From Psychroserpens mesophilus (lineage in GTDB: Bacteria; Bacteroidota; Bacteroidia; Flavobacteriales; Flavobacteriaceae), in the NCBI RefSeq assembly GCF_000826645.1, contig NZ_JXJP01000008.1:62001-126000 (forward strand): a stretch of 64,000 bases of DNA, in the 5' to 3' direction. The position numbers were made by a program, and so were the translations under genes. Positions within the stretch are counted from its first letter, which is position 1. Each line of letters opens with the position of its first letter. A model generated the notes under the pieces. The model was not told the DNA's origin. It saw only the letters and a list, made by a program, of their open reading frames with translations, and searched no databases. Positions 1-64,000 of the stretch are shown here, piece by piece.

Positions 1-145
1 TTTTTTGAGAGTTCATCGCTCATTTATAATCAATTTGTCTCAAATAGATGAAATTGCCACAAGCCACATAGTTATTGCCAAAAAAGCTATTCCTGTTAGT
101 AAATCTTTAAAAGAAGAATTACTAAAACGACTACAAACCATATAG
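1..145 (+). CDS. LytTR DNA-binding domain, C-terminal end of a response regulator (5' end outside window)
   Basis: The frame that is open from the window edge to the TAG at 143-145 encodes 47 residues including RVHRSFIINL and IPVSKSLKEELLKRL. These match the last strands and helix of LytTR domains (typical pattern: RVHRSxIVNL, then IPISKxYKxxLxxRL). LytTR domains bind direct repeats in promoters and usually follow a receiver domain in Bacteroidota. Only the DNA-binding tail is visible, so the presence of a receiver domain is inferred. A hairpin with a T-run follows at 201-241. The call rests on residue pattern alone but the pattern is distinctive. Confidence 0.75.
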   Translation, partial: FLRVHRSFIINLSQIDEIATSHIVIAKKAIPVSKSLKEELLKRLQTI

Positions 146-200
146 CCAAAATACATACAGTTACTTCAAAATAATTTCCGATAAATAAATCGATGCGTTC

Positions 201-241
201 GGACAAATTATCTATCAATTCGTCCTTGACAGATTTTTTTA
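201..241 (+). terminator. Possible terminator after the LytTR gene
   Basis: Arms at 201-209 and 217-225 pair at 8 of 9 positions around a 7-base loop. A T-run at 234-241 follows after an 8-base gap, which is longer than ideal. The position fits termination of the upstream regulator gene, but the gap makes this uncertain. Confidence 0.35.
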
Positions 242-312
242 TAATAAGATAATAGGTTACTTAGTCAATGAATGTAAATCATTTATTAATCAACCATTTA
301 AATATAATTATT

Positions 313-1056
313 ATGAAAATTTCTAAAACAATTTTAAGTATTGCATGCTTTTTATTAATGCTACCTTTAACAATACTGGCTCAAGAAGATGAAAGTTTTA
401 TAATGAACACGACTGCGTTCACTATAAAATTTGGTCATGATTCAGACTTTACAGAAGGTGTAAAAAAATGGAACAAATGCTACAAAGACAATAAAGGAAC
501 AGAAAGCTGGAATGTTTGGCATCGCCTACAAGGAAAAGGAAATGTTTACGTATTGACATCAACTATGGAAAACTGGGCTGAAATGGATAAAAGTGATGAA
601 GCAGGAAAAGCATGTCGCTCAATAGCTGAAGATCTAATCATTCCTCACATTGAAAATTCTGAATTTAATACGAATAGATTTATGCCTAACTATAGTCGTA
701 AAACAAACCTAGAAGGCATGAGCATTGTTTGGGTTTACAGCTTTAAAGTAAATAACTCATTAGTTTTTAATGAAGTAGTAAAAGATGTGACAACAACTAT
801 CGCTCAAAAAGAAGGTGATAAACGAGGGTTTTGGTACGCAGTAATGGCTGGAGAAGGTGCTAATTATTTTGTATCGACGCCTTATAAAAGTTTTGCAGAT
901 TTAGATACTGATACCGACAATGTATGGCAAGTATATGAGAGCGCTCATGGCGCAGCTAAAACTAAAGCAATTCGTGAAAAATTCAATGCAGCATTAGAAG
1001 ATGTTTGGAGCTATACTTACACGCTTGAAACGGAATTAAGCATGAGCCAAAATTAA
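313..1056 (+). CDS. Exported protein, possible double ABM-like (dimeric alpha/beta barrel) fold
   Basis: The chosen start is the ATG at 313 (247 residues), because MKISKTILSIACFLL begins a normal signal peptide ending near ILAQ. An earlier ATG at 268 would put an unlikely Asn/His/Ile-rich leader in front. The mature protein looks like two halves of about 100 residues. Each has a beta strand with F..KF/FKV, an amphipathic helix, and a strand with a GxGxxYV- or GEGANYFVS-like turn, which resembles antibiotic-biosynthesis-monooxygenase (ABM) barrels. No catalytic residues are recognised. It is probably periplasmic or anchored in the outer membrane. It lies 19 bp upstream of an NTF2-like gene and may share its transcript. 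The fold call is inference; the function is unknown. Confidence 0.55.
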   Translation: MKISKTILSIACFLLMLPLTILAQEDESFIMNTTAFTIKFGHDSDFTEGVKKWNKCYKDNKGTESWNVWHRLQGKGNVYVLTSTMENWAEMDKSDEAGKACRSIAEDLIIPHIENSEFNTNRFMPNYSRKTNLEGMSIVWVYSFKVNNSLVFNEVVKDVTTTIAQKEGDKRGFWYAVMAGEGANYFVSTPYKSFADLDTDTDNVWQVYESAHGAAKTKAIREKFNAALEDVWSYTYTLETELSMSQN

Positions 1057-1075
1057 CCATTAAAACTTATTAATT

Positions 1076-1603
1076 GTGAAAACTTTAAAAACAACAATAT
1101 TAGTCTTATTTCTTTGTATTGGTCAAATTACTTTAGCCCAGGAAACAAAGAGTTTCAATGAAATCGTCTCTCAAAATCCAACTGCCGAAGAAGACCTTAA
1201 GGTCGTTTCAAATTACTTAGATGCGATTATTAGCAACAAAATGGATGTCGTTGCAAGTTTATTATCAGATGATTATATATCATCTGGACCAAGTAATGGT
1301 GAAACTTCAACAAAAGCTGAAGAAATTACGAACTGGAAAGAAGCACATAAAGTGCGTACCAATCAAAAAAATGAATACGTGGTTAATTCCTGGAGAGTAT
1401 TAGATGGAGAATATAAAGGTGATTGGGTGTCAATATGGGGAACTTATACATTTACAGAAAATGGTAAAGATATCGTATTACCTTATCAATATACAGCAAT
1501 GGTTGATGGTGGAAAAATACAAAAAGCAGTGATTTACTATGATAATTTGGCTGTAGCTACTGCAATGGGTTATACTTTAACTCCTCCAGAAAAGAAAGAA
1601 TAA
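1076..1603 (+). CDS. Exported NTF2-like (SnoaL/DUF4440-type) protein
   Basis: This 175-residue protein starts at a GTG. No ATG is available ahead of the signal peptide KTLKTTILVLFLCIGQITLAQ, so GTG must be used. The mature part has a helix with LKVVSNYLDAI, then SLLSDDYISSGP, and ends with strands WVSIWGTYTF and YQYTAMVDGGKI, the usual order of an NTF2/SnoaL cone-shaped fold. Such proteins are often small-ligand binders or isomerases, and the substrate cannot be predicted. It follows the gene at 313 by 19 bp, so co-transcription is likely. A possible structured RNA begins 25 bp downstream. Confidence 0.65.
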   Translation: MKTLKTTILVLFLCIGQITLAQETKSFNEIVSQNPTAEEDLKVVSNYLDAIISNKMDVVASLLSDDYISSGPSNGETSTKAEEITNWKEAHKVRTNQKNEYVVNSWRVLDGEYKGDWVSIWGTYTFTENGKDIVLPYQYTAMVDGGKIQKAVIYYDNLAVATAMGYTLTPPEKKE

Positions 1604-1628
1604 CCATTTTCTTCTAGAACATATAACT

Positions 1629-1739
1629 AACAGGCAGAAACGATTTTTGTGGAGAGGGTCGCGATAACTAAAAAAAAGATTTCGTTTTAGTGTTTTAAAA
1701 GCAAATCAACCAATTAGGTTATCATCTGCCTGTTTTTTT
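1629..1739 (+). ncRNA. Candidate structured RNA or long-loop terminator
   Basis: A perfect 10-bp inverted repeat (1629-1638 with 1725-1734) closes an 86-base loop and runs directly into a T-tract (1733-1739). Inside the loop a 7-bp hairpin (ACTAAAA with TTTTAGT, about 1667-1692) and a short AACC/GGTT hairpin can form. This is too long a loop for a simple terminator. It could be a small RNA ending in its own terminator, or a leader element. I do not recognise a known RNA family in it. Confidence 0.4.
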
Positions 1740-1778
1740 AGTAATCAAATTACAATCATACATTCTTTTAATAAAAAC

Positions 1779-2039
1779 ATGAAAAAAGTAGGTGTTATAG
1801 GAGGTTCTGGTTTTATTGAAAGTGATGTTATTTCGCTTTTACTACTTCATAATTTCAATATTAAAGTTTCAACTATTGATATTTCAATAAAAGAAAACTA
1901 CGAACATCTTATGGAGTTAGATCATTCAGAAAACCTATACGTCTGTGAAATAGACACTCAGCAAAAGTCAGCTATATCTAATTTTACTAAAGATTGTGAT
2001 TTGGTAATCTTTATGAATCCTTCCGATATAAAATTTTAA
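1779..2039 (+). pseudogene. Truncated NAD(P)-binding Rossmann protein (SDR/NmrA-type fragment)
   Basis: The 86 codons begin MKKVGVIGGSGFIES, the beta1-loop-alpha1 of an extended SDR/NmrA-like Rossmann domain, and continue to the fourth strand (DCDLVIFMNPSD) before a stop. Full-length relatives are about 250-320 residues, so only the nucleotide-binding start survives. The last glycine of the expected GxxGxxG is Glu14, which would harm dinucleotide binding. No continuation is visible downstream, where the next gene starts 19 bp later. It is best read as a decayed remnant, although the frame itself is intact to its stop. Confidence 0.55.
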
Positions 2040-2058
2040 CAACAAAAAAGACCATACA

Positions 2059-2937
2059 ATGAAAGCTATTAAATTATTCTTAATTACAATCACCATGGGT
2101 TTATGTACTATATATTCCCAAGGACAAACCCTAGAAAAAGATATCAAAATGTACACTCAAGTATGGGATGATATTGTCAATAAAGGTGAAATCGACAAAA
2201 TTAATTCAACATATTTCGATGCAAATATTACAGCCATTCAAAGTCCTGAAAATATTGTAGGCATAGAGAACTTTAAAGCGTATTATCAAAATTTTATTAC
2301 GGGGTTTTCAAATATTGAATTTACAATAGTAAACGTTTTTGGTCATGAGAATCAAATTGTAAAACAATGGAATTTTAAAGGCACACATACTGGCGACTTC
2401 TTCGGTATTCCTGCAACCAATCGAACGGTTGATATTCAAGGTGTTACTATCACGAAAATGAAGAATGGAAAAATTGCTCAAGAACAGGATTTTATGGATA
2501 ATGCTGTGTTTATGCAGCAACTTGGTTTAGTTTCAAATCCAGAGAATATTTCAATTATCAATGGTCTTTATGATGCTTTTGCAAAAGGTGATATTCCTAC
2601 AGTGCTTTCTGGCATGGATGCTACTGTTGTATGGAATGAAGCTGAAAGTAATTCTTTAGCTGACAGCAATCCTTATATTGGTCCTGATGCCATATTAAAT
2701 GGGGTATTTGCACGTCTTGGAGCCAATCATGAGTATTTCAAATTAGCAGATATAGTACTTCATGACATGAGCAATAATCAAGTATTAGCAACTTTACGAT
2801 ATGATGCAAAAAACAAAGCAACTGGTATCGTTTACAATGCGCAAGCAGCACACTTATGGACACTCAAAAATGGAAAAGTTATTGCTTTCCAACAATATGT
2901 GGATACCAAAAAATTAGCTGATGCTGAAATGAATTAG
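2059..2937 (+). CDS. Exported protein with two SnoaL/NTF2-like domains
   Basis: This protein has 292 residues and a signal peptide ending near YSQGQT. Residues 25-155 form an ester-cyclase-type SnoaL domain: a helix with VWDDIVNKGEIDKINSTYF, then GIENFKAYYQNFITGFSNIEF, KQWNFKGTHTGDFFGIPAT and ITKMKNGKIAQEQDFMD. These last segments are hallmarks of the SnoaL-like polyketide/ester cyclase family. Residues 160-285 form a second NTF2-like domain (INGLYDAFAKGDIPTVLSGM, AAHLWTLKNGKVIAFQQYVD), typical of uncharacterised SnoaL-like proteins. The fusion and export suggest binding or turnover of a small hydrophobic compound in the periplasm. The actual substrate is unknown. Confidence 0.75.
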   Translation: MKAIKLFLITITMGLCTIYSQGQTLEKDIKMYTQVWDDIVNKGEIDKINSTYFDANITAIQSPENIVGIENFKAYYQNFITGFSNIEFTIVNVFGHENQIVKQWNFKGTHTGDFFGIPATNRTVDIQGVTITKMKNGKIAQEQDFMDNAVFMQQLGLVSNPENISIINGLYDAFAKGDIPTVLSGMDATVVWNEAESNSLADSNPYIGPDAILNGVFARLGANHEYFKLADIVLHDMSNNQVLATLRYDAKNKATGIVYNAQAAHLWTLKNGKVIAFQQYVDTKKLADAEMN

Positions 2938-3033
2938 AACTGCATCATAAGATACTATATATAAACCTCAACAACAATTTCAGTAGGAACTATACCCAAT
3001 AAAAGTTTCATCCAATGACACAAAAACAACATT

Positions 3034-4386
3034 ATGAAAAGCTCAAAGTTAAAATTTAGTCGAAGTCTTACTGGAAGTGCTTTTTCACGTTATTTTTCAT
3101 TTTCAGCGTTGTATGTCGCACAAGGGATTCCGGAAGGTATTTTGTTTTTTGCATTACCAGCATGGTTAGCTATGAATGATAAGTCTCCTGTAGACATTGC
3201 CGCTTTCATTGGTGTCATCTTAATTCCGTGGAGTTTTAAAATAATAATAGCGCCTCTAATGGATCGCTTTACCATTTTATCAATGGGAAGAAAACGACCT
3301 TGGGTTATTTTTGGTCAACTAGGTTTAATCCTCAGTTTTTTGAGTATCGGATTTGTACCTGATCCTTTAAATAACATCACTGGATTAATGATTGTTGGTT
3401 TCTCGATTAGCTTTTTTGGAGCTTTTCAAGATGTAGCCACAGACGGAATGGCTGTTGATGTGATTCCTGCTGATGAACAAGCCAGAGCAAACGGATTGAT
3501 GTGGGGAACAAAGATCATTGGAACATCTCTATCCTTGGTTGTTGGTACCGCATTGATCAATAGTTTAGGTTTTACAACTGCTATTTCATTATTATCAATT
3601 GCTGTTGCAATTATTATGATAGTTCCCATCTATTTTACGGAACGTCCAGGCGAAAAAATTATGCCATGGCTAAAAGGTGAAGCAAATACCGAATCTGAGG
3701 CTAGCCAATTAAAAAGTTGGGCTGAAATCATAAAAAGTTTGTATCGTGTTACAAAATTACGATCCAGCCTCATCTTTGTAGTAATTTCTTTTGTTAGTGG
3801 AATTTTATTTGGGTTGATGGATACACTATTACCCATTTTTACTATTCAAGAACTCGAATGGACCAATACCGATTTTTCTCAGTTCTTTTCAATAATAAAC
3901 GTTGTTGCTGGTATCTTTGGAATGATCATCGGTGGCTATCTCGTAGATTATTTTGGTAAAATTAAAATGCTAACCATTTACTTAAGTTTAATTACTGCTG
4001 TTATTTCAATTTTCGCTTTTGCAACTGGTCTTTGGTCAAACCTTATTTTTTTATGCGGATTTATGTTTATCTATTATGTACTCAACATTTTTTTATGCAT
4101 CGGGATTTTCGCATCTGGCATGCAACTATGTTGGAAAACAGTTGCAGCAACACAATTCACTTTATATATGACATTATCAAATATGGGACGAGCCTCAGGA
4201 TCTGCTTTGTTAGGTATCCTCAAAGATAGTTATAGTTGGGAAATTGTTTTCGTGTTTACTGCTTTAATGCCATTGATAATGGGTGTTTTAGTTCAATTTA
4301 TTAACTTTAAAAACCACAAACAAAAAGTTGATCAGTTTAAGGTATTAGACCATACGTTAGTGGCTCCTCATGTTATTGAAGATTAA
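3034..4386 (+). CDS. MFS transporter, AmpG-like permease
   Basis: This 450-residue inner-membrane protein has about 12 hydrophobic segments. The N-terminal YVAQGIPEGILFFALPAWL and the loop with FQDVATDGMAVDVIP resemble the AmpG/SLC33 branch of the major facilitator superfamily, whose members carry muropeptides or acetyl-CoA. The MFS loop 2-3 motif is present as DRFTILSMGRKRPWV. The substrate is not certain and need not be muropeptide. It is followed 17 bp later by the AtoE-type permease, so the two carriers probably share a transcript. A lone TACCCAA half-site occurs upstream at 2993 but has no partner. Confidence 0.75.
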   Translation: MKSSKLKFSRSLTGSAFSRYFSFSALYVAQGIPEGILFFALPAWLAMNDKSPVDIAAFIGVILIPWSFKIIIAPLMDRFTILSMGRKRPWVIFGQLGLILSFLSIGFVPDPLNNITGLMIVGFSISFFGAFQDVATDGMAVDVIPADEQARANGLMWGTKIIGTSLSLVVGTALINSLGFTTAISLLSIAVAIIMIVPIYFTERPGEKIMPWLKGEANTESEASQLKSWAEIIKSLYRVTKLRSSLIFVVISFVSGILFGLMDTLLPIFTIQELEWTNTDFSQFFSIINVVAGIFGMIIGGYLVDYFGKIKMLTIYLSLITAVISIFAFATGLWSNLIFLCGFMFIYYVLNIFLCIGIFASGMQLCWKTVAATQFTLYMTLSNMGRASGSALLGILKDSYSWEIVFVFTALMPLIMGVLVQFINFKNHKQKVDQFKVLDHTLVAPHVIED

Positions 4387-4403
4387 ATTAAAATTATTCG
4401 ATT

Positions 4404-5801
4404 ATGCTAACCAAACTAGGTGAAAGGTTTACAATTATTTTTCAAAAGTATATGCCAGATGCATTTGTTTTTGCGCTTATACTAACATTAATCACAGGCC
4501 TCTCTGCATATATTTGGTCTGGTAAAAATATAATGGAGATTATAGTTGCATGGTATGATGGCTTTTGGTCGCTCTTAGAATTTGGAATGCAAATTGTTTT
4601 AATCATAATTACAGGATTTGCTATTGCATTATCTCCAGTGATTAATAGAGGTATTGATATTTTAACCAGTTACATCAAATCACCACGACAGGTTTATTTT
4701 TTTGTCACTTTAATTGGAGCTTTATTATCATTGGTAAGCTTTGGGTGGATTGTCATTACTTGTGTATTAGCCAGAGAATTAGCTTTACGTATAAAAGGCA
4801 TTAATTATCCATTTTTAATTGCTTGTGTTTACTTTTCTGGCGGAAGCTGGGTTTCCGGACTTTCAAGTTCTATTCCTTTATTATTGGGAACAGAAAACAA
4901 TTATTTAATTGAAGCTGGAGTTTTAACGGAAACTATTTCAACGACTACAACACTAGGTTCTCCTTTAAACGTAGCAATGCTTGCTTTATACGTCGCTTTT
5001 GCGCCTCTATTGATTGTATTTCTAATTCCGAAAGAAAAAAAATTAACACAACTGGAAGACATGCTGGAAGTAAAGTCTTCACAAAAAGAGAAGTCTATCA
5101 AAGAGGAAGCTTCCAGTTTAAACCTATCCTTCAGCTCATTATCAGATCGTTTAAACAACAATTTTATTCTTCAATTTAGTATTGTTTTAATCGGTCTCAT
5201 TTATATCGTTTATCACTTTCAGACCAATGGTTTTGAACTGAATTTTAATATCATGATTTTCATTTTCATAATGGTTGGATTAGCATTACATAAAACACCA
5301 ATGCGTTATGTGATTGCTATGAAACGTTCTAGTACAAACATCTCAGGAGTTTTGTATCAATATCCATTTTATGCAGGCATCATGGGCATAATGATACATA
5401 CTGGTTTAGGTGAAGAATTAGCAAATTTACTCGCTTCAACAGCTACAATAGATAACTATCCGTTTTTTGCTTATGTAACAGGTGGCTTTGTCAATTTTGC
5501 AATTCCTTCAGCTGGTGGTGAATTTGCTGTTGTTGGTCCGAGCATTATCAATGCTGTCTCAGAAATTGGCACTGGATTACAACCTGAAGAGCTTAACAAA
5601 ATGATCTCAAGAGCTTCCCTGTCAGTTGCCTATGGCGAAAGCTTAACTAATTTACTACAGCCTTTTTTCTTACTTCTGGTATTTCCAATTATGGGAAAAG
5701 GCATTAAAATCCAAGCACGAGATGTGATGGGTTATTTAGTCTTACCATTTTTACTATTTTTTTTAATTCAATCTATTCTCATAACCTATATACCATTGTA
5801 A
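4404..5801 (+). CDS. Short-chain fatty acid permease, AtoE family
   Basis: This is a 465-residue polytopic membrane protein. The N-terminus (FTIIFQKYMPDAFVFALIL), the segment SFGWIVITCVLARELALR and the C-terminal block FVNFAIPSAGGEFAVVGPSI followed by SVAYGESLTNLLQPFF are characteristic of the AtoE/TIGR00366 family, which imports short-chain fatty acids such as acetoacetate or butyrate in E. coli. Length agrees with the family. It sits 17 bp after an MFS carrier and 29 bp before a DltD-like gene and its MBOAT partner, so a link between acyl supply and surface acylation is conceivable but unproven. Confidence 0.85.
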   Translation: MLTKLGERFTIIFQKYMPDAFVFALILTLITGLSAYIWSGKNIMEIIVAWYDGFWSLLEFGMQIVLIIITGFAIALSPVINRGIDILTSYIKSPRQVYFFVTLIGALLSLVSFGWIVITCVLARELALRIKGINYPFLIACVYFSGGSWVSGLSSSIPLLLGTENNYLIEAGVLTETISTTTTLGSPLNVAMLALYVAFAPLLIVFLIPKEKKLTQLEDMLEVKSSQKEKSIKEEASSLNLSFSSLSDRLNNNFILQFSIVLIGLIYIVYHFQTNGFELNFNIMIFIFIMVGLALHKTPMRYVIAMKRSSTNISGVLYQYPFYAGIMGIMIHTGLGEELANLLASTATIDNYPFFAYVTGGFVNFAIPSAGGEFAVVGPSIINAVSEIGTGLQPEELNKMISRASLSVAYGESLTNLLQPFFLLLVFPIMGKGIKIQARDVMGYLVLPFLLFFLIQSILITYIPL

Positions 5802-5830
5802 ATTAATGTATCAACCAAAACCAACCAAAA

Positions 5831-6874
5831 ATGAATCTAAAACAATCAATGCTTATCGCAGTAGCTTTAAGTTTACTAAGTCTAGTTGCTTGGGAATGTT
5901 ATTGGAGAGCACATGGTAAACTACCAGATATTGACGACAATAAAGACCTCTGGGCAGTACAAAGAGCCAAAGTTGAAACCTTATCTAAAGAAGACGTTGT
6001 CCTTATGGGATCTTCCAGAGTCCTTTTTGATATTCAATTAAATGAATGGGAAAAAGAAACTGGAATTAGACCCATTCAATTAGCAACTGCTGGTGCTTCG
6101 CCTCTACCTATTTTTCACGATATCGTAAACAATACAGATTATATAGGAACTGTCATAGTTGGTGTAACACCAGGACTGTTCTTCTCAACCACATTTCCCG
6201 AAGCTGGTCCGTGGAAACGAGCACAAACTCGTGTTGAGCATTATGAAAACCGAACGTATGCGCAACGCATCAACCATTGTTTATCAATGCCTCTTCAAAA
6301 ACATCTGGTTTTTATATCCACTTCAGAAGAAGGCTGGTCAGATGACATCGATTTAAAGTCCTTACTAAATTCTGTCTCTTTAGGTGCCGAAAGATTAGAA
6401 AAACCACAATTTCCTCCATTTTATAAGTTTGAATATATGGATGAAAACCGCAACGTGAGAATGTCTGATAAGACTGCTAATGATACTGCCTTTGCCAGAA
6501 CTGTAAAAAACGTTTGGCAAAGCATTGTAGAAGGTAATGACAGACCTCCTCAAAAGAAAGAAACAACGCAATTTTTTGTTGAAGACGCTAAAAAATTCAA
6601 GGCTAGAGGTGGGAACCTTATCCTATTGCGATGTCCTTCTACTGGTTTGTTTAAAGATATTGAATCGAAACATTTGGCAAGAACTGATTTTTGGCAAGAA
6701 TTGGTAAAAGCGACCGAAGCTAAAGCATATCACTATGCCGATTATGAATCATTAAAAAATCTTGACTGCCCAGAATGGTCACATTTATCGGGACCAGATG
6801 CCAGTTTCTTCACTGCTGAACTAGTGAAAATCATGAAAGCCGATGGTGCATTAACCAACTCTAAAACCAACTAA
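5831..6874 (+). CDS. DltD/SGNH-like exported protein paired with an MBOAT acyltransferase
   Basis: The 347-residue protein has one N-terminal membrane anchor (about residues 7-25). It then shows the SGNH block I-like motif LMGSSRVLFDI with the candidate serine near residue 61, a QLATAGASPLPI segment, and a late WSHLSGPDA block near residues 316-325 that could hold the catalytic His. This resembles DltD/AlgX-like partners of MBOAT proteins, which move acyl groups onto glycans or teichoic acids outside the membrane. The stop is 2 bp before the MBOAT start, supporting joint function. Overall similarity to DltD looks distant, and the catalytic assignment is inferred from motif order only. Confidence 0.65.
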   Translation: MNLKQSMLIAVALSLLSLVAWECYWRAHGKLPDIDDNKDLWAVQRAKVETLSKEDVVLMGSSRVLFDIQLNEWEKETGIRPIQLATAGASPLPIFHDIVNNTDYIGTVIVGVTPGLFFSTTFPEAGPWKRAQTRVEHYENRTYAQRINHCLSMPLQKHLVFISTSEEGWSDDIDLKSLLNSVSLGAERLEKPQFPPFYKFEYMDENRNVRMSDKTANDTAFARTVKNVWQSIVEGNDRPPQKKETTQFFVEDAKKFKARGGNLILLRCPSTGLFKDIESKHLARTDFWQELVKATEAKAYHYADYESLKNLDCPEWSHLSGPDASFFTAELVKIMKADGALTNSKTN

Positions 6875-6876
6875 TT

Positions 6877-8292
6877 ATGTTATTCAACTCATTAAGTTTC
6901 GTAGTGTTTTTAGTCATTGTTTTAGCACTATACTATTCGAAAATTTTTAAATGGACTGGTAAAAAAAGAATGTTGCTTTTAGCGAGTTATGTTTTTTACG
7001 GACTATGGAATCCGCCTTTAGTTATCCTACTTTGGATTTCAACACTAGTGGATTGGACAGCAGGAAACAAATTAGCAATTGAAGAAAATCAGAAAAAGCG
7101 TAAAATGTGGTTGCTTCTTAGCATGTTTGTGAATTTGGGCTTTCTTGCTTTTTTCAAATATGGTAATTTCTTATTAGAGAACTTTACTTTGGGACTGAAT
7201 GCTCTAGGTTTAGCTTACGAACCAAAACCAATGGACATCATTCTTCCTATGGGCATTTCCTTTTATACGTTTCAAACCATGTCTTACACGATAGACATGT
7301 ATAATAAAAAAATCAAGCCTGCTCGTACGTTTTTAGATTTTGCGCTATATGTAACATTCTTTCCACAGTTAGTGGCAGGACCAATTGTAAGAGCCAAAGA
7401 TTTAATCACGCAATTTTATGAAGAGAAAAAAGCTACGAGTCAACAGTTTATTTGGGGAACATTTCTGCTAACTATTGGTTTATTTCAAAAAGTGGTTTTG
7501 GCAGATACTCTGTTAGCTGATGTTTCTGATCAGGTTTTCGGATCTAAAGAAATGTTGCATAGTTTAGATGCATGGACAGGAACTCTGGCTTTCTCCGGAC
7601 AGATATTTTTTGACTTTGCTGGATATTCAACATGTGCTATCGGAATTGCCTTAATGCTTGGTATAATCTTACCAGACAATTTTAGATATCCTTATGCAGC
7701 CATTGGTTTTTCAGATTTATGGAAACGCTGGCACATTTCATTATCAACCTGGTTAAGAGATTATCTCTATATTCCTTTAGGCGGAAACCGAAATGGATTA
7801 ACCAGAATGTATGTCGCGTTAATGTTAACTATGTTACTTGGAGGATTATGGCATGGAGCAGCATGGACCTTTGTTATTTGGGGAGCATTGCATGGTATGT
7901 ATTTAGTAGTAGAACGTTTGTTAAAGACTAAAATTACCATTAAAATCAATGCGTTAAATGGTGTTCTTCTAGCATTACTCACCTACACGCTTGTCAACTT
8001 TACTTGGGTGTTTTTTAGAGCCAGAGAATTTTCAACAGCAAAGAATATGATAAGTTCTATGTTGTTTATGAATCCTGAAGGCAGCAAAATATTACATGGC
8101 TTTGATGTGCTTAAGGTTTTGACATTAATTAGTTTATTATTTATTTGCCATTGGATCATGAGAAACACATCAATGAAAGAGGTTTCTAAGAAAATACATC
8201 CAGTAATCTTGGGTGTAATTTGGGCTATGCTGTTGTTTTTGATATCGATTTCTCAAGGCAGTGGTGAGCAGTTTATTTATTTTCAATTTTAA
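6877..8292 (+). CDS. MBOAT family O-acyltransferase (AlgI/DltB type)
   Basis: The 471-residue polytopic protein has the full AlgI-like layout. It begins MLFNSLSFVVFLVIVLALYY, followed by LLLASYVFYGLWNPPLV, then ILPMGISFYTFQTMSYTID, FFPQLVAGPIVRAKDL, RWHISLSTWLRDYLYIPLGG with a conserved His near 286, and LGGLWHGAAWTFVIWGALHG with the putative catalytic His near 326. AlgI/DltB proteins pass acyl groups across the inner membrane to a periplasmic partner. Here the partner is very likely the DltD-like gene 2 bp upstream. The acceptor (polysaccharide, LPS or other) cannot be told from the sequence. Confidence 0.92.
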   Translation: MLFNSLSFVVFLVIVLALYYSKIFKWTGKKRMLLLASYVFYGLWNPPLVILLWISTLVDWTAGNKLAIEENQKKRKMWLLLSMFVNLGFLAFFKYGNFLLENFTLGLNALGLAYEPKPMDIILPMGISFYTFQTMSYTIDMYNKKIKPARTFLDFALYVTFFPQLVAGPIVRAKDLITQFYEEKKATSQQFIWGTFLLTIGLFQKVVLADTLLADVSDQVFGSKEMLHSLDAWTGTLAFSGQIFFDFAGYSTCAIGIALMLGIILPDNFRYPYAAIGFSDLWKRWHISLSTWLRDYLYIPLGGNRNGLTRMYVALMLTMLLGGLWHGAAWTFVIWGALHGMYLVVERLLKTKITIKINALNGVLLALLTYTLVNFTWVFFRAREFSTAKNMISSMLFMNPEGSKILHGFDVLKVLTLISLLFICHWIMRNTSMKEVSKKIHPVILGVIWAMLLFLISISQGSGEQFIYFQF

Positions 8293-8313
8293 GTCTAAAT
8301 TATTAAATAAGTC

Positions 8314-9576
8314 ATGAACACAAACAAAATACAAAACGTTCAACCTGTTCAAAAACAAGATCGTATTCAATTCTTAGATGTCTTGAGAGGTATTGCTATT
8401 TTCTTTATTTTCAGTGCTAATATCGTGGTGTTTTCAGGTTTATTATTCTTTTCTGATGACGCTAAATATCCTGAAGCCATTCTTAGTTCAGATGTATATT
8501 TAGACTTTATAATGTTTACTTTAGTTGATGGGAAATTTTATTCTATTTTCTCCTTACTTTTTGGGATTGGTTGTGTTATTCAGTTCAACAATGTACAAAG
8601 TAAGAACAAACCGTTTGCTCCTTTTTTTAGACGACGTATGTTCTGGCTTCTAATAATAGGTTTAATTCATTTATGCTTATTCTGGCTAGGCGATATTTTA
8701 ACCTTATACGCTTTACTAGGATTTACTTTGATTTATTTCATTAAGGTTTCAAACAAAAAACTATTGATTTATGCTACGATTTTGATCTTATTTCCAATCG
8801 TCAACTGGTTGTTTGTACACTTTACAGACCTTAATTATGCTCAGATTTTCTTTAATACATCAGTTGCATATTATGAATTCTTCGGACTGCCATTAGCAGA
8901 ATGGAATGGATCCCATTTTCCTGATTTTCAAAAATTGGAATTGAATGAAAGACTAATAGATTTTTTCAAAATGAATATTGGTAATACGTTTGTTAGAATT
9001 GGTGCCATTTTAGAAGAAGGACGGATTTTCAAAGTTTTGGGGATTTTTCTCATCGGACTTTGGGCTGGAAGAAAAATATTGAATGAAAATCTATTAAACA
9101 ACTTAACACTTCTCAAAAAAATTGCGTTTTGGGGAATTCTCATCGGTTTACCAATAAGTATAATCAGAACTTATATAGAATTTTTTGGAGGTTCAGAAGC
9201 CTATTGGGATTTATTTAAAACCATTACTTATGCTTTAGGAACTGTGCCTCTAGCTATGGGATTAGCAAGCCTACTAGCATTATTATATTTTAAAAAGCCT
9301 TCATATTTTTCGGTATTTGCTCCAGTTGGAAAATTAGCACTGAGCAACTATCTTTTTCAAACCTTTATAGCTGTTATACTATTCTACGGAATTGGTTTCG
9401 GTTTCGCAGGAAAATTTGGATTCACAGTTGTAATGCTAATGTCCATTTGCATTTTTACAGTACAGGTAATCATGAGCAAGTTATGGCTTAAACACTTTAG
9501 ATTTGGTCCATTTGAATGGATTTGGAGACAGTTAACCTACAAAAAACGACTGAAACTATTACAAGACAAAATTTGA
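8314..9576 (+). CDS. DUF418 domain membrane protein (YeiB-like)
   Basis: The 420-residue protein has about ten membrane segments. It begins RIQFLDVLRGIAIFFIF and contains DGKFYSIFSLLFGIG and RRMFWLLIIGLIHL, the N-terminal signature shared by DUF418 proteins and the wider acyltransferase-3-like membrane group. The C-terminal half, with PVGKLALSNYLFQT and FGPFEWIWRQLTY, is the DUF418 domain proper. The biochemical role of DUF418 is not established. It follows the MBOAT gene by 21 bp, which supports a role in envelope modification in this operon, but that is context only. Confidence 0.88.
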   Translation: MNTNKIQNVQPVQKQDRIQFLDVLRGIAIFFIFSANIVVFSGLLFFSDDAKYPEAILSSDVYLDFIMFTLVDGKFYSIFSLLFGIGCVIQFNNVQSKNKPFAPFFRRRMFWLLIIGLIHLCLFWLGDILTLYALLGFTLIYFIKVSNKKLLIYATILILFPIVNWLFVHFTDLNYAQIFFNTSVAYYEFFGLPLAEWNGSHFPDFQKLELNERLIDFFKMNIGNTFVRIGAILEEGRIFKVLGIFLIGLWAGRKILNENLLNNLTLLKKIAFWGILIGLPISIIRTYIEFFGGSEAYWDLFKTITYALGTVPLAMGLASLLALLYFKKPSYFSVFAPVGKLALSNYLFQTFIAVILFYGIGFGFAGKFGFTVVMLMSICIFTVQVIMSKLWLKHFRFGPFEWIWRQLTYKKRLKLLQDKI

Positions 9577-9611
9577 TTGCGTAACACTTCTAAACTAAAA
9601 CATTTAATCTT

Positions 9612-9947
9612 ATGATTACAAAAATTGACCGCTGGACAAAACCTGAACTTCACATATATATTCTTCTACTATGTGCTAACGCAGATTCAAACGAAACTGA
9701 AGTTGAAATAGAAATGATTAAATCTAAAGTAGATCCAGAAACATTTGACAAAATCTACACAGAATTTAAATCAGATTCCGAAGACGTGCAGTTTGAAAAA
9801 ATAGATGATAACATTCAATGCCATGATTACAATAACATGGAACTGGCTAAATTTCGTCAGGAAATTCATGAGATATTTTTCAGCGATGGAAAATTCATGA
9901 TGATGGAACAGAATTTAAATCGCATATTAGACAATATTTTATACTAA
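9612..9947 (+). CDS. Small cytoplasmic helical protein, possibly TerB-like
   Basis: This protein has 111 residues with no signal peptide or membrane segment. It is predicted mainly helical, with LHIYILLLCANADSNETEVEIEMI near the start and FRQEIHEIFFSDGKFMMMEQNL near the end. The pattern of an early helix followed by an acidic D/E-rich turn resembles small TerB-like proteins, where paired acidic turns bind metal, but the similarity is weak. It lies between the DUF418 and APC permease genes (35 and 18 bp gaps), so it is probably co-transcribed. Function unknown. Confidence 0.55.
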   Translation: MITKIDRWTKPELHIYILLLCANADSNETEVEIEMIKSKVDPETFDKIYTEFKSDSEDVQFEKIDDNIQCHDYNNMELAKFRQEIHEIFFSDGKFMMMEQNLNRILDNILY

Positions 9948-9965
9948 GCTAACAACACTTAATAC

Positions 9966-11267
9966 ATGGAACAAGACGAAGGATTAAAACGAAGTATTGG
10001 TGTATTTGGCTTATCGGCTAATATTGTAAACATCATGATTGGCGCAGGTATCTTTGCATTACCAGCAATTATTACAGGCATAATGGGATCTGCTAGTATA
10101 TTTTCATACATTTTTTGTGGTATTCTAATAACCTTAATTGTCCTCTGTTTTGCCGAAGCTGGGACTAAAGTAAATAACACAGGTGGTCCTTACACCTACA
10201 TTGAAACCGCTTTTGGAGATTATGCTGGATTCATTGCAGGTGTTTTTGCTTCTGGTAGTAATATGATAGCAAGCGCAGCAGTAGCAAATGCTCTTGTAAA
10301 TATTTTAATGACTCTCCATCCTGTTTTTGAATTGCCTTGGGTTCGTATAAGCTTTCTTTTCATAATGTATTTTAGTTTTGCTTTTATTAATATTAAGGGT
10401 GTTAAACAAGGAATTGGTTTAATAAAACTTAATACCATTTTAAAAGTAAGTCCGTTACTTATTTTAGTCATTTTTGGATTAAGTCAAATATCAACAGATA
10501 ATCTTCATATTGAAACCTTACCTGAATTAAGTCAGCTAGGAGAATCATCACTCATCTTATTTTTTGCATTTTTAGGTTGTGAAACCGGATTGATCGTTGG
10601 TGGTGAAATCAAGAATCCAAAACGAACCATTCCTCGTGCTATTTTAATAAGTATTGGTTCTGTTGTTGTACTGTACATCCTTATTCAAACGGTTTGCCAA
10701 GGTATTCTTGGTGATGCATTAGCAAATTATAAAGCAGCTCCTTTAGCTGAAACTGCCAAAGTTATTTTAGGTCCTTTTGGATTTATTCTATTAATCATTG
10801 GTGCAGCAGTTTCTATGTTTGGAAATATTAGTGGTGATGTATTAAACTCACCAAGAATTTTATTTGCATTATCTAGAGATAACGTCATTCCTATTAAACA
10901 ATTATCTAAAGTTCATTCAAAATTTGCCACACCTCATATTGCCATTATCACACATACACTTATTACTTTTGTTTTGGCTGTAACTGGTAGTTTTGAGCAA
11001 CTGGTTATTCTTGCTACTGCTTCTCTACTTTTACTTTACTTAGGAGTTGCTTGTTCGGTTATAAAATTACGAAAAACTCACAACGCTGAACCTGGTGAAT
11101 TTAAAATACCTGGAGGAAAACTAGTACCTTTATTATCTATTGGAATTATCGTTTATTTTCTATCGAATTTAACATTGAAAGAAATCATAGGTACAGGAAT
11201 TTTCATAGCAGTACTTTCGATTCTTTTCATTATCATTACCAAGATGAAATCTAAAATGAATGATTAA
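9966..11267 (+). CDS. APC family amino acid permease
   Basis: The 433-residue protein has about 12 membrane segments. Segment 1 has the APC substrate-binding motif IMIGAGIFALP, and TM3 begins after AGTKVNNTGGPYTYIETAFG, a typical amino acid-polyamine-organocation (APC) signature. FFAFLGCETGLIVGGEIKNPKRTIPRAI is the conserved TM6 region and loop. The specific amino acid cannot be predicted. Length and topology fit the family. The gene ends the tightly packed plus-strand run that began at 3034. A 66-bp palindromic repeat element lies downstream at 11316. Confidence 0.9.
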   Translation: MEQDEGLKRSIGVFGLSANIVNIMIGAGIFALPAIITGIMGSASIFSYIFCGILITLIVLCFAEAGTKVNNTGGPYTYIETAFGDYAGFIAGVFASGSNMIASAAVANALVNILMTLHPVFELPWVRISFLFIMYFSFAFINIKGVKQGIGLIKLNTILKVSPLLILVIFGLSQISTDNLHIETLPELSQLGESSLILFFAFLGCETGLIVGGEIKNPKRTIPRAILISIGSVVVLYILIQTVCQGILGDALANYKAAPLAETAKVILGPFGFILLIIGAAVSMFGNISGDVLNSPRILFALSRDNVIPIKQLSKVHSKFATPHIAIITHTLITFVLAVTGSFEQLVILATASLLLLYLGVACSVIKLRKTHNAEPGEFKIPGGKLVPLLSIGIIVYFLSNLTLKEIIGTGIFIAVLSILFIIITKMKSKMND

Positions 11268-11315
11268 ATCCATAACAAATACTCGTAAAAACGTATTAGA
11301 TAAAAATGAATTATT

Positions 11316-11381
11316 TTGTCATTTCGCACGTGATGTGGAATCCAATTTTAATGAGATCCTGAAACAAATTCAGGGCGACAA
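11316..11381. repeat. Flavobacterial-type palindromic intergenic repeat
   Basis: The element is bounded by TTGTC (11316-11320) and GACAA (11377-11381). It contains an inner dyad CCTGAA-ACAAA-TTCAGG (11358-11374). Its wording (GTCATTTCGCAC..., ...CCTGAAACAAATTCAGGGCGAC) is that of a short repeat common between genes in Flavobacteriia. Related copies in this window are at 48197, 55437-55588 and 57539. It lies between the APC permease and DUF6090 genes. Confidence 0.7.
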
Positions 11382-11392
11382 TACTTTTTAAT

Positions 11393-12139
11393 ATGATTAA
11401 GTTCTTCAGACACATTCGTCAAAATTTACTCATGGAAAACAAAACCTCCAAATACTTCAAATACGCCATTGGTGAAATTGTTCTGGTTGTCATTGGAATT
11501 TTAATTGCGCTTCAGATTAACACCTGGAATAAGCAAAATGAGGAACATGAATTAGAACTTAAAATACTTCAAGAAATACGAGTAAATCTAAATCTGGATC
11601 TGAATGAAATTCAGGAAGATATCGAAATAATGGCTGATATTAATGCAGCTTGTGATGACGTAAATACTTATTTAAGAACTCAAGAAAGTCCTTCCGAGAA
11701 ATTCTTTAATAATGCTGCTATACTTAGAGTAACACCTCATTTTGACCCAAATACCAGTGGTTACGGACTTTTAGTTTCAAAAGGAATCGGAATCATTTCT
11801 AGTGATAGTTTAAGAAATGATATATCATTACACTATGAAAGACTCTATAGCTATTACAAGCGTTATGAAGAAGAACGTTTACGGTTTCATGCCTTACATA
11901 GCGAACCAAAGCTAATACAACATTTCACGCCTCTTTATGATGAAACTCAAAAGTATTACTTAAAACACAAAATTTCTCAAGAAGGTTTTAATATCCTAAA
12001 AAAAGATTCAGCATTTACTAAAGTTATTTCAGCAATAGCGTATGAAAATTCTAGCGTTAAAAACAGAGCAGAACGCGTAGAGAAGAGTATATTGTCACTA
12101 ATTAAATCGCTTGATAATGAAATTAAGTCCTTACAATAG
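11393..12139 (+). CDS. DUF6090 family protein
   Basis: The 248-residue protein starts MIKFFRHIRQNLLMEN and continues KYFKYAIGEIVLVVIGILIA followed by LQINTWN. This is the near-invariant N-terminal membrane anchor of the DUF6090 family, which is abundant in Flavobacteriaceae and often has many paralogues per genome. The rest is charged and predicted helical and coiled, and likely faces the periplasm. No enzyme motif is seen. The start at 11393 matches the family start exactly. The function of the family is unknown. Confidence 0.88.
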   Translation: MIKFFRHIRQNLLMENKTSKYFKYAIGEIVLVVIGILIALQINTWNKQNEEHELELKILQEIRVNLNLDLNEIQEDIEIMADINAACDDVNTYLRTQESPSEKFFNNAAILRVTPHFDPNTSGYGLLVSKGIGIISSDSLRNDISLHYERLYSYYKRYEEERLRFHALHSEPKLIQHFTPLYDETQKYYLKHKISQEGFNILKKDSAFTKVISAIAYENSSVKNRAERVEKSILSLIKSLDNEIKSLQ

Positions 12140-12146
12140 TCAATAT

Positions 12147-12539
12147 ATGCACAGAATAAATAGTAAGTTCCCTTTTAAAATTGTAAGTCCAATTATTCTC
12201 CTATTACTTTTATGTAATTGTAAAAACAACCATCAACTGCCTGATCCGGTTGAAGCTGGATGGAATAATCAGGTAATTTGTGAAGTCATTGAAGATAACG
12301 ACAAACTAAGAACACTTCAATGTACTTTCCCACCTGGTGTTGGTCACGAACGTCATTACCACAAAGCCCATTATGGCTATACAGTTGCTGGAAGTACATT
12401 TAGAATTAAAGATACTTCTGGAACTCGAGAGGTCAATGTACCTACGGGATATTCATTTTACAACGACAAAATTGAGTGGCATGAAGTTTTGAATATTGGT
12501 GATAGTACTGCAGTTTTTTTAATTGTTGAACCAAAATAG
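12147..12539 (+). CDS. Cupin-domain lipoprotein
   Basis: The start at the ATG 12147 (130 residues) is chosen because it lies just after the DUF6090 stop. An in-frame ATG at 12111 would overlap that gene. A hydrophobic segment ending LLLLCNC suggests lipid attachment, although the lipobox is not ideal. The mature protein is a single cupin barrel with FPPGVGHERHYHKAHYGYTV (metal-ligand histidines of cupin motif 1) and GYSFYNDKIEWHEVLNIGDS (motif 2, one histidine). It probably binds a metal and a small ligand in the periplasm. Substrate unknown. Confidence 0.75.
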   Translation: MHRINSKFPFKIVSPIILLLLLCNCKNNHQLPDPVEAGWNNQVICEVIEDNDKLRTLQCTFPPGVGHERHYHKAHYGYTVAGSTFRIKDTSGTREVNVPTGYSFYNDKIEWHEVLNIGDSTAVFLIVEPK

Positions 12540-12634
12540 CCGTACTGCTATGGACTCAAAATCACAATTCTTGTTAAATTTAACAGTAGCAACATCTGTT
12601 TTCATAATTTCGTGACTTATTCAATGTTGATGTT

Positions 12635-12763
12635 ATGAATGGATTTGATATTGTAATGGTCATTGCCATTATACTTTTTGCAAGATTAGGTGTTCGCTTA
12701 GTAACCGGTTATATTAAAATGCGAAAAGCGTCTGAAAATGAAGAAGAAAAAACGAAAGAATAA
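12635..12763 (+). CDS. 42-residue single-span membrane protein
   Basis: An ATG at 12635 opens 42 codons ending in TAA at 12761-12763. The peptide has one hydrophobic segment (residues 4-24, IVMVIAIILFARLGVRLVTG) and a highly charged tail (KASENEEEKTKE). This is the pattern of a real small inner-membrane protein with a cytoplasmic tail. It occupies most of an otherwise empty gap between the cupin and M23 genes. No family is recognised. The codon use and composition are convincing but there is no homology evidence available here. Confidence 0.5.
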   Translation: MNGFDIVMVIAIILFARLGVRLVTGYIKMRKASENEEEKTKE

Positions 12764-12817
12764 TTAATTTTCTCATTAAAAAATGTAACATTTTAGGAGG
12801 ACAATCATCTTAAATAT

Positions 12818-13624
12818 ATGAAACATTTGATTTTAACACTTGCAATCCTTCTTTTCATTCAATACACTAATGCTCAAGAAATCAAACGAATACAAGCTAT
12901 TCAAAATGATTCATTATATATAGACCTTACCAATAGTCTTTTTGCTCCAATAGAAATACAGTTTACTGTTTTAGATTCTACGAAATCATTTCTCAAATGT
13001 AATCCTTACGGTCTTTTAAAGGTAGGTGATACTTTAAAACGAGCTTTAGTTATTCCTCTTGAAAAAGTTGAAGATACTGGAAAAGTTAACTTTAGGACCT
13101 ATCTCGATTATAACATCACTTTTGGCGTTCCAAATGAAACTTATGATACTGACTTTAAATATGAACTACCTTTTAAAAAAGGAAAACGCTATAAAGTCAT
13201 TCAAAGTTTTGGAGGTAAATTTTCCCATAACAAAAGCCATTCAAAATATGCAATTGATTTTGGCTTACCCATAGGCGATACAATTACAGCTGCCAGAAGA
13301 GGAAAAGTCTATTTTGTGAAAGAAGATTCCAAAGAGCACTGCAGAACTATAAAATGTATTGATATGGCTAATAAAATCTATATCATACATGATGATGGTA
13401 CAATGGCACATTATGTGCATTTAGATTTTGAAGGCGCTCTGGTAGAGGTTGGAGATACTGTTGAAGCAAATCAACCTATTGGCATTTCAGGCATGACAGG
13501 TTTTACAACCATTCCTCATCTACATTTTGTTTTATATAAAGCTCGAAGTGTGTCTATACCTTTTACGTTTAAAGGCATAAAACATAAGAAATTAAAGCAG
13601 GGAAAATACTACAGAAATAATTAA
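12818..13624 (+). CDS. Secreted M23 family metallopeptidase
   Basis: The 268-residue protein has a signal peptide ending near YTNAQ. A beta-rich N-terminal half is followed by a LytM/M23 domain. Visible zinc-site elements are HSKYAIDFGLPIG (the HxxxD-type motif) and HLHF near the C-terminus (the HxH motif), with GISGMTGFTTIPHLHF between them as in active enzymes. M23 enzymes cut peptidoglycan cross-links or peptides in the periplasm. An AGGAGG-like ribosome site (ttaggaggac) lies about 20 bp upstream of the ATG. The gene converges with the DinB-like gene 1 bp beyond its stop. Confidence 0.88.
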   Translation: MKHLILTLAILLFIQYTNAQEIKRIQAIQNDSLYIDLTNSLFAPIEIQFTVLDSTKSFLKCNPYGLLKVGDTLKRALVIPLEKVEDTGKVNFRTYLDYNITFGVPNETYDTDFKYELPFKKGKRYKVIQSFGGKFSHNKSHSKYAIDFGLPIGDTITAARRGKVYFVKEDSKEHCRTIKCIDMANKIYIIHDDGTMAHYVHLDFEGALVEVGDTVEANQPIGISGMTGFTTIPHLHFVLYKARSVSIPFTFKGIKHKKLKQGKYYRNN

Positions 13625-13625
13625 A

Positions 13626-14201
13626 CTAGTCCTTTACTGTACCACTAAAATGACTCACCTTAGGATTAATGGCGTTTCCAGAACTTCTTCGGAATGATGC
13701 TAACTGACCACAATGCCAAATAGCATCAGCTATCGGACCGTTAATTTGATTCCAAAATGGTACTTCTCGTTCACCAAAAATAATTTTGAATTGCGATATA
13801 TCGTCACTTGCTCTTAAAATATCAGCAGCAGTCTTCAGATTTTTTAAGGTTTGTTCTCGTTTTTGCTCATAGGACAATTTAGAATTATCAATTTTACCAT
13901 TTGCTTTCTTTAAAGTAGCATTGACAATAATGTAAGACAACTCTAAAATATGGTCTATCGTTTCGGCTGTAGTACGAACATCTTCACTGGGTTGAAATTC
14001 TAAATCTTTTTCAGACAAACCTTCGCTTGCCCAGTAAAACCGAAATCCGAGAGCATCTACCATTCTTGCTGCAACGGTTCCAGCAGTAAAGGTTTCAGAA
14101 TATTCTGGAATTTCGTAATATGGCAAACGTTCTTCTGAAATATTTTGTGCAGTAAGTGTTGCTGAAATTATTAGAAAAAATAAGACTACAAATTGTTTCA
14201 T
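13626..14201 (-). CDS. Exported DinB-superfamily protein
   Basis: The 191-residue protein begins with a signal peptide (MKQFVVLFFLIISATLTAQ), unusual for DinB-like proteins, which are mostly cytoplasmic. The four-helix DinB fold is suggested by AARMVDALGFRFYWASEGL, TAETIDHILELSYIIVNAT and PIADAIWHCGQLASFRRSSG. The histidines of IDHILEL and IWHCGQL sit at the usual metal-ligand places. Its start is 3 bp after the stop of the M28 peptidase gene, so the two are co-transcribed. The role is unknown; DinB-like proteins include thiol-dependent transferases. Confidence 0.72.
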   Translation of the reverse strand: MKQFVVLFFLIISATLTAQNISEERLPYYEIPEYSETFTAGTVAARMVDALGFRFYWASEGLSEKDLEFQPSEDVRTTAETIDHILELSYIIVNATLKKANGKIDNSKLSYEQKREQTLKNLKTAADILRASDDISQFKIIFGEREVPFWNQINGPIADAIWHCGQLASFRRSSGNAINPKVSHFSGTVKD

Positions 14202-14204
14202 AAC

Positions 14205-15608
14205 TTAATCTTTAATTCCAGAATCATTAGTAATTGTATCAGTTCCGTATTTATCAATCAAATAAATTAAAGCTGTCATAGATGCAGTACCAAGTTCTAG
14301 TTCCCGTTTATTCACATGTTCAAAAGTATCATTCGCAGCATGATGATGATCAAAATAACGTTGTGAATCTGGACGTAAGCCAGCCAAGACGATGTTATCA
14401 TTTTTTAACGGACCAATATCTGCGCCACTATAACCTTCTTCAAAATAATGAATCAAATAGGGTTTAAATAACGATCTCCAACTCTGAACTTTAGTCAGAA
14501 AAGCTTCACTAGATTGAAAACTAAAACCTCTAGGAGTAAATCCTCCCGAATCACTTTCTAAGGCAAAAATATGATTCTCCCCTTGTTGTTTCGCTACCTC
14601 AGCATACTTTCTTCCGCCACGCAATCCGTTTTCTTCATTCATAAACAACACAGCACGAATGGTTCTTTTAGGACGAATTCCACTTTCTTTTAATAAACGA
14701 AGCACATCCATAGACTGCACTACTCCTGCTCCATCATCATGAGAACCATCTCCTAAATCCCATGAATCTAGATGACCTCCAACCACAATAATTTCATCTG
14801 GAAACTCACTTCCCGTAATTTCTCCAATAACATTATAAGACTGCACATCCTCTAATTGCTTACAACTCTGACTGAAATACAATTTGATATTTTTATCAAG
14901 TGCTAACATTCCGCTAAGTAGTTCAGCGTCGTTAGTACTTATTGCTGCAGAAGGAATACGTTGAGAGTTTGGTAAATCACCATAACTCATACTTCCTGTA
15001 TGTGGAAAATCGTCTAATCTTAAATTTAAAGAACGCACAATAACACCTACTGCGCCATACTTTGCAGCTTCTCTAGCACCAGAATAACGTTCACTTGAAC
15101 ATCCTCCATATGCATCAAATGTATTGATTAAATTAGCCTGCATTGGTCGGTTAATAAACACGATTTTTCCTTTGATTTTCGCTTCCCCTATGGCTTCTAA
15201 GTCTTTATAAGTAGCCACTTCAATCAAGTTGGCCTTTACTCCTCCTGAAGGCGTTGAAACCGATCCACCTAGTGCACAAATATTTACACTAGTTGTTTTT
15301 CCAGGTGAGGTTTCTATATAAGCAAATTCAGGAGTTCCTCTCACCCAACGTGGCACCATGACTGGCTGAAGCCAAACTTTATCAAGACCTAATTTTTCAA
15401 ATTCTTCTTTAGTATATGCAACAGCTCGTTCTGCATTTAATGAACCCGATAGTCGTCCGCCAATTTCATTAGATAAATGATCTAACCATTGGTAACTCAT
15501 TCCGTTAGTTAAAGAATTATCATAAATTTTTTTTAGATTTTCAGCATCAGTTTGTGCTGAAATTTGGAAAGTAACTGCAATAGAAAATAATAGAATGATG
15601 CGCTTCAT
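14205..15608 (-). CDS. Secreted M28 family metallopeptidase with PA domain
   Basis: The 467-residue protein has a signal peptide ending at ISAQ. A PA-like insert (about residues 110-250) is followed by the M28 catalytic core. Co-catalytic zinc ligands are visible in order: GGHLDSWD (His, with catalytic Asp), SHDDGAG (bridging Asp), NEENGLRGG (catalytic Glu and ligand Glu), ESDSGG (Asp), and HHHAANDTFEHV (final His). This matches aminopeptidases and carboxypeptidases of M28. It should act in the periplasm or outside. It lies upstream of the DinB-like gene by 3 bp. Confidence 0.92.
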   Translation of the reverse strand: MKRIILLFSIAVTFQISAQTDAENLKKIYDNSLTNGMSYQWLDHLSNEIGGRLSGSLNAERAVAYTKEEFEKLGLDKVWLQPVMVPRWVRGTPEFAYIETSPGKTTSVNICALGGSVSTPSGGVKANLIEVATYKDLEAIGEAKIKGKIVFINRPMQANLINTFDAYGGCSSERYSGAREAAKYGAVGVIVRSLNLRLDDFPHTGSMSYGDLPNSQRIPSAAISTNDAELLSGMLALDKNIKLYFSQSCKQLEDVQSYNVIGEITGSEFPDEIIVVGGHLDSWDLGDGSHDDGAGVVQSMDVLRLLKESGIRPKRTIRAVLFMNEENGLRGGRKYAEVAKQQGENHIFALESDSGGFTPRGFSFQSSEAFLTKVQSWRSLFKPYLIHYFEEGYSGADIGPLKNDNIVLAGLRPDSQRYFDHHHAANDTFEHVNKRELELGTASMTALIYLIDKYGTDTITNDSGIKD

Positions 15609-15677
15609 AGAAATATTTTAATCGAAGCTAAATATACTATTTAAAATGTTGGAGATTTATAAAGAAATCTTAAAATA

Positions 15678-16556
15678 CTACTCGTTTTCAAGTTGTTTTA
15701 AATAAACATCCAGATTTGCTTTAACCTCATCATCAAGTTCTGGTTCTTTAATATCCTTAAAAGTTTTTAAAGTATCAAGTAAGGTTCGTGCCAAAATATA
15801 TCTGGCTGTTGGTTTATCATCAGCCGGAATCGTAAACCAAGGTGCATGTGGCTTAGAAGTTCGGTTGATGGCATCTTCATAGCAGTCTTGATATTCATCC
15901 CAAAGTTTTCGTTCTTTTAAATCGCCTGGAGAAAATTTCCAGTTTTTATTAGGCTTTTCAAGACGTCGAATGAGACGATTTTTTTGTTCCTCTTTAGACA
16001 AGTGCAAAAAGAATTTAAAAACAATAGTTCCATTTTGCGCAATGTGCTTTTCAAAATTATTGATTTGCTCAAAACGCTCATTCCAGAAGCTCTCATCTAT
16101 ATCTTCTACAGAATTGATATGCGGTAAGTATTCACCAAGAATATATTCGGGATGTACTCGAGTTACCAGTACATTTTCATAATGTGTTCTATTAAATACA
16201 CCAAATTTGCCACGTGCTGGAAGCGCTATATAATGTCGCCATAAATAATCGTGTTTTTTTTCAATTTCTGTTGGAACTTTAAAACTGTGCACCACAACAC
16301 CTCTAGCATTAAGTTCTTTAAAAACTTCACGTATTAAGCTATCTTTTCCAGCAGTATCCATGCCTTGAATACAAATAAGAACTGCGTATTTTCCATGCGC
16401 ATACATGGCATTTTGAATCTTAGCCAAATCTTTGCAGACGTCTTCAAGTGCACTTTCTATGTCTTTTTTATCTGCTTCTAAATCGAAGATCGTTGAGACC
16501 TTATCCAATTGAATGGGCTTGGTAACCTTGAAGTCATTTACATTAATTTCTTTCAT
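15678..16556 (-). CDS. Polyphosphate kinase 2 family phosphotransferase
   Basis: The ATG at 16556 (292 residues) is preferred to a GTG two codons earlier. Walker A is CIQGMDTAGKDSLIREVF and the lid and Walker B region is FGVFNRTHYENVLVTRVHPE, both diagnostic of PPK2 enzymes. KFFLHLSKEEQKNRLIRRL and PADDKPTARYILARTLLD complete the single domain. PPK2 enzymes move phosphate between polyphosphate and nucleotides; which nucleotides cannot be read here. It is the last gene of a six-gene run with a sigma-54 regulator 9 bp upstream, suggesting stress-linked control. Confidence 0.9.
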   Translation of the reverse strand: MKEINVNDFKVTKPIQLDKVSTIFDLEADKKDIESALEDVCKDLAKIQNAMYAHGKYAVLICIQGMDTAGKDSLIREVFKELNARGVVVHSFKVPTEIEKKHDYLWRHYIALPARGKFGVFNRTHYENVLVTRVHPEYILGEYLPHINSVEDIDESFWNERFEQINNFEKHIAQNGTIVFKFFLHLSKEEQKNRLIRRLEKPNKNWKFSPGDLKERKLWDEYQDCYEDAINRTSKPHAPWFTIPADDKPTARYILARTLLDTLKTFKDIKEPELDDEVKANLDVYLKQLENE

Positions 16557-16565
16557 AATCACTAA

Positions 16566-17729
16566 TTATTTTGATGCGAATAGTTTAACATCCTCCTCAC
16601 TAACTTCATTTCCTCCAAGAATTATGAGTCGTTCAACAACGTTTCGTAACTCACGAATATTACCTGTCCAATCATAGTCTTGAAGCAGTTTTATGGCTTT
16701 ATCTGAAAATTCTTTTTTGGCATTCCCTTGCTCCTCAGCAATTTTAGATGAAAAATGATTAATCAACAATGGAATATCTTCTCGTCTGTCATTTAAAGCA
16801 GGAACCTTTATAAGAATCACAGCTAATCTGTGGTATAAATCTTCTCGAAATCTACCTTCTGAAATTTCAGTTTTTAAATCTTTATTAGTTGCTGCAACGA
16901 CTCTAACATCAACTTTAATATCTTTATCGTTCCCAACACGCTGAATTTTATTTTCCTGTAAAGCTCTTAGCACTTTGGCTTGGGCAGAAAGACTCATGTC
17001 TCCGATTTCATCTAAAAAAATAGTGCCACCATTAGCCGCTTCAAACTTTCCTGCTCTGTCTTTTACAGCACTTGTAAACGCACCTTTGACATGACCAAAA
17101 AGTTCACTTTCAATCAACTCAGCAGGAATTGCAGCACAATTGACTTCGATTAGAGGACCTTTTGAGCGTGCACTTTTTTGATGCAACCAATGCGCAACAA
17201 GTTCTTTTCCTGTTCCGTTCGGACCAGTAATTAAAACTCTGGCATCTGTTGCAGATACTTTTTCAATCATGTCTTTGATATGAGCAATGGCCTCACTCTC
17301 ACCAATCATTTCATATTGCTTACTAACTTTCTTTTTAAGCATTTTATTCTCAACAACTAGCGTTTTTGTATCTAATGCGATTCGCACTGTATTGAGTAAT
17401 CTATTTAAATCTGGTGGCTTCGAAATGTAATCAAAAGCTCCTAAACGCATCGTATTGACAGCTGTATCGAGATCGCCATGACCTGAGATCATAACCATTG
17501 GAATTTCTGGTTTGATTTTTTTGACAGCTTCTAAAACTTCAACACCATCCATTTTAGGCATTTTAATATCGCAGAGTACTAAATCGTAGTCATCATTTTT
17601 TATCTTTTCAATACCAACCAGACCATCTTCAGCTTCTTCAACCTGATACGTATCACTTTCTTCTGAAAGAATTTTTACAAGTACTCTTCGAATTGCTGCT
17701 TCATCTTCTATGACTAAAATCTTTGACAT
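16566..17729 (-). CDS. Sigma-54-dependent response regulator (receiver plus AAA+), no DNA-binding domain
   Basis: The 387-residue protein has an N-terminal receiver domain (phospho-acceptor Asp in LVLCDIKMPKMDG, near residue 54) and a sigma-54 activator AAA+ domain from about 145 to 375. The AAA+ part has Walker A GPNGTGKE, the sigma-54 contact loop GAFTSA, Walker B GGTIFLDEIGDMS, and the arginine-finger region GRFREDLYHRL. It ends at VSEEDVKLFASK with no Fis-type helix-turn-helix, so it should activate from solution or through a partner. The usual NtrC length is about 450-470. No histidine kinase gene is adjacent. It is 2 bp downstream of the DUF6268 gene. Confidence 0.9.
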   Translation of the reverse strand: MSKILVIEDEAAIRRVLVKILSEESDTYQVEEAEDGLVGIEKIKNDDYDLVLCDIKMPKMDGVEVLEAVKKIKPEIPMVMISGHGDLDTAVNTMRLGAFDYISKPPDLNRLLNTVRIALDTKTLVVENKMLKKKVSKQYEMIGESEAIAHIKDMIEKVSATDARVLITGPNGTGKELVAHWLHQKSARSKGPLIEVNCAAIPAELIESELFGHVKGAFTSAVKDRAGKFEAANGGTIFLDEIGDMSLSAQAKVLRALQENKIQRVGNDKDIKVDVRVVAATNKDLKTEISEGRFREDLYHRLAVILIKVPALNDRREDIPLLINHFSSKIAEEQGNAKKEFSDKAIKLLQDYDWTGNIRELRNVVERLIILGGNEVSEEDVKLFASK

Positions 17730-17731
17730 AA

Positions 17732-18616
17732 TTATATTTTAAATTTTAAACCTGTTCTTAAATAAAAAGCATTTATATCATCTAATTTAAACACTTCCCC
17801 TTTTTCTTCATTTCGCAATATATTGTTCAATCGAAATGTATAACCTGCATACATGTAATATACTAAATGTTTTGTAAAGCAATATTCATAACCTACACCT
17901 CCTACTGCAACTGATAAAGATATATTATCAACCTGTTTACCATTTACTAATGAAGGCTCTTGCAAATGTGCAAAATAACCATCCAGAGCAACGAAGGTCT
18001 GAACTATATTTTTCTCATTAAAGAAATATTTGACATTGGATTTTGGAACACCGGCAGAATAAGACCAATGAGCATTCACTCTTCTAAAATAACTTACAAA
18101 TGGCAGTGGAAACGGCACTCCAGTAGTCGCATTATAAGTTAAACCTAATATTAAACGGTAAGGCTTACTAGCACTCTCATCCTTAGTGCGATCATTTATA
18201 ACAAACACACCACCATTCATAAAAAAATCATCTTGTGTTAATTTTGTGGTTAGTGTAGATGCTATTCTTGGATTAAATTTTAAACCAATTCTCCATTTCT
18301 CGCTAGTTTTAAAAGTATAACCAATGTTTAAATCAATGATATTAATCGTTTTTAAAAGGGAAGTATCAAACGGATAATTATCTTCCAGATTTAAAATCAC
18401 CCTATTGTACTCAGCACCTGCAATAAGATAGTTGTCTTCTGAAATTTCAATAGGATAATTAAACAATGCTCTAAGCCTTGTATATTGATCTTCAGAATTA
18501 CTTTTTGGTATAAATGAATATTCAATCCTTGCCAAGTCGGTAAGTTGCGCTACAGCAGTACTATGAAACGAACCTATTAGTAGTAAAAACAAAGCTAGAC
18601 GAAGTTTATTTGGCAT
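17732..18616 (-). CDS. DUF6268 outer-membrane beta-barrel protein
   Basis: The 294-residue protein has a signal peptide ending near STAVAQ. It then consists of alternating hydrophobic/polar strands (for example YLIAGAEYNRVILNL, WRIGLKFNPRIAST, LVYYMYAGYTFRLNN) and ends in FYLRTGLKFKI, whose aromatic/hydrophobic end is a beta-barrel assembly signal. The pattern matches the DUF6268 family of Bacteroidota. It sits between mscS and the response regulator with 2 bp to the latter. It may be a pore or sensor for envelope conditions; that is inference from position. Confidence 0.78.
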   Translation of the reverse strand: MPNKLRLALFLLLIGSFHSTAVAQLTDLARIEYSFIPKSNSEDQYTRLRALFNYPIEISEDNYLIAGAEYNRVILNLEDNYPFDTSLLKTINIIDLNIGYTFKTSEKWRIGLKFNPRIASTLTTKLTQDDFFMNGGVFVINDRTKDESASKPYRLILGLTYNATTGVPFPLPFVSYFRRVNAHWSYSAGVPKSNVKYFFNEKNIVQTFVALDGYFAHLQEPSLVNGKQVDNISLSVAVGGVGYEYCFTKHLVYYMYAGYTFRLNNILRNEEKGEVFKLDDINAFYLRTGLKFKI

Positions 18617-18646
18617 AAATAAAAATTGATTTTAAAATTAAATAAC

Positions 18647-19528
18647 TTATTTCGCTTGTTCTTTGATATGAATATCTCTTTGAGGAAACGGAATAGTGAT
18701 ATTGTTTTCTCTGAATAATTTATCAATTTCAAATCGAATATCACTTTTAGGGAATTGCGCCTTAAAACTGTCGTTGATCGTGAACACAATTTTAAAATCT
18801 AATGAACTTTCTCCAAAATCAGTAAAAACAACAGTAGGTTCTGGGCTACTAATAACATCCGGATGCGTACTTGCAGCTTGTAATAATAATGTTTTTACTA
18901 ACTGAACATCGCTTCCGTATGCCACTCCAACTGAAACACTTTCTCTGGTAGAAGTTCCGTTTTGAGTCCAATTATACAAGCTATTTTCCAAATACAAGTG
19001 ATTCGGTATTACCAGCACTTTATTATCAATTGTAACGGCTCTTGTTGTTCGTAAATTGATTTCTTCAACACGACCTACTTTTCCATCAATTTCAATAATA
19101 TCACCAACATGTACAGATTGATCGATTAGAATAAACACTCCTGAAATTATATCCTGAAATAAGGTTTGCAGCGCCAGACCAATTCCAATTAATAAAGCGG
19201 CAGATGCAGCGAAAACCGCAGTTACATCAACACCAACAGAGTGTAACGTTATAAGTAAAATAATAAGATAGACAAGCCATCTAAAATAGCCATAGACCAC
19301 ATTAAATTTGCCTTTATCCTCAATTGGTAGATGCCTGGTGAAAGCTCTAAGGGCTATTCTTAAAATGATGGTCGTAATAAATATAGCAGTAATTACTACT
19401 AACATATCAAGAATTGAAATGCTAATATCTTCAGAAAGATCTAAATGTAAGTTGAGAAACGTTCTTATTTTTTCCCAAGCAGAACTTTCTGTTATTGTTT
19501 CTTCTAAGGCAGATAGATCCTGAATCAT
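18647..19528 (-). CDS. Small-conductance mechanosensitive channel, MscS family
   Basis: The start at 19528 (MIQDLSALEETITES, 293 residues) is chosen because it lies 2 bp after the stop of the preceding gene. A start at 19546 would overlap it. Three membrane segments are seen, with the pore helix AASAALLIGIGLALQTLFQD followed by ISGVFILIDQSVHVGDII and the beta domain EINLRTTRAVTIDNKVLVIPN, all typical of MscS. It releases solutes on membrane tension. It lies in the operon with the ABC-2 exporter, DUF6268, the sigma-54 regulator and PPK2, which together suggest an envelope or osmotic stress unit. Confidence 0.92.
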   Translation of the reverse strand: MIQDLSALEETITESSAWEKIRTFLNLHLDLSEDISISILDMLVVITAIFITTIILRIALRAFTRHLPIEDKGKFNVVYGYFRWLVYLIILLITLHSVGVDVTAVFAASAALLIGIGLALQTLFQDIISGVFILIDQSVHVGDIIEIDGKVGRVEEINLRTTRAVTIDNKVLVIPNHLYLENSLYNWTQNGTSTRESVSVGVAYGSDVQLVKTLLLQAASTHPDVISSPEPTVVFTDFGESSLDFKIVFTINDSFKAQFPKSDIRFEIDKLFRENNITIPFPQRDIHIKEQAK

Positions 19529-19530
19529 GA

Positions 19531-20844
19531 TTAATATTTTATCCACTTAAACAATTCTTTGTAACTCGGTTTTTTTCCATACATCAAAATACCTACACGA
19601 TAAATTTTAGCTGCAAACCAAACTGTTAATACAAATGTAGCGACTAAAATTAAAAATGAGAGTGCTTGTTGCCAGAGTGGAACACCAAAAGGAATACGCA
19701 TGAGCATGACTACTGGAGATGTAAATGGAATAAATGAAAATACGGTAGAAACTGTTCCATGAGGATCTTCAATTACTGTGAAAATACCAACATAAACTGC
19801 CAGAATTAAAGGCATTATAATGGGCATCATAAATTGTTGAGTATCTGTCTCGTTATCTACTGCAGCTCCCACTGCGGCATACAATGAGCTGTACAGCAAG
19901 TAACCTCCAATAAAAAATAACAAGAATGCAATTATTAAATTGCCTATTGGCAAATTAAAAAAGGACTGAACGGCTAATTTCATTTCGTTAGCAACTTCTG
20001 GGTTTTCCATAGCCTGATTCATCATATCTTGTTGTGGTGTTTGAATATCAGACAGGCTAATACCAAGTATTGTAGACAAAACAAGTGACAAAACTCCTCC
20101 TAAAATTACCCAAATAACAAATTGTGTAATTCCCGCCAGAGAGGTACCAATGATCTTACCCATCATGAGTTGAATAGGTTTCACAGAAGAAATAATAACT
20201 TCAATAATTCTACTAGTTTTCTCTTCAATAATACTGCGCATAATCATGTTTCCATAGATGATAATAAACATGAATAACAAATAACCAGCTGCTCCACCGA
20301 ATGCCAGCTTTAAGTAACTATCAATTTTTGAAGTTTTCTCTCCTGAAAATGTTTCTTGAGTAATATTAATATTCGTTTTTGCTGCTTGTATTTTTTCAAT
20401 ATCAACGCCATCGCTTTCCAGTTTAGCGTCAGATAATTTCTTTTCTATTTTTCGTTCTAAACCTGAGATGATGGACAATGATGGTGATTCATCTGAATAA
20501 AATTTCACATTAGGTAAAACCTTGGTTATATCGCTGCTCTTCTGGATGTATAGCAATCCATAATCTTCCTTTGCTTTGACTAATGCTTTAGCTGATTCCA
20601 GATTTTCGTTTTCTAAAATGGTATAGGTTGTATGTTCAGTATTTGCAAAAATCTCGCTTAAAACACCTGTTTCGTCCAATACAGAAATACTTCTGTCTTT
20701 ATCATTATTTAACTGAGATAAATAAGCAACGACAGCGATTAGGGCAACCATAATTAAAGGACTCACAAACGTCATGATGATAAACGATTTGTTTTTGACT
20801 TTAGTCAGATACTCTCTTTTTATTATAAGTGGCAAATGATTCAT
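19531..20844 (-). CDS. ABC-2 type transporter permease (NatB-like)
   Basis: The 437-residue protein has one N-terminal membrane helix (about 21-42), a large extracytoplasmic domain (about 45-175) and five or more C-terminal membrane helices. SFIIMTFVSPLIMVALIAVV and SIIEEKTSRIIEVIISSVKP are hallmarks of NatB/ABC-2 permeases (the IEEKTSR motif contacts the ATPase). NatAB pairs export sodium in Bacillus, but this branch in Bacteroidota has unproven substrates. The gene begins 1 bp after the ATPase gene, so the pair is translationally linked. Confidence 0.92.
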   Translation of the reverse strand: MNHLPLIIKREYLTKVKNKSFIIMTFVSPLIMVALIAVVAYLSQLNNDKDRSISVLDETGVLSEIFANTEHTTYTILENENLESAKALVKAKEDYGLLYIQKSSDITKVLPNVKFYSDESPSLSIISGLERKIEKKLSDAKLESDGVDIEKIQAAKTNINITQETFSGEKTSKIDSYLKLAFGGAAGYLLFMFIIIYGNMIMRSIIEEKTSRIIEVIISSVKPIQLMMGKIIGTSLAGITQFVIWVILGGVLSLVLSTILGISLSDIQTPQQDMMNQAMENPEVANEMKLAVQSFFNLPIGNLIIAFLLFFIGGYLLYSSLYAAVGAAVDNETDTQQFMMPIIMPLILAVYVGIFTVIEDPHGTVSTVFSFIPFTSPVVMLMRIPFGVPLWQQALSFLILVATFVLTVWFAAKIYRVGILMYGKKPSYKELFKWIKY

Positions 20845-20845
20845 C

Positions 20846-21772
20846 TTAATTGTTTTTTACGGTTTGAATAAAAATATCGTTTGCACTAGGTATAACTTCA
20901 ACAAAGTGATGTACTTCTGCCTTAGAAGTTAAAAATGATAATAAATCGTTAGACGAATCATTAGTATTTAATTTGATATTCATTTTAACATCATCATTCA
21001 AATTTCTGAATGTCGCAGGAAATACCTCAAATTTTTCTTTGATAGCATTTGAAACACTCTCAATGTTATGTGTTTGAAGTCCGACCTCAAAAGTATTCGT
21101 TTTATATTGACGTTTGATGTCTGTCAACTTTCCATCAAGCACTTTATTCGACTTATGAATTAAAGCGATATGATCGCACAACTCTTCGACCGATTCCATT
21201 CGATGTGTAGAAAAAATAACAGTAGCACCTTCGTCTCGTAATTGAAGGATTTCATCTTTAATTAAGTTGGCATTAATAGGATCAAAACCAGAAAAAGGCT
21301 CATCAAAAATCAATAATTTTGGCTGGTGTAAAACCGTTACAATAAATTGGATTTTTTGAGCTTGTCCTTTACTGAGTTCCTGAATTTTTTTATTCCACCA
21401 ATCTCCAATTTCTAATTTATCAAACCAGTATTTTAACCGTGTTTTAGCCTCTTGTTTGGTTAACCCTTTTAATTGAGCCAGATAGAGCGCTTGTTCTCCA
21501 ACTTTCATAGACTTATACAAACCACGTTCTTCAGGAAGATAGCCTATATTTTGGATGTGTTCAGGTTTTAAAGGTTCTCCATCTAAAAGAACATCACCTG
21601 TATCTGGCATAGTTATTTGATTAATAATGCGAATAAGGGTCGTTTTACCAGCGCCATTAGGACCTAGCAATCCGAAAATGCTTCCCTTTGGAACAGCGAT
21701 AGAAACAGCATTTAGCGCTCTAAAATCTCCGTAATTTTTAGATACTGAATCAGCAACTAAGAGGTTATTCAT
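20846..21772 (-). CDS. ABC transporter ATP-binding protein (NatA-like)
   Basis: The 308-residue ATPase has Walker A GLLGPNGAGKTTLIRII, a Q-loop region with IGYLPEERGLYKSM, signature LSKGQAQKIQ, Walker B LLIFDEPFSGFDP and switch His in IFSTHRMESVEEL. A C-terminal domain of about 80 residues (DUF4162-like, from residue 220) is common in NatA-type proteins. It heads the six-gene minus-strand run ending with PPK2 at 15678. The signature LSKGQ instead of LSGGQ is normal for this subgroup. Confidence 0.93.
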   Translation of the reverse strand: MNNLLVADSVSKNYGDFRALNAVSIAVPKGSIFGLLGPNGAGKTTLIRIINQITMPDTGDVLLDGEPLKPEHIQNIGYLPEERGLYKSMKVGEQALYLAQLKGLTKQEAKTRLKYWFDKLEIGDWWNKKIQELSKGQAQKIQFIVTVLHQPKLLIFDEPFSGFDPINANLIKDEILQLRDEGATVIFSTHRMESVEELCDHIALIHKSNKVLDGKLTDIKRQYKTNTFEVGLQTHNIESVSNAIKEKFEVFPATFRNLNDDVKMNIKLNTNDSSNDLLSFLTSKAEVHHFVEVIPSANDIFIQTVKNN

Positions 21773-21927
21773 AAATTAAAATTGAAAAGTTAAATTTCGT
21801 AACGTGTAAAGATAAAAATGTTAATAGGAATTAAGTGCTTATACACATTAATTTTTAACATTTATACCTTAAAATTTGAAATGTTTAAAATGTTATAATA
21901 GGTTCAATTCACAAGATAGAAATGTCA

Positions 21928-21965
21928 TAAAAAACAAAACCCACCCTTAATAAATTAAGGATGGG
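21928..21965 (-). terminator. Terminator of the grpE-dnaJ transcript
   Basis: On the minus strand a stem of 11 pairs with one mismatch (arms 21940-21951 and 21954-21965) has a 2-base apex, so the tip must open. It is followed by a T-rich run (21928-21938 on the plus strand as A-rich). It lies about 85 bp past the dnaJ stop. A second weaker hairpin (21995-22012) precedes it. Confidence 0.7.
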
Positions 21966-22050
21966 AAAAAATTGCTATGAAAAAGAAAAATTACCACTAA
22001 AATAAATTAGTGATATTCAAATATAGTGTTTTTTATTAAAAAACAGTTTT

Positions 22051-23178
22051 TTATGAAAACATATCTTTAACTTTTTCAAAAAAAGATTTATCACTACTCT
22101 CAGGCTTAGGATTGAAGTGTTCATCATTTTTCATGCTTTCGAAAAATTCTTTTTGCTGTTTATTCAATGTTTTTGGAGTCCAGACGTTTACATGAACAAG
22201 TAAGTCACCTGTGCCGTAACCATTAATACTAGGTATTCCTTTTCCACGTAAGCGCAAAATTTTACCAGATTGAACACCTGCTTCAACCTTAATTCGTACT
22301 TTGCCAGTGACTGTATCAATTTCTTTAGACGTTCCTAAAACAGCATCAGGCAGACTAACATAAAGATCATAATGCAAATTATCTCCTTCACGCTTTAACG
22401 TGTCGTGTTCCTTTTCTTCAATCACTACCAGTAAGTCACCAGAGATTCCGTTTCCAGGAGCTTCATTGCCTTTACCTGTGACCTTTAACTGCATCCCATC
22501 TACAACTCCTGCAGGAATTTTAACTGATACAGTTTCTTCCTGAATTATCAACCCTTGAGCATCTGCGTCGTTAGGTTTTTTGTCAATACTTTGACCTGCG
22601 CCACCACAAGTAGGGCAAGTCGATGCTGTTTGCATTCGTCCTAAAATGGTATTGGTAACCCTTGTTACCTGACCAGCACCATTACACGTACTACAGGTTT
22701 TATAAGTGGTACCAGATGCTTGAATTTTTCGTTTTACCTTGATTTTCTTTTCAACACCATTTGCAATCTCATCTAAAGTTAGTGTAACTCGTATACGAAG
22801 ATTACTTCCTTTTACGCGTCTTTGACCTCCACTGAAGCCACCTCCAAAACCAGAGAAACCGCCTCCACCACCAAAAGCACCTCCAAAAATATCACCAAAC
22901 TGGCTGAATATATCATCCATATTCATGCCTCCGCCTCCAAAGCCACCTGCGCCATCAAAAGCTTGATGACCAAATTGATCATATCGCGCTTTTTTATCTG
23001 CATTACTTAAAACTTCGTAAGCTTCTGCGGCTTCTTTAAAATTAGCCTCGGCATTCTTATCATCCGGATTTTTATCTGGATGGTATTTAATTGCCATCTT
23101 TCTATAAGCTTTCTTAATTTCAGCTGCCGAAGCATTTTTATCAATACCTAATATCTCGTAATAATCTCTTTTTGCCAT
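22051..23178 (-). CDS. dnaJ: Chaperone DnaJ (Hsp40) with half a zinc domain
   Basis: The 375-residue protein has a J domain with the HPD motif (KYHPDKN, near 33-35), a Gly/Phe-rich segment (about 75-115), a zinc region and two substrate-binding beta domains. Only two CxxCxGxG motifs are present (CSTCNGAG and CPTCGGAG, about residues 165-200), instead of four. They correspond to the middle pair, so one zinc site remains and the outer site is lost. My recollection is that this form is usual in Flavobacteriia. It stimulates DnaK ATPase in protein folding. It follows grpE by 48 bp in the same operon; dnaK is elsewhere. Confidence 0.96.
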   Translation of the reverse strand: MAKRDYYEILGIDKNASAAEIKKAYRKMAIKYHPDKNPDDKNAEANFKEAAEAYEVLSNADKKARYDQFGHQAFDGAGGFGGGGMNMDDIFSQFGDIFGGAFGGGGGFSGFGGGFSGGQRRVKGSNLRIRVTLTLDEIANGVEKKIKVKRKIQASGTTYKTCSTCNGAGQVTRVTNTILGRMQTASTCPTCGGAGQSIDKKPNDADAQGLIIQEETVSVKIPAGVVDGMQLKVTGKGNEAPGNGISGDLLVVIEEKEHDTLKREGDNLHYDLYVSLPDAVLGTSKEIDTVTGKVRIKVEAGVQSGKILRLRGKGIPSINGYGTGDLLVHVNVWTPKTLNKQQKEFFESMKNDEHFNPKPESSDKSFFEKVKDMFS

Positions 23179-23226
23179 GTTACTTCACCTGTTTCGATAA
23201 TAAAACAGTTTTTATTAATTAATGTG

Positions 23227-23763
23227 TTACTGACCAATGACCACCTTTGGAAAACGAATTACTTTTTCTCCTAATTTATATCCCTTTTCAATGACATCAA
23301 CAATTTTGCCTTTCATATCATCACTAGGTGCCGGAATTTGTGTAATGGCTTCATGCAAATCGGCATCAAAAACATCACCTGCATTAACTTCAATTTTTTC
23401 TAAGCCTTTTTGATTGAGCGTAGTTAAAAGTTTATTATAAATTAACAATACGCCTTTTCTAAGCTCTTCAGCTTCCTTGTCATCTTCGATATGTGTAAGC
23501 GCACGTTCAAAATCATCTAATACTGGTAGCATTGCCAGCATGACATCTTCACTTGCTGTTTTAAATAAATCTACACGCTCTTTAGACGTTCTTTTTTTAT
23601 AGTTTTCAAATTCAGCAAACAGACGCAAAAATTTGTCCTTTTCTTTACCAAGTTCTTCTTTTAATTGGTCTTCAACAGATACCTCTTCTACTTGTGTATT
23701 TGAATTGGAAGTTTCGTTTGTTTCCAAATCTTTAGCAGATTCTTTTTTATCTTTTTTACTCAT
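23227..23763 (-). CDS. grpE: Nucleotide exchange factor GrpE
   Basis: The 178-residue protein has a charged N-terminal tail, a long coiled-coil helix (about 30-90) with the GrpE signature RLFAEFENYKKRTSKERVDL, and the C-terminal beta-wing with GDVFDADLHEAITQIPAP and GYKLGEKVIRFPKVVIG. GrpE releases ADP from DnaK. It is the first gene of the grpE-dnaJ operon. A clear promoter (TTTG-N21-TACTTTTG) is found upstream on the same strand at 23803-23835. Confidence 0.97.
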   Translation of the reverse strand: MSKKDKKESAKDLETNETSNSNTQVEEVSVEDQLKEELGKEKDKFLRLFAEFENYKKRTSKERVDLFKTASEDVMLAMLPVLDDFERALTHIEDDKEAEELRKGVLLIYNKLLTTLNQKGLEKIEVNAGDVFDADLHEAITQIPAPSDDMKGKIVDVIEKGYKLGEKVIRFPKVVIGQ

Positions 23764-23802
23764 TGTGTTTGATCATTTTTGTAAATCTTCGATTTAAGTT
23801 TG

Positions 23803-23835
23803 CAAAAGTACTGCCATAATTATTAAAATGTCAAA
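23803..23835 (-). promoter_or_regulatory. Bacteroidota-type promoter of grpE-dnaJ
   Basis: Read on the minus strand it is TTTG (23835-23832), 21 bases, then TACTTTTG (23810-23803). This fits the -33/-7 consensus TTTG...TAnnTTTG used by the primary sigma factor in this phylum. It lies 40 bp upstream of the grpE ATG. Confidence 0.7.
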
Positions 23836-23858
23836 ATGTCATTAAAAAAATTTAATCA

Positions 23859-23889
23859 TTTGACGTCTGTTTAGAAATCCTTATTTTTG
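23859..23889 (+). promoter_or_regulatory. Bacteroidota-type promoter of the YceI gene
   Basis: TTTG at 23859-23862, a 19-base spacer and TATTTTTG at 23882-23889 match the -33/-7 consensus well. The YceI start codon is 30 bp downstream. It is divergent from the grpE promoter, with 23 bp between the two. Confidence 0.72.
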
Positions 23890-23918
23890 AATCAATAATA
23901 ACACTAAAACTATTTGAA

Positions 23919-24593
23919 ATGATTAAGAAAACATTACCAATTGTATTACTGCTTGTGTTTACATTTGCTATGACTGGATGTAAAAATAATGCTGCAGAAG
24001 CAAATACAAGTGAAGCCGAAGCTGCTGCTGTTAGTGAAAGTTCTTCTGAAAAATTTACAGTCAACGTTGCCCAATCTACTATTGAATGGAAAGGTTTTAA
24101 ACCTACAGGAACTCATAATGGTACAATAAGCCTTGACAACGGTGTCTTTAAAACAGATGGTGGCAAATTGCAAAGCGGCACCTTTTTAATTGACATGAAT
24201 TCTATAACGGTAACCGATCTTGAAGCTGGAGATGGTAAAGAAGATCTTGAAGCACATTTAAAAGGTACTGTTGAAGGTAAAGAAAATCACTTTTTTGATG
24301 TCTCTAAATTTCCATCAGCAGCCTTTGAAATTACATCTACTGAATCTTTAGCTGCTGGCAAAACAAGACTATCTGGAAACCTTTCGATAAAAGGTCAGAA
24401 ACACAACATTTCGTTTCCTGTAACTATTACTAATTCGAACGACCAGATGACTATTGAAAGTGATCCGTTTACTATTGACAGAACAAAATGGAATGTTAAT
24501 TACGGTTCTAAATCAATTTTTGAAGATTTAGGTGATAAGTTTATTAACGATGATATCGAATTAAAAATTAGTATTAGCGCTAGGAAAGCGTAG
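23919..24593 (+). CDS. YceI-family lipoprotein
   Basis: The 224-residue protein has a lipoprotein signal ending MTGC (Cys near residue 21) and a spacer rich in Ala, Glu and Ser. A complete YceI lipocalin-like barrel follows from residue 48: TVNVAQSTIEWKGFKPTGTH, LQSGTFLIDMNSITVTDL, FPSAAFEITSTE and GNLSIKGQKHNISFPVTI. YceI proteins bind isoprenoid-type lipids in the periplasm. A strong promoter lies 30 bp upstream and a terminator follows at 24626, so it is a single-gene transcript. Confidence 0.92.
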   Translation: MIKKTLPIVLLLVFTFAMTGCKNNAAEANTSEAEAAAVSESSSEKFTVNVAQSTIEWKGFKPTGTHNGTISLDNGVFKTDGGKLQSGTFLIDMNSITVTDLEAGDGKEDLEAHLKGTVEGKENHFFDVSKFPSAAFEITSTESLAAGKTRLSGNLSIKGQKHNISFPVTITNSNDQMTIESDPFTIDRTKWNVNYGSKSIFEDLGDKFINDDIELKISISARKA

Positions 24594-24625
24594 ATTGATA
24601 GCTTTTTTTTTAAAAATTGTAGAAG

Positions 24626-24652
24626 CCATTCCGTTTAGGAGTGGTTTTTTTT
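24626..24652 (+). terminator. Terminator after the YceI gene
   Basis: CCATTCC (24626-24632) pairs with GGAGTGG (24638-24644), including one T-G wobble, around a 5-base loop. Eight Ts follow directly. Confidence 0.8.
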
Positions 24653-25559
24653 ATCCTAATAAATCCTGAATAGCAGGTTCTAAATGATGAAATAAAAAGT
24701 TGAAACCAGCATCTTCAATTTTTTGAGAACTCACACGCTGACTTTCAAATAATAAAATATGCATTTCACCTAGAACTAATTTCATAGCGAACTTAGGTAT
24801 GTTTGGTAAAAATAAAGGTTTCTCTAAAACTTTGGCAGTAATCTTAGTGAATTCGGCATTACTCGTTGGATTTGGAGCAACACCATTATAAATACCTTCA
24901 AGGTTATTTTCTGCCACGTAAACAAATAACGAGGCTAGGTCTTCAATATGAATCCAGGATTGCCATTGCTCTCCATCTCCAAAAGCAGCGCCAGCACCAA
25001 ACCGTATAGGTTTTGCTATTTCTTTCAAAGCGCCTCCTTTATCGGAAAGTACTAGTCCAATCCTGATTTTTGACACCTTGATTTGCAAGTCTGAAAATTG
25101 ATCGACAGCTTTCTCCCATTTTTCAACAACCTGACCTAAAAAGGAATCTGATGTCCTGTCAAAATCTTCATCGTAATAATTTGTTTGAGAACTCGGGTAG
25201 ACACCAATGGCACTCGCAGAGACCATATGGGCAACTGGAAAATTATTTGCTTTTATAGTATCAAAAAGTAGTTGAGCTGTATGGGTTCTGCTAGTAATAA
25301 TTTCTTTTTTGTACTCGGATGTCCATCGCTTAGAAATCGTAGCGCCAACTAAATTGATAATAGTATCAACACCTTCAAAACAAGACGTATCAATTTCTTT
25401 GGCATCAGGATTCCAGTAAAATCCTTTATAATTTGCTTCAGAAGATAACTTTTTTTTAGACGTTGTCAGATAATGAACAATGACATTATTGTCATGACAA
25501 ACCTCAACAATTTCTTGTCCGATTAAACCTGTAGCACCTGTAATTAATACTGTTTTCAT
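24651..25559 (-). CDS. TIGR01777 family NAD(P)-dependent epimerase
   Basis: The 302-residue protein begins MKTVLITGATGLIGQEIVEV with the glycine motif GATGLIG. FEGVDTIINLVGATISKRWT and MVSASAIGVYPSS are typical of the TIGR01777 (YfcH-like) branch of extended SDR proteins. A C-terminal DUF1731-like part is present (LPNIPKFAMKLVLGEMHILL, then LFESQRVSSQKIEDAGFNF). The substrate of this widespread family is not known. A TAATTTTG element at 25574-25567 ends only 7 bases before the ATG, which suggests a very short or absent 5' leader. Confidence 0.9.
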   Translation of the reverse strand: MKTVLITGATGLIGQEIVEVCHDNNVIVHYLTTSKKKLSSEANYKGFYWNPDAKEIDTSCFEGVDTIINLVGATISKRWTSEYKKEIITSRTHTAQLLFDTIKANNFPVAHMVSASAIGVYPSSQTNYYDEDFDRTSDSFLGQVVEKWEKAVDQFSDLQIKVSKIRIGLVLSDKGGALKEIAKPIRFGAGAAFGDGEQWQSWIHIEDLASLFVYVAENNLEGIYNGVAPNPTSNAEFTKITAKVLEKPLFLPNIPKFAMKLVLGEMHILLFESQRVSSQKIEDAGFNFLFHHLEPAIQDLLG

Positions 25560-25566
25560 AGGACTA

Positions 25567-25574
25567 CAAAATTA
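25567..25574 (-). promoter_or_regulatory. Possible -7 element (TAATTTTG) for the TIGR01777 gene
   Basis: On the minus strand TAATTTTG matches TAnnTTTG and stands 7 bases from the start codon, implying a nearly leaderless mRNA. No clear -33 element is found at the right distance, so it may be chance. Confidence 0.3.
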
Positions 25575-25612
25575 AGGAAACTCGCAAGCTGGAACTAATA
25601 TTTATGAATGGT

Positions 25613-26287
25613 TTAACGTTTAATTGCTCTAAGCATATGCCGTTTCCCTGGAGGTCCATTTAAACGCTCAATAGAGAAACCAACCGACTTTAAAGCACGT
25701 TTGACACTTCCTTTACAGGAATAGGTCACTAAAACGCCATTTAGTCTTAAGGCATCATACATTTTTTTAAAAATATCTTCTGTCCAAAGTTCTGGCTGTA
25801 CACGAGCTCCGAAAGCATCGAAGTAAATAATATCGTAACAATTAATATCGTTAATATCGCTAAAAAATTTCTTCAGTTTTGTTAGTGTAAAATGCTTTGT
25901 GATATCGTGAGAAGACTCCCAATTACATGCATGTATGTTTTCAAATACATTATTTTTAAGTTGTAGTACTTCCTGGTAATTAAGTTCCTTTAATTCTTCT
26001 GATGACACTGGATAAGCTTCAACACCAACGTAGTCAATTTGCAGTTTTTGCTGTTCAGAAATTAACAAACTAAGAATAGCATTAAGACCTGTTCCAAAAC
26101 CAATTTCTAAGACTGTAAGTGTATTCTTTTCTGAATTTAATTCAGAATTAAAAAAAAGCAAACCATGTTCGATATACACATGATTTGCTTCTTGTATGGC
26201 ACCATGAACAGAATGGTATTGTTCGTTCCAACCTTCAATTTGAATGGTTTTAGAACCGTCTGCTGTGGTGATTATTTTGCGTTGCAA
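25613..26287 (-). CDS. mnmD: tRNA (5-methylaminomethyl-2-thiouridine) methyltransferase MnmD
   Basis: The 224-residue protein is a SAM methyltransferase. It opens with KIITTADGSKTIQIEGWNEQ and YHSVHGAIQEANHVYIEHGL, has motif I in VLEIGFGTGLNA, then DIIYFDAFGARVQPELWTED and GVLVTYSCKGSVKRALKSVG, followed by ERLNGPPGKRHMLRA. These are characteristic of the MnmD half of E. coli MnmC, here standing alone without the oxidase half. It completes the mnm5s2U modification at the tRNA wobble position. It starts 3 bp after the stop of the haem lipoprotein gene. Confidence 0.9.
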   Translation of the reverse strand: MQRKIITTADGSKTIQIEGWNEQYHSVHGAIQEANHVYIEHGLLFFNSELNSEKNTLTVLEIGFGTGLNAILSLLISEQQKLQIDYVGVEAYPVSSEELKELNYQEVLQLKNNVFENIHACNWESSHDITKHFTLTKLKKFFSDINDINCYDIIYFDAFGARVQPELWTEDIFKKMYDALRLNGVLVTYSCKGSVKRALKSVGFSIERLNGPPGKRHMLRAIKR

Positions 26288-26290
26288 CTT

Positions 26291-26737
26291 TTAATTGATA
26301 AGTAATTTTTTAATTTTAGGTATTGGTCCTGTACACTCTGTTTGATGACAGCTTATACAAAGATTGATCGCGTTATTGTAGCGCTCAGTAAGTGGAACAA
26401 TAGTATCCTCTACAAACACAAGTTTTTGAGCTTCAACAAACTTACCTGAATAATGATCGAACCTTGCATTTCTGGATTTAGATTCTGAAAACTCAGCCGT
26501 ATGAATCTTTAAAAATTCCTCAGGAAACTCGGTCGTTATCTTTCCGTTTTCAACCTCTTTTTTAAGCTGTAAGTTAAACGCGTGCATGCCTCGCATCAAA
26601 TTAGCCATTTCTGAGCCTTGATAGACGTCATAATGTTTAGAACCATCAACAATAGTAACTTTCTGCTCTGTTTTTTCAGAAGAATTGCAACTAAACATTA
26701 AACCAATTATAAAGATATAACCAAGTTGTTTAAGCAT
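26291..26737 (-). CDS. Lipoprotein with one c-type haem motif
   Basis: The 148-residue protein has a lipoprotein signal ending LMFSC. The mature part is mostly helical and carries a single CISCHQ (CxxCH) haem-attachment motif near residue 131, in NLCISCHQTECTGPIPKI. The late position of the motif and preceding long helix resemble cytochrome-c'-like four-helix proteins rather than class I cytochromes, but this is inference. It overlaps the upstream DUF4920 gene by 1 base and precedes mnmD by 3 bp. Redox partner unknown. Confidence 0.7.
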   Translation of the reverse strand: MLKQLGYIFIIGLMFSCNSSEKTEQKVTIVDGSKHYDVYQGSEMANLMRGMHAFNLQLKKEVENGKITTEFPEEFLKIHTAEFSESKSRNARFDHYSGKFVEAQKLVFVEDTIVPLTERYNNAINLCISCHQTECTGPIPKIKKLLIN

Positions 26738-27261
26738 TAGTCCTCTTTTAGCAATACACCATCTGCAACAAATGAAAATGTCTTTTTAGGCGCAGTTATT
26801 TTAGCAATTTCTTCAGCCGATTGCCCTGCATCTTCAGCATAATGACGTTGTTCTTCTACGGGAACTTCATTTACAAATGCTTTTCCATTCAATACAACTT
26901 CTCTACCAGCAATATCCTTAGGCATAAAGAATCCATAGTCTTTAAACTTTACCATCACCTGCTCACCGTTTTCTAAGTCAACTTTCATCCAGCAACCTTT
27001 AGCCTGACAAACCTCATCGACTTTTGCAATCATTTTAGTATCAATGGAGTCACCTATTGCCATACTTTCAAAATGAGTTGCCATTCGTTTTGCTGAAAGT
27101 GCATCAGCTGCATTGATTTCTTTTCCAAATGAACTGTACGAAATCTCTTTATCTTCAGACATATTTTGAGTGATGTCTACAGAGTCTTCAGTTTGCTTAC
27201 TTTCATTTTTACAAGAAAAAACAAAAGTTACCAGCATTACTAGTAAAAAAATACGTTTCAT
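26737..27261 (-). CDS. DUF4920 domain lipoprotein
   Basis: The 174-residue protein has a lipoprotein signal ending TFVFSC. The DUF4920 domain spans about 45-165, with VDEVCQAKGCWMKVDLENGE and KFKDYGFFMPKDIAGREVVL as its core. The CQAKGCWM pair of cysteines suggests metal or haem handling, but none is shown. The last base is shared with the start of the next gene (haem lipoprotein), so they are translationally coupled. A TACCTTTG element (minus strand, 27303-27296) lies 34 bp upstream and could be its -7 box. Confidence 0.85.
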   Translation of the reverse strand: MKRIFLLVMLVTFVFSCKNESKQTEDSVDITQNMSEDKEISYSSFGKEINAADALSAKRMATHFESMAIGDSIDTKMIAKVDEVCQAKGCWMKVDLENGEQVMVKFKDYGFFMPKDIAGREVVLNGKAFVNEVPVEEQRHYAEDAGQSAEEIAKITAPKKTFSFVADGVLLKED

Positions 27262-27348
27262 AATTAGTGTTGTTTTTTAATAAATATTTGATTCACAAAG
27301 GTACATATTTTTTAGCTTAATTTTATGCGTTTTTAAAGCTGAAATTAC

Positions 27349-27356
27349 TAATTTTG
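27349..27356 (+). promoter_or_regulatory. Possible -7 element (TAATTTTG) of ilvE
   Basis: TAATTTTG matches TAnnTTTG and lies 23 bp upstream of the ilvE ATG. A good TTTG element at the expected distance is lacking. Confidence 0.4.
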
Positions 27357-27379
27357 CAAAATAAAATTCAGAGAAAAAA

Positions 27380-28453
27380 ATGACGAAAGTTTCAACTTAC
27401 GAAATCGATATAGTAAAATCACCAACCACAAAGATTCATGATGTAGATTTTAACAATCTTACTTTTGGGCGCACATTTACTGATCACATGTTTTATTGTG
27501 ATTATATAAATGGAGAATGGCAACAACCAAAGATTGCACCATACGGACCAATGCAAATTGATCCGTCAGCTCGAGTGTTTCATTACGGTCAAGCGGTTTT
27601 TGAAGGTATGAAGGCTTATAAAGATGAGGATGGTAAGGTCTTTTTGTTTAGACCTGATGAAAATTTTGCACGTATAAATAAGTCGGCTAAACGATTAGCT
27701 ATTCCTGAATTTCCTGAAGCCTATTTTTTTGAAGGTATTAACACTTTGCTTAATTTAGATAAGGCTTGGGTACAAAGTGGTGTTGGCAACTCTTTATACA
27801 TAAGACCCTTTGTCATAGCGACAGATTCTGCAATTGCTGCAGCCCCTTCAGAAAATTACCGATTTATGATTATTTGTTCTCCTGCCAAAGCGTATTACAA
27901 AGGCACGGTAAGGGTTTTGATAGCTGAAAAATTTAGCCGTTCTGCCAATGGAGGCGTTGGATTTGCTAAAGCAGCAGGTAATTACGCAGCTCAATTTTAT
28001 CCTACTAATTTGGCACAAGCTAAAGGGTTTCAACAAGTCATCTGGACAGATGCAGACACGCATACTTTTTTAGAGGAAGCTGGAACGATGAATGTATTTT
28101 TTAGAATTGGAGACACCTTAATTACTGCACCAACTAGTGACCGAATCTTAGATGGTGTAACCCGAAAAAGCATTATTCAAATAGCGAAAGATAATGGGAT
28201 TACCTGTGACGTAAGACCAATTACAGTTAATGAGCTGATAGAAGCTCATAAAAATGGAAGCTTAAAAGAAATTTTCGGAACGGGAACTGCAGCTGTTATA
28301 AGTCCGGTTTCCGCATTTGAACACCATGACTCTGTTTATGAGCTTCCCGAAATAAATGAAACGTCGTATTCCAGCATTCTTAAACAAAAAATGTTGAACA
28401 TTCAACATAATTTAGCTGAAGACAAACATGGTTGGCGATACGAAATAAAATAA
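27380..28453 (+). CDS. ilvE: Branched-chain amino acid aminotransferase
   Basis: The 357-residue protein is a class IV PLP aminotransferase of the longer (BCAT type II) form. Visible are FHYGQAVFEGMKAYKDEDGK, RPDENFARINKSAKRLAIP, the PLP lysine region GVGFAKAAGNYAAQFYPTNL (Lys in AKAAGNY), and FLEEAGTMNVFFRIGDTLIT followed by LDGVTRKSIIQIA. It makes Val, Leu and Ile from their 2-oxo acids, or degrades them. It is a single-gene plus-strand unit ending at a strong terminator shared with the convergent MazG-like gene. Confidence 0.95.
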   Translation: MTKVSTYEIDIVKSPTTKIHDVDFNNLTFGRTFTDHMFYCDYINGEWQQPKIAPYGPMQIDPSARVFHYGQAVFEGMKAYKDEDGKVFLFRPDENFARINKSAKRLAIPEFPEAYFFEGINTLLNLDKAWVQSGVGNSLYIRPFVIATDSAIAAAPSENYRFMIICSPAKAYYKGTVRVLIAEKFSRSANGGVGFAKAAGNYAAQFYPTNLAQAKGFQQVIWTDADTHTFLEEAGTMNVFFRIGDTLITAPTSDRILDGVTRKSIIQIAKDNGITCDVRPITVNELIEAHKNGSLKEIFGTGTAAVISPVSAFEHHDSVYELPEINETSYSSILKQKMLNIQHNLAEDKHGWRYEIK

Positions 28454-28460
28454 ATAAATA

Positions 28461-28490
28461 AAAAAAAGAAGCCAATTGGCTTCTTTTTTT
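28461..28490. terminator. Bidirectional terminator between ilvE and the MazG-like gene
   Basis: A perfect 30-base palindrome (A-run, GAAGCCAATTGGCTTC, T-run) gives a GC-containing stem with T-tracts on both strands. It serves both convergent genes and abuts the stop codon of the minus-strand gene. Confidence 0.85.
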
Positions 28491-28876
28491 TATGATTCCA
28501 ATATCTCCTTGATGTTGGGCTTAAAATAATTTGGCCCTTTTAAAACTTTACCATCTTCTCTATAAATTGGTTCTCCATCTTCACCCAATTTACTCATATT
28601 ACTGCGTTGAATTTCGTCAAAAACTTCTTCAATTTTATGTTGCAAACCATGTTCAATAATCGTTCCACAAAGAATGTATAACATATCCCCTAAGGCATCA
28701 GCAACCTCAACTAAATCACCCTCATTTGCCGCTTCGAGATATTCCTCATTTTCTTCTCGCATTAATTTGTAACGCAACATATTTTTTTCAATTCCTAAAT
28801 TCGCTTTAGGTGTTTCTCTATGACCAATTTTAAATGCTGCATGAAATGCTTTTACCGCTTCAATTTTATTTTTCAT
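28490..28876 (-). CDS. MazG-like nucleotide pyrophosphohydrolase
   Basis: The 128-residue protein belongs to the all-alpha NTP pyrophosphatase group. The metal-binding helices are visible as REENEEYLEAANEGD (ExxE) and VEVADALGDMLYILCGT (ExxD). The C-terminal GKVLKGPNYFKPNI also occurs in single-domain MazG-like proteins. It should hydrolyse nucleoside triphosphates to monophosphates, possibly as housecleaning. Convergent with ilvE and separated from it only by the shared terminator. Confidence 0.88.
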   Translation of the reverse strand: MKNKIEAVKAFHAAFKIGHRETPKANLGIEKNMLRYKLMREENEEYLEAANEGDLVEVADALGDMLYILCGTIIEHGLQHKIEEVFDEIQRSNMSKLGEDGEPIYREDGKVLKGPNYFKPNIKEILES

Positions 28877-29005
28877 CCTGTAATTTTTTATATAAGTAAC
28901 TATGCCTTATAGCATTGTGTTTTCAATTATAAAATTCGCAAATATTAACTTGATTTTAAGTGAATAATGCAATAGTATTATTTATTTTTGCATAAAAATA
29001 GCTAT

Positions 29006-29191
29006 ATGTTTAGTAACGGTCAATTGATTTTTGGGATTTTATTTGCAATAGTATTTATTACGATTATTTTCTTTGCTTACAAAAAGGATTTCAAAATACA
29101 TCAACGCTATTACAGAGGTAGTGTTTGGATATTAATAGCTTTTATCTCATTTATCGCAATGATAGCGACTATCAAGTTTATCTTTGTCTAA
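29006..29191 (+). CDS. Small membrane protein, two spans
   Basis: The ATG at 29006 gives 61 residues. An in-frame TTG six codons earlier is less likely. Two hydrophobic segments (about 6-26 and 40-61) flank a basic loop YKKDFKIHQRYYRGS. This topology is common among short uncharacterised flavobacterial membrane proteins. No domain is recognised. A TATTTTTG -7-like element lies just upstream at 28983-28990. The downstream 146 bp hold no convincing gene but contain a 7-2-7 dyad at 29261. Confidence 0.55.
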   Translation: MFSNGQLIFGILFAIVFITIIFFAYKKDFKIHQRYYRGSVWILIAFISFIAMIATIKFIFV

Positions 29192-29260
29192 AGGAGACTT
29201 CTTTCTTTTCTGTCTTATTTTTCCTGTTCACATTTATATTTTTAGTAATTTGGGTTAATA

Positions 29261-29276
29261 TACCTAGAATTGGGTA
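29261..29276. promoter_or_regulatory. Candidate NarL-type 7-2-7 operator, site 1
   Basis: TACCTAG-AA-TTGGGTA is an inverted pair of heptamers 2 bp apart, the arrangement bound by NarL-family dimers (heptamer TACYYMT). It is 61 bp upstream of the lipoprotein gene at 29338. Matching sites occur at 32279 and 34988, all sharing ATTGGGTAT on the right side. Confidence 0.45.
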
Positions 29277-29337
29277 TGTTTTGATGCTCTCCTACTTCGC
29301 ATATTTGACTAATTAACTAACCAAAATCCTATATATT

Positions 29338-29799
29338 ATGAAAACTAAATTATTAAGACTATGCTCTTTTATTTTGATAACAGCTACGTTTTTAGCATGC
29401 CCAAGTAAAGCATCGGAAACCTTTCCTGAAAATTTATCATGGGATTTTTGTGAAACCGATTGTGCTGTTGATTGTAGTGAAGATTATCTTTACAATACAG
29501 ATGAAGGAAGTGCCTATTTTACGATTCCAATTCCTGATGGAGCTACTTTGTCATCTTACAAAGTGGTTAATAATGGACAAACTGTAGAGTTTACGTGTTC
29601 AAACTCAAAATATCAAGGAAAAATAGTAAATGTTTCAATTAAAATTCCTGCTGGAAAATTAGCAAAAAATAAAGGTGGTCAATTAGCTGTAAATGTTGCT
29701 TTTGAAGATTATGAATGTGGAATTGTTCCTAAGGCAACTAGAAATAAAGGCTCTGTACTACAAGGCAATCCAGGTATAGATGTTTGTTTTTGCAAATAA
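29338..29799 (+). CDS. Cysteine-rich lipoprotein of unknown function
   Basis: The 153-residue protein has a lipoprotein signal ending ATFLAC (Cys near residue 21). The mature part has at least seven further cysteines (FCETDCAVDCSEDY, FTCSNS, YECGI, VCFCK) and a beta-rich centre, suggesting a small disulfide-stabilised domain. I recognise no family. It lies directly upstream of a histidine kinase gene (gap 5 bp if the GTG start is used), so it may act as or with a sensory partner at the envelope. A candidate operator lies 61 bp upstream. Confidence 0.6.
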   Translation: MKTKLLRLCSFILITATFLACPSKASETFPENLSWDFCETDCAVDCSEDYLYNTDEGSAYFTIPIPDGATLSSYKVVNNGQTVEFTCSNSKYQGKIVNVSIKIPAGKLAKNKGGQLAVNVAFEDYECGIVPKATRNKGSVLQGNPGIDVCFCK

Positions 29800-29804
29800 T
29801 TGAG

Positions 29805-31655
29805 GTGATAAGGTTTATATATTTATCAATTCTTCTGTTGACTACAGGAGGCATTTGTCACTGTCAAAATGATTCTGCATTTTATTATTTTGACAGAGTC
29901 ACTCCTAGTAGTGAATTAAGTTCAAGAATTGATCATGAGAAAAACATCTCTAATAAAAACTTTTACAAACTCATTTATTACAGCAAGCAGAGGCAAACCG
30001 ACTCTATGCTAAGATATGTTACAGCATTGGAAAAAGACCAATCACTTTCAAAGTCAAAACATCCCAAAATATTATATTTTAAAGCTTATTACTATAGGAT
30101 TATTCAAAACGATTCATTGAGTTTTTTATACCACTATAAAGCATTTTTAAGTGCTGAAAAACTTCAAGATACATTAACAACACTGGCAGCTTTATCAGGT
30201 CTTGCTCAATCTTATGATTATAACACAAATAATCCTTATCGTTTAGATTATTTAAATCTGTTGGAATCAAAAGCAAAAGAATATAACAATGTTTCTTATC
30301 AAATAATTCAGACCTTTTTAAAAGGAAATTATTATCAGCTCAGGGATCAAAATAAGAAAGCTGCAACTTTTTATAATAAGGCGCTTCAGTTTGATTTCAA
30401 GAAAAGAGATAGCACTACTCTATTATACGCTTTAAATAGTTTAGGGGTATTGTACGAAGAGAACTTAAAAATTCCTGATTCTGCTCTTTATTATTTCCAA
30501 AAGAAATTAAAAATTATAAAGACTAATAAATCCTTCCAGTTTCCTAGCAATTACTTTTCAAGTTACAATAACATTGCCAATGCGTATAAGAGTAAAACCA
30601 ATTTTGATTTAGCAGAATACTATTACAAATTAGCAGATTCCATAGAGTTAAGAGAAAACAATGTTTTTTACAAAGCGATGCTCAAAGAAAATCTTTCTGA
30701 CTTATATGCGAAACAAGGTGATTATGAATCTGCTTACGCTAATTTATCGGCATACAACATCCTTTCCGACAGCATCAAACTTGAAGAACAACAAACAAGC
30801 ATTGCAAGAATTAAAGAAGAATTTGACAATGAAAAGTTACGAGCAGATAACCTTGAGAGTGAAGCCAAAAGAAAACAAAACCAAAACATTGCCATTGGTC
30901 TTGCTGGAAGTTTAGCATTAGGAAGTATTATCGTTTTCCTCCTATTTAAAAATACCAAACGTAAACAAATACTAGCCGAAAAAGAAAAAGAACTCGAAAG
31001 TCAAAAACTAGCCACTGTTTTAAAAGAACAAGAACTCACGACTATTGATGCCATGATTGAAGGTCAAGAAAAAGAACGTCAGCGCATAGCTAATGATTTA
31101 CATGATGATTTAGGCGGACTTATGGCGACAGTGAAACTTCATTTTAATGCGCTTAAAGACAAACAAACACCTGAACTCTATACGAAAACCAACCAACTTA
31201 TTGATGAAGCCTACGACAAAGTAAGAACTGTTGCTCACGCTAAAAATTCAGGTGTTATTGCTAAACAAGGTCTACTAAAAGCTGTTCAGCAAATGGCTGA
31301 TAAGGTTTCTGCTTCAAATAAAATAACAATTAGCGTCATTGATCATGGTTTAGATGATCGCTTAGAGAATAGTTTAGAGCTTACTATTTTCAGAATTATC
31401 CAAGAACTTATTACTAATGTTATTAAACATGCCAATGCTACTGAAGCTAATATTCATATTACCAATCATGAAAACTCCTTAAATATTATGGTTGAAGATA
31501 ATGGTAAAGGATTTAAGGCAAATCAGATTACAAAAACAAAAAAAGGAATGGGAATCAGCAGTATTGATAAACGTGTTGCGTATTTAGATGGCACAATGAC
31601 TATAGAATCTGAACACCATCAAGGTACCACCATAATAATAGATGTTCCAATATGA
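29805..31655 (+). CDS. TPR-containing sensor histidine kinase (HisKA_3 / NarX-LuxR type)
   Basis: The GTG at 29805 (616 residues, starting IRFIYLSILLLTTGG) is preferred, because the first codon in frame (TTG at 29784) overlaps the upstream gene; there is no nearby ATG. After the signal comes a TPR-rich periplasmic part (about 40-330), a coiled coil, and one membrane helix (AIGLAGSLALGSIIVFLLF, near 366-384). The HisKA_3 dimerisation motif ERQRIANDLHDDLGGLMATV carries the phospho-His, and the HATPase_c domain includes ELITNVIKHANATEA (N box) and EDNGKGF. It overlaps the response regulator gene by 4 bases. Confidence 0.9.
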   Translation: MIRFIYLSILLLTTGGICHCQNDSAFYYFDRVTPSSELSSRIDHEKNISNKNFYKLIYYSKQRQTDSMLRYVTALEKDQSLSKSKHPKILYFKAYYYRIIQNDSLSFLYHYKAFLSAEKLQDTLTTLAALSGLAQSYDYNTNNPYRLDYLNLLESKAKEYNNVSYQIIQTFLKGNYYQLRDQNKKAATFYNKALQFDFKKRDSTTLLYALNSLGVLYEENLKIPDSALYYFQKKLKIIKTNKSFQFPSNYFSSYNNIANAYKSKTNFDLAEYYYKLADSIELRENNVFYKAMLKENLSDLYAKQGDYESAYANLSAYNILSDSIKLEEQQTSIARIKEEFDNEKLRADNLESEAKRKQNQNIAIGLAGSLALGSIIVFLLFKNTKRKQILAEKEKELESQKLATVLKEQELTTIDAMIEGQEKERQRIANDLHDDLGGLMATVKLHFNALKDKQTPELYTKTNQLIDEAYDKVRTVAHAKNSGVIAKQGLLKAVQQMADKVSASNKITISVIDHGLDDRLENSLELTIFRIIQELITNVIKHANATEANIHITNHENSLNIMVEDNGKGFKANQITKTKKGMGISSIDKRVAYLDGTMTIESEHHQGTTIIIDVPI

Positions 31656-32275
31656 TACGACTAGCAATAGCAGAAGATCACCAATCCCTTATAGATGGCA
31701 TTTCTCTACTTTTAGAATATGAAGATGATATTGCTATTGTTGGAACTGCAAATGATGGTGAAGAACTTTTAAACATTGTTGAAAAAAAACGGCCAACTGT
31801 CGTACTTACAGATATAAGAATGCCAAAATTGGATGGAATTGAAGCTGCCAGACGCATCAAAAAAGCGCATCCAGAAATTAAAATATTGTCCTTCTCTATG
31901 TTTGATCAAACTGAAGCCATAGAGCAAATGCTCCAAGCTGGTGCTTCTGGATATATTTTGAAAAACTCTTCACTCACCGAAGTTTTAAGTGCCATCAGAA
32001 CTGTTGCTAAAGGCGAAACTTATTTTGATGCTAATATCAATACTAATGTATTAGATTCAGAAAATAAAACAAAAACTAAAGGTCTTCTTACCAAACGCCA
32101 AATAGAAATCCTTGAACTCATCGCACTTGGCAAAACTTCTAGAGAAATAGCAGATGAATTATTCATAGGTGTTCATACAGTAGACACACATCGTAAAAAT
32201 ATGGCTCGAATTTTAGGGCTTCAAGGTAAGGGAGAATTGATGCGCTACGCCTTAGAAAAGAAATACAAATTCTAA
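31652..32275 (+). CDS. NarL/LuxR family response regulator
   Basis: The 207-residue protein has a receiver domain (acidic pocket EDH, phospho-Asp in VVLTDIRMPKLDG near residue 53, Lys in YILKNSS) and a C-terminal LuxR-type helix-turn-helix (LTKRQIEILELIALGKTSRE, IADELFIGVHTVDTHRKNM). It overlaps the kinase gene by ATGA, so the two form a coupled system. NarL-family dimers bind inverted heptamers, and three matching dyads occur nearby (29261, 32279, 34988). That makes the lipoprotein, the 32351 gene and the first LRR gene candidate targets. Confidence 0.94.
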   Translation: MIRLAIAEDHQSLIDGISLLLEYEDDIAIVGTANDGEELLNIVEKKRPTVVLTDIRMPKLDGIEAARRIKKAHPEIKILSFSMFDQTEAIEQMLQAGASGYILKNSSLTEVLSAIRTVAKGETYFDANINTNVLDSENKTKTKGLLTKRQIEILELIALGKTSREIADELFIGVHTVDTHRKNMARILGLQGKGELMRYALEKKYKF

Positions 32276-32278
32276 ATT

Positions 32279-32294
32279 TACCTGCTATTGGGTA
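32279..32294. promoter_or_regulatory. Candidate NarL-type 7-2-7 operator, site 2
   Basis: TACCTGC-TA-TTGGGTA starts just after the response regulator stop and lies 56 bp upstream of the gene at 32351. It agrees with site 1 at 13 of 16 positions. Confidence 0.45.
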
Positions 32295-32350
32295 TGGTAT
32301 TGCCAATGATGAATACATAGATTTGATTTCCAATCAATACAGTATTCATT

Positions 32351-33580
32351 ATGAAAATTCAGCACTTTCTGAGCATTGTTTTTATGCTGTCTTTCAACTT
32401 TTCATTTTCACAAGATAACAAGACATTAAGCGAAACTATTAATGATCTATTTCCACATATAGCTTTAGTTGAAATAAAATCAGATTCCACTAAAAAACAC
32501 TTTATCGATTATTTGAATTTTTTAAAAAAAGTAGAACGTTTAAAAAAATTAAAAGGTGCTATTGAATTTGGTTTTAACGGAAGCGAAGTTGATAATTCAA
32601 ACCTGTATACTATTGTCACAGGTATGGAAGCCAACTTTGGTGGCTATCCTCTTGAAATAGAAGCTAAAACAAACATTCAAACTCAGATTACAAATGGAGC
32701 ATTTGATGAAAACCTCTCAAGCCTGGATATTTCAATGGATTATCATCCGTTTAATGATCTTACTCATGAAACCTACGTGTTTGTCATGAGAACAAAAAAT
32801 AAATTTTTAGGCATCGATCAGAGGTATGAAATTGGTGGTGGTTATATTTTTAACTTTTATTCTGGAAACCGAGAAAATGGTGTTTCCAATAGTCTAGTCA
32901 AACAAGGAAAAGACCTTATAGATAAACTTTATGCTTACCACGAAACCTATTCAACAGAAACCAATGGTGTTAAGCTCAAAGATGAAATTAAAATGAAGCT
33001 GGCAGACCATTTAACAAAAAACAATAACGATATTAAGAGGACTAATTTTGACGCCATTTTCAATGCTAAAGAAGAACAACAAAAATCAATAATAAAAAGG
33101 TATAGTAAACACAGAGTTGCTTTACTCTTAGGTTTCAATTATGAAATTGAAAAAACTCAAGATAGTCTTACTTTATTCAACAAAGAACTTGACACGACAT
33201 TCAACAAAACTTTTGAAGCTACTAACCTATTTAGATTTGTAATTGCTCCAAAATACAATTTACAAGGTGAAAGATTTAAATGGACCAATACGATATTCTT
33301 TAAAATAGGATTATTAAATCTAGTTGACGATTTAGTAATTCCTGATGACACCATTACAAATCAATTAGTAACAGATAAGCGTACCGATTATTGGATGGAT
33401 TTAAGAACTAGCTTCGAATTCAAAATTTCCAATTACCTAGCTTTTGTTTCCACTTTAAATTATGTTTTCGATAATGCTCCCAAGCGAATCTATTTTAATG
33501 GTGTTAATGGAATACCTACTATTGCAGAAGCCGAAAACAGCTTTACAGGAATAAACTTCAAATTGAAATATCAATTTTGA
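32351..33580 (+). CDS. Exported envelope protein of unknown function
   Basis: The 409-residue protein has a signal peptide ending near FSFSQ. The N-terminal half contains a charged helical part (FLKKVERLKKLKGAIEFGFN), and the C-terminal half (about 255-409) has alternating strands such as HRVALLLGFNYEIEKTQDSL and FRFVIAPKYNLQGERFKW, ending INFKLKYQF. The terminal Phe and aromatic pattern point to an outer-membrane beta barrel. I recognise no named family. A candidate operator for the neighbouring response regulator is 56 bp upstream. Confidence 0.6.
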   Translation: MKIQHFLSIVFMLSFNFSFSQDNKTLSETINDLFPHIALVEIKSDSTKKHFIDYLNFLKKVERLKKLKGAIEFGFNGSEVDNSNLYTIVTGMEANFGGYPLEIEAKTNIQTQITNGAFDENLSSLDISMDYHPFNDLTHETYVFVMRTKNKFLGIDQRYEIGGGYIFNFYSGNRENGVSNSLVKQGKDLIDKLYAYHETYSTETNGVKLKDEIKMKLADHLTKNNNDIKRTNFDAIFNAKEEQQKSIIKRYSKHRVALLLGFNYEIEKTQDSLTLFNKELDTTFNKTFEATNLFRFVIAPKYNLQGERFKWTNTIFFKIGLLNLVDDLVIPDDTITNQLVTDKRTDYWMDLRTSFEFKISNYLAFVSTLNYVFDNAPKRIYFNGVNGIPTIAEAENSFTGINFKLKYQF

Positions 33581-33649
33581 ACAAAATTAGAAGATACTTT
33601 AATTTTTATATATTTATAGACGCTATTAATTAATAAACAACACATTCTT

Positions 33650-34969
33650 ATGAGATTTTTTAAATCACTATCCCTTTTATTGTTCATTCTATTTTATACC
33701 ACCAGCCATTCCCAAAGTTATATTGGATATACTGTTGATAACTACTCTGGTATCCATGGCGTGGTTTATAACCCCTCAAATATTGTTGGATCAAATTTTA
33801 AAACTGATGTAAACATTGCCTCTTTTAGTGGATTTATTGGTAGTGATTACTTCGGAATAAACTTTGGCGATATGATTAATGGTAATAATTTTGATTTTTC
33901 AGAAGACACAGAACGTTTCTTGAGCGATAGCAATAATTTCTTCCTTAATGCCGATGTATTAGGACCTTCTTTTATGTTCAATCTCAATGAAAAAAGTAGT
34001 ATTGGTCTAGTGTCCAGAGGACGTGCTTTTTTTAATTTAAATAACATCAATGGTGAACTCTTTGAAGCCATTGAAGATGAGTTTGAATCTGAGAATGATA
34101 TCACATTTGACTCACAAAATTTAATTGGAACAGTACATGCATGGGCAGAAATTGGAATTGCTTATGGACGAATTTTAATGGATAAACAGCAACACATTTT
34201 AAAAGGTGGTGTTACATTAAAATACCTTCAAGGTGCAGGAGCATTATTTGCAAGTAGTCCCGGATTTATGGGACAATATACGCGATCGACAGAAACTTTA
34301 ACTACACAAGGAGAACTCAATTATGGAACTTCAGAAGACTTTGACTCTGATGATTTAGATTTAGGAAACCTAACTGCTGGCTTTGGAATGGATCTAGGGT
34401 TTACCTACCAATGGCATCCTAGTAGGGAAAACGATAGTATCCCAATTTACAAAGATAATTACAAGCTTAAAGTCGGAATGTCTATTACAGATATTGGTTC
34501 TATTAATTATAAAGGTGCCGAAATAACATCTTACAATGTCAATAATACTGTGGATACATCAACCTATGATGAACTAGAAGAATTTCTGGATAATAATTAT
34601 AATAACACAAAAACTATTCAAGACACTAAAATACAACTACCAACCGCTTTACATCTTTTAGTCGATTATAGAATAGCAAAAAAATGGCTGGTTAGTGCAC
34701 AAGCAAATTTATCATTAGTAAAAAAAGATAATGAACTCGCAAATTCTATCATAAACACAGTAACTATAGCACCAAGACTTGAAACAAAATGGTTTAGTTT
34801 CTATACGCCTTTAAGTTTCAGACAATATGGTGATTTTGCCTTTGGTGGAGGATTTAGACTAGGTCCTTTGTCTATTGGTTCTGGTTCTATATTTAGTAAT
34901 CTCTTATCAGACAGTTCTAAAACCACAGATGTATTTTTAGGTTTAAAAGTTCCTATATACAGGAAGTAA
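33650..34969 (+). CDS. DUF5723 family outer-membrane protein
   Basis: The 439-residue protein has a signal peptide ending TSHSQ. The start of the mature protein, SYIGYTVDNYSGIHGVVYNP followed by SNIVGSNFKTDVNI, is typical of DUF5723 (a PorV/FadL-like barrel group in Bacteroidota). The remainder is strand-rich, with GGVTLKYLQGAG and LSFRQYGDFAFGGGFRLG, and ends VFLGLKVPIYRK. It precedes two T9SS leucine-rich-repeat proteins. A role in the outer membrane is likely; a link to their export is only inferred from proximity. Confidence 0.75.
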   Translation: MRFFKSLSLLLFILFYTTSHSQSYIGYTVDNYSGIHGVVYNPSNIVGSNFKTDVNIASFSGFIGSDYFGINFGDMINGNNFDFSEDTERFLSDSNNFFLNADVLGPSFMFNLNEKSSIGLVSRGRAFFNLNNINGELFEAIEDEFESENDITFDSQNLIGTVHAWAEIGIAYGRILMDKQQHILKGGVTLKYLQGAGALFASSPGFMGQYTRSTETLTTQGELNYGTSEDFDSDDLDLGNLTAGFGMDLGFTYQWHPSRENDSIPIYKDNYKLKVGMSITDIGSINYKGAEITSYNVNNTVDTSTYDELEEFLDNNYNNTKTIQDTKIQLPTALHLLVDYRIAKKWLVSAQANLSLVKKDNELANSIINTVTIAPRLETKWFSFYTPLSFRQYGDFAFGGGFRLGPLSIGSGSIFSNLLSDSSKTTDVFLGLKVPIYRK

Positions 34970-34987
34970 GCCTGAGAGAATTAAAGA

Positions 34988-35003
34988 TTCCCTGTATTGG
35001 GTA
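34988..35003. promoter_or_regulatory. Candidate NarL-type 7-2-7 operator, site 3
   Basis: TTCCCTG-TA-TTGGGTA has a perfect right half and a weaker left half. It lies 67 bp upstream of the LRR protein gene at 35071, a spacing close to that of sites 1 and 2. Confidence 0.4.
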
Positions 35004-35070
35004 TTTTCCCATAGTCTAATTTCCCAACTTTTATTATTGCTATTATTTAACATTTTAAAACCAACCAATT

Positions 35071-37872
35071 ATGAAGAAATTATTACTCAGTTTGACTGCC
35101 CTATTAATAACCTTTGTTGCCTTTTCCCAAGTTCCCGTAAACGACTTGATTGAAAATGCCATAGAAATTGATCCTTCAAACTATGTCGAAGAAAACATAC
35201 GCTTAGACTTAGCAACAACAACAGGCTACGAAAATGCGTTATGTGGAACGGGCACTTTCACAAAGGTCTTTTATAAATTCACAGCTACTACAGATGCCAG
35301 AGTAAATGCTAGCCTAACAGATATGTTAGGCAATGCTAACACTCAAAGTTTTCTTATATTTTTCACTGCACCAGATTTAAATCAAATCGATGAAACCCAA
35401 CTTACTTTGGCTTCAGATTGCACAATAAGTGATACGACTGTTACAACTGTAAGTGCTGGATCATCTTATTACATTCAAGTAAACAGAAACGACGCCAATA
35501 CATTTTCAAGAATAGAAGTCGCATTAGGTCCTCCAAACGATACTATAGAAAATGCTATTGAAGTTACCTCTTCAAGTTTTAACGATGAAAATATTCGAAT
35601 AGATTTGGCAGCATCAAATCCAGGAGGTCAAGGAAGTTGTCCATTAGCTACTTTCAATATTGTGTATTACAAATTCACGGCAACAACAAACGGCACAGCT
35701 ACCTTTTCACTTCTAAATCAAAATGGTGGTGCAAATCCGGTTAATTCATTTGTTATCTTTTATTCAGCTCCCAACCTAAATGCACTTGATACAGATTTGA
35801 CACTGGTTTCAAGTTGTTCTTTTGTCACCCAACCTTCCATAAATATTGTTAATGGTCAAAGTTATTATGTTTTAGTAAGTAGACCTGATCAAGGTCAGTT
35901 ATCGCGAGTAAGTGCAACAATTTCACAAGATGGTCCTCCAAGTGAGCGACAAGCTTTAATCGATTTTTATAATGCAACCGATGGTCCAAATTGGGGTATC
36001 AATACCAATTGGAATACTGCTGCTCCTCTTTCAGAATGGGCAGGAATCACCCTTGAAAATGGTCATGTTACCGCAATGGGCTTGATTAATGTTGGAGCTA
36101 CAGGAAATTTGCCTAACTCTATTCTTAATTTACCGTTTTTAGAAAGTTTTGTCTTTTCCAATAATAATTTTACTGGTGAATTACCAGATTTAACAAGTCT
36201 AACCAACCTTCAAACTTTCAACATTTCAGGAAATAAGTTTTCATTTGCTGATTTAGAACCCAATTTTGCACAAAACTCAACAATAACAGAATTTATCTAT
36301 GGAGGCCAACAGAGAATCAATGAGGAAATACTCATTGACAATCCAGTTATTGGCGAAGAATATACACTAAGCACAACGACACCAGGAACAAATTTATCAT
36401 ACCAATGGATTAAAGATGAAGGTGGATTTTTATTGGATATTGAAGATATTCCGGGAGCTACAAGTTCTGATTATGTGATTCCGAGCTTACAAGTAGATGA
36501 TATTTTTTCATATAGCTGTAGAGTGACCAGTGCTTTAATTCCGGATTTAGTCTTAGTAAGAAATAGAATTAATATAAGAATTCCAGTATCTCAATCTGAA
36601 CGCGATGCTTTAGTTGCTTTTTACAATGCAACAGATGGTCCTAATTGGGCCAATAATGAAAATTGGTTAAGCGCAGCCGATGTTGACGATTGGGCAGGAG
36701 TTCAAACTGTTGGTGGAAAGGTTATTGTTTTAAATCAGAATTTTCAAAACCTCAATGGACAACTACCTGACGAAATTGGAGATCTTATATATTTGAAAGA
36801 AATTAGAATCAGTGTTAATCAAAATCTTACAGGACCTATTCCGTCATCTATAGGAAATTTAACCGATTTAGAATTCTTAAGATTTCAGTTCAATAGCATG
36901 TCTGGAGACATTCCAGCTTCTGTGTCTAATCTTACAAAATTAACTCGAGTCTATTTACAAGACAATCAATTTACAGGTAGCATCCCTTCAGGTTTTGGAA
37001 ATGCGCCTCAATTATTTCAAATATTCCTGAATAACAATCAACTTGACGGGCAAATACCTGCCAGTATTGGTGGTTTAAATGAGTTAGTTTCATTTGACAT
37101 ATCTAACAATGGACTCTCAGGAACACTTCCAGCAGAACTTGGTAACCTGTCCTCTATTCAACTATTCGATATAACTAACAATGATTTTACAGGACAATTA
37201 CCGGATTGGTCTGGAATAAATGAACCTGAAAGCGCAAATTTCAATTTAACCAATAACTATTTCGATTTCAGTGATTTAGAACCTCTAGTAAACAATGGTG
37301 TTACGTTTAACAGTCTTGCATATTCACCTCAACGTACGTTAGATCAAGAGGAAGAAATTATGTCGCCTCCTGGAGTCGATATTGTTTTAGATGTTAACGA
37401 CACCACCATTAACCGAAACGGGGAAGACACGGCTTCAAACAATGAGTTTCAATGGTATAAAGATAATGTGGCTATCAGTGGCGCAATTGGAAGTACTTAT
37501 ACTATTGTAAACGCTCAAATTACGGATAGTGGAGTATATTTTTGTGAAATCAGAAACGCATCACTTCCAGATTTAGTCATTGTTAGAGCTAATATTACGG
37601 TTGTAGTTGATGACAGTTTGAGTACAACAGATTTCGATAATGAAGATTTCAAAATTTTTCCTAATCCAGCTCATAACTGGCTAACAATACAAACCAATGC
37701 GTTTAAAGATTCTAAAGCGCAAGTATTTGATGTGAATGGTAAATTAGTATTTGAAAGAGCACTCACATCGATGACCACCTCTATTGCTGTTGATCAACTT
37801 GCTGCTGGGATCTATATTATTTCAGTAAGTAACGATACTATGAAAACCTCCAAACGCTTTATAAAACAATAA
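35071..37872 (+). CDS. Secreted leucine-rich repeat protein with T9SS type A sorting domain (paralogue 1)
   Basis: The 933-residue protein has a signal peptide ending VAFSQ. Two PPC-like modules follow (about 23-155 and 156-290; each with a FYKFTA/YYKFTA core). Next come a plant-like LRR block opening SERQALIDFYNATDGPNW (290-420), an Ig-like stretch (425-505), a second LRR block opening SERDALVAFYNATDGPNW (508-725) with GxIPxxxGNLxxL repeats, and another Ig-like stretch (750-848). The C-terminal sorting domain (857-933) has FKIFPNPAHNWL and LAAGIYIISV and ends KRFIKQ. It should be secreted and attached at the cell surface. A candidate operator is upstream and a hairpin terminator downstream. 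Confidence 0.9.
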   Translation: MKKLLLSLTALLITFVAFSQVPVNDLIENAIEIDPSNYVEENIRLDLATTTGYENALCGTGTFTKVFYKFTATTDARVNASLTDMLGNANTQSFLIFFTAPDLNQIDETQLTLASDCTISDTTVTTVSAGSSYYIQVNRNDANTFSRIEVALGPPNDTIENAIEVTSSSFNDENIRIDLAASNPGGQGSCPLATFNIVYYKFTATTNGTATFSLLNQNGGANPVNSFVIFYSAPNLNALDTDLTLVSSCSFVTQPSINIVNGQSYYVLVSRPDQGQLSRVSATISQDGPPSERQALIDFYNATDGPNWGINTNWNTAAPLSEWAGITLENGHVTAMGLINVGATGNLPNSILNLPFLESFVFSNNNFTGELPDLTSLTNLQTFNISGNKFSFADLEPNFAQNSTITEFIYGGQQRINEEILIDNPVIGEEYTLSTTTPGTNLSYQWIKDEGGFLLDIEDIPGATSSDYVIPSLQVDDIFSYSCRVTSALIPDLVLVRNRINIRIPVSQSERDALVAFYNATDGPNWANNENWLSAADVDDWAGVQTVGGKVIVLNQNFQNLNGQLPDEIGDLIYLKEIRISVNQNLTGPIPSSIGNLTDLEFLRFQFNSMSGDIPASVSNLTKLTRVYLQDNQFTGSIPSGFGNAPQLFQIFLNNNQLDGQIPASIGGLNELVSFDISNNGLSGTLPAELGNLSSIQLFDITNNDFTGQLPDWSGINEPESANFNLTNNYFDFSDLEPLVNNGVTFNSLAYSPQRTLDQEEEIMSPPGVDIVLDVNDTTINRNGEDTASNNEFQWYKDNVAISGAIGSTYTIVNAQITDSGVYFCEIRNASLPDLVIVRANITVVVDDSLSTTDFDNEDFKIFPNPAHNWLTIQTNAFKDSKAQVFDVNGKLVFERALTSMTTSIAVDQLAAGIYIISVSNDTMKTSKRFIKQ

Positions 37873-37928
37873 ATAAGTACCGTTGGAATACTATTAATCT
37901 AAAGGGAGAATCAATACATCCAACTTAG

Positions 37929-37956
37929 AAAAATCCCCTTAATTGGGGATTTTTAA
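37929..37956 (+). terminator. Terminator after LRR paralogue 1
   Basis: AAAAATCCCC (37929-37938) pairs with GGGGATTTTT (37945-37954) around a 6-base loop. The core CCCCTTAATTGGGG is identical in the terminator after the next paralogue (41347). Confidence 0.85.
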
Positions 37957-38047
37957 GTTTAATGTTAAATAAATATTATTCGTAGTCCATTTTCTACATA
38001 GTGTAATTATTTTATATATATTTAAGCTGACTATTAATCAACCAATT

Positions 38048-41000
38048 ATGAAAACATTATTACTCTCAATTACCCTTATTTTAACAAGTTATGTAATATT
38101 CGCTCAATTACCTGTTAATGATGCTATAGAAGATGCTATAGAAATAACTACAACCTCTTTTACAGATGAAAATCTAAGGTTGGACTTAGCAGCAGAATTT
38201 AACGAACCAATTAATGGTTGTGGGATAGGTGGATTTAAAACTGTCTTTTACAAGTTTTTAGCACCTTTTTCTGGAGATGCAGCGGCAGTTGTTCTTAATC
38301 AAGATGGATCAAGTGCTTCAGGTTCAATATTTGCAATTTTTTATTCTGCTCCTAATTTAAACATTACCTCTGGAGATGAGTTTATATTTAGTGAAACACC
38401 TTGTGTGCTTACTCCAAATGCAACGAATCTTATTATTAGCGAAGGTCAATCCTATTATATCGCAATAAGCAGAGCTGAAGCCAATGTATTATCAAGAGTT
38501 GAAGTCACTCTTGAAGAAGTACCATTACCAATTAATGACCAGATTATTGATGCTACTGAAATTACTGGAAATAGTTTTAATGACAGTTTTATGAGGTTAG
38601 ATTTTGCTTCTGCTAGTTCAGGAGGTCAAATTGGTTGTGATACAACTCAAGAAGTTGTATACTACAAATATACTGCAACTGATGATGGATTTGTTTCGCT
38701 TTCATTGACAAATAATTCTGGTAGTGATTCTGTGATTGATACGTCATCATTTATTCGTGTGTTCAATGCACCTCATTTAAATGTAACCTCAGAATCAGAT
38801 CTTTCTCTTGCAACAGGACTAAACTGTAATTCCGAAATTAATGTTGATGTAGCTGTAGAATCAGGTCAATCTTACTATTTTTTGGCACATAGACCAGATG
38901 AGTTTCAGCTATCTTCTTTTAATTTTGAGTTTATAGCTTTAACTAATAACTCATTAATAAATGCTACAGAGATTACAACTTCCAGTTTTACGGATTCAAA
39001 TCTAAGGTTAGATTTAGCAAGTGAAAGTACTGGTGGGCAAATTGATTGTTCTACTACAAATAAAGTTTTATATTATAAGTTTACAGCTGATTCTGATACC
39101 AAAATTTTCACTAGATTAACTGATGATACTAATAACCCTATATCAGGAAGCGGAAGTACATTTATCAATATCTATGAAGCACCTAACCTAAATATTACTT
39201 TAGAAAGCGAGCTTGTTTTAGCTCCAGGAGATATTTGTAATAATGCTCAGTCAGAAGTAAATATTGATATTACTTCTGGACAATCCTATTATATCTTGAT
39301 TAATAGAGATAGAGCATTTGCCAGAACAACATTTTCATTTGAAAAAGATCCACCGCTAACTGAAAGACAAGCTTTAGTAGATTTATATAATGCTACAGGT
39401 GGCCCTTTATGGACATCTTCTGATAACTGGCTTTCCAACGATAGTCCTTTGAATGATTGGGAAGGTATTCGAGTAGAGGATGGTCATATATCAAGAGTAA
39501 TTTTATCCAATAGAAACTTAACAGGTCAAATTCCTAATTCAATCCTTAATCTGCAATTCGTGGAGTTAATTAGCCTAGGTTTTAACAAATTAAGCGGATT
39601 AATTCCTGATTTTGGGTTATTACCTAATCTTGAAGAATTACGATTAAATGGAAATAACTTTTCTCTTGGTGATTTTGAAACAAACTTTGTAAGTAATTCA
39701 TCGATAACTTTTTTTAACTTTTCTCCGCAAAGACTAATCGATGATTATATATTAATAGAAAATCCTGTAATTGGAGATGATTACACATTAACCATGACAC
39801 CACAAGAAGGTACTAATATAAGTTATCAATGGGTAAAAAGATCTCCAGCTTTGTTTGAACCCTTCGTTGAAGAAGTTCCTGGAGCTAATTCAAATGAATA
39901 TGCAATTTCAAACTTTCAACTTGAGGATGGTTCAACCTATTCATGCTTTGTGACTAGCCCACTTGTACCTGGTTTAACAATAGAAAGGGAAAGTATAAAA
40001 TTCAGAGTACCAGTATCCCAATCTGAACGTGATGCCCTTATCGCTTTATATAACGCAACAGATGGTGCAAATTGGTACAATACAATAGGAACTAGTTTAA
40101 TTATTGAAAATTGGAATACTTCTGCACACGTAGATACTTGGACTGGTGTAGAAACATTCGGTCATAAAGTTGTGTATCTAAATTTGAATTTCAGCAATCT
40201 AAATGGTCAATTACCTGATGAAATTGGAGACTTAATCCACCTTAGAGAACTAAGGGTGAGTGCAAATCCAGATTTAACTGGTCCAATACCTTCATCAATT
40301 GGAAATTTAAGTGAACTACAATGGCTAAGATTACAGAATAATGGACACACAGGAGAAATTCCAATTTCCATTGGCAATTTATCAAACCTTAACAGATTGT
40401 ATCTCAGTTTCAATGAACTTACAGGAACTATTCCAACTAGTCTTGGCAATGCTCCAGAATTGTTGCAACTCATCCTAGAACACAATCAACTTGATGGAGA
40501 AATTCCGGGAAGTTTAGGCGACTTAACTAATCTTGTTTCGATTCAATTAAATAATAATAATTTATCTGGAAGTATTCCTTCAAATATTGGTAGTAATGTA
40601 GAAAGTATGTCCTTAGATGTCTCCTTTAACAATTTGTCAGGCCCTCTTCCTGAATGGACTACATTCGTAAACCCAGAATTCACATCAATTAGACTCCAAA
40701 ATAACTTTTATAGTTTCAGTGATTTAGAACCTCTAGTCAATAATGGTGTAACTTATGGCTCACTTATATATTCTCCTCAAAACACACTTGATGACGAAGA
40801 AGATTTAAATTCTCCTCCTGAAGTTGATATTACTCTAGATGTTAATGATACAGATATTAATAGAAATACTCAAGATCCATCACCAAACAATCAATACCAG
40901 TGGTTTAAAGATAATACCATCATAAATGGTGCAAATGCTAATGCCTACACCATTGTTAATGCACAACTAACAGATAGCGGAGTTTATCATTGTGAAATCA

Positions 41001-41323
41001 CAAATCCCTTAGTTCCTGATCTTACTATTGTTAGAGCTGATATCAATCTAACAGTTGACGATAATTTAGGAGTTGAAGATTTTGAAAATGAAGACTTTAA
41101 ATTATATCCTAATCCTGCTAGCAACTGGCTATCTATTAAAACAGACTCTTTAACTGATGATGCTAAAGCACAGGTATTTGACATGAATGGGAAATTGTTA
41201 TTTGAAAAGACGTTAACATCTGAAATTACTGCCATTGCTATCGATCAACTAGCAGCTGGAATATATGTAATTACTGTGAAAGCTGATGATAAACAAACTG
41301 CCAAACGTTTTATCAAACAATAA
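38048..41323 (+). CDS. Secreted leucine-rich repeat protein with T9SS type A sorting domain (paralogue 2)
   Basis: The 1091-residue protein has the same order of domains as the 35071 product, but three N-terminal PPC-like modules (about 20-160, 165-298, 300-435) instead of two. Then follow LRR block 1 (from TERQALVDLYNATGGPLW, 437), an Ig-like stretch (571-650), LRR block 2 (from SERDALIALYNATDGANW, 656), an Ig-like stretch (914-1002), and a T9SS sorting domain with FKLYPNPASNWL and ending KRFIKQ. It clearly arose by tandem duplication. Its promoter region has no 7-2-7 dyad, unlike the first copy, so the two may be regulated differently. Confidence 0.9.
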   Translation: MKTLLLSITLILTSYVIFAQLPVNDAIEDAIEITTTSFTDENLRLDLAAEFNEPINGCGIGGFKTVFYKFLAPFSGDAAAVVLNQDGSSASGSIFAIFYSAPNLNITSGDEFIFSETPCVLTPNATNLIISEGQSYYIAISRAEANVLSRVEVTLEEVPLPINDQIIDATEITGNSFNDSFMRLDFASASSGGQIGCDTTQEVVYYKYTATDDGFVSLSLTNNSGSDSVIDTSSFIRVFNAPHLNVTSESDLSLATGLNCNSEINVDVAVESGQSYYFLAHRPDEFQLSSFNFEFIALTNNSLINATEITTSSFTDSNLRLDLASESTGGQIDCSTTNKVLYYKFTADSDTKIFTRLTDDTNNPISGSGSTFINIYEAPNLNITLESELVLAPGDICNNAQSEVNIDITSGQSYYILINRDRAFARTTFSFEKDPPLTERQALVDLYNATGGPLWTSSDNWLSNDSPLNDWEGIRVEDGHISRVILSNRNLTGQIPNSILNLQFVELISLGFNKLSGLIPDFGLLPNLEELRLNGNNFSLGDFETNFVSNSSITFFNFSPQRLIDDYILIENPVIGDDYTLTMTPQEGTNISYQWVKRSPALFEPFVEEVPGANSNEYAISNFQLEDGSTYSCFVTSPLVPGLTIERESIKFRVPVSQSERDALIALYNATDGANWYNTIGTSLIIENWNTSAHVDTWTGVETFGHKVVYLNLNFSNLNGQLPDEIGDLIHLRELRVSANPDLTGPIPSSIGNLSELQWLRLQNNGHTGEIPISIGNLSNLNRLYLSFNELTGTIPTSLGNAPELLQLILEHNQLDGEIPGSLGDLTNLVSIQLNNNNLSGSIPSNIGSNVESMSLDVSFNNLSGPLPEWTTFVNPEFTSIRLQNNFYSFSDLEPLVNNGVTYGSLIYSPQNTLDDEEDLNSPPEVDITLDVNDTDINRNTQDPSPNNQYQWFKDNTIINGANANAYTIVNAQLTDSGVYHCEITNPLVPDLTIVRADINLTVDDNLGVEDFENEDFKLYPNPASNWLSIKTDSLTDDAKAQVFDMNGKLLFEKTLTSEITAIAIDQLAAGIYVITVKADDKQTAKRFIKQ

Positions 41324-41346
41324 ACATAAATTATTTAGACTTACTT

Positions 41347-41373
41347 AAAATCCCCTTAATTGGGGATTTTTTT
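41347..41373 (+). terminator. Terminator after LRR paralogue 2
   Basis: AAAATCCCC (41347-41355) pairs with GGGGATTTT (41362-41370) around a 6-base loop, with a run of seven Ts to 41373. It shares its core with the terminator at 37929. Confidence 0.85.
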
Positions 41374-41429
41374 ATTAAAAATTTGATGACATTTTACAAC
41401 GTTTACAGATGTTATCATAAAACTAAACT

Positions 41430-41513
41430 ATGACAATCGTATCCATTTTGATTTCGCTTATCATTATCAATTTAATTTTATTGAAATTCAGTATCAATAA
41501 ATACAAACAATAA
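41430..41513 (+). CDS. Possible 27-residue membrane peptide
   Basis: An ATG at 41430 opens 27 codons: a 20-residue hydrophobic stretch (about 3-20, VSILISLIIINLILLKF) and a short basic tail NKYKQ, ending TAA at 41511. It lies alone in a 285-bp gap. The pattern fits a tiny membrane peptide, but this length could also arise by chance. Confidence 0.3.
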   Translation: MTIVSILISLIIINLILLKFSINKYKQ

Positions 41514-41608
41514 TTACTTTGATAGTGCAGTAAATATATTTCGGCAAAGCTTGAAGTAAAATGATTATCTTTGATAGTACAATCTCGTACCAATCAAATA
41601 ATCTAAAG

Positions 41609-42628
41609 ATGAAAGCGTTTAAATACATTTTGTTTTTAATCCTTATCCTAATTATAGGTGTAGCGATTTATATTGCTGTTCAACCCAATTCCTTTCATGT
41701 TGAACGTACCAGAACACTACAAGCTCCTGCTCCAGTAGTTTATAACAATATTTCCGATTTTAAAAACTGGGAAGCGTGGTCCTCTTGGATTGAAGCAAAA
41801 CCTGAAACCAAAGTCACACTTTCTGATCAAACAAAAGGTGTAGGAGGTTCTTACTCCTGGGAAGATGAAGACGGTATTGGTATCATGAAAACTGTTTCAA
41901 CTATTCCCAATAAATCAATAATTCAGGAAATGCAAGTTGCCGACTTTCCTGTTAATGAAGTTCGCTGGAATTTAAAACCTAATAAAAATGGAACTACTGA
42001 AGTCACTTGGACTATTGAAGGTAAAAATATGCCATTCATGTTCAAAGCCTATACAACAGCTATGGGTGGCATAGAAAAACTTATCGGTCCTCATTTTGAG
42101 CGTGGTTTAGAATTATTAGACAGTGTTCTTATTAAGGAAATGAAAGTTTATAACATTTCGGTTAAAGGTGAAACACAACATAGTGGAGGTTTTTATCTTT
42201 ATAACACAACCTCTTGTAAAATGGACGATTTTAAAGAAAATATGCAAGAGATGTTCCCAAAAATTGGTGGCTATGCTATCGCTAATAATATAAAAATGGC
42301 TGGAAGTCCATTTGTCATTTATCATACGTGGGATGAGGCCAATAATACGGTCATGTTTTCGTGTGCAGTTCCTACGTCTTCTAAATTTGAAACCACAGAT
42401 CCAGATGTTCTAACTGGGCAGTTAGAATCGTTTAAAGCTGTAAAAACGGTTTTAAAAGGTGATTACGAAAACTTAAAAGAAGCATGGGACAAAACCATGA
42501 CCTATATTCAAACTAATAATTTAGAATTTACTGAAACAGGACCTATGATTGAAACCTATCTTACAGATCCTATGGAAACTCCTAATCCAGCCGATTGGGT
42601 TACTGAAATATTCATAGCTGTAAAATAA
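41609..42628 (+). CDS. SRPBCC domain protein with GyrI-like C-terminal domain
   Basis: The ATG at 41609 (339 residues, MKAFKYILFL) is preferred to one 16 codons earlier, because it opens a membrane anchor (residues 4-25). An SRPBCC/polyketide cyclase domain follows (about 30-180: VERTRTLQAPAPVVYNNISD, FKNWEAWSSWIEAKPETKVT, EVRWNLKPNKNGTTEVTWTI). The C-terminal half (190-339) resembles the GyrI-like/AraC effector-binding fold and ends TDPMETPNPADWVTEIFIAV. Both parts bind hydrophobic small molecules in relatives. Its stop overlaps the crcB start (TAATG). Confidence 0.8.
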   Translation: MKAFKYILFLILILIIGVAIYIAVQPNSFHVERTRTLQAPAPVVYNNISDFKNWEAWSSWIEAKPETKVTLSDQTKGVGGSYSWEDEDGIGIMKTVSTIPNKSIIQEMQVADFPVNEVRWNLKPNKNGTTEVTWTIEGKNMPFMFKAYTTAMGGIEKLIGPHFERGLELLDSVLIKEMKVYNISVKGETQHSGGFYLYNTTSCKMDDFKENMQEMFPKIGGYAIANNIKMAGSPFVIYHTWDEANNTVMFSCAVPTSSKFETTDPDVLTGQLESFKAVKTVLKGDYENLKEAWDKTMTYIQTNNLEFTETGPMIETYLTDPMETPNPADWVTEIFIAVK

Positions 42629-42996
42629 TGGTTAAACAATTAATCTTAGTATTTATTGGTGGAGGTTTCGGAAGTATGCTTCGCTTTATCTTAGGAAAGT
42701 TTCTAAATAACGGTCAAAACGGTATTCCTTATGGTACATTTGCAGCAAACATTATCGGTAGTCTTTTAATTGGAATCATTTTAGGAATGGCTGCAAAAAA
42801 CGATACCTTAACGTCTAATCAAACCCTATTGCTTGCTACTGGTTTTTGTGGTGGTTTTACTACGTTTTCAACCTTTGCCTATGAGAATCATATCTTTTTA
42901 AAATCAGGAGATTTTACCTCATTTGCAATCTATACCATTGCCAGTTTTATTATTGGCTTTTTGGCGGTTTTCTTCGGAATGTATTTGGTGAAATAA
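42628..42996 (+). CDS. crcB: Fluoride exporter CrcB/Fluc
   Basis: The 122-residue protein has four membrane segments. Signature pieces are GGGFGSMLRFILGKFL, GTFAANIIGSLLIGI and GFCGGFTTFSTFAYE (the GxxGGxTTFSTF motif that lines the fluoride pore). Fluc channels work as dual-topology dimers; only one copy is present here, as expected for a homodimer. It is translationally coupled to the SRPBCC gene by a 1-base overlap. No fluoride riboswitch was recognised upstream of the pair. Confidence 0.95.
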   Translation: MVKQLILVFIGGGFGSMLRFILGKFLNNGQNGIPYGTFAANIIGSLLIGIILGMAAKNDTLTSNQTLLLATGFCGGFTTFSTFAYENHIFLKSGDFTSFAIYTIASFIIGFLAVFFGMYLVK

Positions 42997-43011
42997 CTCA
43001 AAATTTAAAAT

Positions 43012-43036
43012 ATACGACATTTATCGTATGTTTTCT
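43012..43036 (+). terminator. Possible weak terminator after crcB
   Basis: ATACGA (43012-43017) pairs perfectly with TCGTAT (43024-43029) around a 6-base loop and is followed by GTTTTCT. The stem is short, and the palindrome could instead be an operator for the gene at 43088. Confidence 0.4.
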
Positions 43037-43087
43037 CTTACATATAATTAGGATTTTTGACCCATTAATTTTAAAAACCTAATTATC

Positions 43088-44188
43088 ATGAAACATTTAT
43101 TTATCCTACTATCAATTATTGCAATTAGCTTTACACAAGCGCAAAATATTTTAATTGTTGACAACGATCCTGTAATTGACACAACACCATCTCACATGTT
43201 TGACAATATCACTGATGCTATTTCCGCAGCAAATACTGGTGATATCATTTATGTACAGCCTTCAATAACAAGCTATGGTGCCGTAACCATTAACAAAGAA
43301 ATCACCCTTTATGGTTCTGGATATGCTCCTGAATTAAACAATGGTAGAAGATCTGAATTGTCTAGTGTTAGAATTGATGCCGATAACATCAAAATTAGCG
43401 GATTCTACATCAACTCTTTTATTACTTATAATTCAAGTACTTCTACATCAAATAATGTTTTGATTGAAGACAACTATGTTAACCAGACAATTTATGTTGG
43501 TTCAGCCACCGCATCGCATACAACGACAAATAACAACTGGATCATTCGAGGCAATGTTATTAATTACGGAATTAATCTTCACGCAGACCCAACAAAATGT
43601 GTTAATACTGTAATTACCAATAATCATATTACGCTTTTAAACAATAGCACATCAGCTACTTATGCCTTACGCTACTTTAACGACACGACAGTGTTTAACA
43701 ATAATGTTGTAAGAATTAATTTCACTTGGGGTAACGTAAACATTTTTCCAAATATGACGGGAGATGTAACAGTATTTAATAATATTTTTATATCTAATGG
43801 CGTAAATACGCTATTTGCGCCAACAACTGGAAGAATACTTACCATCAACAATTCTATAAGTTACATGTCAACAGGAGGTACTTTATCTTTAACAATGCCT
43901 GGTACTGGAAACTTTGACAATCAAAACCCTTTCTTTACAAGTGTGGCATCGGCCTCATTTGATATTGCCGTTGATGATGATTTCACTCTATCTCCTAGTT
44001 CTCCTGGTCTTAATGTTGGTTCTGATGGAAATGACATCGGTATTTATAATGGTGATTATGATTTTGATATGCGAGGCTATCCTACGGAGTTACCTTATTT
44101 AACCAGTTTTTCGATTAGTAACAACCTAATTAATGCTGGTGAAAATATCAATGTTAACGTACAGGCAAATGCTAACAAGTCAAATTAA
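43088..44188 (+). CDS. Secreted right-handed beta-helix protein
   Basis: The 366-residue protein has a signal peptide ending FTQAQ. It has repeated short strands with Asn-rich turns (VLIEDNYVNQTIYV, WIIRGNVINYGINL, TVITNNHITLLNN, VTVFNNIFISNG), the mark of parallel beta-helix (pectate-lyase-like or NosD-like) folds. No catalytic residues are evident. It lacks the T9SS sorting domain seen in its neighbours and ends INVNVQANANKSN. It is followed after 15 bp by a T9SS repeat protein, so a shared transcript is likely. Confidence 0.75.
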   Translation: MKHLFILLSIIAISFTQAQNILIVDNDPVIDTTPSHMFDNITDAISAANTGDIIYVQPSITSYGAVTINKEITLYGSGYAPELNNGRRSELSSVRIDADNIKISGFYINSFITYNSSTSTSNNVLIEDNYVNQTIYVGSATASHTTTNNNWIIRGNVINYGINLHADPTKCVNTVITNNHITLLNNSTSATYALRYFNDTTVFNNNVVRINFTWGNVNIFPNMTGDVTVFNNIFISNGVNTLFAPTTGRILTINNSISYMSTGGTLSLTMPGTGNFDNQNPFFTSVASASFDIAVDDDFTLSPSSPGLNVGSDGNDIGIYNGDYDFDMRGYPTELPYLTSFSISNNLINAGENINVNVQANANKSN

Positions 44189-44203
44189 TAATCAAATATC
44201 AAA

Positions 44204-45667
44204 ATGATTATGAAACGACTACTTTATTTAGTTTTTGTGCTTACCTCGTATGTGATGTATGCCCAAGGTGATATCTCTGAAATAGAATATTACTTTGATA
44301 CAGATCCTGGTATTGGGAACGGCACAAGTATAGATATAGATCCAGATGTTGAACTACTCAATCAAAATTTCAGTATACCAACAACAGGGCTATCTACTGG
44401 GAATCATAAACTGTTTGTACGAGCAGTTAAAGATGATGGCAGTACTAGCTATTATTACTCTCAAAATTTCAGCATAAGAGCTGCCAATGCTACATTTAAC
44501 AGTTCTGATATTGATGGCTTTGAATACTATTTCGATACTGATCCTGGCATTGGTAATGGCACTCAATTGATGGTAACTGATTCAGAGTTGATTAACGAAT
44601 CGTTTAGTATTCCGACAGGTTCATTGAGTACAGGAAGTCATAGATTATTTATCAGATCTAAAAGCAGTGATGGCTTGCATAGTGAATATGACAACGTAGC
44701 GTTTAGTATTTCCAATAATCCAGCTGTGTTTAACACAAATGATATTGTATCTGCTGAATATTATTTTGACACTGATCCTGGCACAGGAAACGCCACAAAC
44801 ATCTCAATACCTTCGGGTGAAACATTGAATGAAAATTTAGCGTTTTTAACCAATGTAATGCCTCTTGGAAACTACAGAGTGTTTTTAAGAGTTAAAAATG
44901 CAAATGATGATTGGTCCATGTATGATCGTGTGACGTTTTCTGTCGTGCCTTTGGCAGGTGTAAATATAACTGATATCAATACTATAGAGTATTTCTTTGA
45001 TACTGATCCTGGTATTGGTTTGGGCAACAACATAACAATAACAGATGCTGAAACTGTTACTCAAAGTGTTGCTATTCCGACAGCAAGTTTATCTGCAGGA
45101 ACGCATAGATTATGCATTCGTATAGGCAATACCAATGGAACTTATAGCTTGTTTACCCATAATGTTATTTCCGTAAAAACACCATCATTCTTCAATACGG
45201 CCTCAATTGTTGCTGCAGAATATTTTATCGATGTTGATCCTGGTATCGGGAACGGAAATGCTATTGTAACTTCTGGAGATAATATTGATGAAGATTTTCT
45301 TATTACAACTTCAGGAAGTTTGTCCATGGGAGATCATTATGTTTATGTAAGGGTTCAAAATAGTGATGGCACATGGTCTTTGTTGGAGAAACAGCATTTT
45401 GAAGTCGAGGAAACTTTAGGTATTAATTCTGAAATCATATCTGAAATAAGTATTTATCCGAACCCAACCCAAAGTATACTTAATTTAAAATTGCCAAATA
45501 CCATAACCATTGAGTCCATAGACCTTATCGATATGAATGGAAAACAAATATTCCATTCCATAGAGGCGCTCAAGAAACTGGACTTATCCAATGTTTCAAA
45601 TGGCATATATTTACTTCAGCTGAAAACCAATATTGGTGAACTTTCAAAACGAATCGTAAAACAATAG
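44204..45667 (+). CDS. Secreted five-repeat protein with T9SS type A sorting domain
   Basis: The 487-residue product (485 if the second ATG at 44210 is used) has a signal peptide ending VMYAQ. It has five repeats of about 78 residues, each opening with a variant of EYYFDTDPGIGNG (near residues 28, 107, 185, 263 and 343) and ending in a strand such as HRLFIRSKSSDG. The Asp-rich opening could bind calcium, as in many surface repeats, but that is inference. The last 75 residues form a T9SS type A sorting domain (SIYPNPTQSILNL, then NGIYLLQLKTN and ending KRIVKQ). It should be secreted and surface-bound. Confidence 0.88.
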   Translation: MIMKRLLYLVFVLTSYVMYAQGDISEIEYYFDTDPGIGNGTSIDIDPDVELLNQNFSIPTTGLSTGNHKLFVRAVKDDGSTSYYYSQNFSIRAANATFNSSDIDGFEYYFDTDPGIGNGTQLMVTDSELINESFSIPTGSLSTGSHRLFIRSKSSDGLHSEYDNVAFSISNNPAVFNTNDIVSAEYYFDTDPGTGNATNISIPSGETLNENLAFLTNVMPLGNYRVFLRVKNANDDWSMYDRVTFSVVPLAGVNITDINTIEYFFDTDPGIGLGNNITITDAETVTQSVAIPTASLSAGTHRLCIRIGNTNGTYSLFTHNVISVKTPSFFNTASIVAAEYFIDVDPGIGNGNAIVTSGDNIDEDFLITTSGSLSMGDHYVYVRVQNSDGTWSLLEKQHFEVEETLGINSEIISEISIYPNPTQSILNLKLPNTITIESIDLIDMNGKQIFHSIEALKKLDLSNVSNGIYLLQLKTNIGELSKRIVKQ

Positions 45668-45672
45668 CACTT

Positions 45673-45706
45673 AAAAAGCGTCATTTTTAATGGCGCTTTT
45701 ATTTTT
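45673..45706. terminator. Bidirectional terminator between the T9SS repeat gene and the DUF1684 gene
   Basis: AAAAAGCG...CATT pairs with AATGGCGCTTTT (45673-45700), with one bulge, and T-rich tracts occur on both sides. The two genes converge here with only about 31 bp between stops. Confidence 0.75.
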
Positions 45707-46298
45707 TGAAAGCCTTCACGCCTGCTCTAACGCTTAATGCCAGATAATTTACTCTTGGAACTATCGGACAAGAATACTTTTCATTGTACGCACAATACGG
45801 ATTGTAAGCTTTATTAAAATCAATCTCGATGGTGTCACCTTCGGGAATTCTCAAATCTATATAGCGTCCACCACCATAACTTTCTTCGCCATTGGTATCA
45901 TCGAGAAACGGTAAAAATAAATAGTCTTCAAAACCTTCCCGCTTCATAATGTCTTTACCTTGATAGACATTCAAGCTATAGGTTTGACCCTTCAACTCAA
46001 AAGTTAAAATTCCATAAATACGTTCAGGCGATACTCGGCTGGTCGTAGTTTTCATATCAAACCATTCGGTATCTGGTGTACGTTTTAAATTTGCCTTTAC
46101 GATGTATGTTGAATCGAACTTAAAAAAGTCTAAGCCTTCAAAATGCCTTCGGTCTTTATCTTTTAAAGGCGAGCTCGTTGCATCTTTATACTCAGCATTG
46201 AGCTCTCGCTGAAATTCAGTGTCTCCAGTAATTGGCTTTTTTTCTTGTGCACAGCTTAATGTGCTTATCAAAATGAGTACTGCTAAAAAGGATTTCAT
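45699..46298 (-). CDS. DUF1684 domain lipoprotein
   Basis: The start at 46298 (199 residues, MKSFLAVLILISTLSC) is chosen because it begins a clean lipoprotein signal. An ATG seven codons upstream adds charged residues ahead of it. The DUF1684 domain shows RRHFEGLDFFKFDSTYIV, GGRYIDLRIPEGDTIEIDFN and the C-terminal AYNPYCAYNEKYSCPIVP with NYLALSVRAGVK, all typical. The family is small, beta-rich and of unknown function. It converges on the T9SS repeat gene. Confidence 0.9.
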   Translation of the reverse strand: MKSFLAVLILISTLSCAQEKKPITGDTEFQRELNAEYKDATSSPLKDKDRRHFEGLDFFKFDSTYIVKANLKRTPDTEWFDMKTTTSRVSPERIYGILTFELKGQTYSLNVYQGKDIMKREGFEDYLFLPFLDDTNGEESYGGGRYIDLRIPEGDTIEIDFNKAYNPYCAYNEKYSCPIVPRVNYLALSVRAGVKAFKK

Positions 46299-46425
46299 AA
46301 GTATAGATTTCTGTTTCAAAAATACAACTTAAAGCTTTTTTTCATAGATTTGACTGTAAATAAAAAACAAATCATGCAAAATTGCGTCGTAACATATACA
46401 AAAAGACAAACCACTTGTGTCAAGA

Positions 46426-46507
46426 GTCGGATTTTCCATATGCTATGATAATATACATATATTACCAATCAATCATGAAAAGTCCGACATTATCGTCGGA
46501 CTTTTTA
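46426..46507 (+). promoter_or_regulatory. Candidate transcription attenuator upstream of the MFS gene
   Basis: A strong intrinsic terminator (46478-46488 with 46495-46505, 11-bp stem, 6-base loop, T-run) sits 20 bp before the MFS start, although no plus-strand gene lies upstream for it to terminate. Upstream bases 46426-46436 (GTCGGATTTTC) can instead pair with the left arm (46477-46488) with one bulge, giving an alternative fold that would prevent termination. This is the layout of an attenuator or of a short RNA. Confidence 0.5.
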
Positions 46508-46526
46508 CTTTTATATACCAACCAAC

Positions 46527-47738
46527 ATGAAATCGCTTTTTAATAAATATATCGACACTTACAAAGGCATTGCCAGAGAAATTTGGTTCTTATCTATTGT
46601 GACCTTCATCAATCGTGCTGGAGCCATGGTGATTCCATTCTTATCATTGTATCTCATAAATCAAAAAGGGTTTACACTGCCTCAGGTTGGATGGATCATG
46701 ACCTTCTATGGCTTTGGTTCACTGGTTGGAAATTTAATAGGTGGAAAACTTACGGATATTATCGGCTATTACAAAACCATTGTTTTAAGTCTGTTTACTG
46801 GTGGACTCGGATTTATTGGTATTCAGTTTTTAGACACCTTTTACAGCGTTTGCTTCGGCATGTTTTTTTTAATGATTGCGGTTGACATTTACCGTCCTGC
46901 AATTTTTGTAGCAGCAGATGCTTACAGTATTAATAATAATGTGACGAGAAACATCGGACTCATTAGATTAGCCATCAACTTAGGATTTTCAATCGGACCA
47001 GTAATTGGAGGGATTTTAATTGCAAGAGTGAGCTATTCATCCATTTTCTGGGTAGATGGTATTACCTGTATATTAGCATCATTCCTTTTAATCGCATTAT
47101 TAAAACCGAAGAAAAAGAAGAACGAAGAAATGCCTGTCATTCAGGTTAAAGAAGGAATTTCACCTTATCGAAATCCTGCGTTTCTCTTGTTTTTTCTGGT
47201 CATGATCATAAATGCAATTGCGTTTATTCAGTATTTTTCTACGGTTCCTATTTATTACAAACAAATTCACGGACTTTCCGAAGATACTATCGGATCAATC
47301 TTATTCTTAAACGGAATTATGATTGTTTTTCTGGAAATGCCTTTAATTGCATGGGTTGAAAGGCTAGGCATGTCAAAAATTACTGCCACTATATTGGGCA
47401 TTGTATTTCTGGCACTAAGCTTTATCATCCTCAATTTCTCAAGTCTGTTTGGTGTACTGATTATTGGGATGGTTTTAATGACCATTGGAGAAATGATAGG
47501 CTCTCCATTTTCCAACGCTCTGGCATTAAAAATGGCACCTAAAGGTAGAAAAGGAAGTTATATGGGTTTGTATAGTATGAGTTTTTCTATTTCACATATT
47601 ATTGGACATAATGCAGGAATGAATGCTATTCATTATTTTGATTTCGATTTAACCTGGTATGGCATGTTTTTCATTTTAATTGTAGCTGCCATTATCATCA
47701 TGTATTTACCAAACTTAATGAAAAAACAACAGTTATGA
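46527..47738 (+). CDS. MFS transporter
   Basis: The 403-residue protein has 12 predicted membrane helices. TFINRAGAMVIPFLSLYL and GGKLTDIIGYYKTIVLSL (the MFS loop 2-3 motif GxxxDxxGxK) identify the superfamily. RNIGLIRLAINLGFSIGPVI followed by GGILI is the TM5 antiporter-type motif (motif C, GxxxGPxxGG), suggesting export of a drug-like compound or metabolite. It overlaps the VOC gene by 4 bases (ATGA). A hairpin terminator in its leader (46478-46506) suggests regulated read-through. Confidence 0.88.
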   Translation: MKSLFNKYIDTYKGIAREIWFLSIVTFINRAGAMVIPFLSLYLINQKGFTLPQVGWIMTFYGFGSLVGNLIGGKLTDIIGYYKTIVLSLFTGGLGFIGIQFLDTFYSVCFGMFFLMIAVDIYRPAIFVAADAYSINNNVTRNIGLIRLAINLGFSIGPVIGGILIARVSYSSIFWVDGITCILASFLLIALLKPKKKKNEEMPVIQVKEGISPYRNPAFLLFFLVMIINAIAFIQYFSTVPIYYKQIHGLSEDTIGSILFLNGIMIVFLEMPLIAWVERLGMSKITATILGIVFLALSFIILNFSSLFGVLIIGMVLMTIGEMIGSPFSNALALKMAPKGRKGSYMGLYSMSFSISHIIGHNAGMNAIHYFDFDLTWYGMFFILIVAAIIIMYLPNLMKKQQL

Positions 47739-48112
47739 ATCTCAACCAAATAACCATTCCATCCTTAGATGTTGAAAAAGCAACAGCATTCTATAAAACC
47801 TTAGGTCTCCACCTTATCGTTGATGCATTGCCAAGATACGTCAGGTTTGAGTGTCCTGATGGTAACTCTACATTTTCTATACATAAAGTTGAGGAATTGC
47901 CTAAAGGAAACGGCATCAGTATTTATTTTGAAGATGATGATCTTGATGCACTAGTTAATTCCCTTCAGCAAAAAGGCATTATCTTTACTTCTGAGCCTGA
48001 AGATAAAGACTGGTTATGGAGGGAAGCACATTTAAACGATTTAGATGGCAATCATATCATTCTTTTTAAAGCAGGAACTAACAGAACAAATCCGCCTTGG
48101 CGAGTACAATAA
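47735..48112 (+). CDS. VOC family (glyoxalase/bleomycin resistance-like) protein
   Basis: The 125-residue protein has two beta-alpha-beta-beta-beta units. The opening ITIPSLDVEKATAFYKTLGL and the ending EAHLNDLDGNHIILFKAG are typical of vicinal oxygen chelate proteins; the late Asp-Gly-Asn-His turn is the usual LxDPxGN-like loop. Its metal ligands are only partly clear, so it may be a binding protein rather than an enzyme. It overlaps the MFS gene by 4 bases and precedes the DJ-1-like gene by 1 base, so the three are one operon. Confidence 0.85.
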   Translation: MNLNQITIPSLDVEKATAFYKTLGLHLIVDALPRYVRFECPDGNSTFSIHKVEELPKGNGISIYFEDDDLDALVNSLQQKGIIFTSEPEDKDWLWREAHLNDLDGNHIILFKAGTNRTNPPWRVQ

Positions 48113-48113
48113 A

Positions 48114-48878
48114 ATGAAACATTTTCTATTAATAATCACAATATTAACTTTAGTAAGTTGTAATACTTCAGAAGGGAAAAAGAAGAGTATAAACAATGAG
48201 ATGCTGAAACAAGTTCAGCATGACGAAAGCAAAAAAGAATTTCCAAAATTAGAAGCCAATCGATACAATGTTGCATTTTTGATTATGGATGGCACGTTCA
48301 ACACCGAATTGACTGCGCCTTTTGATATTTTTCAACACACCATTTTTAGAGATAGAATCAAAGCGATGAATGTGTTTACCGTAGCCAATACTGATGAACC
48401 TATCGTCACTTTTGAAGGCATGCGAATTATTCCTGATTTTAATTATCTGAAAGACGACTTACCAAAAATTGATATTCTCGTCGTACCAAGTGCTGAACAT
48501 CATTTAAATTCCGATTTAGAAGATGAAGACATGATTAACTTTGTAAAACGTGTGGATGCCGAAGCGCAATTTGTAACGTCTCATTGTGATGGCGCATTTG
48601 TTTTGGCACAAGCTGGATTGCTTAACCAATCTGTATCTACCACATTTCCCAGTGATATTGATGCCATGAGAGTGCGCTTTCCAAATTTGGATATCAGAAA
48701 AGATCTTTTATTTGTTCACGATGGAAAATACATAACCTCAGCTGGAGGTGCAAAATCATTTGAAGCAGCTTTATATCTATGTGAAGTCCTCTACGGAAAA
48801 GCTGTTGCTGAAAGCTTAGCTGGTGGTTTGGTGATCGACTGGAACTTAGAAACTGTTCCACATCTTATAATAGACTAA
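48114..48878 (+). CDS. DJ-1/PfpI family lipoprotein
   Basis: The ATG at 48114 (254 residues) begins a lipoprotein signal (MKHFLLIITILTLVSC). An in-frame start at 48045 lies inside the VOC gene. The DJ-1/PfpI domain runs from about residue 48: YNVAFLIMDGTFNTELTAPF, LPKIDILVVPSAEHH, VTSHCDGAFVLAQAGLL (nucleophile Cys in SHCDGA) and ITSAGGAKSFEAALYL. Anchoring such a domain outside the cytoplasm is unusual. Between signal and domain is EMLKQVQHDE, which is a translated copy of a palindromic DNA repeat (48197-48226). Confidence 0.88.
   Translation: MKHFLLIITILTLVSCNTSEGKKKSINNEMLKQVQHDESKKEFPKLEANRYNVAFLIMDGTFNTELTAPFDIFQHTIFRDRIKAMNVFTVANTDEPIVTFEGMRIIPDFNYLKDDLPKIDILVVPSAEHHLNSDLEDEDMINFVKRVDAEAQFVTSHCDGAFVLAQAGLLNQSVSTTFPSDIDAMRVRFPNLDIRKDLLFVHDGKYITSAGGAKSFEAALYLCEVLYGKAVAESLAGGLVIDWNLETVPHLIID
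48197..48226. repeat. Palindromic repeat inserted in the DJ-1-like coding sequence
   Basis: Perfect 8-bp arms (48201-48208 and 48214-48221) flank ACAAG. The wording (GAGATGCTGAAACAAG, TTCAGCATGACGA) is that of the flavobacterial repeat seen at 11316. It lies in frame and encodes MLKQVQHDE in the linker after the lipid-attached Cys. Confidence 0.75.
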
Positions 48879-48909
48879 CAACAAACACCTAAACAACTCA
48901 ACAACTTAA

Positions 48910-49353
48910 CTACTTCATAGGCTTCACCTCATTATGCTTAATCACGTGCGACAGCACAATCTGAGTTTTCGTTTCGCCATAGACAATCAGTTGATCGATA
49001 AAGGATTCTAAGTGCTTCTGGTTTTTTAAGACCACTTCCATAACAATATTTTCATTTCCTGTGATGCGATAACAGTTTATCACTTCGTTATAGGTTTTTA
49101 CTTTTTCTAAAAACGGTTTCAGCATGCCCATAAATGCACGTAAGGTAATTAAGGCTTTGAGTTGATAACCTACTTCAAACGGACTTACCAAAGTGTTATA
49201 ACTTTGGATAATTCCTGCATCTTCCATCTTCTTTATGCGCTCGGAAACGGCTGGAGAACTGATGCCAACTTGACGTCCAATTTCCGCATTAGACTGACGC
49301 GCATTGACTTGCAGGCATTTTAAAATCTTCCAGTTTAAATTATCGATTTGCAT
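48910..49353 (-). CDS. Lrp/AsnC family transcriptional regulator
   Basis: The 147-residue protein has an N-terminal winged helix-turn-helix (IDNLNWKILKCLQVNARQSN, AEIGRQVGISSPAVSERIKK) and a C-terminal RAM (AsnC ligand-binding) domain from about 65 (LKALITLRAFMG, NCYRITGNENIVMEVVLKN). Such proteins bind amino acids and act on metabolic or transport genes, often near themselves. It is divergent from the small gene at 49469 and convergent with the MFS-VOC-DJ-1 operon. Its targets cannot be read here. Confidence 0.93.
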   Translation of the reverse strand: MQIDNLNWKILKCLQVNARQSNAEIGRQVGISSPAVSERIKKMEDAGIIQSYNTLVSPFEVGYQLKALITLRAFMGMLKPFLEKVKTYNEVINCYRITGNENIVMEVVLKNQKHLESFIDQLIVYGETKTQIVLSHVIKHNEVKPMK

Positions 49354-49441
49354 TTAAAGTATTTTTAAAATATACGCTAATTATTAAACCAAATATACAA
49401 TTTTACTTTAATATCGAAAGTATAATTTCAGCACTTGTCAC

Positions 49442-49449
49442 TAATTTTG
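49442..49449 (+). promoter_or_regulatory. Possible -7 element (TAATTTTG) for the gene at 49469
   Basis: The box matches TAnnTTTG and lies 19 bp upstream of the ATG. No TTTG element is seen at the usual distance. Confidence 0.35.
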
Positions 49450-49468
49450 TTACCATTGCTATTAAAAA

Positions 49469-49864
49469 ATGAATTATAATATCCCATCTCATTTATCTGA
49501 ACTGCCTATCTATCAAAAGGCTATGGATATTCTTGTGTTATCAAGAAGCATCTCGACCTATATTGGTCAGGATTTGTCATATTTACGATCTGATGGTACC
49601 GAAGACACACATATTTACTTTTCTGGAGATATCATTCAACAATCGGAGTCTTTAGCTCCAGAAATAGAAAAAGCGCAAGCCGAACATTGTTCTGATAAAA
49701 AGCACAAACACTTTGCATCTCTGGAACGTTTGGTACATCGTTTGCATTTAAACTGTAACCGTTTGCAACATTGCAATAGTAATGGCAAAGACTACTTGCC
49801 TATTCTTCAAAGTGAATTAAAAAAATTTAAACGTTTACAACGTCACTGGATGATGACGCTTTAG
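49469..49864 (+). CDS. Small helical protein of unknown function
   Basis: The 131-residue protein is predicted helical throughout, with LPIYQKAMDILVLSRSISTY at the start and LPILQSELKKFKRLQRHWMM near the end. There is no signal peptide. The start region resembles small four-helix-bundle proteins of flavobacteria, but I cannot name a family. The last 20 codons recur as isolated, synonymously diverged copies at 50579-50638, and a shorter one at 54317-54361. That makes the 3' end a possible recombination or attachment site. Confidence 0.6.
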   Translation: MNYNIPSHLSELPIYQKAMDILVLSRSISTYIGQDLSYLRSDGTEDTHIYFSGDIIQQSESLAPEIEKAQAEHCSDKKHKHFASLERLVHRLHLNCNRLQHCNSNGKDYLPILQSELKKFKRLQRHWMMTL

Positions 49865-49876
49865 ATTTTTTATGCG

Positions 49877-50479
49877 TTAACCACATGCTTTTCCTAAATG
49901 AACAGATGGTCTGTAGGCATAATAATGCAAGACTTCTTCTAAAGCCTTTTTCAATGCTTTGTTTATGGGTAAGATGGTATGACCTAGTTTAAAATCTATT
50001 TGATTTAGCTGCATATAGTAGTCTGTAAAAACTGGCACATACAATCCTTTAGCTATGGCTTCGGAAGTTGAATTATAAGAATCTGCCTGACCGTCTTTGA
50101 TGATTTTGCAGGTTGCTAATCGTAATGTTCCATATTTATCAGTATTGGCTGCAAAGCCAAAAAGTCTACAAATTAAGCCTCTGTATTTGTAATTGCTACA
50201 TCGACCATGATTAATAAGCGATAACGGTTTATAAATGAAACAGGTTGAATTTTGGGTGTTATTAAGCTTAATAATGGTCTTTTCTGCCTCACCATTTAAA
50301 AATAAATGAAATGCCCAAGGCAAAAACTCTATTGGAGATGCTTCTACATCAGGATACGTACAACATTTGCCACATCCAGCAGCGCAACTCAAACCTGATG
50401 CTTGCTCAAATTGAGCGGCTTCTTGTTCTAATTTAGAAAAAAGATTTTCTACTAATTGAACTTTTCGCTCTATGGACAT
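49877..50479 (-). CDS. YkgJ-family cysteine cluster protein
   Basis: The 200-residue protein has a cysteine cluster of the YkgJ/CxxxCxxCC type: LSCAAGCGKCCTYPDVEASP near residue 30, then NTQNSTCFIYKPLSLINHGR with CSNYKYRGLICRLFGF further on. These cysteines probably bind zinc or an iron-sulfur cluster. Proteins of this family are small and mostly uncharacterised. It converges with the 49469 gene 12 bp away, and the interval is bounded on the far side by a copy of that gene's 3' end (50579-50638). Confidence 0.88.
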   Translation of the reverse strand: MSIERKVQLVENLFSKLEQEAAQFEQASGLSCAAGCGKCCTYPDVEASPIEFLPWAFHLFLNGEAEKTIIKLNNTQNSTCFIYKPLSLINHGRCSNYKYRGLICRLFGFAANTDKYGTLRLATCKIIKDGQADSYNSTSEAIAKGLYVPVFTDYYMQLNQIDFKLGHTILPINKALKKALEEVLHYYAYRPSVHLGKACG

Positions 50480-50578
50480 TGTTTTTTTCTGAAGGTAGGC
50501 TTAATAAAGCCAATACCTTGGTTTTAATCAGGAAAAGAAATTAATGTTGCGTTCTTATATACTGGAAGGTTTGCTCTG

Positions 50579-50638
50579 CTTCAAAGTGAGTTAAAAAAAT
50601 TCAAACGTTTACAACGTCACTGGATGATGACCTTGTAA
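50579..50638 (+). pseudogene. Relic: second copy of the 3' end of the 49469 gene
   Basis: These 60 bases read LQSELKKFKRLQRHWMMTL and a stop, identical in peptide to the end of the 49469 product. All DNA differences are synonymous (for example GAG for GAA, TTC for TTT). The in-frame sequence upstream does not resemble the parent, so only the tail is present. It separates the YkgJ gene from the 1178-residue T9SS gene. Confidence 0.75.
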
Positions 50639-50713
50639 GTTTTAACTACAAACTTTACAATCAGAATTTTTAATGATCTTTTATTTTAAAGTTCATTTTA
50701 TAGACGTCAAACT

Positions 50714-53700
50714 TTATTCTTTAATAAATTGCTTGACCTCTTCAGTATTGTTAGCACCTTCAATTTTTATAAAGTACAACCCACTAGACAAGTGTTCTAC
50801 ATTTATATTAGAGCGACTACTTTCGAATACTTTTTGTCCTTGAATACTATACACCGAAACTTTATTAATTGGCACATCAGTTTTTATAAACACTACTGTT
50901 TGAGCCGGATTTGGATAAACCATAAATTTAGAAGTTTCATAGTCGTCAATAGAAAGACTGTTTCTATAATGAACAATTCCATCTTCTTCAGTAAAACGCG
51001 TAATTAATCCCTCAGTTTCACCTTCAACTTGAGGAATGACCATTCCAAAAGTTTCAAAATCATTTGCTCCATTAAAAAACCAGATATTCATACTTGAGAA
51101 GTAATAATCACCTTCTCCTTTGAAAAAGTCAATTTTTCCAGAGTGGCGTATTGTATTTCCATTATTACTTCCGTTAGAAATAAGACGTAATAAAACACCA
51201 TCTTCATCATACATGGAAATGAAGTAATCGTCTGCTGATATGGTTAAATTATAATTTATATTATCACTACTTGTAAATTCTGAAGTAGACATAGCTTCTC
51301 CATTGTTTGAGACTTTTCCTAAAACACATATTTCGTCGTTGTTTTTTATGATTTTATATCCATAACCATAATATGTGTTTTCCGCACCTTGTATCCATTG
51401 ACAAACACCATTAGTATCTATTTTAGCAACAAAATATTCACCAGCATTCATTGAAGTTGTTGTTCCATCCGTATTCTCAAAAATATGGTTATCGTCCATT
51501 GCTATAAACGAATTATTAACGGCATTACTCCCAGAAATGTAACAATTTCCATTTTCATCTGTTACCATTGAGCGTGCTCGAGTACCATCGGTATATTCCG
51601 TGTCGGTATAACTTCTCAACTTCCAAATCAGTTGACCGTTTTCATCAAATTTTGTTAAAAATAACTTTGCACCATAATTATTAAATTCTCTCCATAAGGT
51701 TTCTGGCACTGGATTGTTTACAGAATACAAATCAATTAAAATTTCAAAATATCCTGATATGTAATAATTGTTGTTACTATCAAAACCTATATGTGTTATT
51801 TCTCCACCATTAGTGTTTTGGTTATAAAAGGCTGTATCCCAAATAACGCTGCCATCTGGTGCAAATTTGACTATGGCATTATTTCTTGAATCCCCTTCAG
51901 GATTTTCAGTAGCTATATGAATTTCTACGCCATTCAAGAAAATTTGTCCACTATTAGCTATTAATCCTGTTGCTACTAAATTATTATCTTGGTCTATAAA
52001 CAATCTTTTTGCGGCAAAGGCACCATGAACATACCATTGAAATTCACCTTTAGAATTCAGTTTTATCAGAAAGCTTTCATTTGCAGAACTTCCGCTTAAT
52101 GGTATTGCATTACCCAAAGTATCGTAGAACGTACCTTCTGATGCACCACAAACATATATATTCCCTAATTGGTCTTCCACTGTTGCATACATTGAATCTC
52201 TGTCATCATAAGAAATATAATTAGATTGAACCTTCACTAACCACTTTAATGCGCCATCTTCGTCATACTTGGTTAAATAGCAACCTTTATCACCTTCTTC
52301 AAAAGTGAACGTTGTTCCCACATTAGAGTCCATTGTTTGATTTTCGTTATAATAGCCACAAGCTAAAAATCCGTCTTGGGTTTTTTCAATATCTGCAATG
52401 TCATCATAATAATAACCAGACCATTGCGGATCGACACCATCATTTAGTATGGTCCAGCTCGTTTGCCCAACTGGAGATTCATAAATATATGGACCAGGTT
52501 TTTCTACCTCATCATAACAGCCATTATCAGACCAGCATTCAAAATTTACTGTAGTTTCACCCAAATTTGAAAAGGTAACTTCAGGATTTTCCATACTCGA
52601 ATTTAACGGCGAGGCACTTGGTGAAAACTCCCAACTAAAATTTTGTGCATCGACAGAATAGTTATTGAACTCAACAACCTCGTTCTGCTTTGCATTAATT
52701 AGTGATTGAAAATAAATGGCTTCTGTATGTTCAACATCAATTGTAAATTGATCCGAAAAGTTTTGGTAACAATTTGCAAGTACATGTTCTGCCCTTAAAT
52801 AATAATCACCAGCAGTATTTATAGGAGCACTCACTAAGGTGATTGTTCCTCCATTTCCGATTGGACTAGTGCCATAAGTGTTACTTTCTCCAACCATTTT
52901 TAAGACATACCTCACATTTGGCTCAGAATTCTCAATTTGAATTTCAATAGATTCTTCTTTACAAAGCAGATTATCAGAAACGGTCGTTGGTTTATTTGTT
53001 TCTGGAGGATTTACAATATGAATGGTAGTTGACAATGTAGATTGCTCACCAAAACTATTTTCAGCAGTTACTACAATATCATAACTTCCAACAGTATTAA
53101 AAGTATAATTAAAATCACTACAACCTGTATTGAATTCAGTGCCATCAAGCGTCCAACTACACGAGTTAGAAGACCCATTAAAGAAATCAAAATTAACCGA
53201 AGACCCAACACATCGTCCAATTGCATCTAATGAGATATAAGGTTTAGTTGCGCCACCTAAGTTTGTGGTTTTAAGAAGCACTCCATTATCTCCACAAGCA
53301 TATATTAATGAAGGATCATTTGGATCGTCCCAAAAGCTTTTAATGGAATATGTACTTGAGCTTGGTTGCCATTCTAGATAGTTATTACTTGTTGTAGATT
53401 TAAAAATTCCATGATCTGTACCAATAAGATGTTGGTTACTAGAATTAATCATGGTTTGCGCATTTAAATCCCCAAAATCGAATCTATTATTGTAGGTGAT
53501 TCCAGTTGAAATTGAAAATCTTGAGTAGTTATTTCCAGCCGAATACATGTTGTACGTACTTCTAAAATCTAATCCTACGTGGTTAACACCTGGAGTATCA
53601 TAAGCACTTAAATTAATATAATTATCAGTACCATAATGATTTCCATAAAATATCTTACCATCTGTTCCGAGCCATAACCTATTAGAGTTAAAACTCACGG

Positions 53701-54250
53701 CATTAAAATCTTCATTATTAAAATCGGTACTAGAAGGATTAATGATGAAGCTCGTTGGACTCGCATCAGTAAAACCAACGATTAAACCATTATCACCTAC
53801 TGCATAGTAGGTGTCTGAAGCCTCTTTAAAACCTATTTTATTGATCCTAGTATTGGCAGCACCATTATAAATGATGTCATAGTCTAAAGACGGAAAGTTT
53901 ATTCTAAAAATAACGGCACTATTGGTTAACGTATTAACTCCTGAAGCATAAACAAACCCGGAATTAATAGCAGTCTCATCATTGGCATAGCAATGCGAAA
54001 ACACTGTGCTTTCATAAATATCTGAATCACCAGAATTGGTCGTAATTTCAAATCGTGTCCAGTCTGATGCATTAGCACCATAATTGGTTGTATAGTATAA
54101 GCCATTATGTCCAGATACAAGGCCGTTGTTATCTAAAAACACAACACCTGTGAAATCATCATTAATATTGGTATTAATAGGTTCCCATTGGCCAAAAGAC
54201 ATCTGAACAGAAATTAAACATATAAATGCAGATAGTAAAAATGATTTCAT
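50714..54250 (-). CDS. Large secreted protein with PKD domains, beta-propeller repeats and T9SS type A sorting domain
   Basis: The 1178-residue protein has a signal peptide ending SFG. An N-terminal propeller-like region (22-330: FTGVVFLDNNGLVSGHNGLYY and similar) is followed by a PKD domain (about 335-410, with CSWTLDGTEF, then VGSYDIVVTAENSFG) and a second PKD-like part (505-585). A long run of SBBP-type repeats follows (600-1080: FLTKFDENGQLIWKLRS, KDGNCYIS-like segments such as DENGNCYISGSN). The C-terminal sorting domain has FMVYPNPAQTVVFI and SGLYFIKIEGANN. It should be exported and surface-bound. It lies between two tail copies of the 49469 gene (50579 and 54317). Confidence 0.88.
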   Translation of the reverse strand: MKSFLLSAFICLISVQMSFGQWEPINTNINDDFTGVVFLDNNGLVSGHNGLYYTTNYGANASDWTRFEITTNSGDSDIYESTVFSHCYANDETAINSGFVYASGVNTLTNSAVIFRINFPSLDYDIIYNGAANTRINKIGFKEASDTYYAVGDNGLIVGFTDASPTSFIINPSSTDFNNEDFNAVSFNSNRLWLGTDGKIFYGNHYGTDNYINLSAYDTPGVNHVGLDFRSTYNMYSAGNNYSRFSISTGITYNNRFDFGDLNAQTMINSSNQHLIGTDHGIFKSTTSNNYLEWQPSSSTYSIKSFWDDPNDPSLIYACGDNGVLLKTTNLGGATKPYISLDAIGRCVGSSVNFDFFNGSSNSCSWTLDGTEFNTGCSDFNYTFNTVGSYDIVVTAENSFGEQSTLSTTIHIVNPPETNKPTTVSDNLLCKEESIEIQIENSEPNVRYVLKMVGESNTYGTSPIGNGGTITLVSAPINTAGDYYLRAEHVLANCYQNFSDQFTIDVEHTEAIYFQSLINAKQNEVVEFNNYSVDAQNFSWEFSPSASPLNSSMENPEVTFSNLGETTVNFECWSDNGCYDEVEKPGPYIYESPVGQTSWTILNDGVDPQWSGYYYDDIADIEKTQDGFLACGYYNENQTMDSNVGTTFTFEEGDKGCYLTKYDEDGALKWLVKVQSNYISYDDRDSMYATVEDQLGNIYVCGASEGTFYDTLGNAIPLSGSSANESFLIKLNSKGEFQWYVHGAFAAKRLFIDQDNNLVATGLIANSGQIFLNGVEIHIATENPEGDSRNNAIVKFAPDGSVIWDTAFYNQNTNGGEITHIGFDSNNNYYISGYFEILIDLYSVNNPVPETLWREFNNYGAKLFLTKFDENGQLIWKLRSYTDTEYTDGTRARSMVTDENGNCYISGSNAVNNSFIAMDDNHIFENTDGTTTSMNAGEYFVAKIDTNGVCQWIQGAENTYYGYGYKIIKNNDEICVLGKVSNNGEAMSTSEFTSSDNINYNLTISADDYFISMYDEDGVLLRLISNGSNNGNTIRHSGKIDFFKGEGDYYFSSMNIWFFNGANDFETFGMVIPQVEGETEGLITRFTEEDGIVHYRNSLSIDDYETSKFMVYPNPAQTVVFIKTDVPINKVSVYSIQGQKVFESSRSNINVEHLSSGLYFIKIEGANNTEEVKQFIKE

Positions 54251-54316
54251 GTGTAAGAATTTTATGCTAATATAATAGTTATAATATTGTTACCCATAAA
54301 TTATGCAGGTCTTTGT

Positions 54317-54361
54317 AAAAAGTGTAAACGCATCCAACGTCATTGGATGATGACGCTTTAA
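54317..54361 (+). pseudogene. Relic: third copy of the 3' end of the 49469 gene
   Basis: The frame reads KKCKRIQRHWMMTL and a stop, against KKFKRLQRHWMMTL in the parent. It is isolated in a 399-bp gap with no matching sequence upstream. The gap (54251-54649) otherwise holds no convincing gene. Confidence 0.65.
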
Positions 54362-54649
54362 GATTAACTACCTTTAAAATTCCTAATGTTTCAAATATTG
54401 TAGTCACTAGTGACTTCTATAGTTTTCAAAATCTATGTTTTTAAGTTCATACCAAAGACGATAAAAGATTGAAAAAGAGGCGTTTTTCGATCTAGATTTT
54501 AGTTCCTTGTTTCATAATAATTAAATGTATTCTTTTAAGCTGTCAATATATATAGCTCAATAAGAAAGAGTAAGCATATCATTTCCAACCCTTACCAAAG
54601 TATTAATAATCAGGTTGAAATTCTATACGAAATTCTGAAGTAATAAATT

Positions 54650-55117
54650 TTAAGATTTGCTGGAAGCCGTTTTTTTCATGTAGTATGCATCAAGTCCTTT
54701 TCCTATCCCGTCAGGAATAATGTCATAGGTTTCGAATCCGTACTTACTAAATAATGAAGCCATTAACTGCGTCGTCGTAATGCCAATATTAAAGGTCTTG
54801 TTCTTAGCAATAATTCGTTTTTCTATTTCAAAATAGAATTTATCTGCAACGGTTATAAGATGTCTAACTCCCAATGAATTATTTTTAAACATTACCCACG
54901 CTACTCTATGTTCTATATCACTTGTATAAAGACCTCCACATCCAATAATTTGGTTATCTGCAATAGCAACTAAATAGTTATTATCAGTATAATGATCTAA
55001 ATAGTAAATGAATTCATTTTTCTCCTTGACATCGAAATATTTTGGGCAATTGGTTTCAAAAATATCAATTAAACTCTGCTGATCATTTTTTGTATAAGTT
55101 CTAAATTCTAAATTCAT
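54650..55117 (-). CDS. GNAT family N-acetyltransferase
   Basis: The 155-residue protein has the GNAT layout. It begins LEFRTYTKNDQQSLIDIFET; the central strand NNYLVAIADNQIIGCGGLYT is the usual motif D/A entry, and WVMFKNNSLGVRHLITVADK stands where the acetyl-CoA loop (RxxGxG/A) should be. That loop is less canonical than usual. QLMASLFSKYGFETYDIIPD is the motif B end. The acceptor substrate is unknown. It is a single-gene unit; its upstream region to 55390 holds nothing certain. Confidence 0.85.
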   Translation of the reverse strand: MNLEFRTYTKNDQQSLIDIFETNCPKYFDVKEKNEFIYYLDHYTDNNYLVAIADNQIIGCGGLYTSDIEHRVAWVMFKNNSLGVRHLITVADKFYFEIEKRIIAKNKTFNIGITTTQLMASLFSKYGFETYDIIPDGIGKGLDAYYMKKTASSKS

Positions 55118-55390
55118 TTTAGCAAAAGTTTATATGATTGTATTAAACATGTGATATTGAGGATAATCTTGTATTTGATTGGTTATTATTTGATTATCAA
55201 GTTACAACAATTATTTGGAAGGCTGTTTCTACGAAATATTTCAACTCCTTTTTTATGGCATTTAAATTGTTTTTATTTACTGCAATACGATATTATCACA
55301 ATCACAAATGACATCATATCGCAAAAACAATAATTTAAAACTCATGAATTTATATAGTGAGAACAGATATAAATGATTACTATTTAAAAC

Positions 55391-55420
55391 AAAAAATCCC
55401 AAGCAGAAACTCGGGAATAT
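55391..55420 (-). terminator. Terminator of the icmF transcript
   Basis: On the minus strand a 7-bp stem (55410-55416 with 55397-55403, one G-T pair) with a 6-base loop is followed by ATTTTTTGTTTT. It lies about 180 bp past the icmF stop. Repeat elements occupy the space between. Confidence 0.65.
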
Positions 55421-55436
55421 TTTTATTTAGGAGGTC

Positions 55437-55588
55437 CTCAATCAAGTTTAGGATGACAGTCGGAGAATTCAGGATAAGCGCCTCACACACTTTTGAATGC
55501 TTCATTTAAAATTGGAATTCAGAGATGCTTCGACTACGCTCAGCATAAGCGATATTCACAATTTCTCATGCGCTCTGCTTTGAGAAAT
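55437..55588. repeat. Cluster of degenerate palindromic repeats downstream of icmF
   Basis: At least three pieces of the flavobacterial repeat are packed together: CTCAATCAAGTTTAGGATGAC (about 55437-55457), ATGCTTCGACTACGCTCAGCAT (55525-55546) and a hairpin with perfect 8-bp arms (55561-55568 with 55581-55588). The rest of 55118-55390 shows no convincing gene. Confidence 0.65.
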
Positions 55589-55599
55589 CGGGATCCTGC

Positions 55600-58500
55600 T
55601 TACATGTTTCGTCTATACTGTCCGCCAACTTCAAACAAGGCTGAAGTAATTTCTCCAAGAGAGCACACCTTACAAACATCCATCAAAGCTTCAAAAATGT
55701 TTTCATTGTTAATGGCTTTGTGCTGTAAGTCTTTTAGCAATTGTTTTGTGTCGTTTGCTTTATGTAAATTCTCTAAAGTTTGAATCTGAAATTGCTTTTC
55801 TTCTTCCGTAGCACGAATCACTTCCGCAGGTAAAACCGTTGGAGATCCTGTACTGCTTAAAAACGTATTCACACCAATAATTGGAAATTGACCATTGTGT
55901 TTTAAAGTTTCATAATACAAACTTTCTTCTTGAATCTTGCTACGTTGGTACATGGTTTCCATAGCACCCAAAACGCCTCCTCGTTCGGTAATGCGATCAA
56001 ATTCTAACAACACAGCTTCTTCTACCAAGTCGGTTAACTCCTCTATAATGAATGAGCCTTGAATTGGATTTTCATTTTTATTTAAGCCTAATTCCTTATT
56101 GATAATCAATTGGATGGCCATGGCACGACGAACCGATTCTTCAGTTGGTGTGGTAATGGCTTCATCATAGGCATTGGTATGTAATGAATTACAGTTATCG
56201 TAAATAGCATACAAAGCTTGAAGCGTTGTACGAATGTCATTAAAGTCGATTTCCTGAGCATGTAAACTTCTACCAGAGGTTTGAATATGATATTTCAACA
56301 TCTGCGCTCTCGGATTGGCGCCATATTTATGTTTCATGGCTTTTGCCCAGATTTTACGAGCCACACGACCAATTACTGCATATTCTGGATCGATTCCATT
56401 AGAGAAAAAGAACGACAGGTTCGGACCAAATTTATTGATGTCCATGCCTCTCGATAAGTAATATTCTACGTAAGTAAATCCGTTAGATAAGGTAAATGCC
56501 AATTGCGAAATTGGATTCGCTCCAGCTTCAGCAATATGATAACCTGAGATCGATACTGAATAGAAATTTCGAACATTATTTTGAATAAAATACTCCTGAA
56601 CATCTCCCATGAGTCGTAAAGCAAATTCCGTAGAGAAAATACAAGTATTCTGTGCTTGGTCTTCTTTTAAAATATCAGCCTGAACCGTTCCTCTAACCTG
56701 AGCAATGGTTTTGGTTTTTATATCATTATACACATCAGCAGGCAACACCTGATCTCCTGTGACACCAAGAAGCATCAAACCTAAACCATCGTTTCCTTCT
56801 GGCAAGTCGCCATTGTATGATGGACGAACTTTACCTTTGTAAAGCTTTGCAATTTTAGCTTCTACTTCTTTTTCCAGTCCGTTGTCTTTAATGTAAATCT
56901 CACATTGCTGATCAATCGCTGCATTCATAAAGAAGCCTAATAACATTGGCGCAGGACCATTAATCGTCATACTTACTGAAGTCATCACATCAGCCAGATT
57001 AAAACCAGAATATAATTTTTTGGCATCATCTAAACAGCAGATAGAAACACCTGCATTTCCAATTTTTCCGTAGATATCAGGTCTGTGATCTGGATCATTT
57101 CCGTAGAGTGTGACACTATCAAAGGCTGTAGATAAACGCTTTGCTGGCAAGCCCATACTTACATAATGAAAACGACGGTTGGTACGTTCTGGTCCGCCTT
57201 CACCAGCAAACATTCGTGCTGGATCTTCACCTGTACGTTTAAATGGATATAATCCTGCTGTATACGGAAACTCTCCTGGCACGTTTTCTTGCAAAGTCCA
57301 TCGTAAAATGTCTCCCCAAGCCTGATACTTTGGTAAAGCCACTTTCGGGATTTGGGTATGCGACAAGGACTCGGTATGTGTTTCTATTTTGATTTCTTTA
57401 CCACGAACTTTAAACGAGTAAATCGGGTTTATGTATTTATTGACTTTTTCTTCCCAACCCGTAATGACTTCCCAATTGTAAGGATCTAGGTTGAGTTTGA
57501 CACGATCGAATTCTGATACAAGCATTCTTACAAAGTCCTTGTTCTCGACTGCGCTCGAACTGACGGACTCACTGTCTATTCCTGCTTTATCAAGTTTTGG
57601 TGTGCTGCCAACAACCGATTCTATCGTTTTATAAATGCCGTAGAGCTTTTGAGCCACTTCAACCTGCTCGTTAACTGTTTTATCGTAAGCGCGATTGTTT
57701 TCAGCAATTTCAGATAAGTAACGTGTTCGCGCTGGAGGAATGACAAAAATCTTTTCGCTCATTTCATCTGAAATTTCAAACGTCGATTTTAAATCGGTAT
57801 CTGTTTTCTCAACCAGCTTATCCATAATCGCTTTGTAAAGCGTGTTCATTCCAGGATCGTTGAATTGAGACGCAATGGTTCCAAAAACTGGTAACTGATC
57901 TTGAGGCGTATCCCAAAGATTATTGTTACGCATGTATTGTTTTTTTACATCACGCAAAGCATCCAATGAGCCACGTTTATCAAATTTATTGATGGCTACC
58001 AAATCGGCAAAATCAAGCATATCGATTTTTTCCAATTGTGTAGCTGCTCCAAATTCCGGCGTCATCACATAAAGTGAGACATCACTGTGTTCTATAATTT
58101 CGGTATCAGATTGACCAATACCAGAGGTTTCTAAAATGATTAAATCAAATTCGGCAGCTTTCAACACTTCAACCGCTTCATTAACATATTTTGACAAAGC
58201 TAGATTAGATTGACGAGTTGCCAAACTTCGCATATACACTCTGGAATTGTTGATGGCATTCATTCGAATACGATCGCCTAAAAGCGCACCTCCTGTTTTT
58301 CGTTTTGAAGGATCGACAGATACAATACCAACTGTTTTTTCTGGGAAATCGATTAAGAAGCGACGCACGAGTTCATCAACTAAACTCGATTTTCCTGCAC
58401 CACCAGTTCCAGTAATTCCGAGAACAGGTGTTTTTGATTTTTTATTTTTAGTATGGATTTTATCAAGCGTTGCTTTGGCCACTTCCGGAAAGTTTTCCGC

Positions 58501-59016
58501 AGATGAAATCACACGAGCAATCGCTTTAGGGTTTTTCTTCGGAAGGTTTTCAATTTCACCATTTAAAGTCTCACCAATGGCAAAATCAGACTGTTGAACC
58601 AGATCGTTAATCATGCCTTGCAATCCCATTTCTCTTCCATCATCAGGCGAATAAATACGATCGATTCCGTAATCCATTAATTCTTTAATTTCCGAAGGCA
58701 AAATAACGCCTCCACCACCTCCGAAGATTTTTATATGTCCAGCGCCTTTTTCTTCCAGAAGGTCGTGCATGTATTTAAAATACTCATTATGACCACCTTG
58801 ATAAGAGGTTAAACAAATGGCATTCACATCTTCCTGAATGGCTGTATTGACCACTTCTTCAACACTTCGGTCATGACCTAAATGAATCACCTCAACTCCT
58901 GTCGCTTGAATGATTCTACGCATGATATTGATTGAGGCATCATGGCCATCAAAAAGAGATGCTGCAGTTACAATTCTTACTTTATGTTTCGGGTGATATG
59001 GTGCGACTTGCTTCAT
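55600..59016 (-). CDS. icmF: Fused isobutyryl-CoA mutase IcmF (methylmalonyl-CoA mutase family)
   Basis: The start at 59016 ([10 protein letters not shown], 1138 residues) is chosen because the promoter at 59044-59077 lies inside the longer reading frame. Order of domains: B12-binding domain (15-150) with [16 protein letters not shown] (the DxHxxG-type cobalamin motif) and [13 protein letters not shown]; MeaI-like G-protein chaperone (about 200-440) with [17 protein letters not shown]; a linker; and the mutase barrel (about 560-1110) with [20 protein letters not shown] and [18 protein letters not shown]. The fused order B12-GTPase-mutase identifies IcmF. It interconverts isobutyryl- and n-butyryl-CoA, linking valine and fatty acid metabolism. 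A repeat-derived [10 protein letters not shown] lies in the linker. Confidence 0.93.
57539..57564. repeat. Palindromic repeat inserted in the icmF coding sequence
   Basis: The plus-strand wording (TTGTTCTCGACTGCG, CTCGAACTGAC) is the flavobacterial repeat of the GTCAGTTCGAG...CGAGAAC type. It forms an imperfect dyad (GTTC-CGA with TCGAAC). It is translated in frame within the GTPase-mutase linker, near residues 484-492. Confidence 0.7.
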
Positions 59017-59043
59017 TCGTAAAATTATGAGTTTAAACGGACA

Positions 59044-59077
59044 CAAATTTACGGAATTTTCAAAAGAAGCCCTCAAA
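59044..59077 (-). promoter_or_regulatory. Bacteroidota-type promoter of icmF
   Basis: On the minus strand TTTG (59077-59074), 22 bases, then TAAATTTG (59051-59044) matches the -33/-7 consensus. The chosen icmF start is 27 bp downstream, and this placement argues against the longer reading frame. Confidence 0.6.
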
Positions 59078-59189
59078 GATTTCGGATTGTTTAATACTTA
59101 ATTTTTACGGTATTGTAAATGTGACCTAATAATTAATTTTGTGTCTTAAATCATGTTGGCTATTCATTCAACTTTAGTGAGCAAATACC

Positions 59190-59197
59190 TATATTTG
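59190..59197 (+). promoter_or_regulatory. Possible -7 element (TATATTTG) of the DUF4197 gene
   Basis: The box matches TAnnTTTG and lies 24 bp upstream of the start codon. A TTG upstream is about 31 bp away, farther than usual, so only the -7 box is supported. Confidence 0.4.
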
Positions 59198-59221
59198 CCA
59201 TACATTTAAAAACCTAAAATC

Positions 59222-59929
59222 ATGATGCGTAAATTATTAGCCTTAGTACTTATTTTTAATCTTACAGCCTGCGCTGAATTACAAAGTGTTGTTGACCAGC
59301 TACCACAAACAGGATCTGTTTTAAGCAATGCTGATATGGCTGCAGGATTACGTCAAGCGTTGGATTTTGGAATCGACAAGCAGGTTAGTAAACTTACACA
59401 AACTGATGGTTTTTTTAAAAATGAACTGGTAAAGATTTTGTTACCAGAAGAATTACAGAAAGTAGATAAGGGGTTACGTGATATTGGTTTAGATAATTTG
59501 GCTGACGAAGGCTTGAAAGTATTAAACAGAGCTGCTGAAGACGCAGTTAAAGAAGCGACTCCAATATTTGTAAATGCCGTTAAGGAGATTACATTTGATG
59601 ATGCTAAAAACATTCTACTAGGAAGTGATAATGCAGCTACACAATATTTAACAACAAAAACACAAACGGAATTGTACAACAAATTTAAGCCTGTGATTAA
59701 TTCTAGCTTTAGTAAGGTTGGAGCCGATCAAATCTGGGCAAATTTGATTAATAAATACAATGCTATTCCGTTTACAAATAATGTAAATCCAGATCTTACC
59801 GATTATGTTACAGGTGAAGCTTTAAAAGGTGTTTACACGATGATTGCTGTTGAAGAAAAAGAGATTCGCACCAAAGTAGGTTCACGTACAACAGATTTAC
59901 TTCGTAAGGTGTTTGCGCTTCAGGATTAA
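59222..59929 (+). CDS. DUF4197 family lipoprotein
   Basis: The 235-residue protein has a lipoprotein signal ending NLTAC; starts at 59222 or 59225 are both possible (ATGATG). The DUF4197 domain fills the rest: LSNADMAAGLRQALDFGIDK, VKILLPEELQKVDKGLRDIG, LLGSDNAATQYLTTKTQTEL and NKYNAIPFTNNVNPDLTDYV, ending RTKVGSRTTDLLRKVFAL. The family is common in the periplasm of Gram-negatives and its function is unknown. It begins about 200 bp from divergent icmF. Confidence 0.93.
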   Translation: MMRKLLALVLIFNLTACAELQSVVDQLPQTGSVLSNADMAAGLRQALDFGIDKQVSKLTQTDGFFKNELVKILLPEELQKVDKGLRDIGLDNLADEGLKVLNRAAEDAVKEATPIFVNAVKEITFDDAKNILLGSDNAATQYLTTKTQTELYNKFKPVINSSFSKVGADQIWANLINKYNAIPFTNNVNPDLTDYVTGEALKGVYTMIAVEEKEIRTKVGSRTTDLLRKVFALQD

Positions 59930-59949
59930 GGTGTTAGGTGTTAGGTGTT
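59929..59949. repeat. Three 7-bp tandem repeats (AGGTGTT)
   Basis: AGGTGTT occurs three times in a row at the end of the DUF4197 gene, the first copy overlapping the stop codon TAA by its first base. A second heptamer array of a different unit follows at 59985. Confidence 0.75.
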
Positions 59950-59984
59950 AGTGAAAATTAATATCATTAATTGAATACTGCAAA

Positions 59985-60056
59985 CTGTTTGCTGTTTACT
60001 GTTTACTGTTTACTGTTTACTGTTTACTGTTTACTGTTTACTGTTTACTGTTTACT
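59985..60056. repeat. Ten-copy 7-bp tandem repeat (CTGTTTA)
   Basis: Ten CTGTTTA units (the first is CTGTTTG) run head to tail with a 2-base partial unit at the end. It lies between the two convergent genes and stops 3 bp before the next stop codon. Such arrays change length by slippage. Confidence 0.9.
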
Positions 60057-60059
60057 AAG

Positions 60060-60560
60060 CTACTTTTTCTGATACAATCCATCAAAAGCGACTGTCACTT
60101 CTGTGGTATTTGTAATGGTTTCCCAATATTGCTTTACAGAACCATCTTCGTTTAGTGTCCAAGTGACGCGATGATAAAATAACTTTCCGTCTTTATTGGT
60201 CTCTTCATCAGTTTGAAGAATCATTTGATTGCCCGTTCGGTTACCTTTAAGATGTAAGCTTTGACCTTGGTTATCTACCCAGATTTGTTCCCATTGTTTG
60301 GTTTTATAATTGTAGAAATTATGACTGGTTCCTGTAAAGTTTCCTTTGGCGCTTGTCCAGTTTTCCTGAAGAATACAATTGTCTTGAATCTTTATAATAG
60401 AATTAGTTCCAGCTGGAGATCCATCCGGATTCGTAACGGTCCACTCACCTACCCAGAAATCGAATTCAGCATGTTTTTCGGTACAACAATTACAAGGTTT
60501 TGTTTGCGCATGAACCGTTATAAAACATAAAATTGCAATGGAGAGGAATAATCTTTTCAT
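60060..60560 (-). CDS. Small secreted protein of the DUF1579-like group
   Basis: The 166-residue protein has a signal peptide ending VHAQ. The mature part begins CNCCTEKHAEFDFWVGEWTV; the FDFWVGEWTV motif, with later GTSHNFYNYKTKQWEQIWVD and YHRVTWTLNEDGSVKQYWET, defines a DUF1579-like beta-barrel group of small secreted proteins. The early CNCC cysteines could form disulfides. Function unknown. It ends 3 bp from the heptamer array. Confidence 0.75.
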   Translation of the reverse strand: MKRLFLSIAILCFITVHAQTKPCNCCTEKHAEFDFWVGEWTVTNPDGSPAGTNSIIKIQDNCILQENWTSAKGNFTGTSHNFYNYKTKQWEQIWVDNQGQSLHLKGNRTGNQMILQTDEETNKDGKLFYHRVTWTLNEDGSVKQYWETITNTTEVTVAFDGLYQKK

Positions 60561-60716
60561 GATGGATTGGATTGTAGTTGTTCAATAAAGCTATAAAATG
60601 ATTCTTAATGTAATGCTAATATTAACATAACATTAGTCTATCTAATTTACTTCATCTTTGTAAAAGTTAGCAAAGGAATTTATCTTCACCTTTATTTGAA
60701 TTAGAAAAAGTTAGTT

Positions 60717-60753
60717 AAAAAATCGGTCTTAATTTTAAGGTCGATTTTTTTTT
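60717..60753. terminator. Hairpin terminator in the gap before 60802
   Basis: AAAAAATCGG...CTTAA pairs with TTAAG...CGATTTTTTTT, with an internal mismatch, and T-tracts occur in both directions. No plus-strand gene lies just upstream. It may end the minus-strand bshC transcript after it passes through the gene at 60802, or end a short plus-strand RNA. The rest of 60561-60801 holds nothing else certain. Confidence 0.55.
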
Positions 60754-60801
60754 GCTTAGTATAAATATTTTACATACATTTAATAGCTCAATGTTTTAGT
60801 A

Positions 60802-61002
60802 ATGAAGCCATCACAAAAAATTATCGACAATCAAAATTCGTTACTAAGACGATACAAATCACTTGTTGAACAAGCCTATAACTTCAGACAAACAGATTCT
60901 GCTTTAAGTGACTTTTCAGAATACAAGGCCATTAAACTGCTACACAAAATGAATAAGCTTAAATTTTTAATGAGAGATTTAAGTACAGTTCAACAAAACT
61001 AA
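60802..61002 (+). CDS. Small helical protein, possibly Lacal_2735 family
   Basis: The 66-residue protein is helical with SLLRRYKSLVEQAYNFRQTD followed by SALSDFSEYKAIKLLHKMNK. The order (Y-x-x-L-x-x-EA, then SD, then a second helix of AI/M-x-x-I) resembles the short Lacal_2735 family of flavobacteria, though identity cannot be checked. There is no signal or membrane segment. Its stop overlaps that of the BtuF-like gene by 4 bases in tail-to-tail order. Confidence 0.55.
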   Translation: MKPSQKIIDNQNSLLRRYKSLVEQAYNFRQTDSALSDFSEYKAIKLLHKMNKLKFLMRDLSTVQQN

Positions 61003-61781
61003 AGTGATTTTTGTAACGCTTTAAAATAATCAAACGCTTTTAATAGTCTGGAACCATACCAGGAAAAGGCTTCACCATCTACTATTTTTATTTTAGCATC
61101 TGGACAAACGGTATTGAATTCGTCTATATCAATAGCTTTAAACGGATAAGGTTCACTAGATAATAAAATAAGGTCTGGCTGTTTCTCTTTAAATTCTGAA
61201 AGTGTGATTTCCGGATACCGACTTTCATCTTGATAGCTATTTTCAAAATGATTCATTGAAAGCATTTCGTTTATAAAGGTTTGATTAGCAGCTACCATAT
61301 AAGGATTTTTCCAGATAAAATAAACCACCTTTAATTTTTTTCGATCTGAGACAAATACTTTGAAGTCGGTTAATTTTGCCTTAATGTCTTTAATGATGTT
61401 TTTTGCTTTTTCTGGAGCATCAAACAGATTACCATACATATCAATGAGTTCTAAACTGTCTTCTATGCTATAAATATCACTGATATGCACTGGAGCAATC
61501 TGCTCTAATTCGGGAATCATATCCTTGGTATTTTCTTCCTTATTACAAAGAATGATATCAGGTTGCAACTCTCTAATCTTATCCAAATGAACCTGTTTTG
61601 TACCACCAACGACAGCTTTTTCCTTTCTTAACTGTTTCGGATGCACACAAAACTTAGTCACTCCAACAATGGAATCTTTTAAACCTAAATCAATTAATAA
61701 TTCGGTTTGCGATGGCACCAAACTTACAATCCGTTTTGGTGTTTTGTGTAAATGAAGTGTACGATGGAGTTGATCTTTCAA
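60999..61781 (-). CDS. BtuF-like helical-backbone metal/cobalamin-binding protein
   Basis: The 260-residue protein matches the BtuF/FhuD-type substrate-binding fold. It opens KRIVSLVPSQTELLIDLGLK, contains GTKQVHLDKIRELQPDIILC, then a linking helix (SIEDSLELIDMYGNLFDAPE), and ends with FKEKQPDLILLSSEPYPF and ADAKIKI-like strands. It has no signal peptide, so unlike BtuF it would stay in the cytoplasm or act without export. Its ligand could be cobalamin or another chelate. It follows bshC by 10 bp. Confidence 0.82.
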   Translation of the reverse strand: MKDQLHRTLHLHKTPKRIVSLVPSQTELLIDLGLKDSIVGVTKFCVHPKQLRKEKAVVGGTKQVHLDKIRELQPDIILCNKEENTKDMIPELEQIAPVHISDIYSIEDSLELIDMYGNLFDAPEKAKNIIKDIKAKLTDFKVFVSDRKKLKVVYFIWKNPYMVAANQTFINEMLSMNHFENSYQDESRYPEITLSEFKEKQPDLILLSSEPYPFKAIDIDEFNTVCPDAKIKIVDGEAFSWYGSRLLKAFDYFKALQKSL

Positions 61782-61791
61782 AATAAGCAGA

Positions 61792-63393
61792 TTACACTTG
61801 AACGATTGAAAATTCGCCTTGTAATGGTTTTAAATTATCGAATAGCTTCGGAATCAAATCTGATCCATATTCCAAATAAAACTCAGAGAAATTCATATAT
61901 CGTTCCTGTAAACTCTGATTAGGAAACAATTCATTTTGAAGTTCAACAATGCGATTAAGATGGTCTGAAAGTTTTCGTTTTTGAGCTTTTAGCAAACGTT
62001 TTTCTAGAGCTTCCAATCCGTTGATTTGTTTTTGTTCCTGAGCTGCTACTGCGCCTTTGAAAGAACCGTCAGTTTTTGCAGCTAAATCGTACAACGCTTT
62101 AAATTGCTGCTTTAAGTATTGCTTTTGTTCTGAAAAATCAATGTCAACTTCTGAAATTTGATTCGTGACTTTGGTCTTTAGTGCATCCTGATTTAAGAAC
62201 AAATCTGAGATTTTGACATCAAGTTTGTCTAACTTTTCTTTTTGCTTTTCAGTAATCAACAACGCTGAATTACGAAGCAGTAACATTGGAAACACAACAT
62301 CATAACTTTCAAAAACAGATTTCAACTGTAGCCAATACGCTAATTCGCCTCCTCCACCAATATAACAAAGATTTGGCAACACGACTTCTTGATATAAAGG
62401 TCGCAAAATTACATTAGGCGAAAACCGCTCTGGCACCTCATTGAGGTGTTTTAGTATCTCACTCTTGCTGAAAGTTATGTTAGTGTTATTGACAAAAAAG
62501 GTATCATCATTTTCAACGATTCGCTCACGAATACCTTCAGTGATGTAAAACAGATTAATCGCTCTTGGATTGACTTGTATTTTATAGTTTCCCTCTAAAG
62601 TATTCAGTTGTTGATTCGCTTCAGAAACTTTAGCAAACGAGGTTTGTTTTACAAGTTCTTCTTCAACATACGGAATGAATTGTTGCTTTAAAGCATGATC
62701 ATTTCCATCAACAATTACCAATCCGAAATCCTTAAACAAAGCATTTACCAAATCATGCATGGCTTCAGCCAAATTGGAATGATTGAGATATGCGTTTTTG
62801 AAATAAGATTTTAATTCGGAAGCATTAGCTGTTCCAGTTAATTGAGAGCCAAATACTTCAAAAACCTTATCCAAACCTTCAAGATTTAATTCTCCAACAG
62901 CTCCTGAAGCACCTCTATTCCATTGTACCTTTTTACCTTTAAAATTGAAGAAATTGATTTCTGCAAAATCGTGATCTTCGGAAGCCATCCAGTAAATCGG
63001 TACAAAATTATAATCAGGATAGGCTGCTTTTAGTTCTTTACACAAATTTATGGTCGAAATAATCTTGTAGAAAAAATATAATGGACCAGTAAATAAATTC
63101 AATTGATGACCCGTAACAACCGTAAAGGTGTTTGAGTGTTCAAGTAAATCAATATGTGTTTGCGTAAGTTTTGAAACCGAAGTATTCGCGTATTGCTTAT
63201 TTAGAGTTTCAACTAATATCTGTCTGGTTTCATCCTTAAAACTTAACTGCTTTTCTTCAATTTGAGCCTTAAAATTCTCAAGCTTAGGAAACCGATTATA
63301 AAATGGTTTTAAAGTGTCCTTTTCATCTAAATAATCACATATTAAAGATGAAAAATAGTTAGTGTCTCTAAACGATAAACAATCAGTTGGCAT
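61792..63393 (-). CDS. bshC: Bacillithiol biosynthesis cysteine-adding enzyme BshC
   Basis: The 533-residue protein has the BshC layout. Visible are TVVTGHQLNLFTGPLYFFYK, YNFVPIYWMASEDHDFAEIN (typical of the family), QVNPRAINLFYITEGIRERI, NVILRPLYQEVVLPNLCYIG followed by GGGELAYWLQLKSVFE, and a long coiled C-terminal helix pair (about 400-500). BshC adds Cys to glucosamine-malate to make bacillithiol, a low-molecular-weight thiol. The other bsh genes are not in the window. It heads a two-gene transcript with the BtuF-like gene. Confidence 0.95.
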   Translation of the reverse strand: MPTDCLSFRDTNYFSSLICDYLDEKDTLKPFYNRFPKLENFKAQIEEKQLSFKDETRQILVETLNKQYANTSVSKLTQTHIDLLEHSNTFTVVTGHQLNLFTGPLYFFYKIISTINLCKELKAAYPDYNFVPIYWMASEDHDFAEINFFNFKGKKVQWNRGASGAVGELNLEGLDKVFEVFGSQLTGTANASELKSYFKNAYLNHSNLAEAMHDLVNALFKDFGLVIVDGNDHALKQQFIPYVEEELVKQTSFAKVSEANQQLNTLEGNYKIQVNPRAINLFYITEGIRERIVENDDTFFVNNTNITFSKSEILKHLNEVPERFSPNVILRPLYQEVVLPNLCYIGGGGELAYWLQLKSVFESYDVVFPMLLLRNSALLITEKQKEKLDKLDVKISDLFLNQDALKTKVTNQISEVDIDFSEQKQYLKQQFKALYDLAAKTDGSFKGAVAAQEQKQINGLEALEKRLLKAQKRKLSDHLNRIVELQNELFPNQSLQERYMNFSEFYLEYGSDLIPKLFDNLKPLQGEFSIVQV

Positions 63394-63506
63394 AAATACA
63401 ATTCTATTGAAGCGTAAATATACAGTTATTGCGTTTTTTGGATTGCTAAATTTTAGTTAATTCCTGAGAATAACTATCGAATAGGGATAAAACTAAAGCT
63501 GAAAAA

Positions 63507-64000
<494 letters not shown>

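What the first reader, a model, noticed from the sequence alone, without database searches (positions are those of the whole stretch)
49806..54361. 3' end of a small gene is repeated twice downstream, each copy bounding a gene module
The end of the gene at 49469 (LQSELKKFKRLQRHWMMTL, stop) recurs at 50579-50638 with only synonymous changes, and as KKCKRIQRHWMMTL, stop at 54317-54361. Between copies 1 and 2 is the YkgJ gene; between copies 2 and 3 is the 1178-residue T9SS gene. Synonymous-only divergence means the copies were recently functional gene ends, probably from different lineages. This is what is expected if DNA modules integrate at the gene's 3' end and rebuild it each time (an att-like hotspot), or if tails were left by repeated gene replacement. 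No integrase is in the interval, so modules may be mobilised in trans or by homologous recombination.
Basis: partly seen in the sequence, partly recalled or inferred. Interest (0 to 1): 0.7.

Follow-up and report, generated by a model that had tools for sequence, protein, structure and literature searches.

The report
Gene-end scars left by inserted genes
In a marine bacterium, new genes appear to have been slotted in behind a conserved gene and the old end of that gene stayed behind as a short scar each time, which hints at the order and the kind of recombination by which the new genes arrived.

Summary
The last 45-69 bp of the 49469 gene recur twice downstream and nowhere else in this genome. 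Copy 2 differs only synonymously; copy 3 also has two amino-acid changes. Each distal tail is followed by remnants of a sigZ operon that still directly follows the gene in relatives, so both were real gene ends. DNA with 80% identity to another genus (ykgJ) fills exactly the space between the gene's stop and tail 2. Relatives carry different cargo here, or none. An att site is not supported: scar lengths vary (45 to about 236 bp), no integrase was identified in the interval, viral contigs hold no exact match to the core, and of 397 family genomes only this one had more than one tail at the locus. The same anatomy occurs in this genus at a DUF6503 gene beside nrdA, a 225-aa gene and a PBP1A gene. 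Best reading: scars of one-sided homologous recombination, each newcomer entering next to the gene and shunting older material downstream, as in Rhs 'C-terminal displacement'. New variant of a known kind; the recombination path is inferred, not shown.

The parts
48910..49353 (-). Lrp/AsnC-family regulator gene, divergent neighbour that keeps its distance to the 49469 gene in relatives
   Evidence: HTH_24, AsnC_trans_reg; gap 114-138 bp in 33 of 33 loci where both were measured
49469..49864 (+). conserved 131-aa gene of unknown function whose 3' end is repeated
   Evidence: found in 23 of 23 same-genus genomes; no Pfam family over cut-off, no NCBIfam family
49802..49864 (+). tail copy 1 (functional end of the gene)
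49866..50571 (.). inserted segment with ykgJ: homologous to another genus over exactly this span
   Evidence: L128 49866-50571, 79.7%; L129 49866-50545, 81.0%
49877..50479 (-). ykgJ-like gene (CxxCxxCC, PF03692), convergent to the 49469 gene
   Evidence: in 2 of 23 genus genomes
50574..50638 (+). tail relic 2 (displaced old gene end)
50639..50711 (-). sigZ-operon remnant: sigZ 3' end joined to the 5' end/leader of the operon
   Evidence: 50656-50711 = L064 4106-4161, 82%, E 2.8e-7; alignment shows the sigZ 3' end after the stop
50714..54250 (-). 1178-aa T9SS-sorted protein gene (inserted module)
   Evidence: in 2 of 23 genus genomes, the other only 37% identical
54317..54361 (+). tail relic 3 (older displaced gene end)
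54373..54500 (-). second sigZ-operon remnant (5' part/leader of the operon)
   Evidence: = L064 4068-4196, 69%, E 5.2e-12, with weaker hits at the same place in other loci
54650..55117 (-). GNAT-like acetyltransferase gene, only in this genome among 23 of the genus
   Evidence: (below cut-off)
55600..59076 (-). icmF (fused isobutyryl-CoA mutase), conserved right-hand landmark; ORF as listed, true start uncertain

Best explanation
The tails are displacement scars. DNA from a related lineage that carried this gene (or its end) with another gene behind it recombined with the resident gene by homology on one side; the far end was joined without homology inside the resident gene's last stretch. The cell kept an intact (donor or hybrid) gene, gained the new downstream gene, and the resident's old gene end was shunted downstream with whatever followed it. 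At this locus it happened at least twice: first the T9SS module, then ykgJ, each time next to the gene, so that the most distal tail is the oldest. SHOWN: homology of the tails, selection-like substitution pattern of copy 2, sigZ remnants behind both relics, exact bounds of the ykgJ segment, different cargo in relatives, the same anatomy at other genes. INFERRED: that one side was homologous and the other illegitimate, the order of events, and the route (natural transformation or a small circle).
For: Relics 2 and 3 are followed by remnants of the sigZ operon that directly follows the gene in L064/G002, L010 and L012, so they were true gene|sigZ borders. The ykgJ segment matches another genus from 49866 to 50571, that is from just behind the stop codon to the start of relic 2. 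Copy 2 against the gene: 5 of 5 changed codons synonymous, as expected of two working genes in different lineages, not of a copy decaying in place. Relic 3 and its sigZ remnant are more decayed than relic 2, which fits proximal entry. L007 (Arcticiflavibacter luteus) has gene-osmC-relic-sigZ, with the decayed relic at the sigZ stop, while L012 has gene-sigZ. G013 has a 236-bp relic (score 134.9, null maximum 21.6), on a contig not linked to the gene. Other genes: G006 225-aa gene, relic -106 to +24 behind a SnoaL-like cargo gene (score 84.8 against 20.4), and PBP1A (56.5 against 22.4); DUF6503 gene | nrdA: empty border in 4 genomes (G012, G005, G010, G022), cargo plus relic in G002, relic beside nrdA in G013 (score 68.0 against 20.4). 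Ku was not found in G000 and in 1 of 23 genus genomes, so Ku-type end joining is unlikely here. Published precedents for the model: PMC5361080, PMC2935791, PMC2884548 (passages read).
Against: No donor strain with gene-ykgJ or gene-sigZ-T9SS was found, so the crossover side is not seen. The surviving relics are short in most cases, where a random far-end junction could lie anywhere in the gene; later trimming or a short-homology circle must be assumed. The G002 relic is marginal in the alignment test (30.4, null maximum 30.2), though E was 8e-7. A further weak relic in G013 failed the alignment test (18.0 against 21.1). Of three genomes with Na/Pi cargo behind the DUF6503 gene that were examined for a relic, G000 (1 kb searched) and G020 (220 bp searched) showed none. 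One unexplained reverse-strand tail-like hit lies in L083 (score 3.2; none of 400 shuffled loci exceeded 0).
Confidence: 0.6

Rival explanations
1. Site-specific integration: small modules integrate at an att site in the 3' end of the gene, served by an integrase elsewhere, and rebuild the gene each time.
For: Intact gene, rebuilt end with synonymous changes, direct repeats bounding each module, and proximal entry are what such integration gives (phage 21/e14 at icd, recalled, from no call).
Against: Repeat lengths vary from about 45 to 236 bp; unrelated genes show the same scar; no integrase among the window interval's genes nor among the 8 relatives' cargo proteins scanned, one of which is an IS200-like transposase; 0 exact core matches in viral contigs; 1 of 397 family genomes with more than one tail at the locus. 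The cargo of all relatives was not scanned, and the genome was not searched for integrases.
Confidence: 0.12
2. Duplication inside the genome: tandem duplication of the gene and its neighbours, followed by deletions that left only gene ends and sigZ ends.
For: Relics 2 and 3 both carry tail plus sigZ-operon remnant, that is, a repeated block. Tandem duplication across a gene end does occur: G000 C71:351.0-351.6 kb, 107-bp unit in three copies. In G003 a ykgJ region is partly duplicated around a T9SS gene.
Against: ykgJ is absent from 21 of 23 genus genomes and the GNAT gene from 22 of 23, so the cargo is foreign; the copies differ as diverged working genes do; the relic 3 remnant reaches further to the right than that of relic 2, so it is not simply a copy of it.
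Confidence: 0.17
3. Capture of foreign DNA at a staggered break near the gene end, giving a target duplication of some tens of base pairs.
For: Explains why the relics begin inside the gene and run to, or just past, the stop, and why gene ends are affected rather than middles (9 genes with 3'-end hits, 4 with 5'-end hits, 0 at the middle, of 1683, before inspection).
Against: A fresh target duplication is identical and the spare copy then decays at random; copy 2 shows only synonymous differences. Ku was not found in G000.
Confidence: 0.05

Closest known systems
Rhs 'C-terminal displacement' (Jackson et al. 2009, PMC2935791; passages read)
   Same: An intact gene is followed by fragments of its own 3' part, of variable length, each with what formerly followed; newcomers enter next to the intact gene and shunt older ends downstream; homologous recombination, perhaps with small circles, is proposed.
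   Different: There the displaced part is a variable toxin tip of the protein. Here the protein's C-terminus is conserved and the exchanged part is the next gene, usually convergent; the gene is an ordinary conserved one.
Sequential displacement of T6SS effector-immunity modules in Vibrio cholerae (Kirchberger et al. 2017, PMC5361080; passages read)
   Same: Homology-facilitated illegitimate recombination with a conserved upstream anchor is proposed; old 3' material is kept and pushed downstream; the order of arrival can be read from the array.
   Different: There whole immunity genes survive, probably by selection; here only 45-236 bp of gene end and promoter remnants survive.
Dimorphic 'variable segments' by homology-assisted illegitimate recombination (Genome Biol. 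2010, PMC2884548; passages read)
   Same: Short variable segments between conserved genes, explained by one homologous and one illegitimate junction.
   Different: The passages read do not describe gene-end relics or polarity of successive arrivals.
Integrative elements using the 3' end of a protein gene as attB, such as e14/phage 21 in icd (recalled, from no call)
   Same: The gene end is rebuilt with synonymous changes and a spare end lies beyond the insert.
   Different: No integrase identified, no fixed length, many different genes.

Membership tests
Site-specific integrative element at a gene's 3' end | Integrase gene on the element | tested here: not met
   Pfam on the ykgJ, T9SS and GNAT genes shows none; an integrase acting in trans was not searched for
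Site-specific integrative element at a gene's 3' end | Fixed crossover core, same repeat length each time | tested here: not met
   Homology starts at -69, -45 and (G013) -236 for the same gene
Site-specific integrative element at a gene's 3' end | attP copy on phage or other mobile elements | tested here: not met
   0 exact core matches in viral contigs; no relative of the gene there; plasmid and phage collections were not searched
Homology-facilitated illegitimate recombination (HFIR) | One junction in homologous DNA | tested here: inconclusive
   Synonymous divergence of the tails implies diverged homologous genes; the crossover itself is not seen for want of a donor
Homology-facilitated illegitimate recombination (HFIR) | Other junction without extended homology | tested here: met
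   ykgJ upstream DNA stops at 50571 and gene-tail DNA starts at 50571-50574
Homology-facilitated illegitimate recombination (HFIR) | Uptake of foreign DNA (competence or other transfer) | not tested
   competence genes were not searched
Rhs-type displacement array | Intact gene followed by dissociated 3' fragments of the same gene | tested here: met
   relics 2 and 3
Rhs-type displacement array | Variable C-terminal tip on a conserved core (polymorphic toxin) | tested here: not met
   the gene end is conserved in relatives and no toxin family matches
Integron cassette array | intI and attC sites | not tested
   no search for either in G000; the tails of coding gene ends do not suggest attC

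The most novel reading that the evidence does not exclude
Single-gene turnover behind conserved genes in these flavobacteria runs largely through short gene-end relics: direct tail repeats of 45-130 bp let a small circle of 'gene tail plus next gene' form and re-enter behind the same gene in another strain, without any dedicated recombinase, and relics are kept because their antisense strand can end transcription of the convergent neighbour. The relics then act as a readable clock and order of gene arrivals.
Probability: 0.2. Interest if true: 0.7.

Novelty: new variant of a known kind. Interest (0 to 1): 0.45.

Why it matters
How single genes without any mobile element settle between conserved genes is seldom visible. 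Gene-end relics give a direct trace: they mark the junction, show the order in which genes arrived, and tell how diverged the two gene ends were. If the signature is as general as four genes in 2.06 Mb of one genus suggest, it can be counted across genomes and would make the part played by one-sided recombination in gene gain measurable.

Tried and rejected
Att site: searched viral contigs for the core and for the gene and 397 family genomes for a degenerate tail pattern; 124 genomes had a match and only G000 more than one at the locus (G244 had two places 207 kb apart on opposite strands, taken as chance). Only three genomes of the window's own genus were in that draw, and decayed relics fall below the pattern.

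Donor search: ykgJ, T9SS and GNAT proteins in the genus and in 299 family genomes. No genome with ykgJ beside the gene was found; the loci read had about 1.5 kb on each side. In one search only two candidates per genome were scored, so a closer T9SS relative could have been missed.

Relic as terminator: the antisense strand of the tails folds better than shuffles in copies 1-3 (z -4.2, -3.6, -2.3), but in only 6 of 33 relatives (z below -2), and the sense strand does not; kept only as part of the novel reading.

Fixed relic length: dropped, because lengths run from about 45 to 236 bp.

Hotspot at this gene alone: dropped, because the icmF-59222 gap varies as much (108-3956 bp in 27 loci) as the gene-icmF gap (11-3027 bp in 31 loci).

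General scan: of 1683 ORFs of 100 aa or more in 2.06 Mb of five genomes, 9 had a 3'-end hit nearby, 4 a 5'-end hit, 2 and 1 hits at the two quarter points, 0 at the middle; segments with more than six hits were skipped. I dropped five of the nine 3' hits after reading them: a tandem repeat, a T9SS sorting-domain relic, a pair of tandem T9SS genes with their terminators, and two at an IS110-type transposase. Of the four 5' hits, one is a transposase of the same look, one a multi-copy repeat, one weak (E 0.001, opposite strand), and one belongs to a repeat beside a recombinase-like ORF. So the 3' bias rests on four genes. A looser whole-gene scan gave 13 and 6 genes with 3'-end matches (down- and upstream, same strand) against 4, 4 and 1 with 5'-end matches; many of these are pairs of paralogous genes.

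Literature: searches. None of the listed titles describes such relics behind ordinary genes; searches returned nothing. This is no proof of absence from print. PMC5635113 (hotspots of transfer) was seen only as a listing with the start of its abstract.

Full report
Observation. The last 63 bp of the 131-aa gene at 49469-49864 recur at 50576-50638 and, less completely, at 54299-54361. The core has three matches in the window against 0.01 expected and three in the whole genome. Alignment extends copy 2 to -69/+5 and copy 3 to -45/+3 around the stop. Copy 2 differs from the gene in five codons, all synonymous; copy 3 has four synonymous changes and two amino-acid changes.

The locus in relatives. 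The gene is in 23 of 23 genomes of the genus; records near it are Psychroserpens and, further out, Winogradskyella, Xanthomarina and Bizionia. The Lrp-type regulator on its left keeps 114-138 bp distance in 33 of 33 loci measured. On its right the distance to icmF runs from 11 to 3027 bp in 31 loci, and the cargo is nothing, osmC, sigZ, osmC+sigZ, sigZ+metallo-hydrolase, symporter+LuxR-like, DEAD+sigZ+osmC, or others (families). The next interval, icmF to 59222, is equally variable (108-3956 bp in 27 loci), so gene turnover here is regional.

What the relics were. BLAST of the window interval against these loci finds, behind copy 2, the end of sigZ joined to the start of its operon (50656-50711 against L064 4106-4161, 82%) and, behind copy 3, the start of the same operon (54373-54500 against L064 4068-4196, 69%, E 5e-12). 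In L064 (G002, near the window by gene identity, 96%), L010 and L012 the gene runs straight into an intact sigZ. Both relics are therefore old gene|sigZ borders whose sigZ has since been lost. The remnant behind copy 3 reaches further right than that behind copy 2, so it is not simply a copy of it.

The newest arrival. ykgJ is in only 2 of 23 genus genomes, in G003 at another place. Its closest relatives found in other genera align with the window from 49866, just behind the gene's stop, to 50571, where copy 2 begins (L128, 79.7%; L129 to 50545, 81.0%). The foreign piece thus lies exactly between the two tails.

Other relatives with relics. A position-weight scan of 53 relatives' loci plus the window, with 36 unique tails, finds a second copy in L007 (score 13.6; 400 shuffled loci never exceeded 0), lying between osmC and sigZ, where L012 has sigZ alone. 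In G013 (88% complete, 8% contamination) a 236-bp relic lies between a cation/proton antiporter and another gene on a contig that is not linked to the gene; a second, weak relic there did not pass the alignment test. A reverse-strand hit in L083 (3.2) stays unexplained. At the level of the degenerate pattern, 124 of 397 family genomes have a tail and only G000 more than one at the locus.

Not only this gene. In 2.06 Mb of five genus genomes (1683 ORFs of 100 aa or more) 3'-end segments recur nearby for nine genes, 5'-end segments for four, quarter points for two and one, middles for none. After inspection four genes remain as true relics behind inserted DNA: the window gene, a DUF6503 gene in G002, a 225-aa gene in G006 (relic -106 to +24, 84.8 against 20.4) and a PBP1A gene in G006 (56.5 against 22.4). 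At the DUF6503 gene, four relatives have the empty border with nrdA; G002, G000, G020 and G008 carry a Na/Pi-cotransporter gene; G015, G018 and G001 carry an RDD-family gene; G013 has only the gene's last 105 bp beside nrdA (68.0 against 20.4), with no intact copy found. The G002 relic is marginal in the shuffle test (30.4 against 30.2), and no relic was seen behind the Na/Pi gene in the 1 kb of G000 and 220 bp of G020 that were read. At the 225-aa gene, 22 of 23 genomes have the gene; nine relatives have a 154-aa gene next to it and only G006 has the SnoaL-like cargo and relic within the 1.5 kb read.

Mechanism. Diverged, mostly synonymous relics of different length, ordered from young (near) to old (far), with foreign DNA ending exactly at the relic, are best explained by one-sided homologous recombination: a homologous junction in or before the gene and an illegitimate one inside its last stretch. 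A variant with small circles carrying 'tail plus next gene' (as proposed for Rhs, PMC2935791, passages) explains short relics and proximal entry equally well. Ku was found in 1 of 23 genus genomes and not in G000. The donor was not found, so the homologous junction is inferred.

Known kinds. The pattern works like Rhs C-terminal displacement and the sequential displacement of T6SS modules by homology-facilitated illegitimate recombination (PMC5361080, passages), and fits the view that such events make many small variable segments (PMC2884548, passages). It differs in that the gene is ordinary, its end is conserved, and what is exchanged is the next gene. It is not filed as an att-site element, because no integrase, fixed core or mobile attP was found where these were looked for.

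Noticed in passing
window 49841-49858 and the same place in relics 2 and 3: The gene end can form an antisense hairpin (z -4.2, -3.6 and -2.3 in copies 1-3) that would face transcription from the convergent neighbour; only 6 of 33 relatives show it (z below -2).
   Followed up: partly
window 50639-50711: Deletion has joined the end of sigZ to the start of the small ORF upstream of it; this genome seems to have lost the sigZ operon at this locus, leaving remnants at both relics.
   Followed up: partly
L154 around 5039-5566 (G000 C71:351.0-351.6 kb, outside the window): The 3' end of a 104-aa gene (46 bp) plus 61 bp behind it is repeated in tandem, three copies in all.
   Followed up: no
L086 4520-4640: The icmF 3' end (28 bp, identical) is duplicated around a short palindromic repeat, next to an IS200-like (Y1) transposase gene.
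   Followed up: no
L096 8127-8601 and 12433-13564: In G003 part of the ykgJ region, the 3' end of ykgJ included, is duplicated on the far side of a T9SS gene.
   Followed up: partly
G006 C1 about 168.7-180.9 kb (L211, L212): A repeat containing TTTTTACACGC and CATATAC recurs between small genes near a recombinase-like ORF; it may be an integron-like cassette array (recalled resemblance).
   Followed up: no
G021: Ku (PF02735) occurs in this one of 23 genomes of the genus.
   Followed up: no
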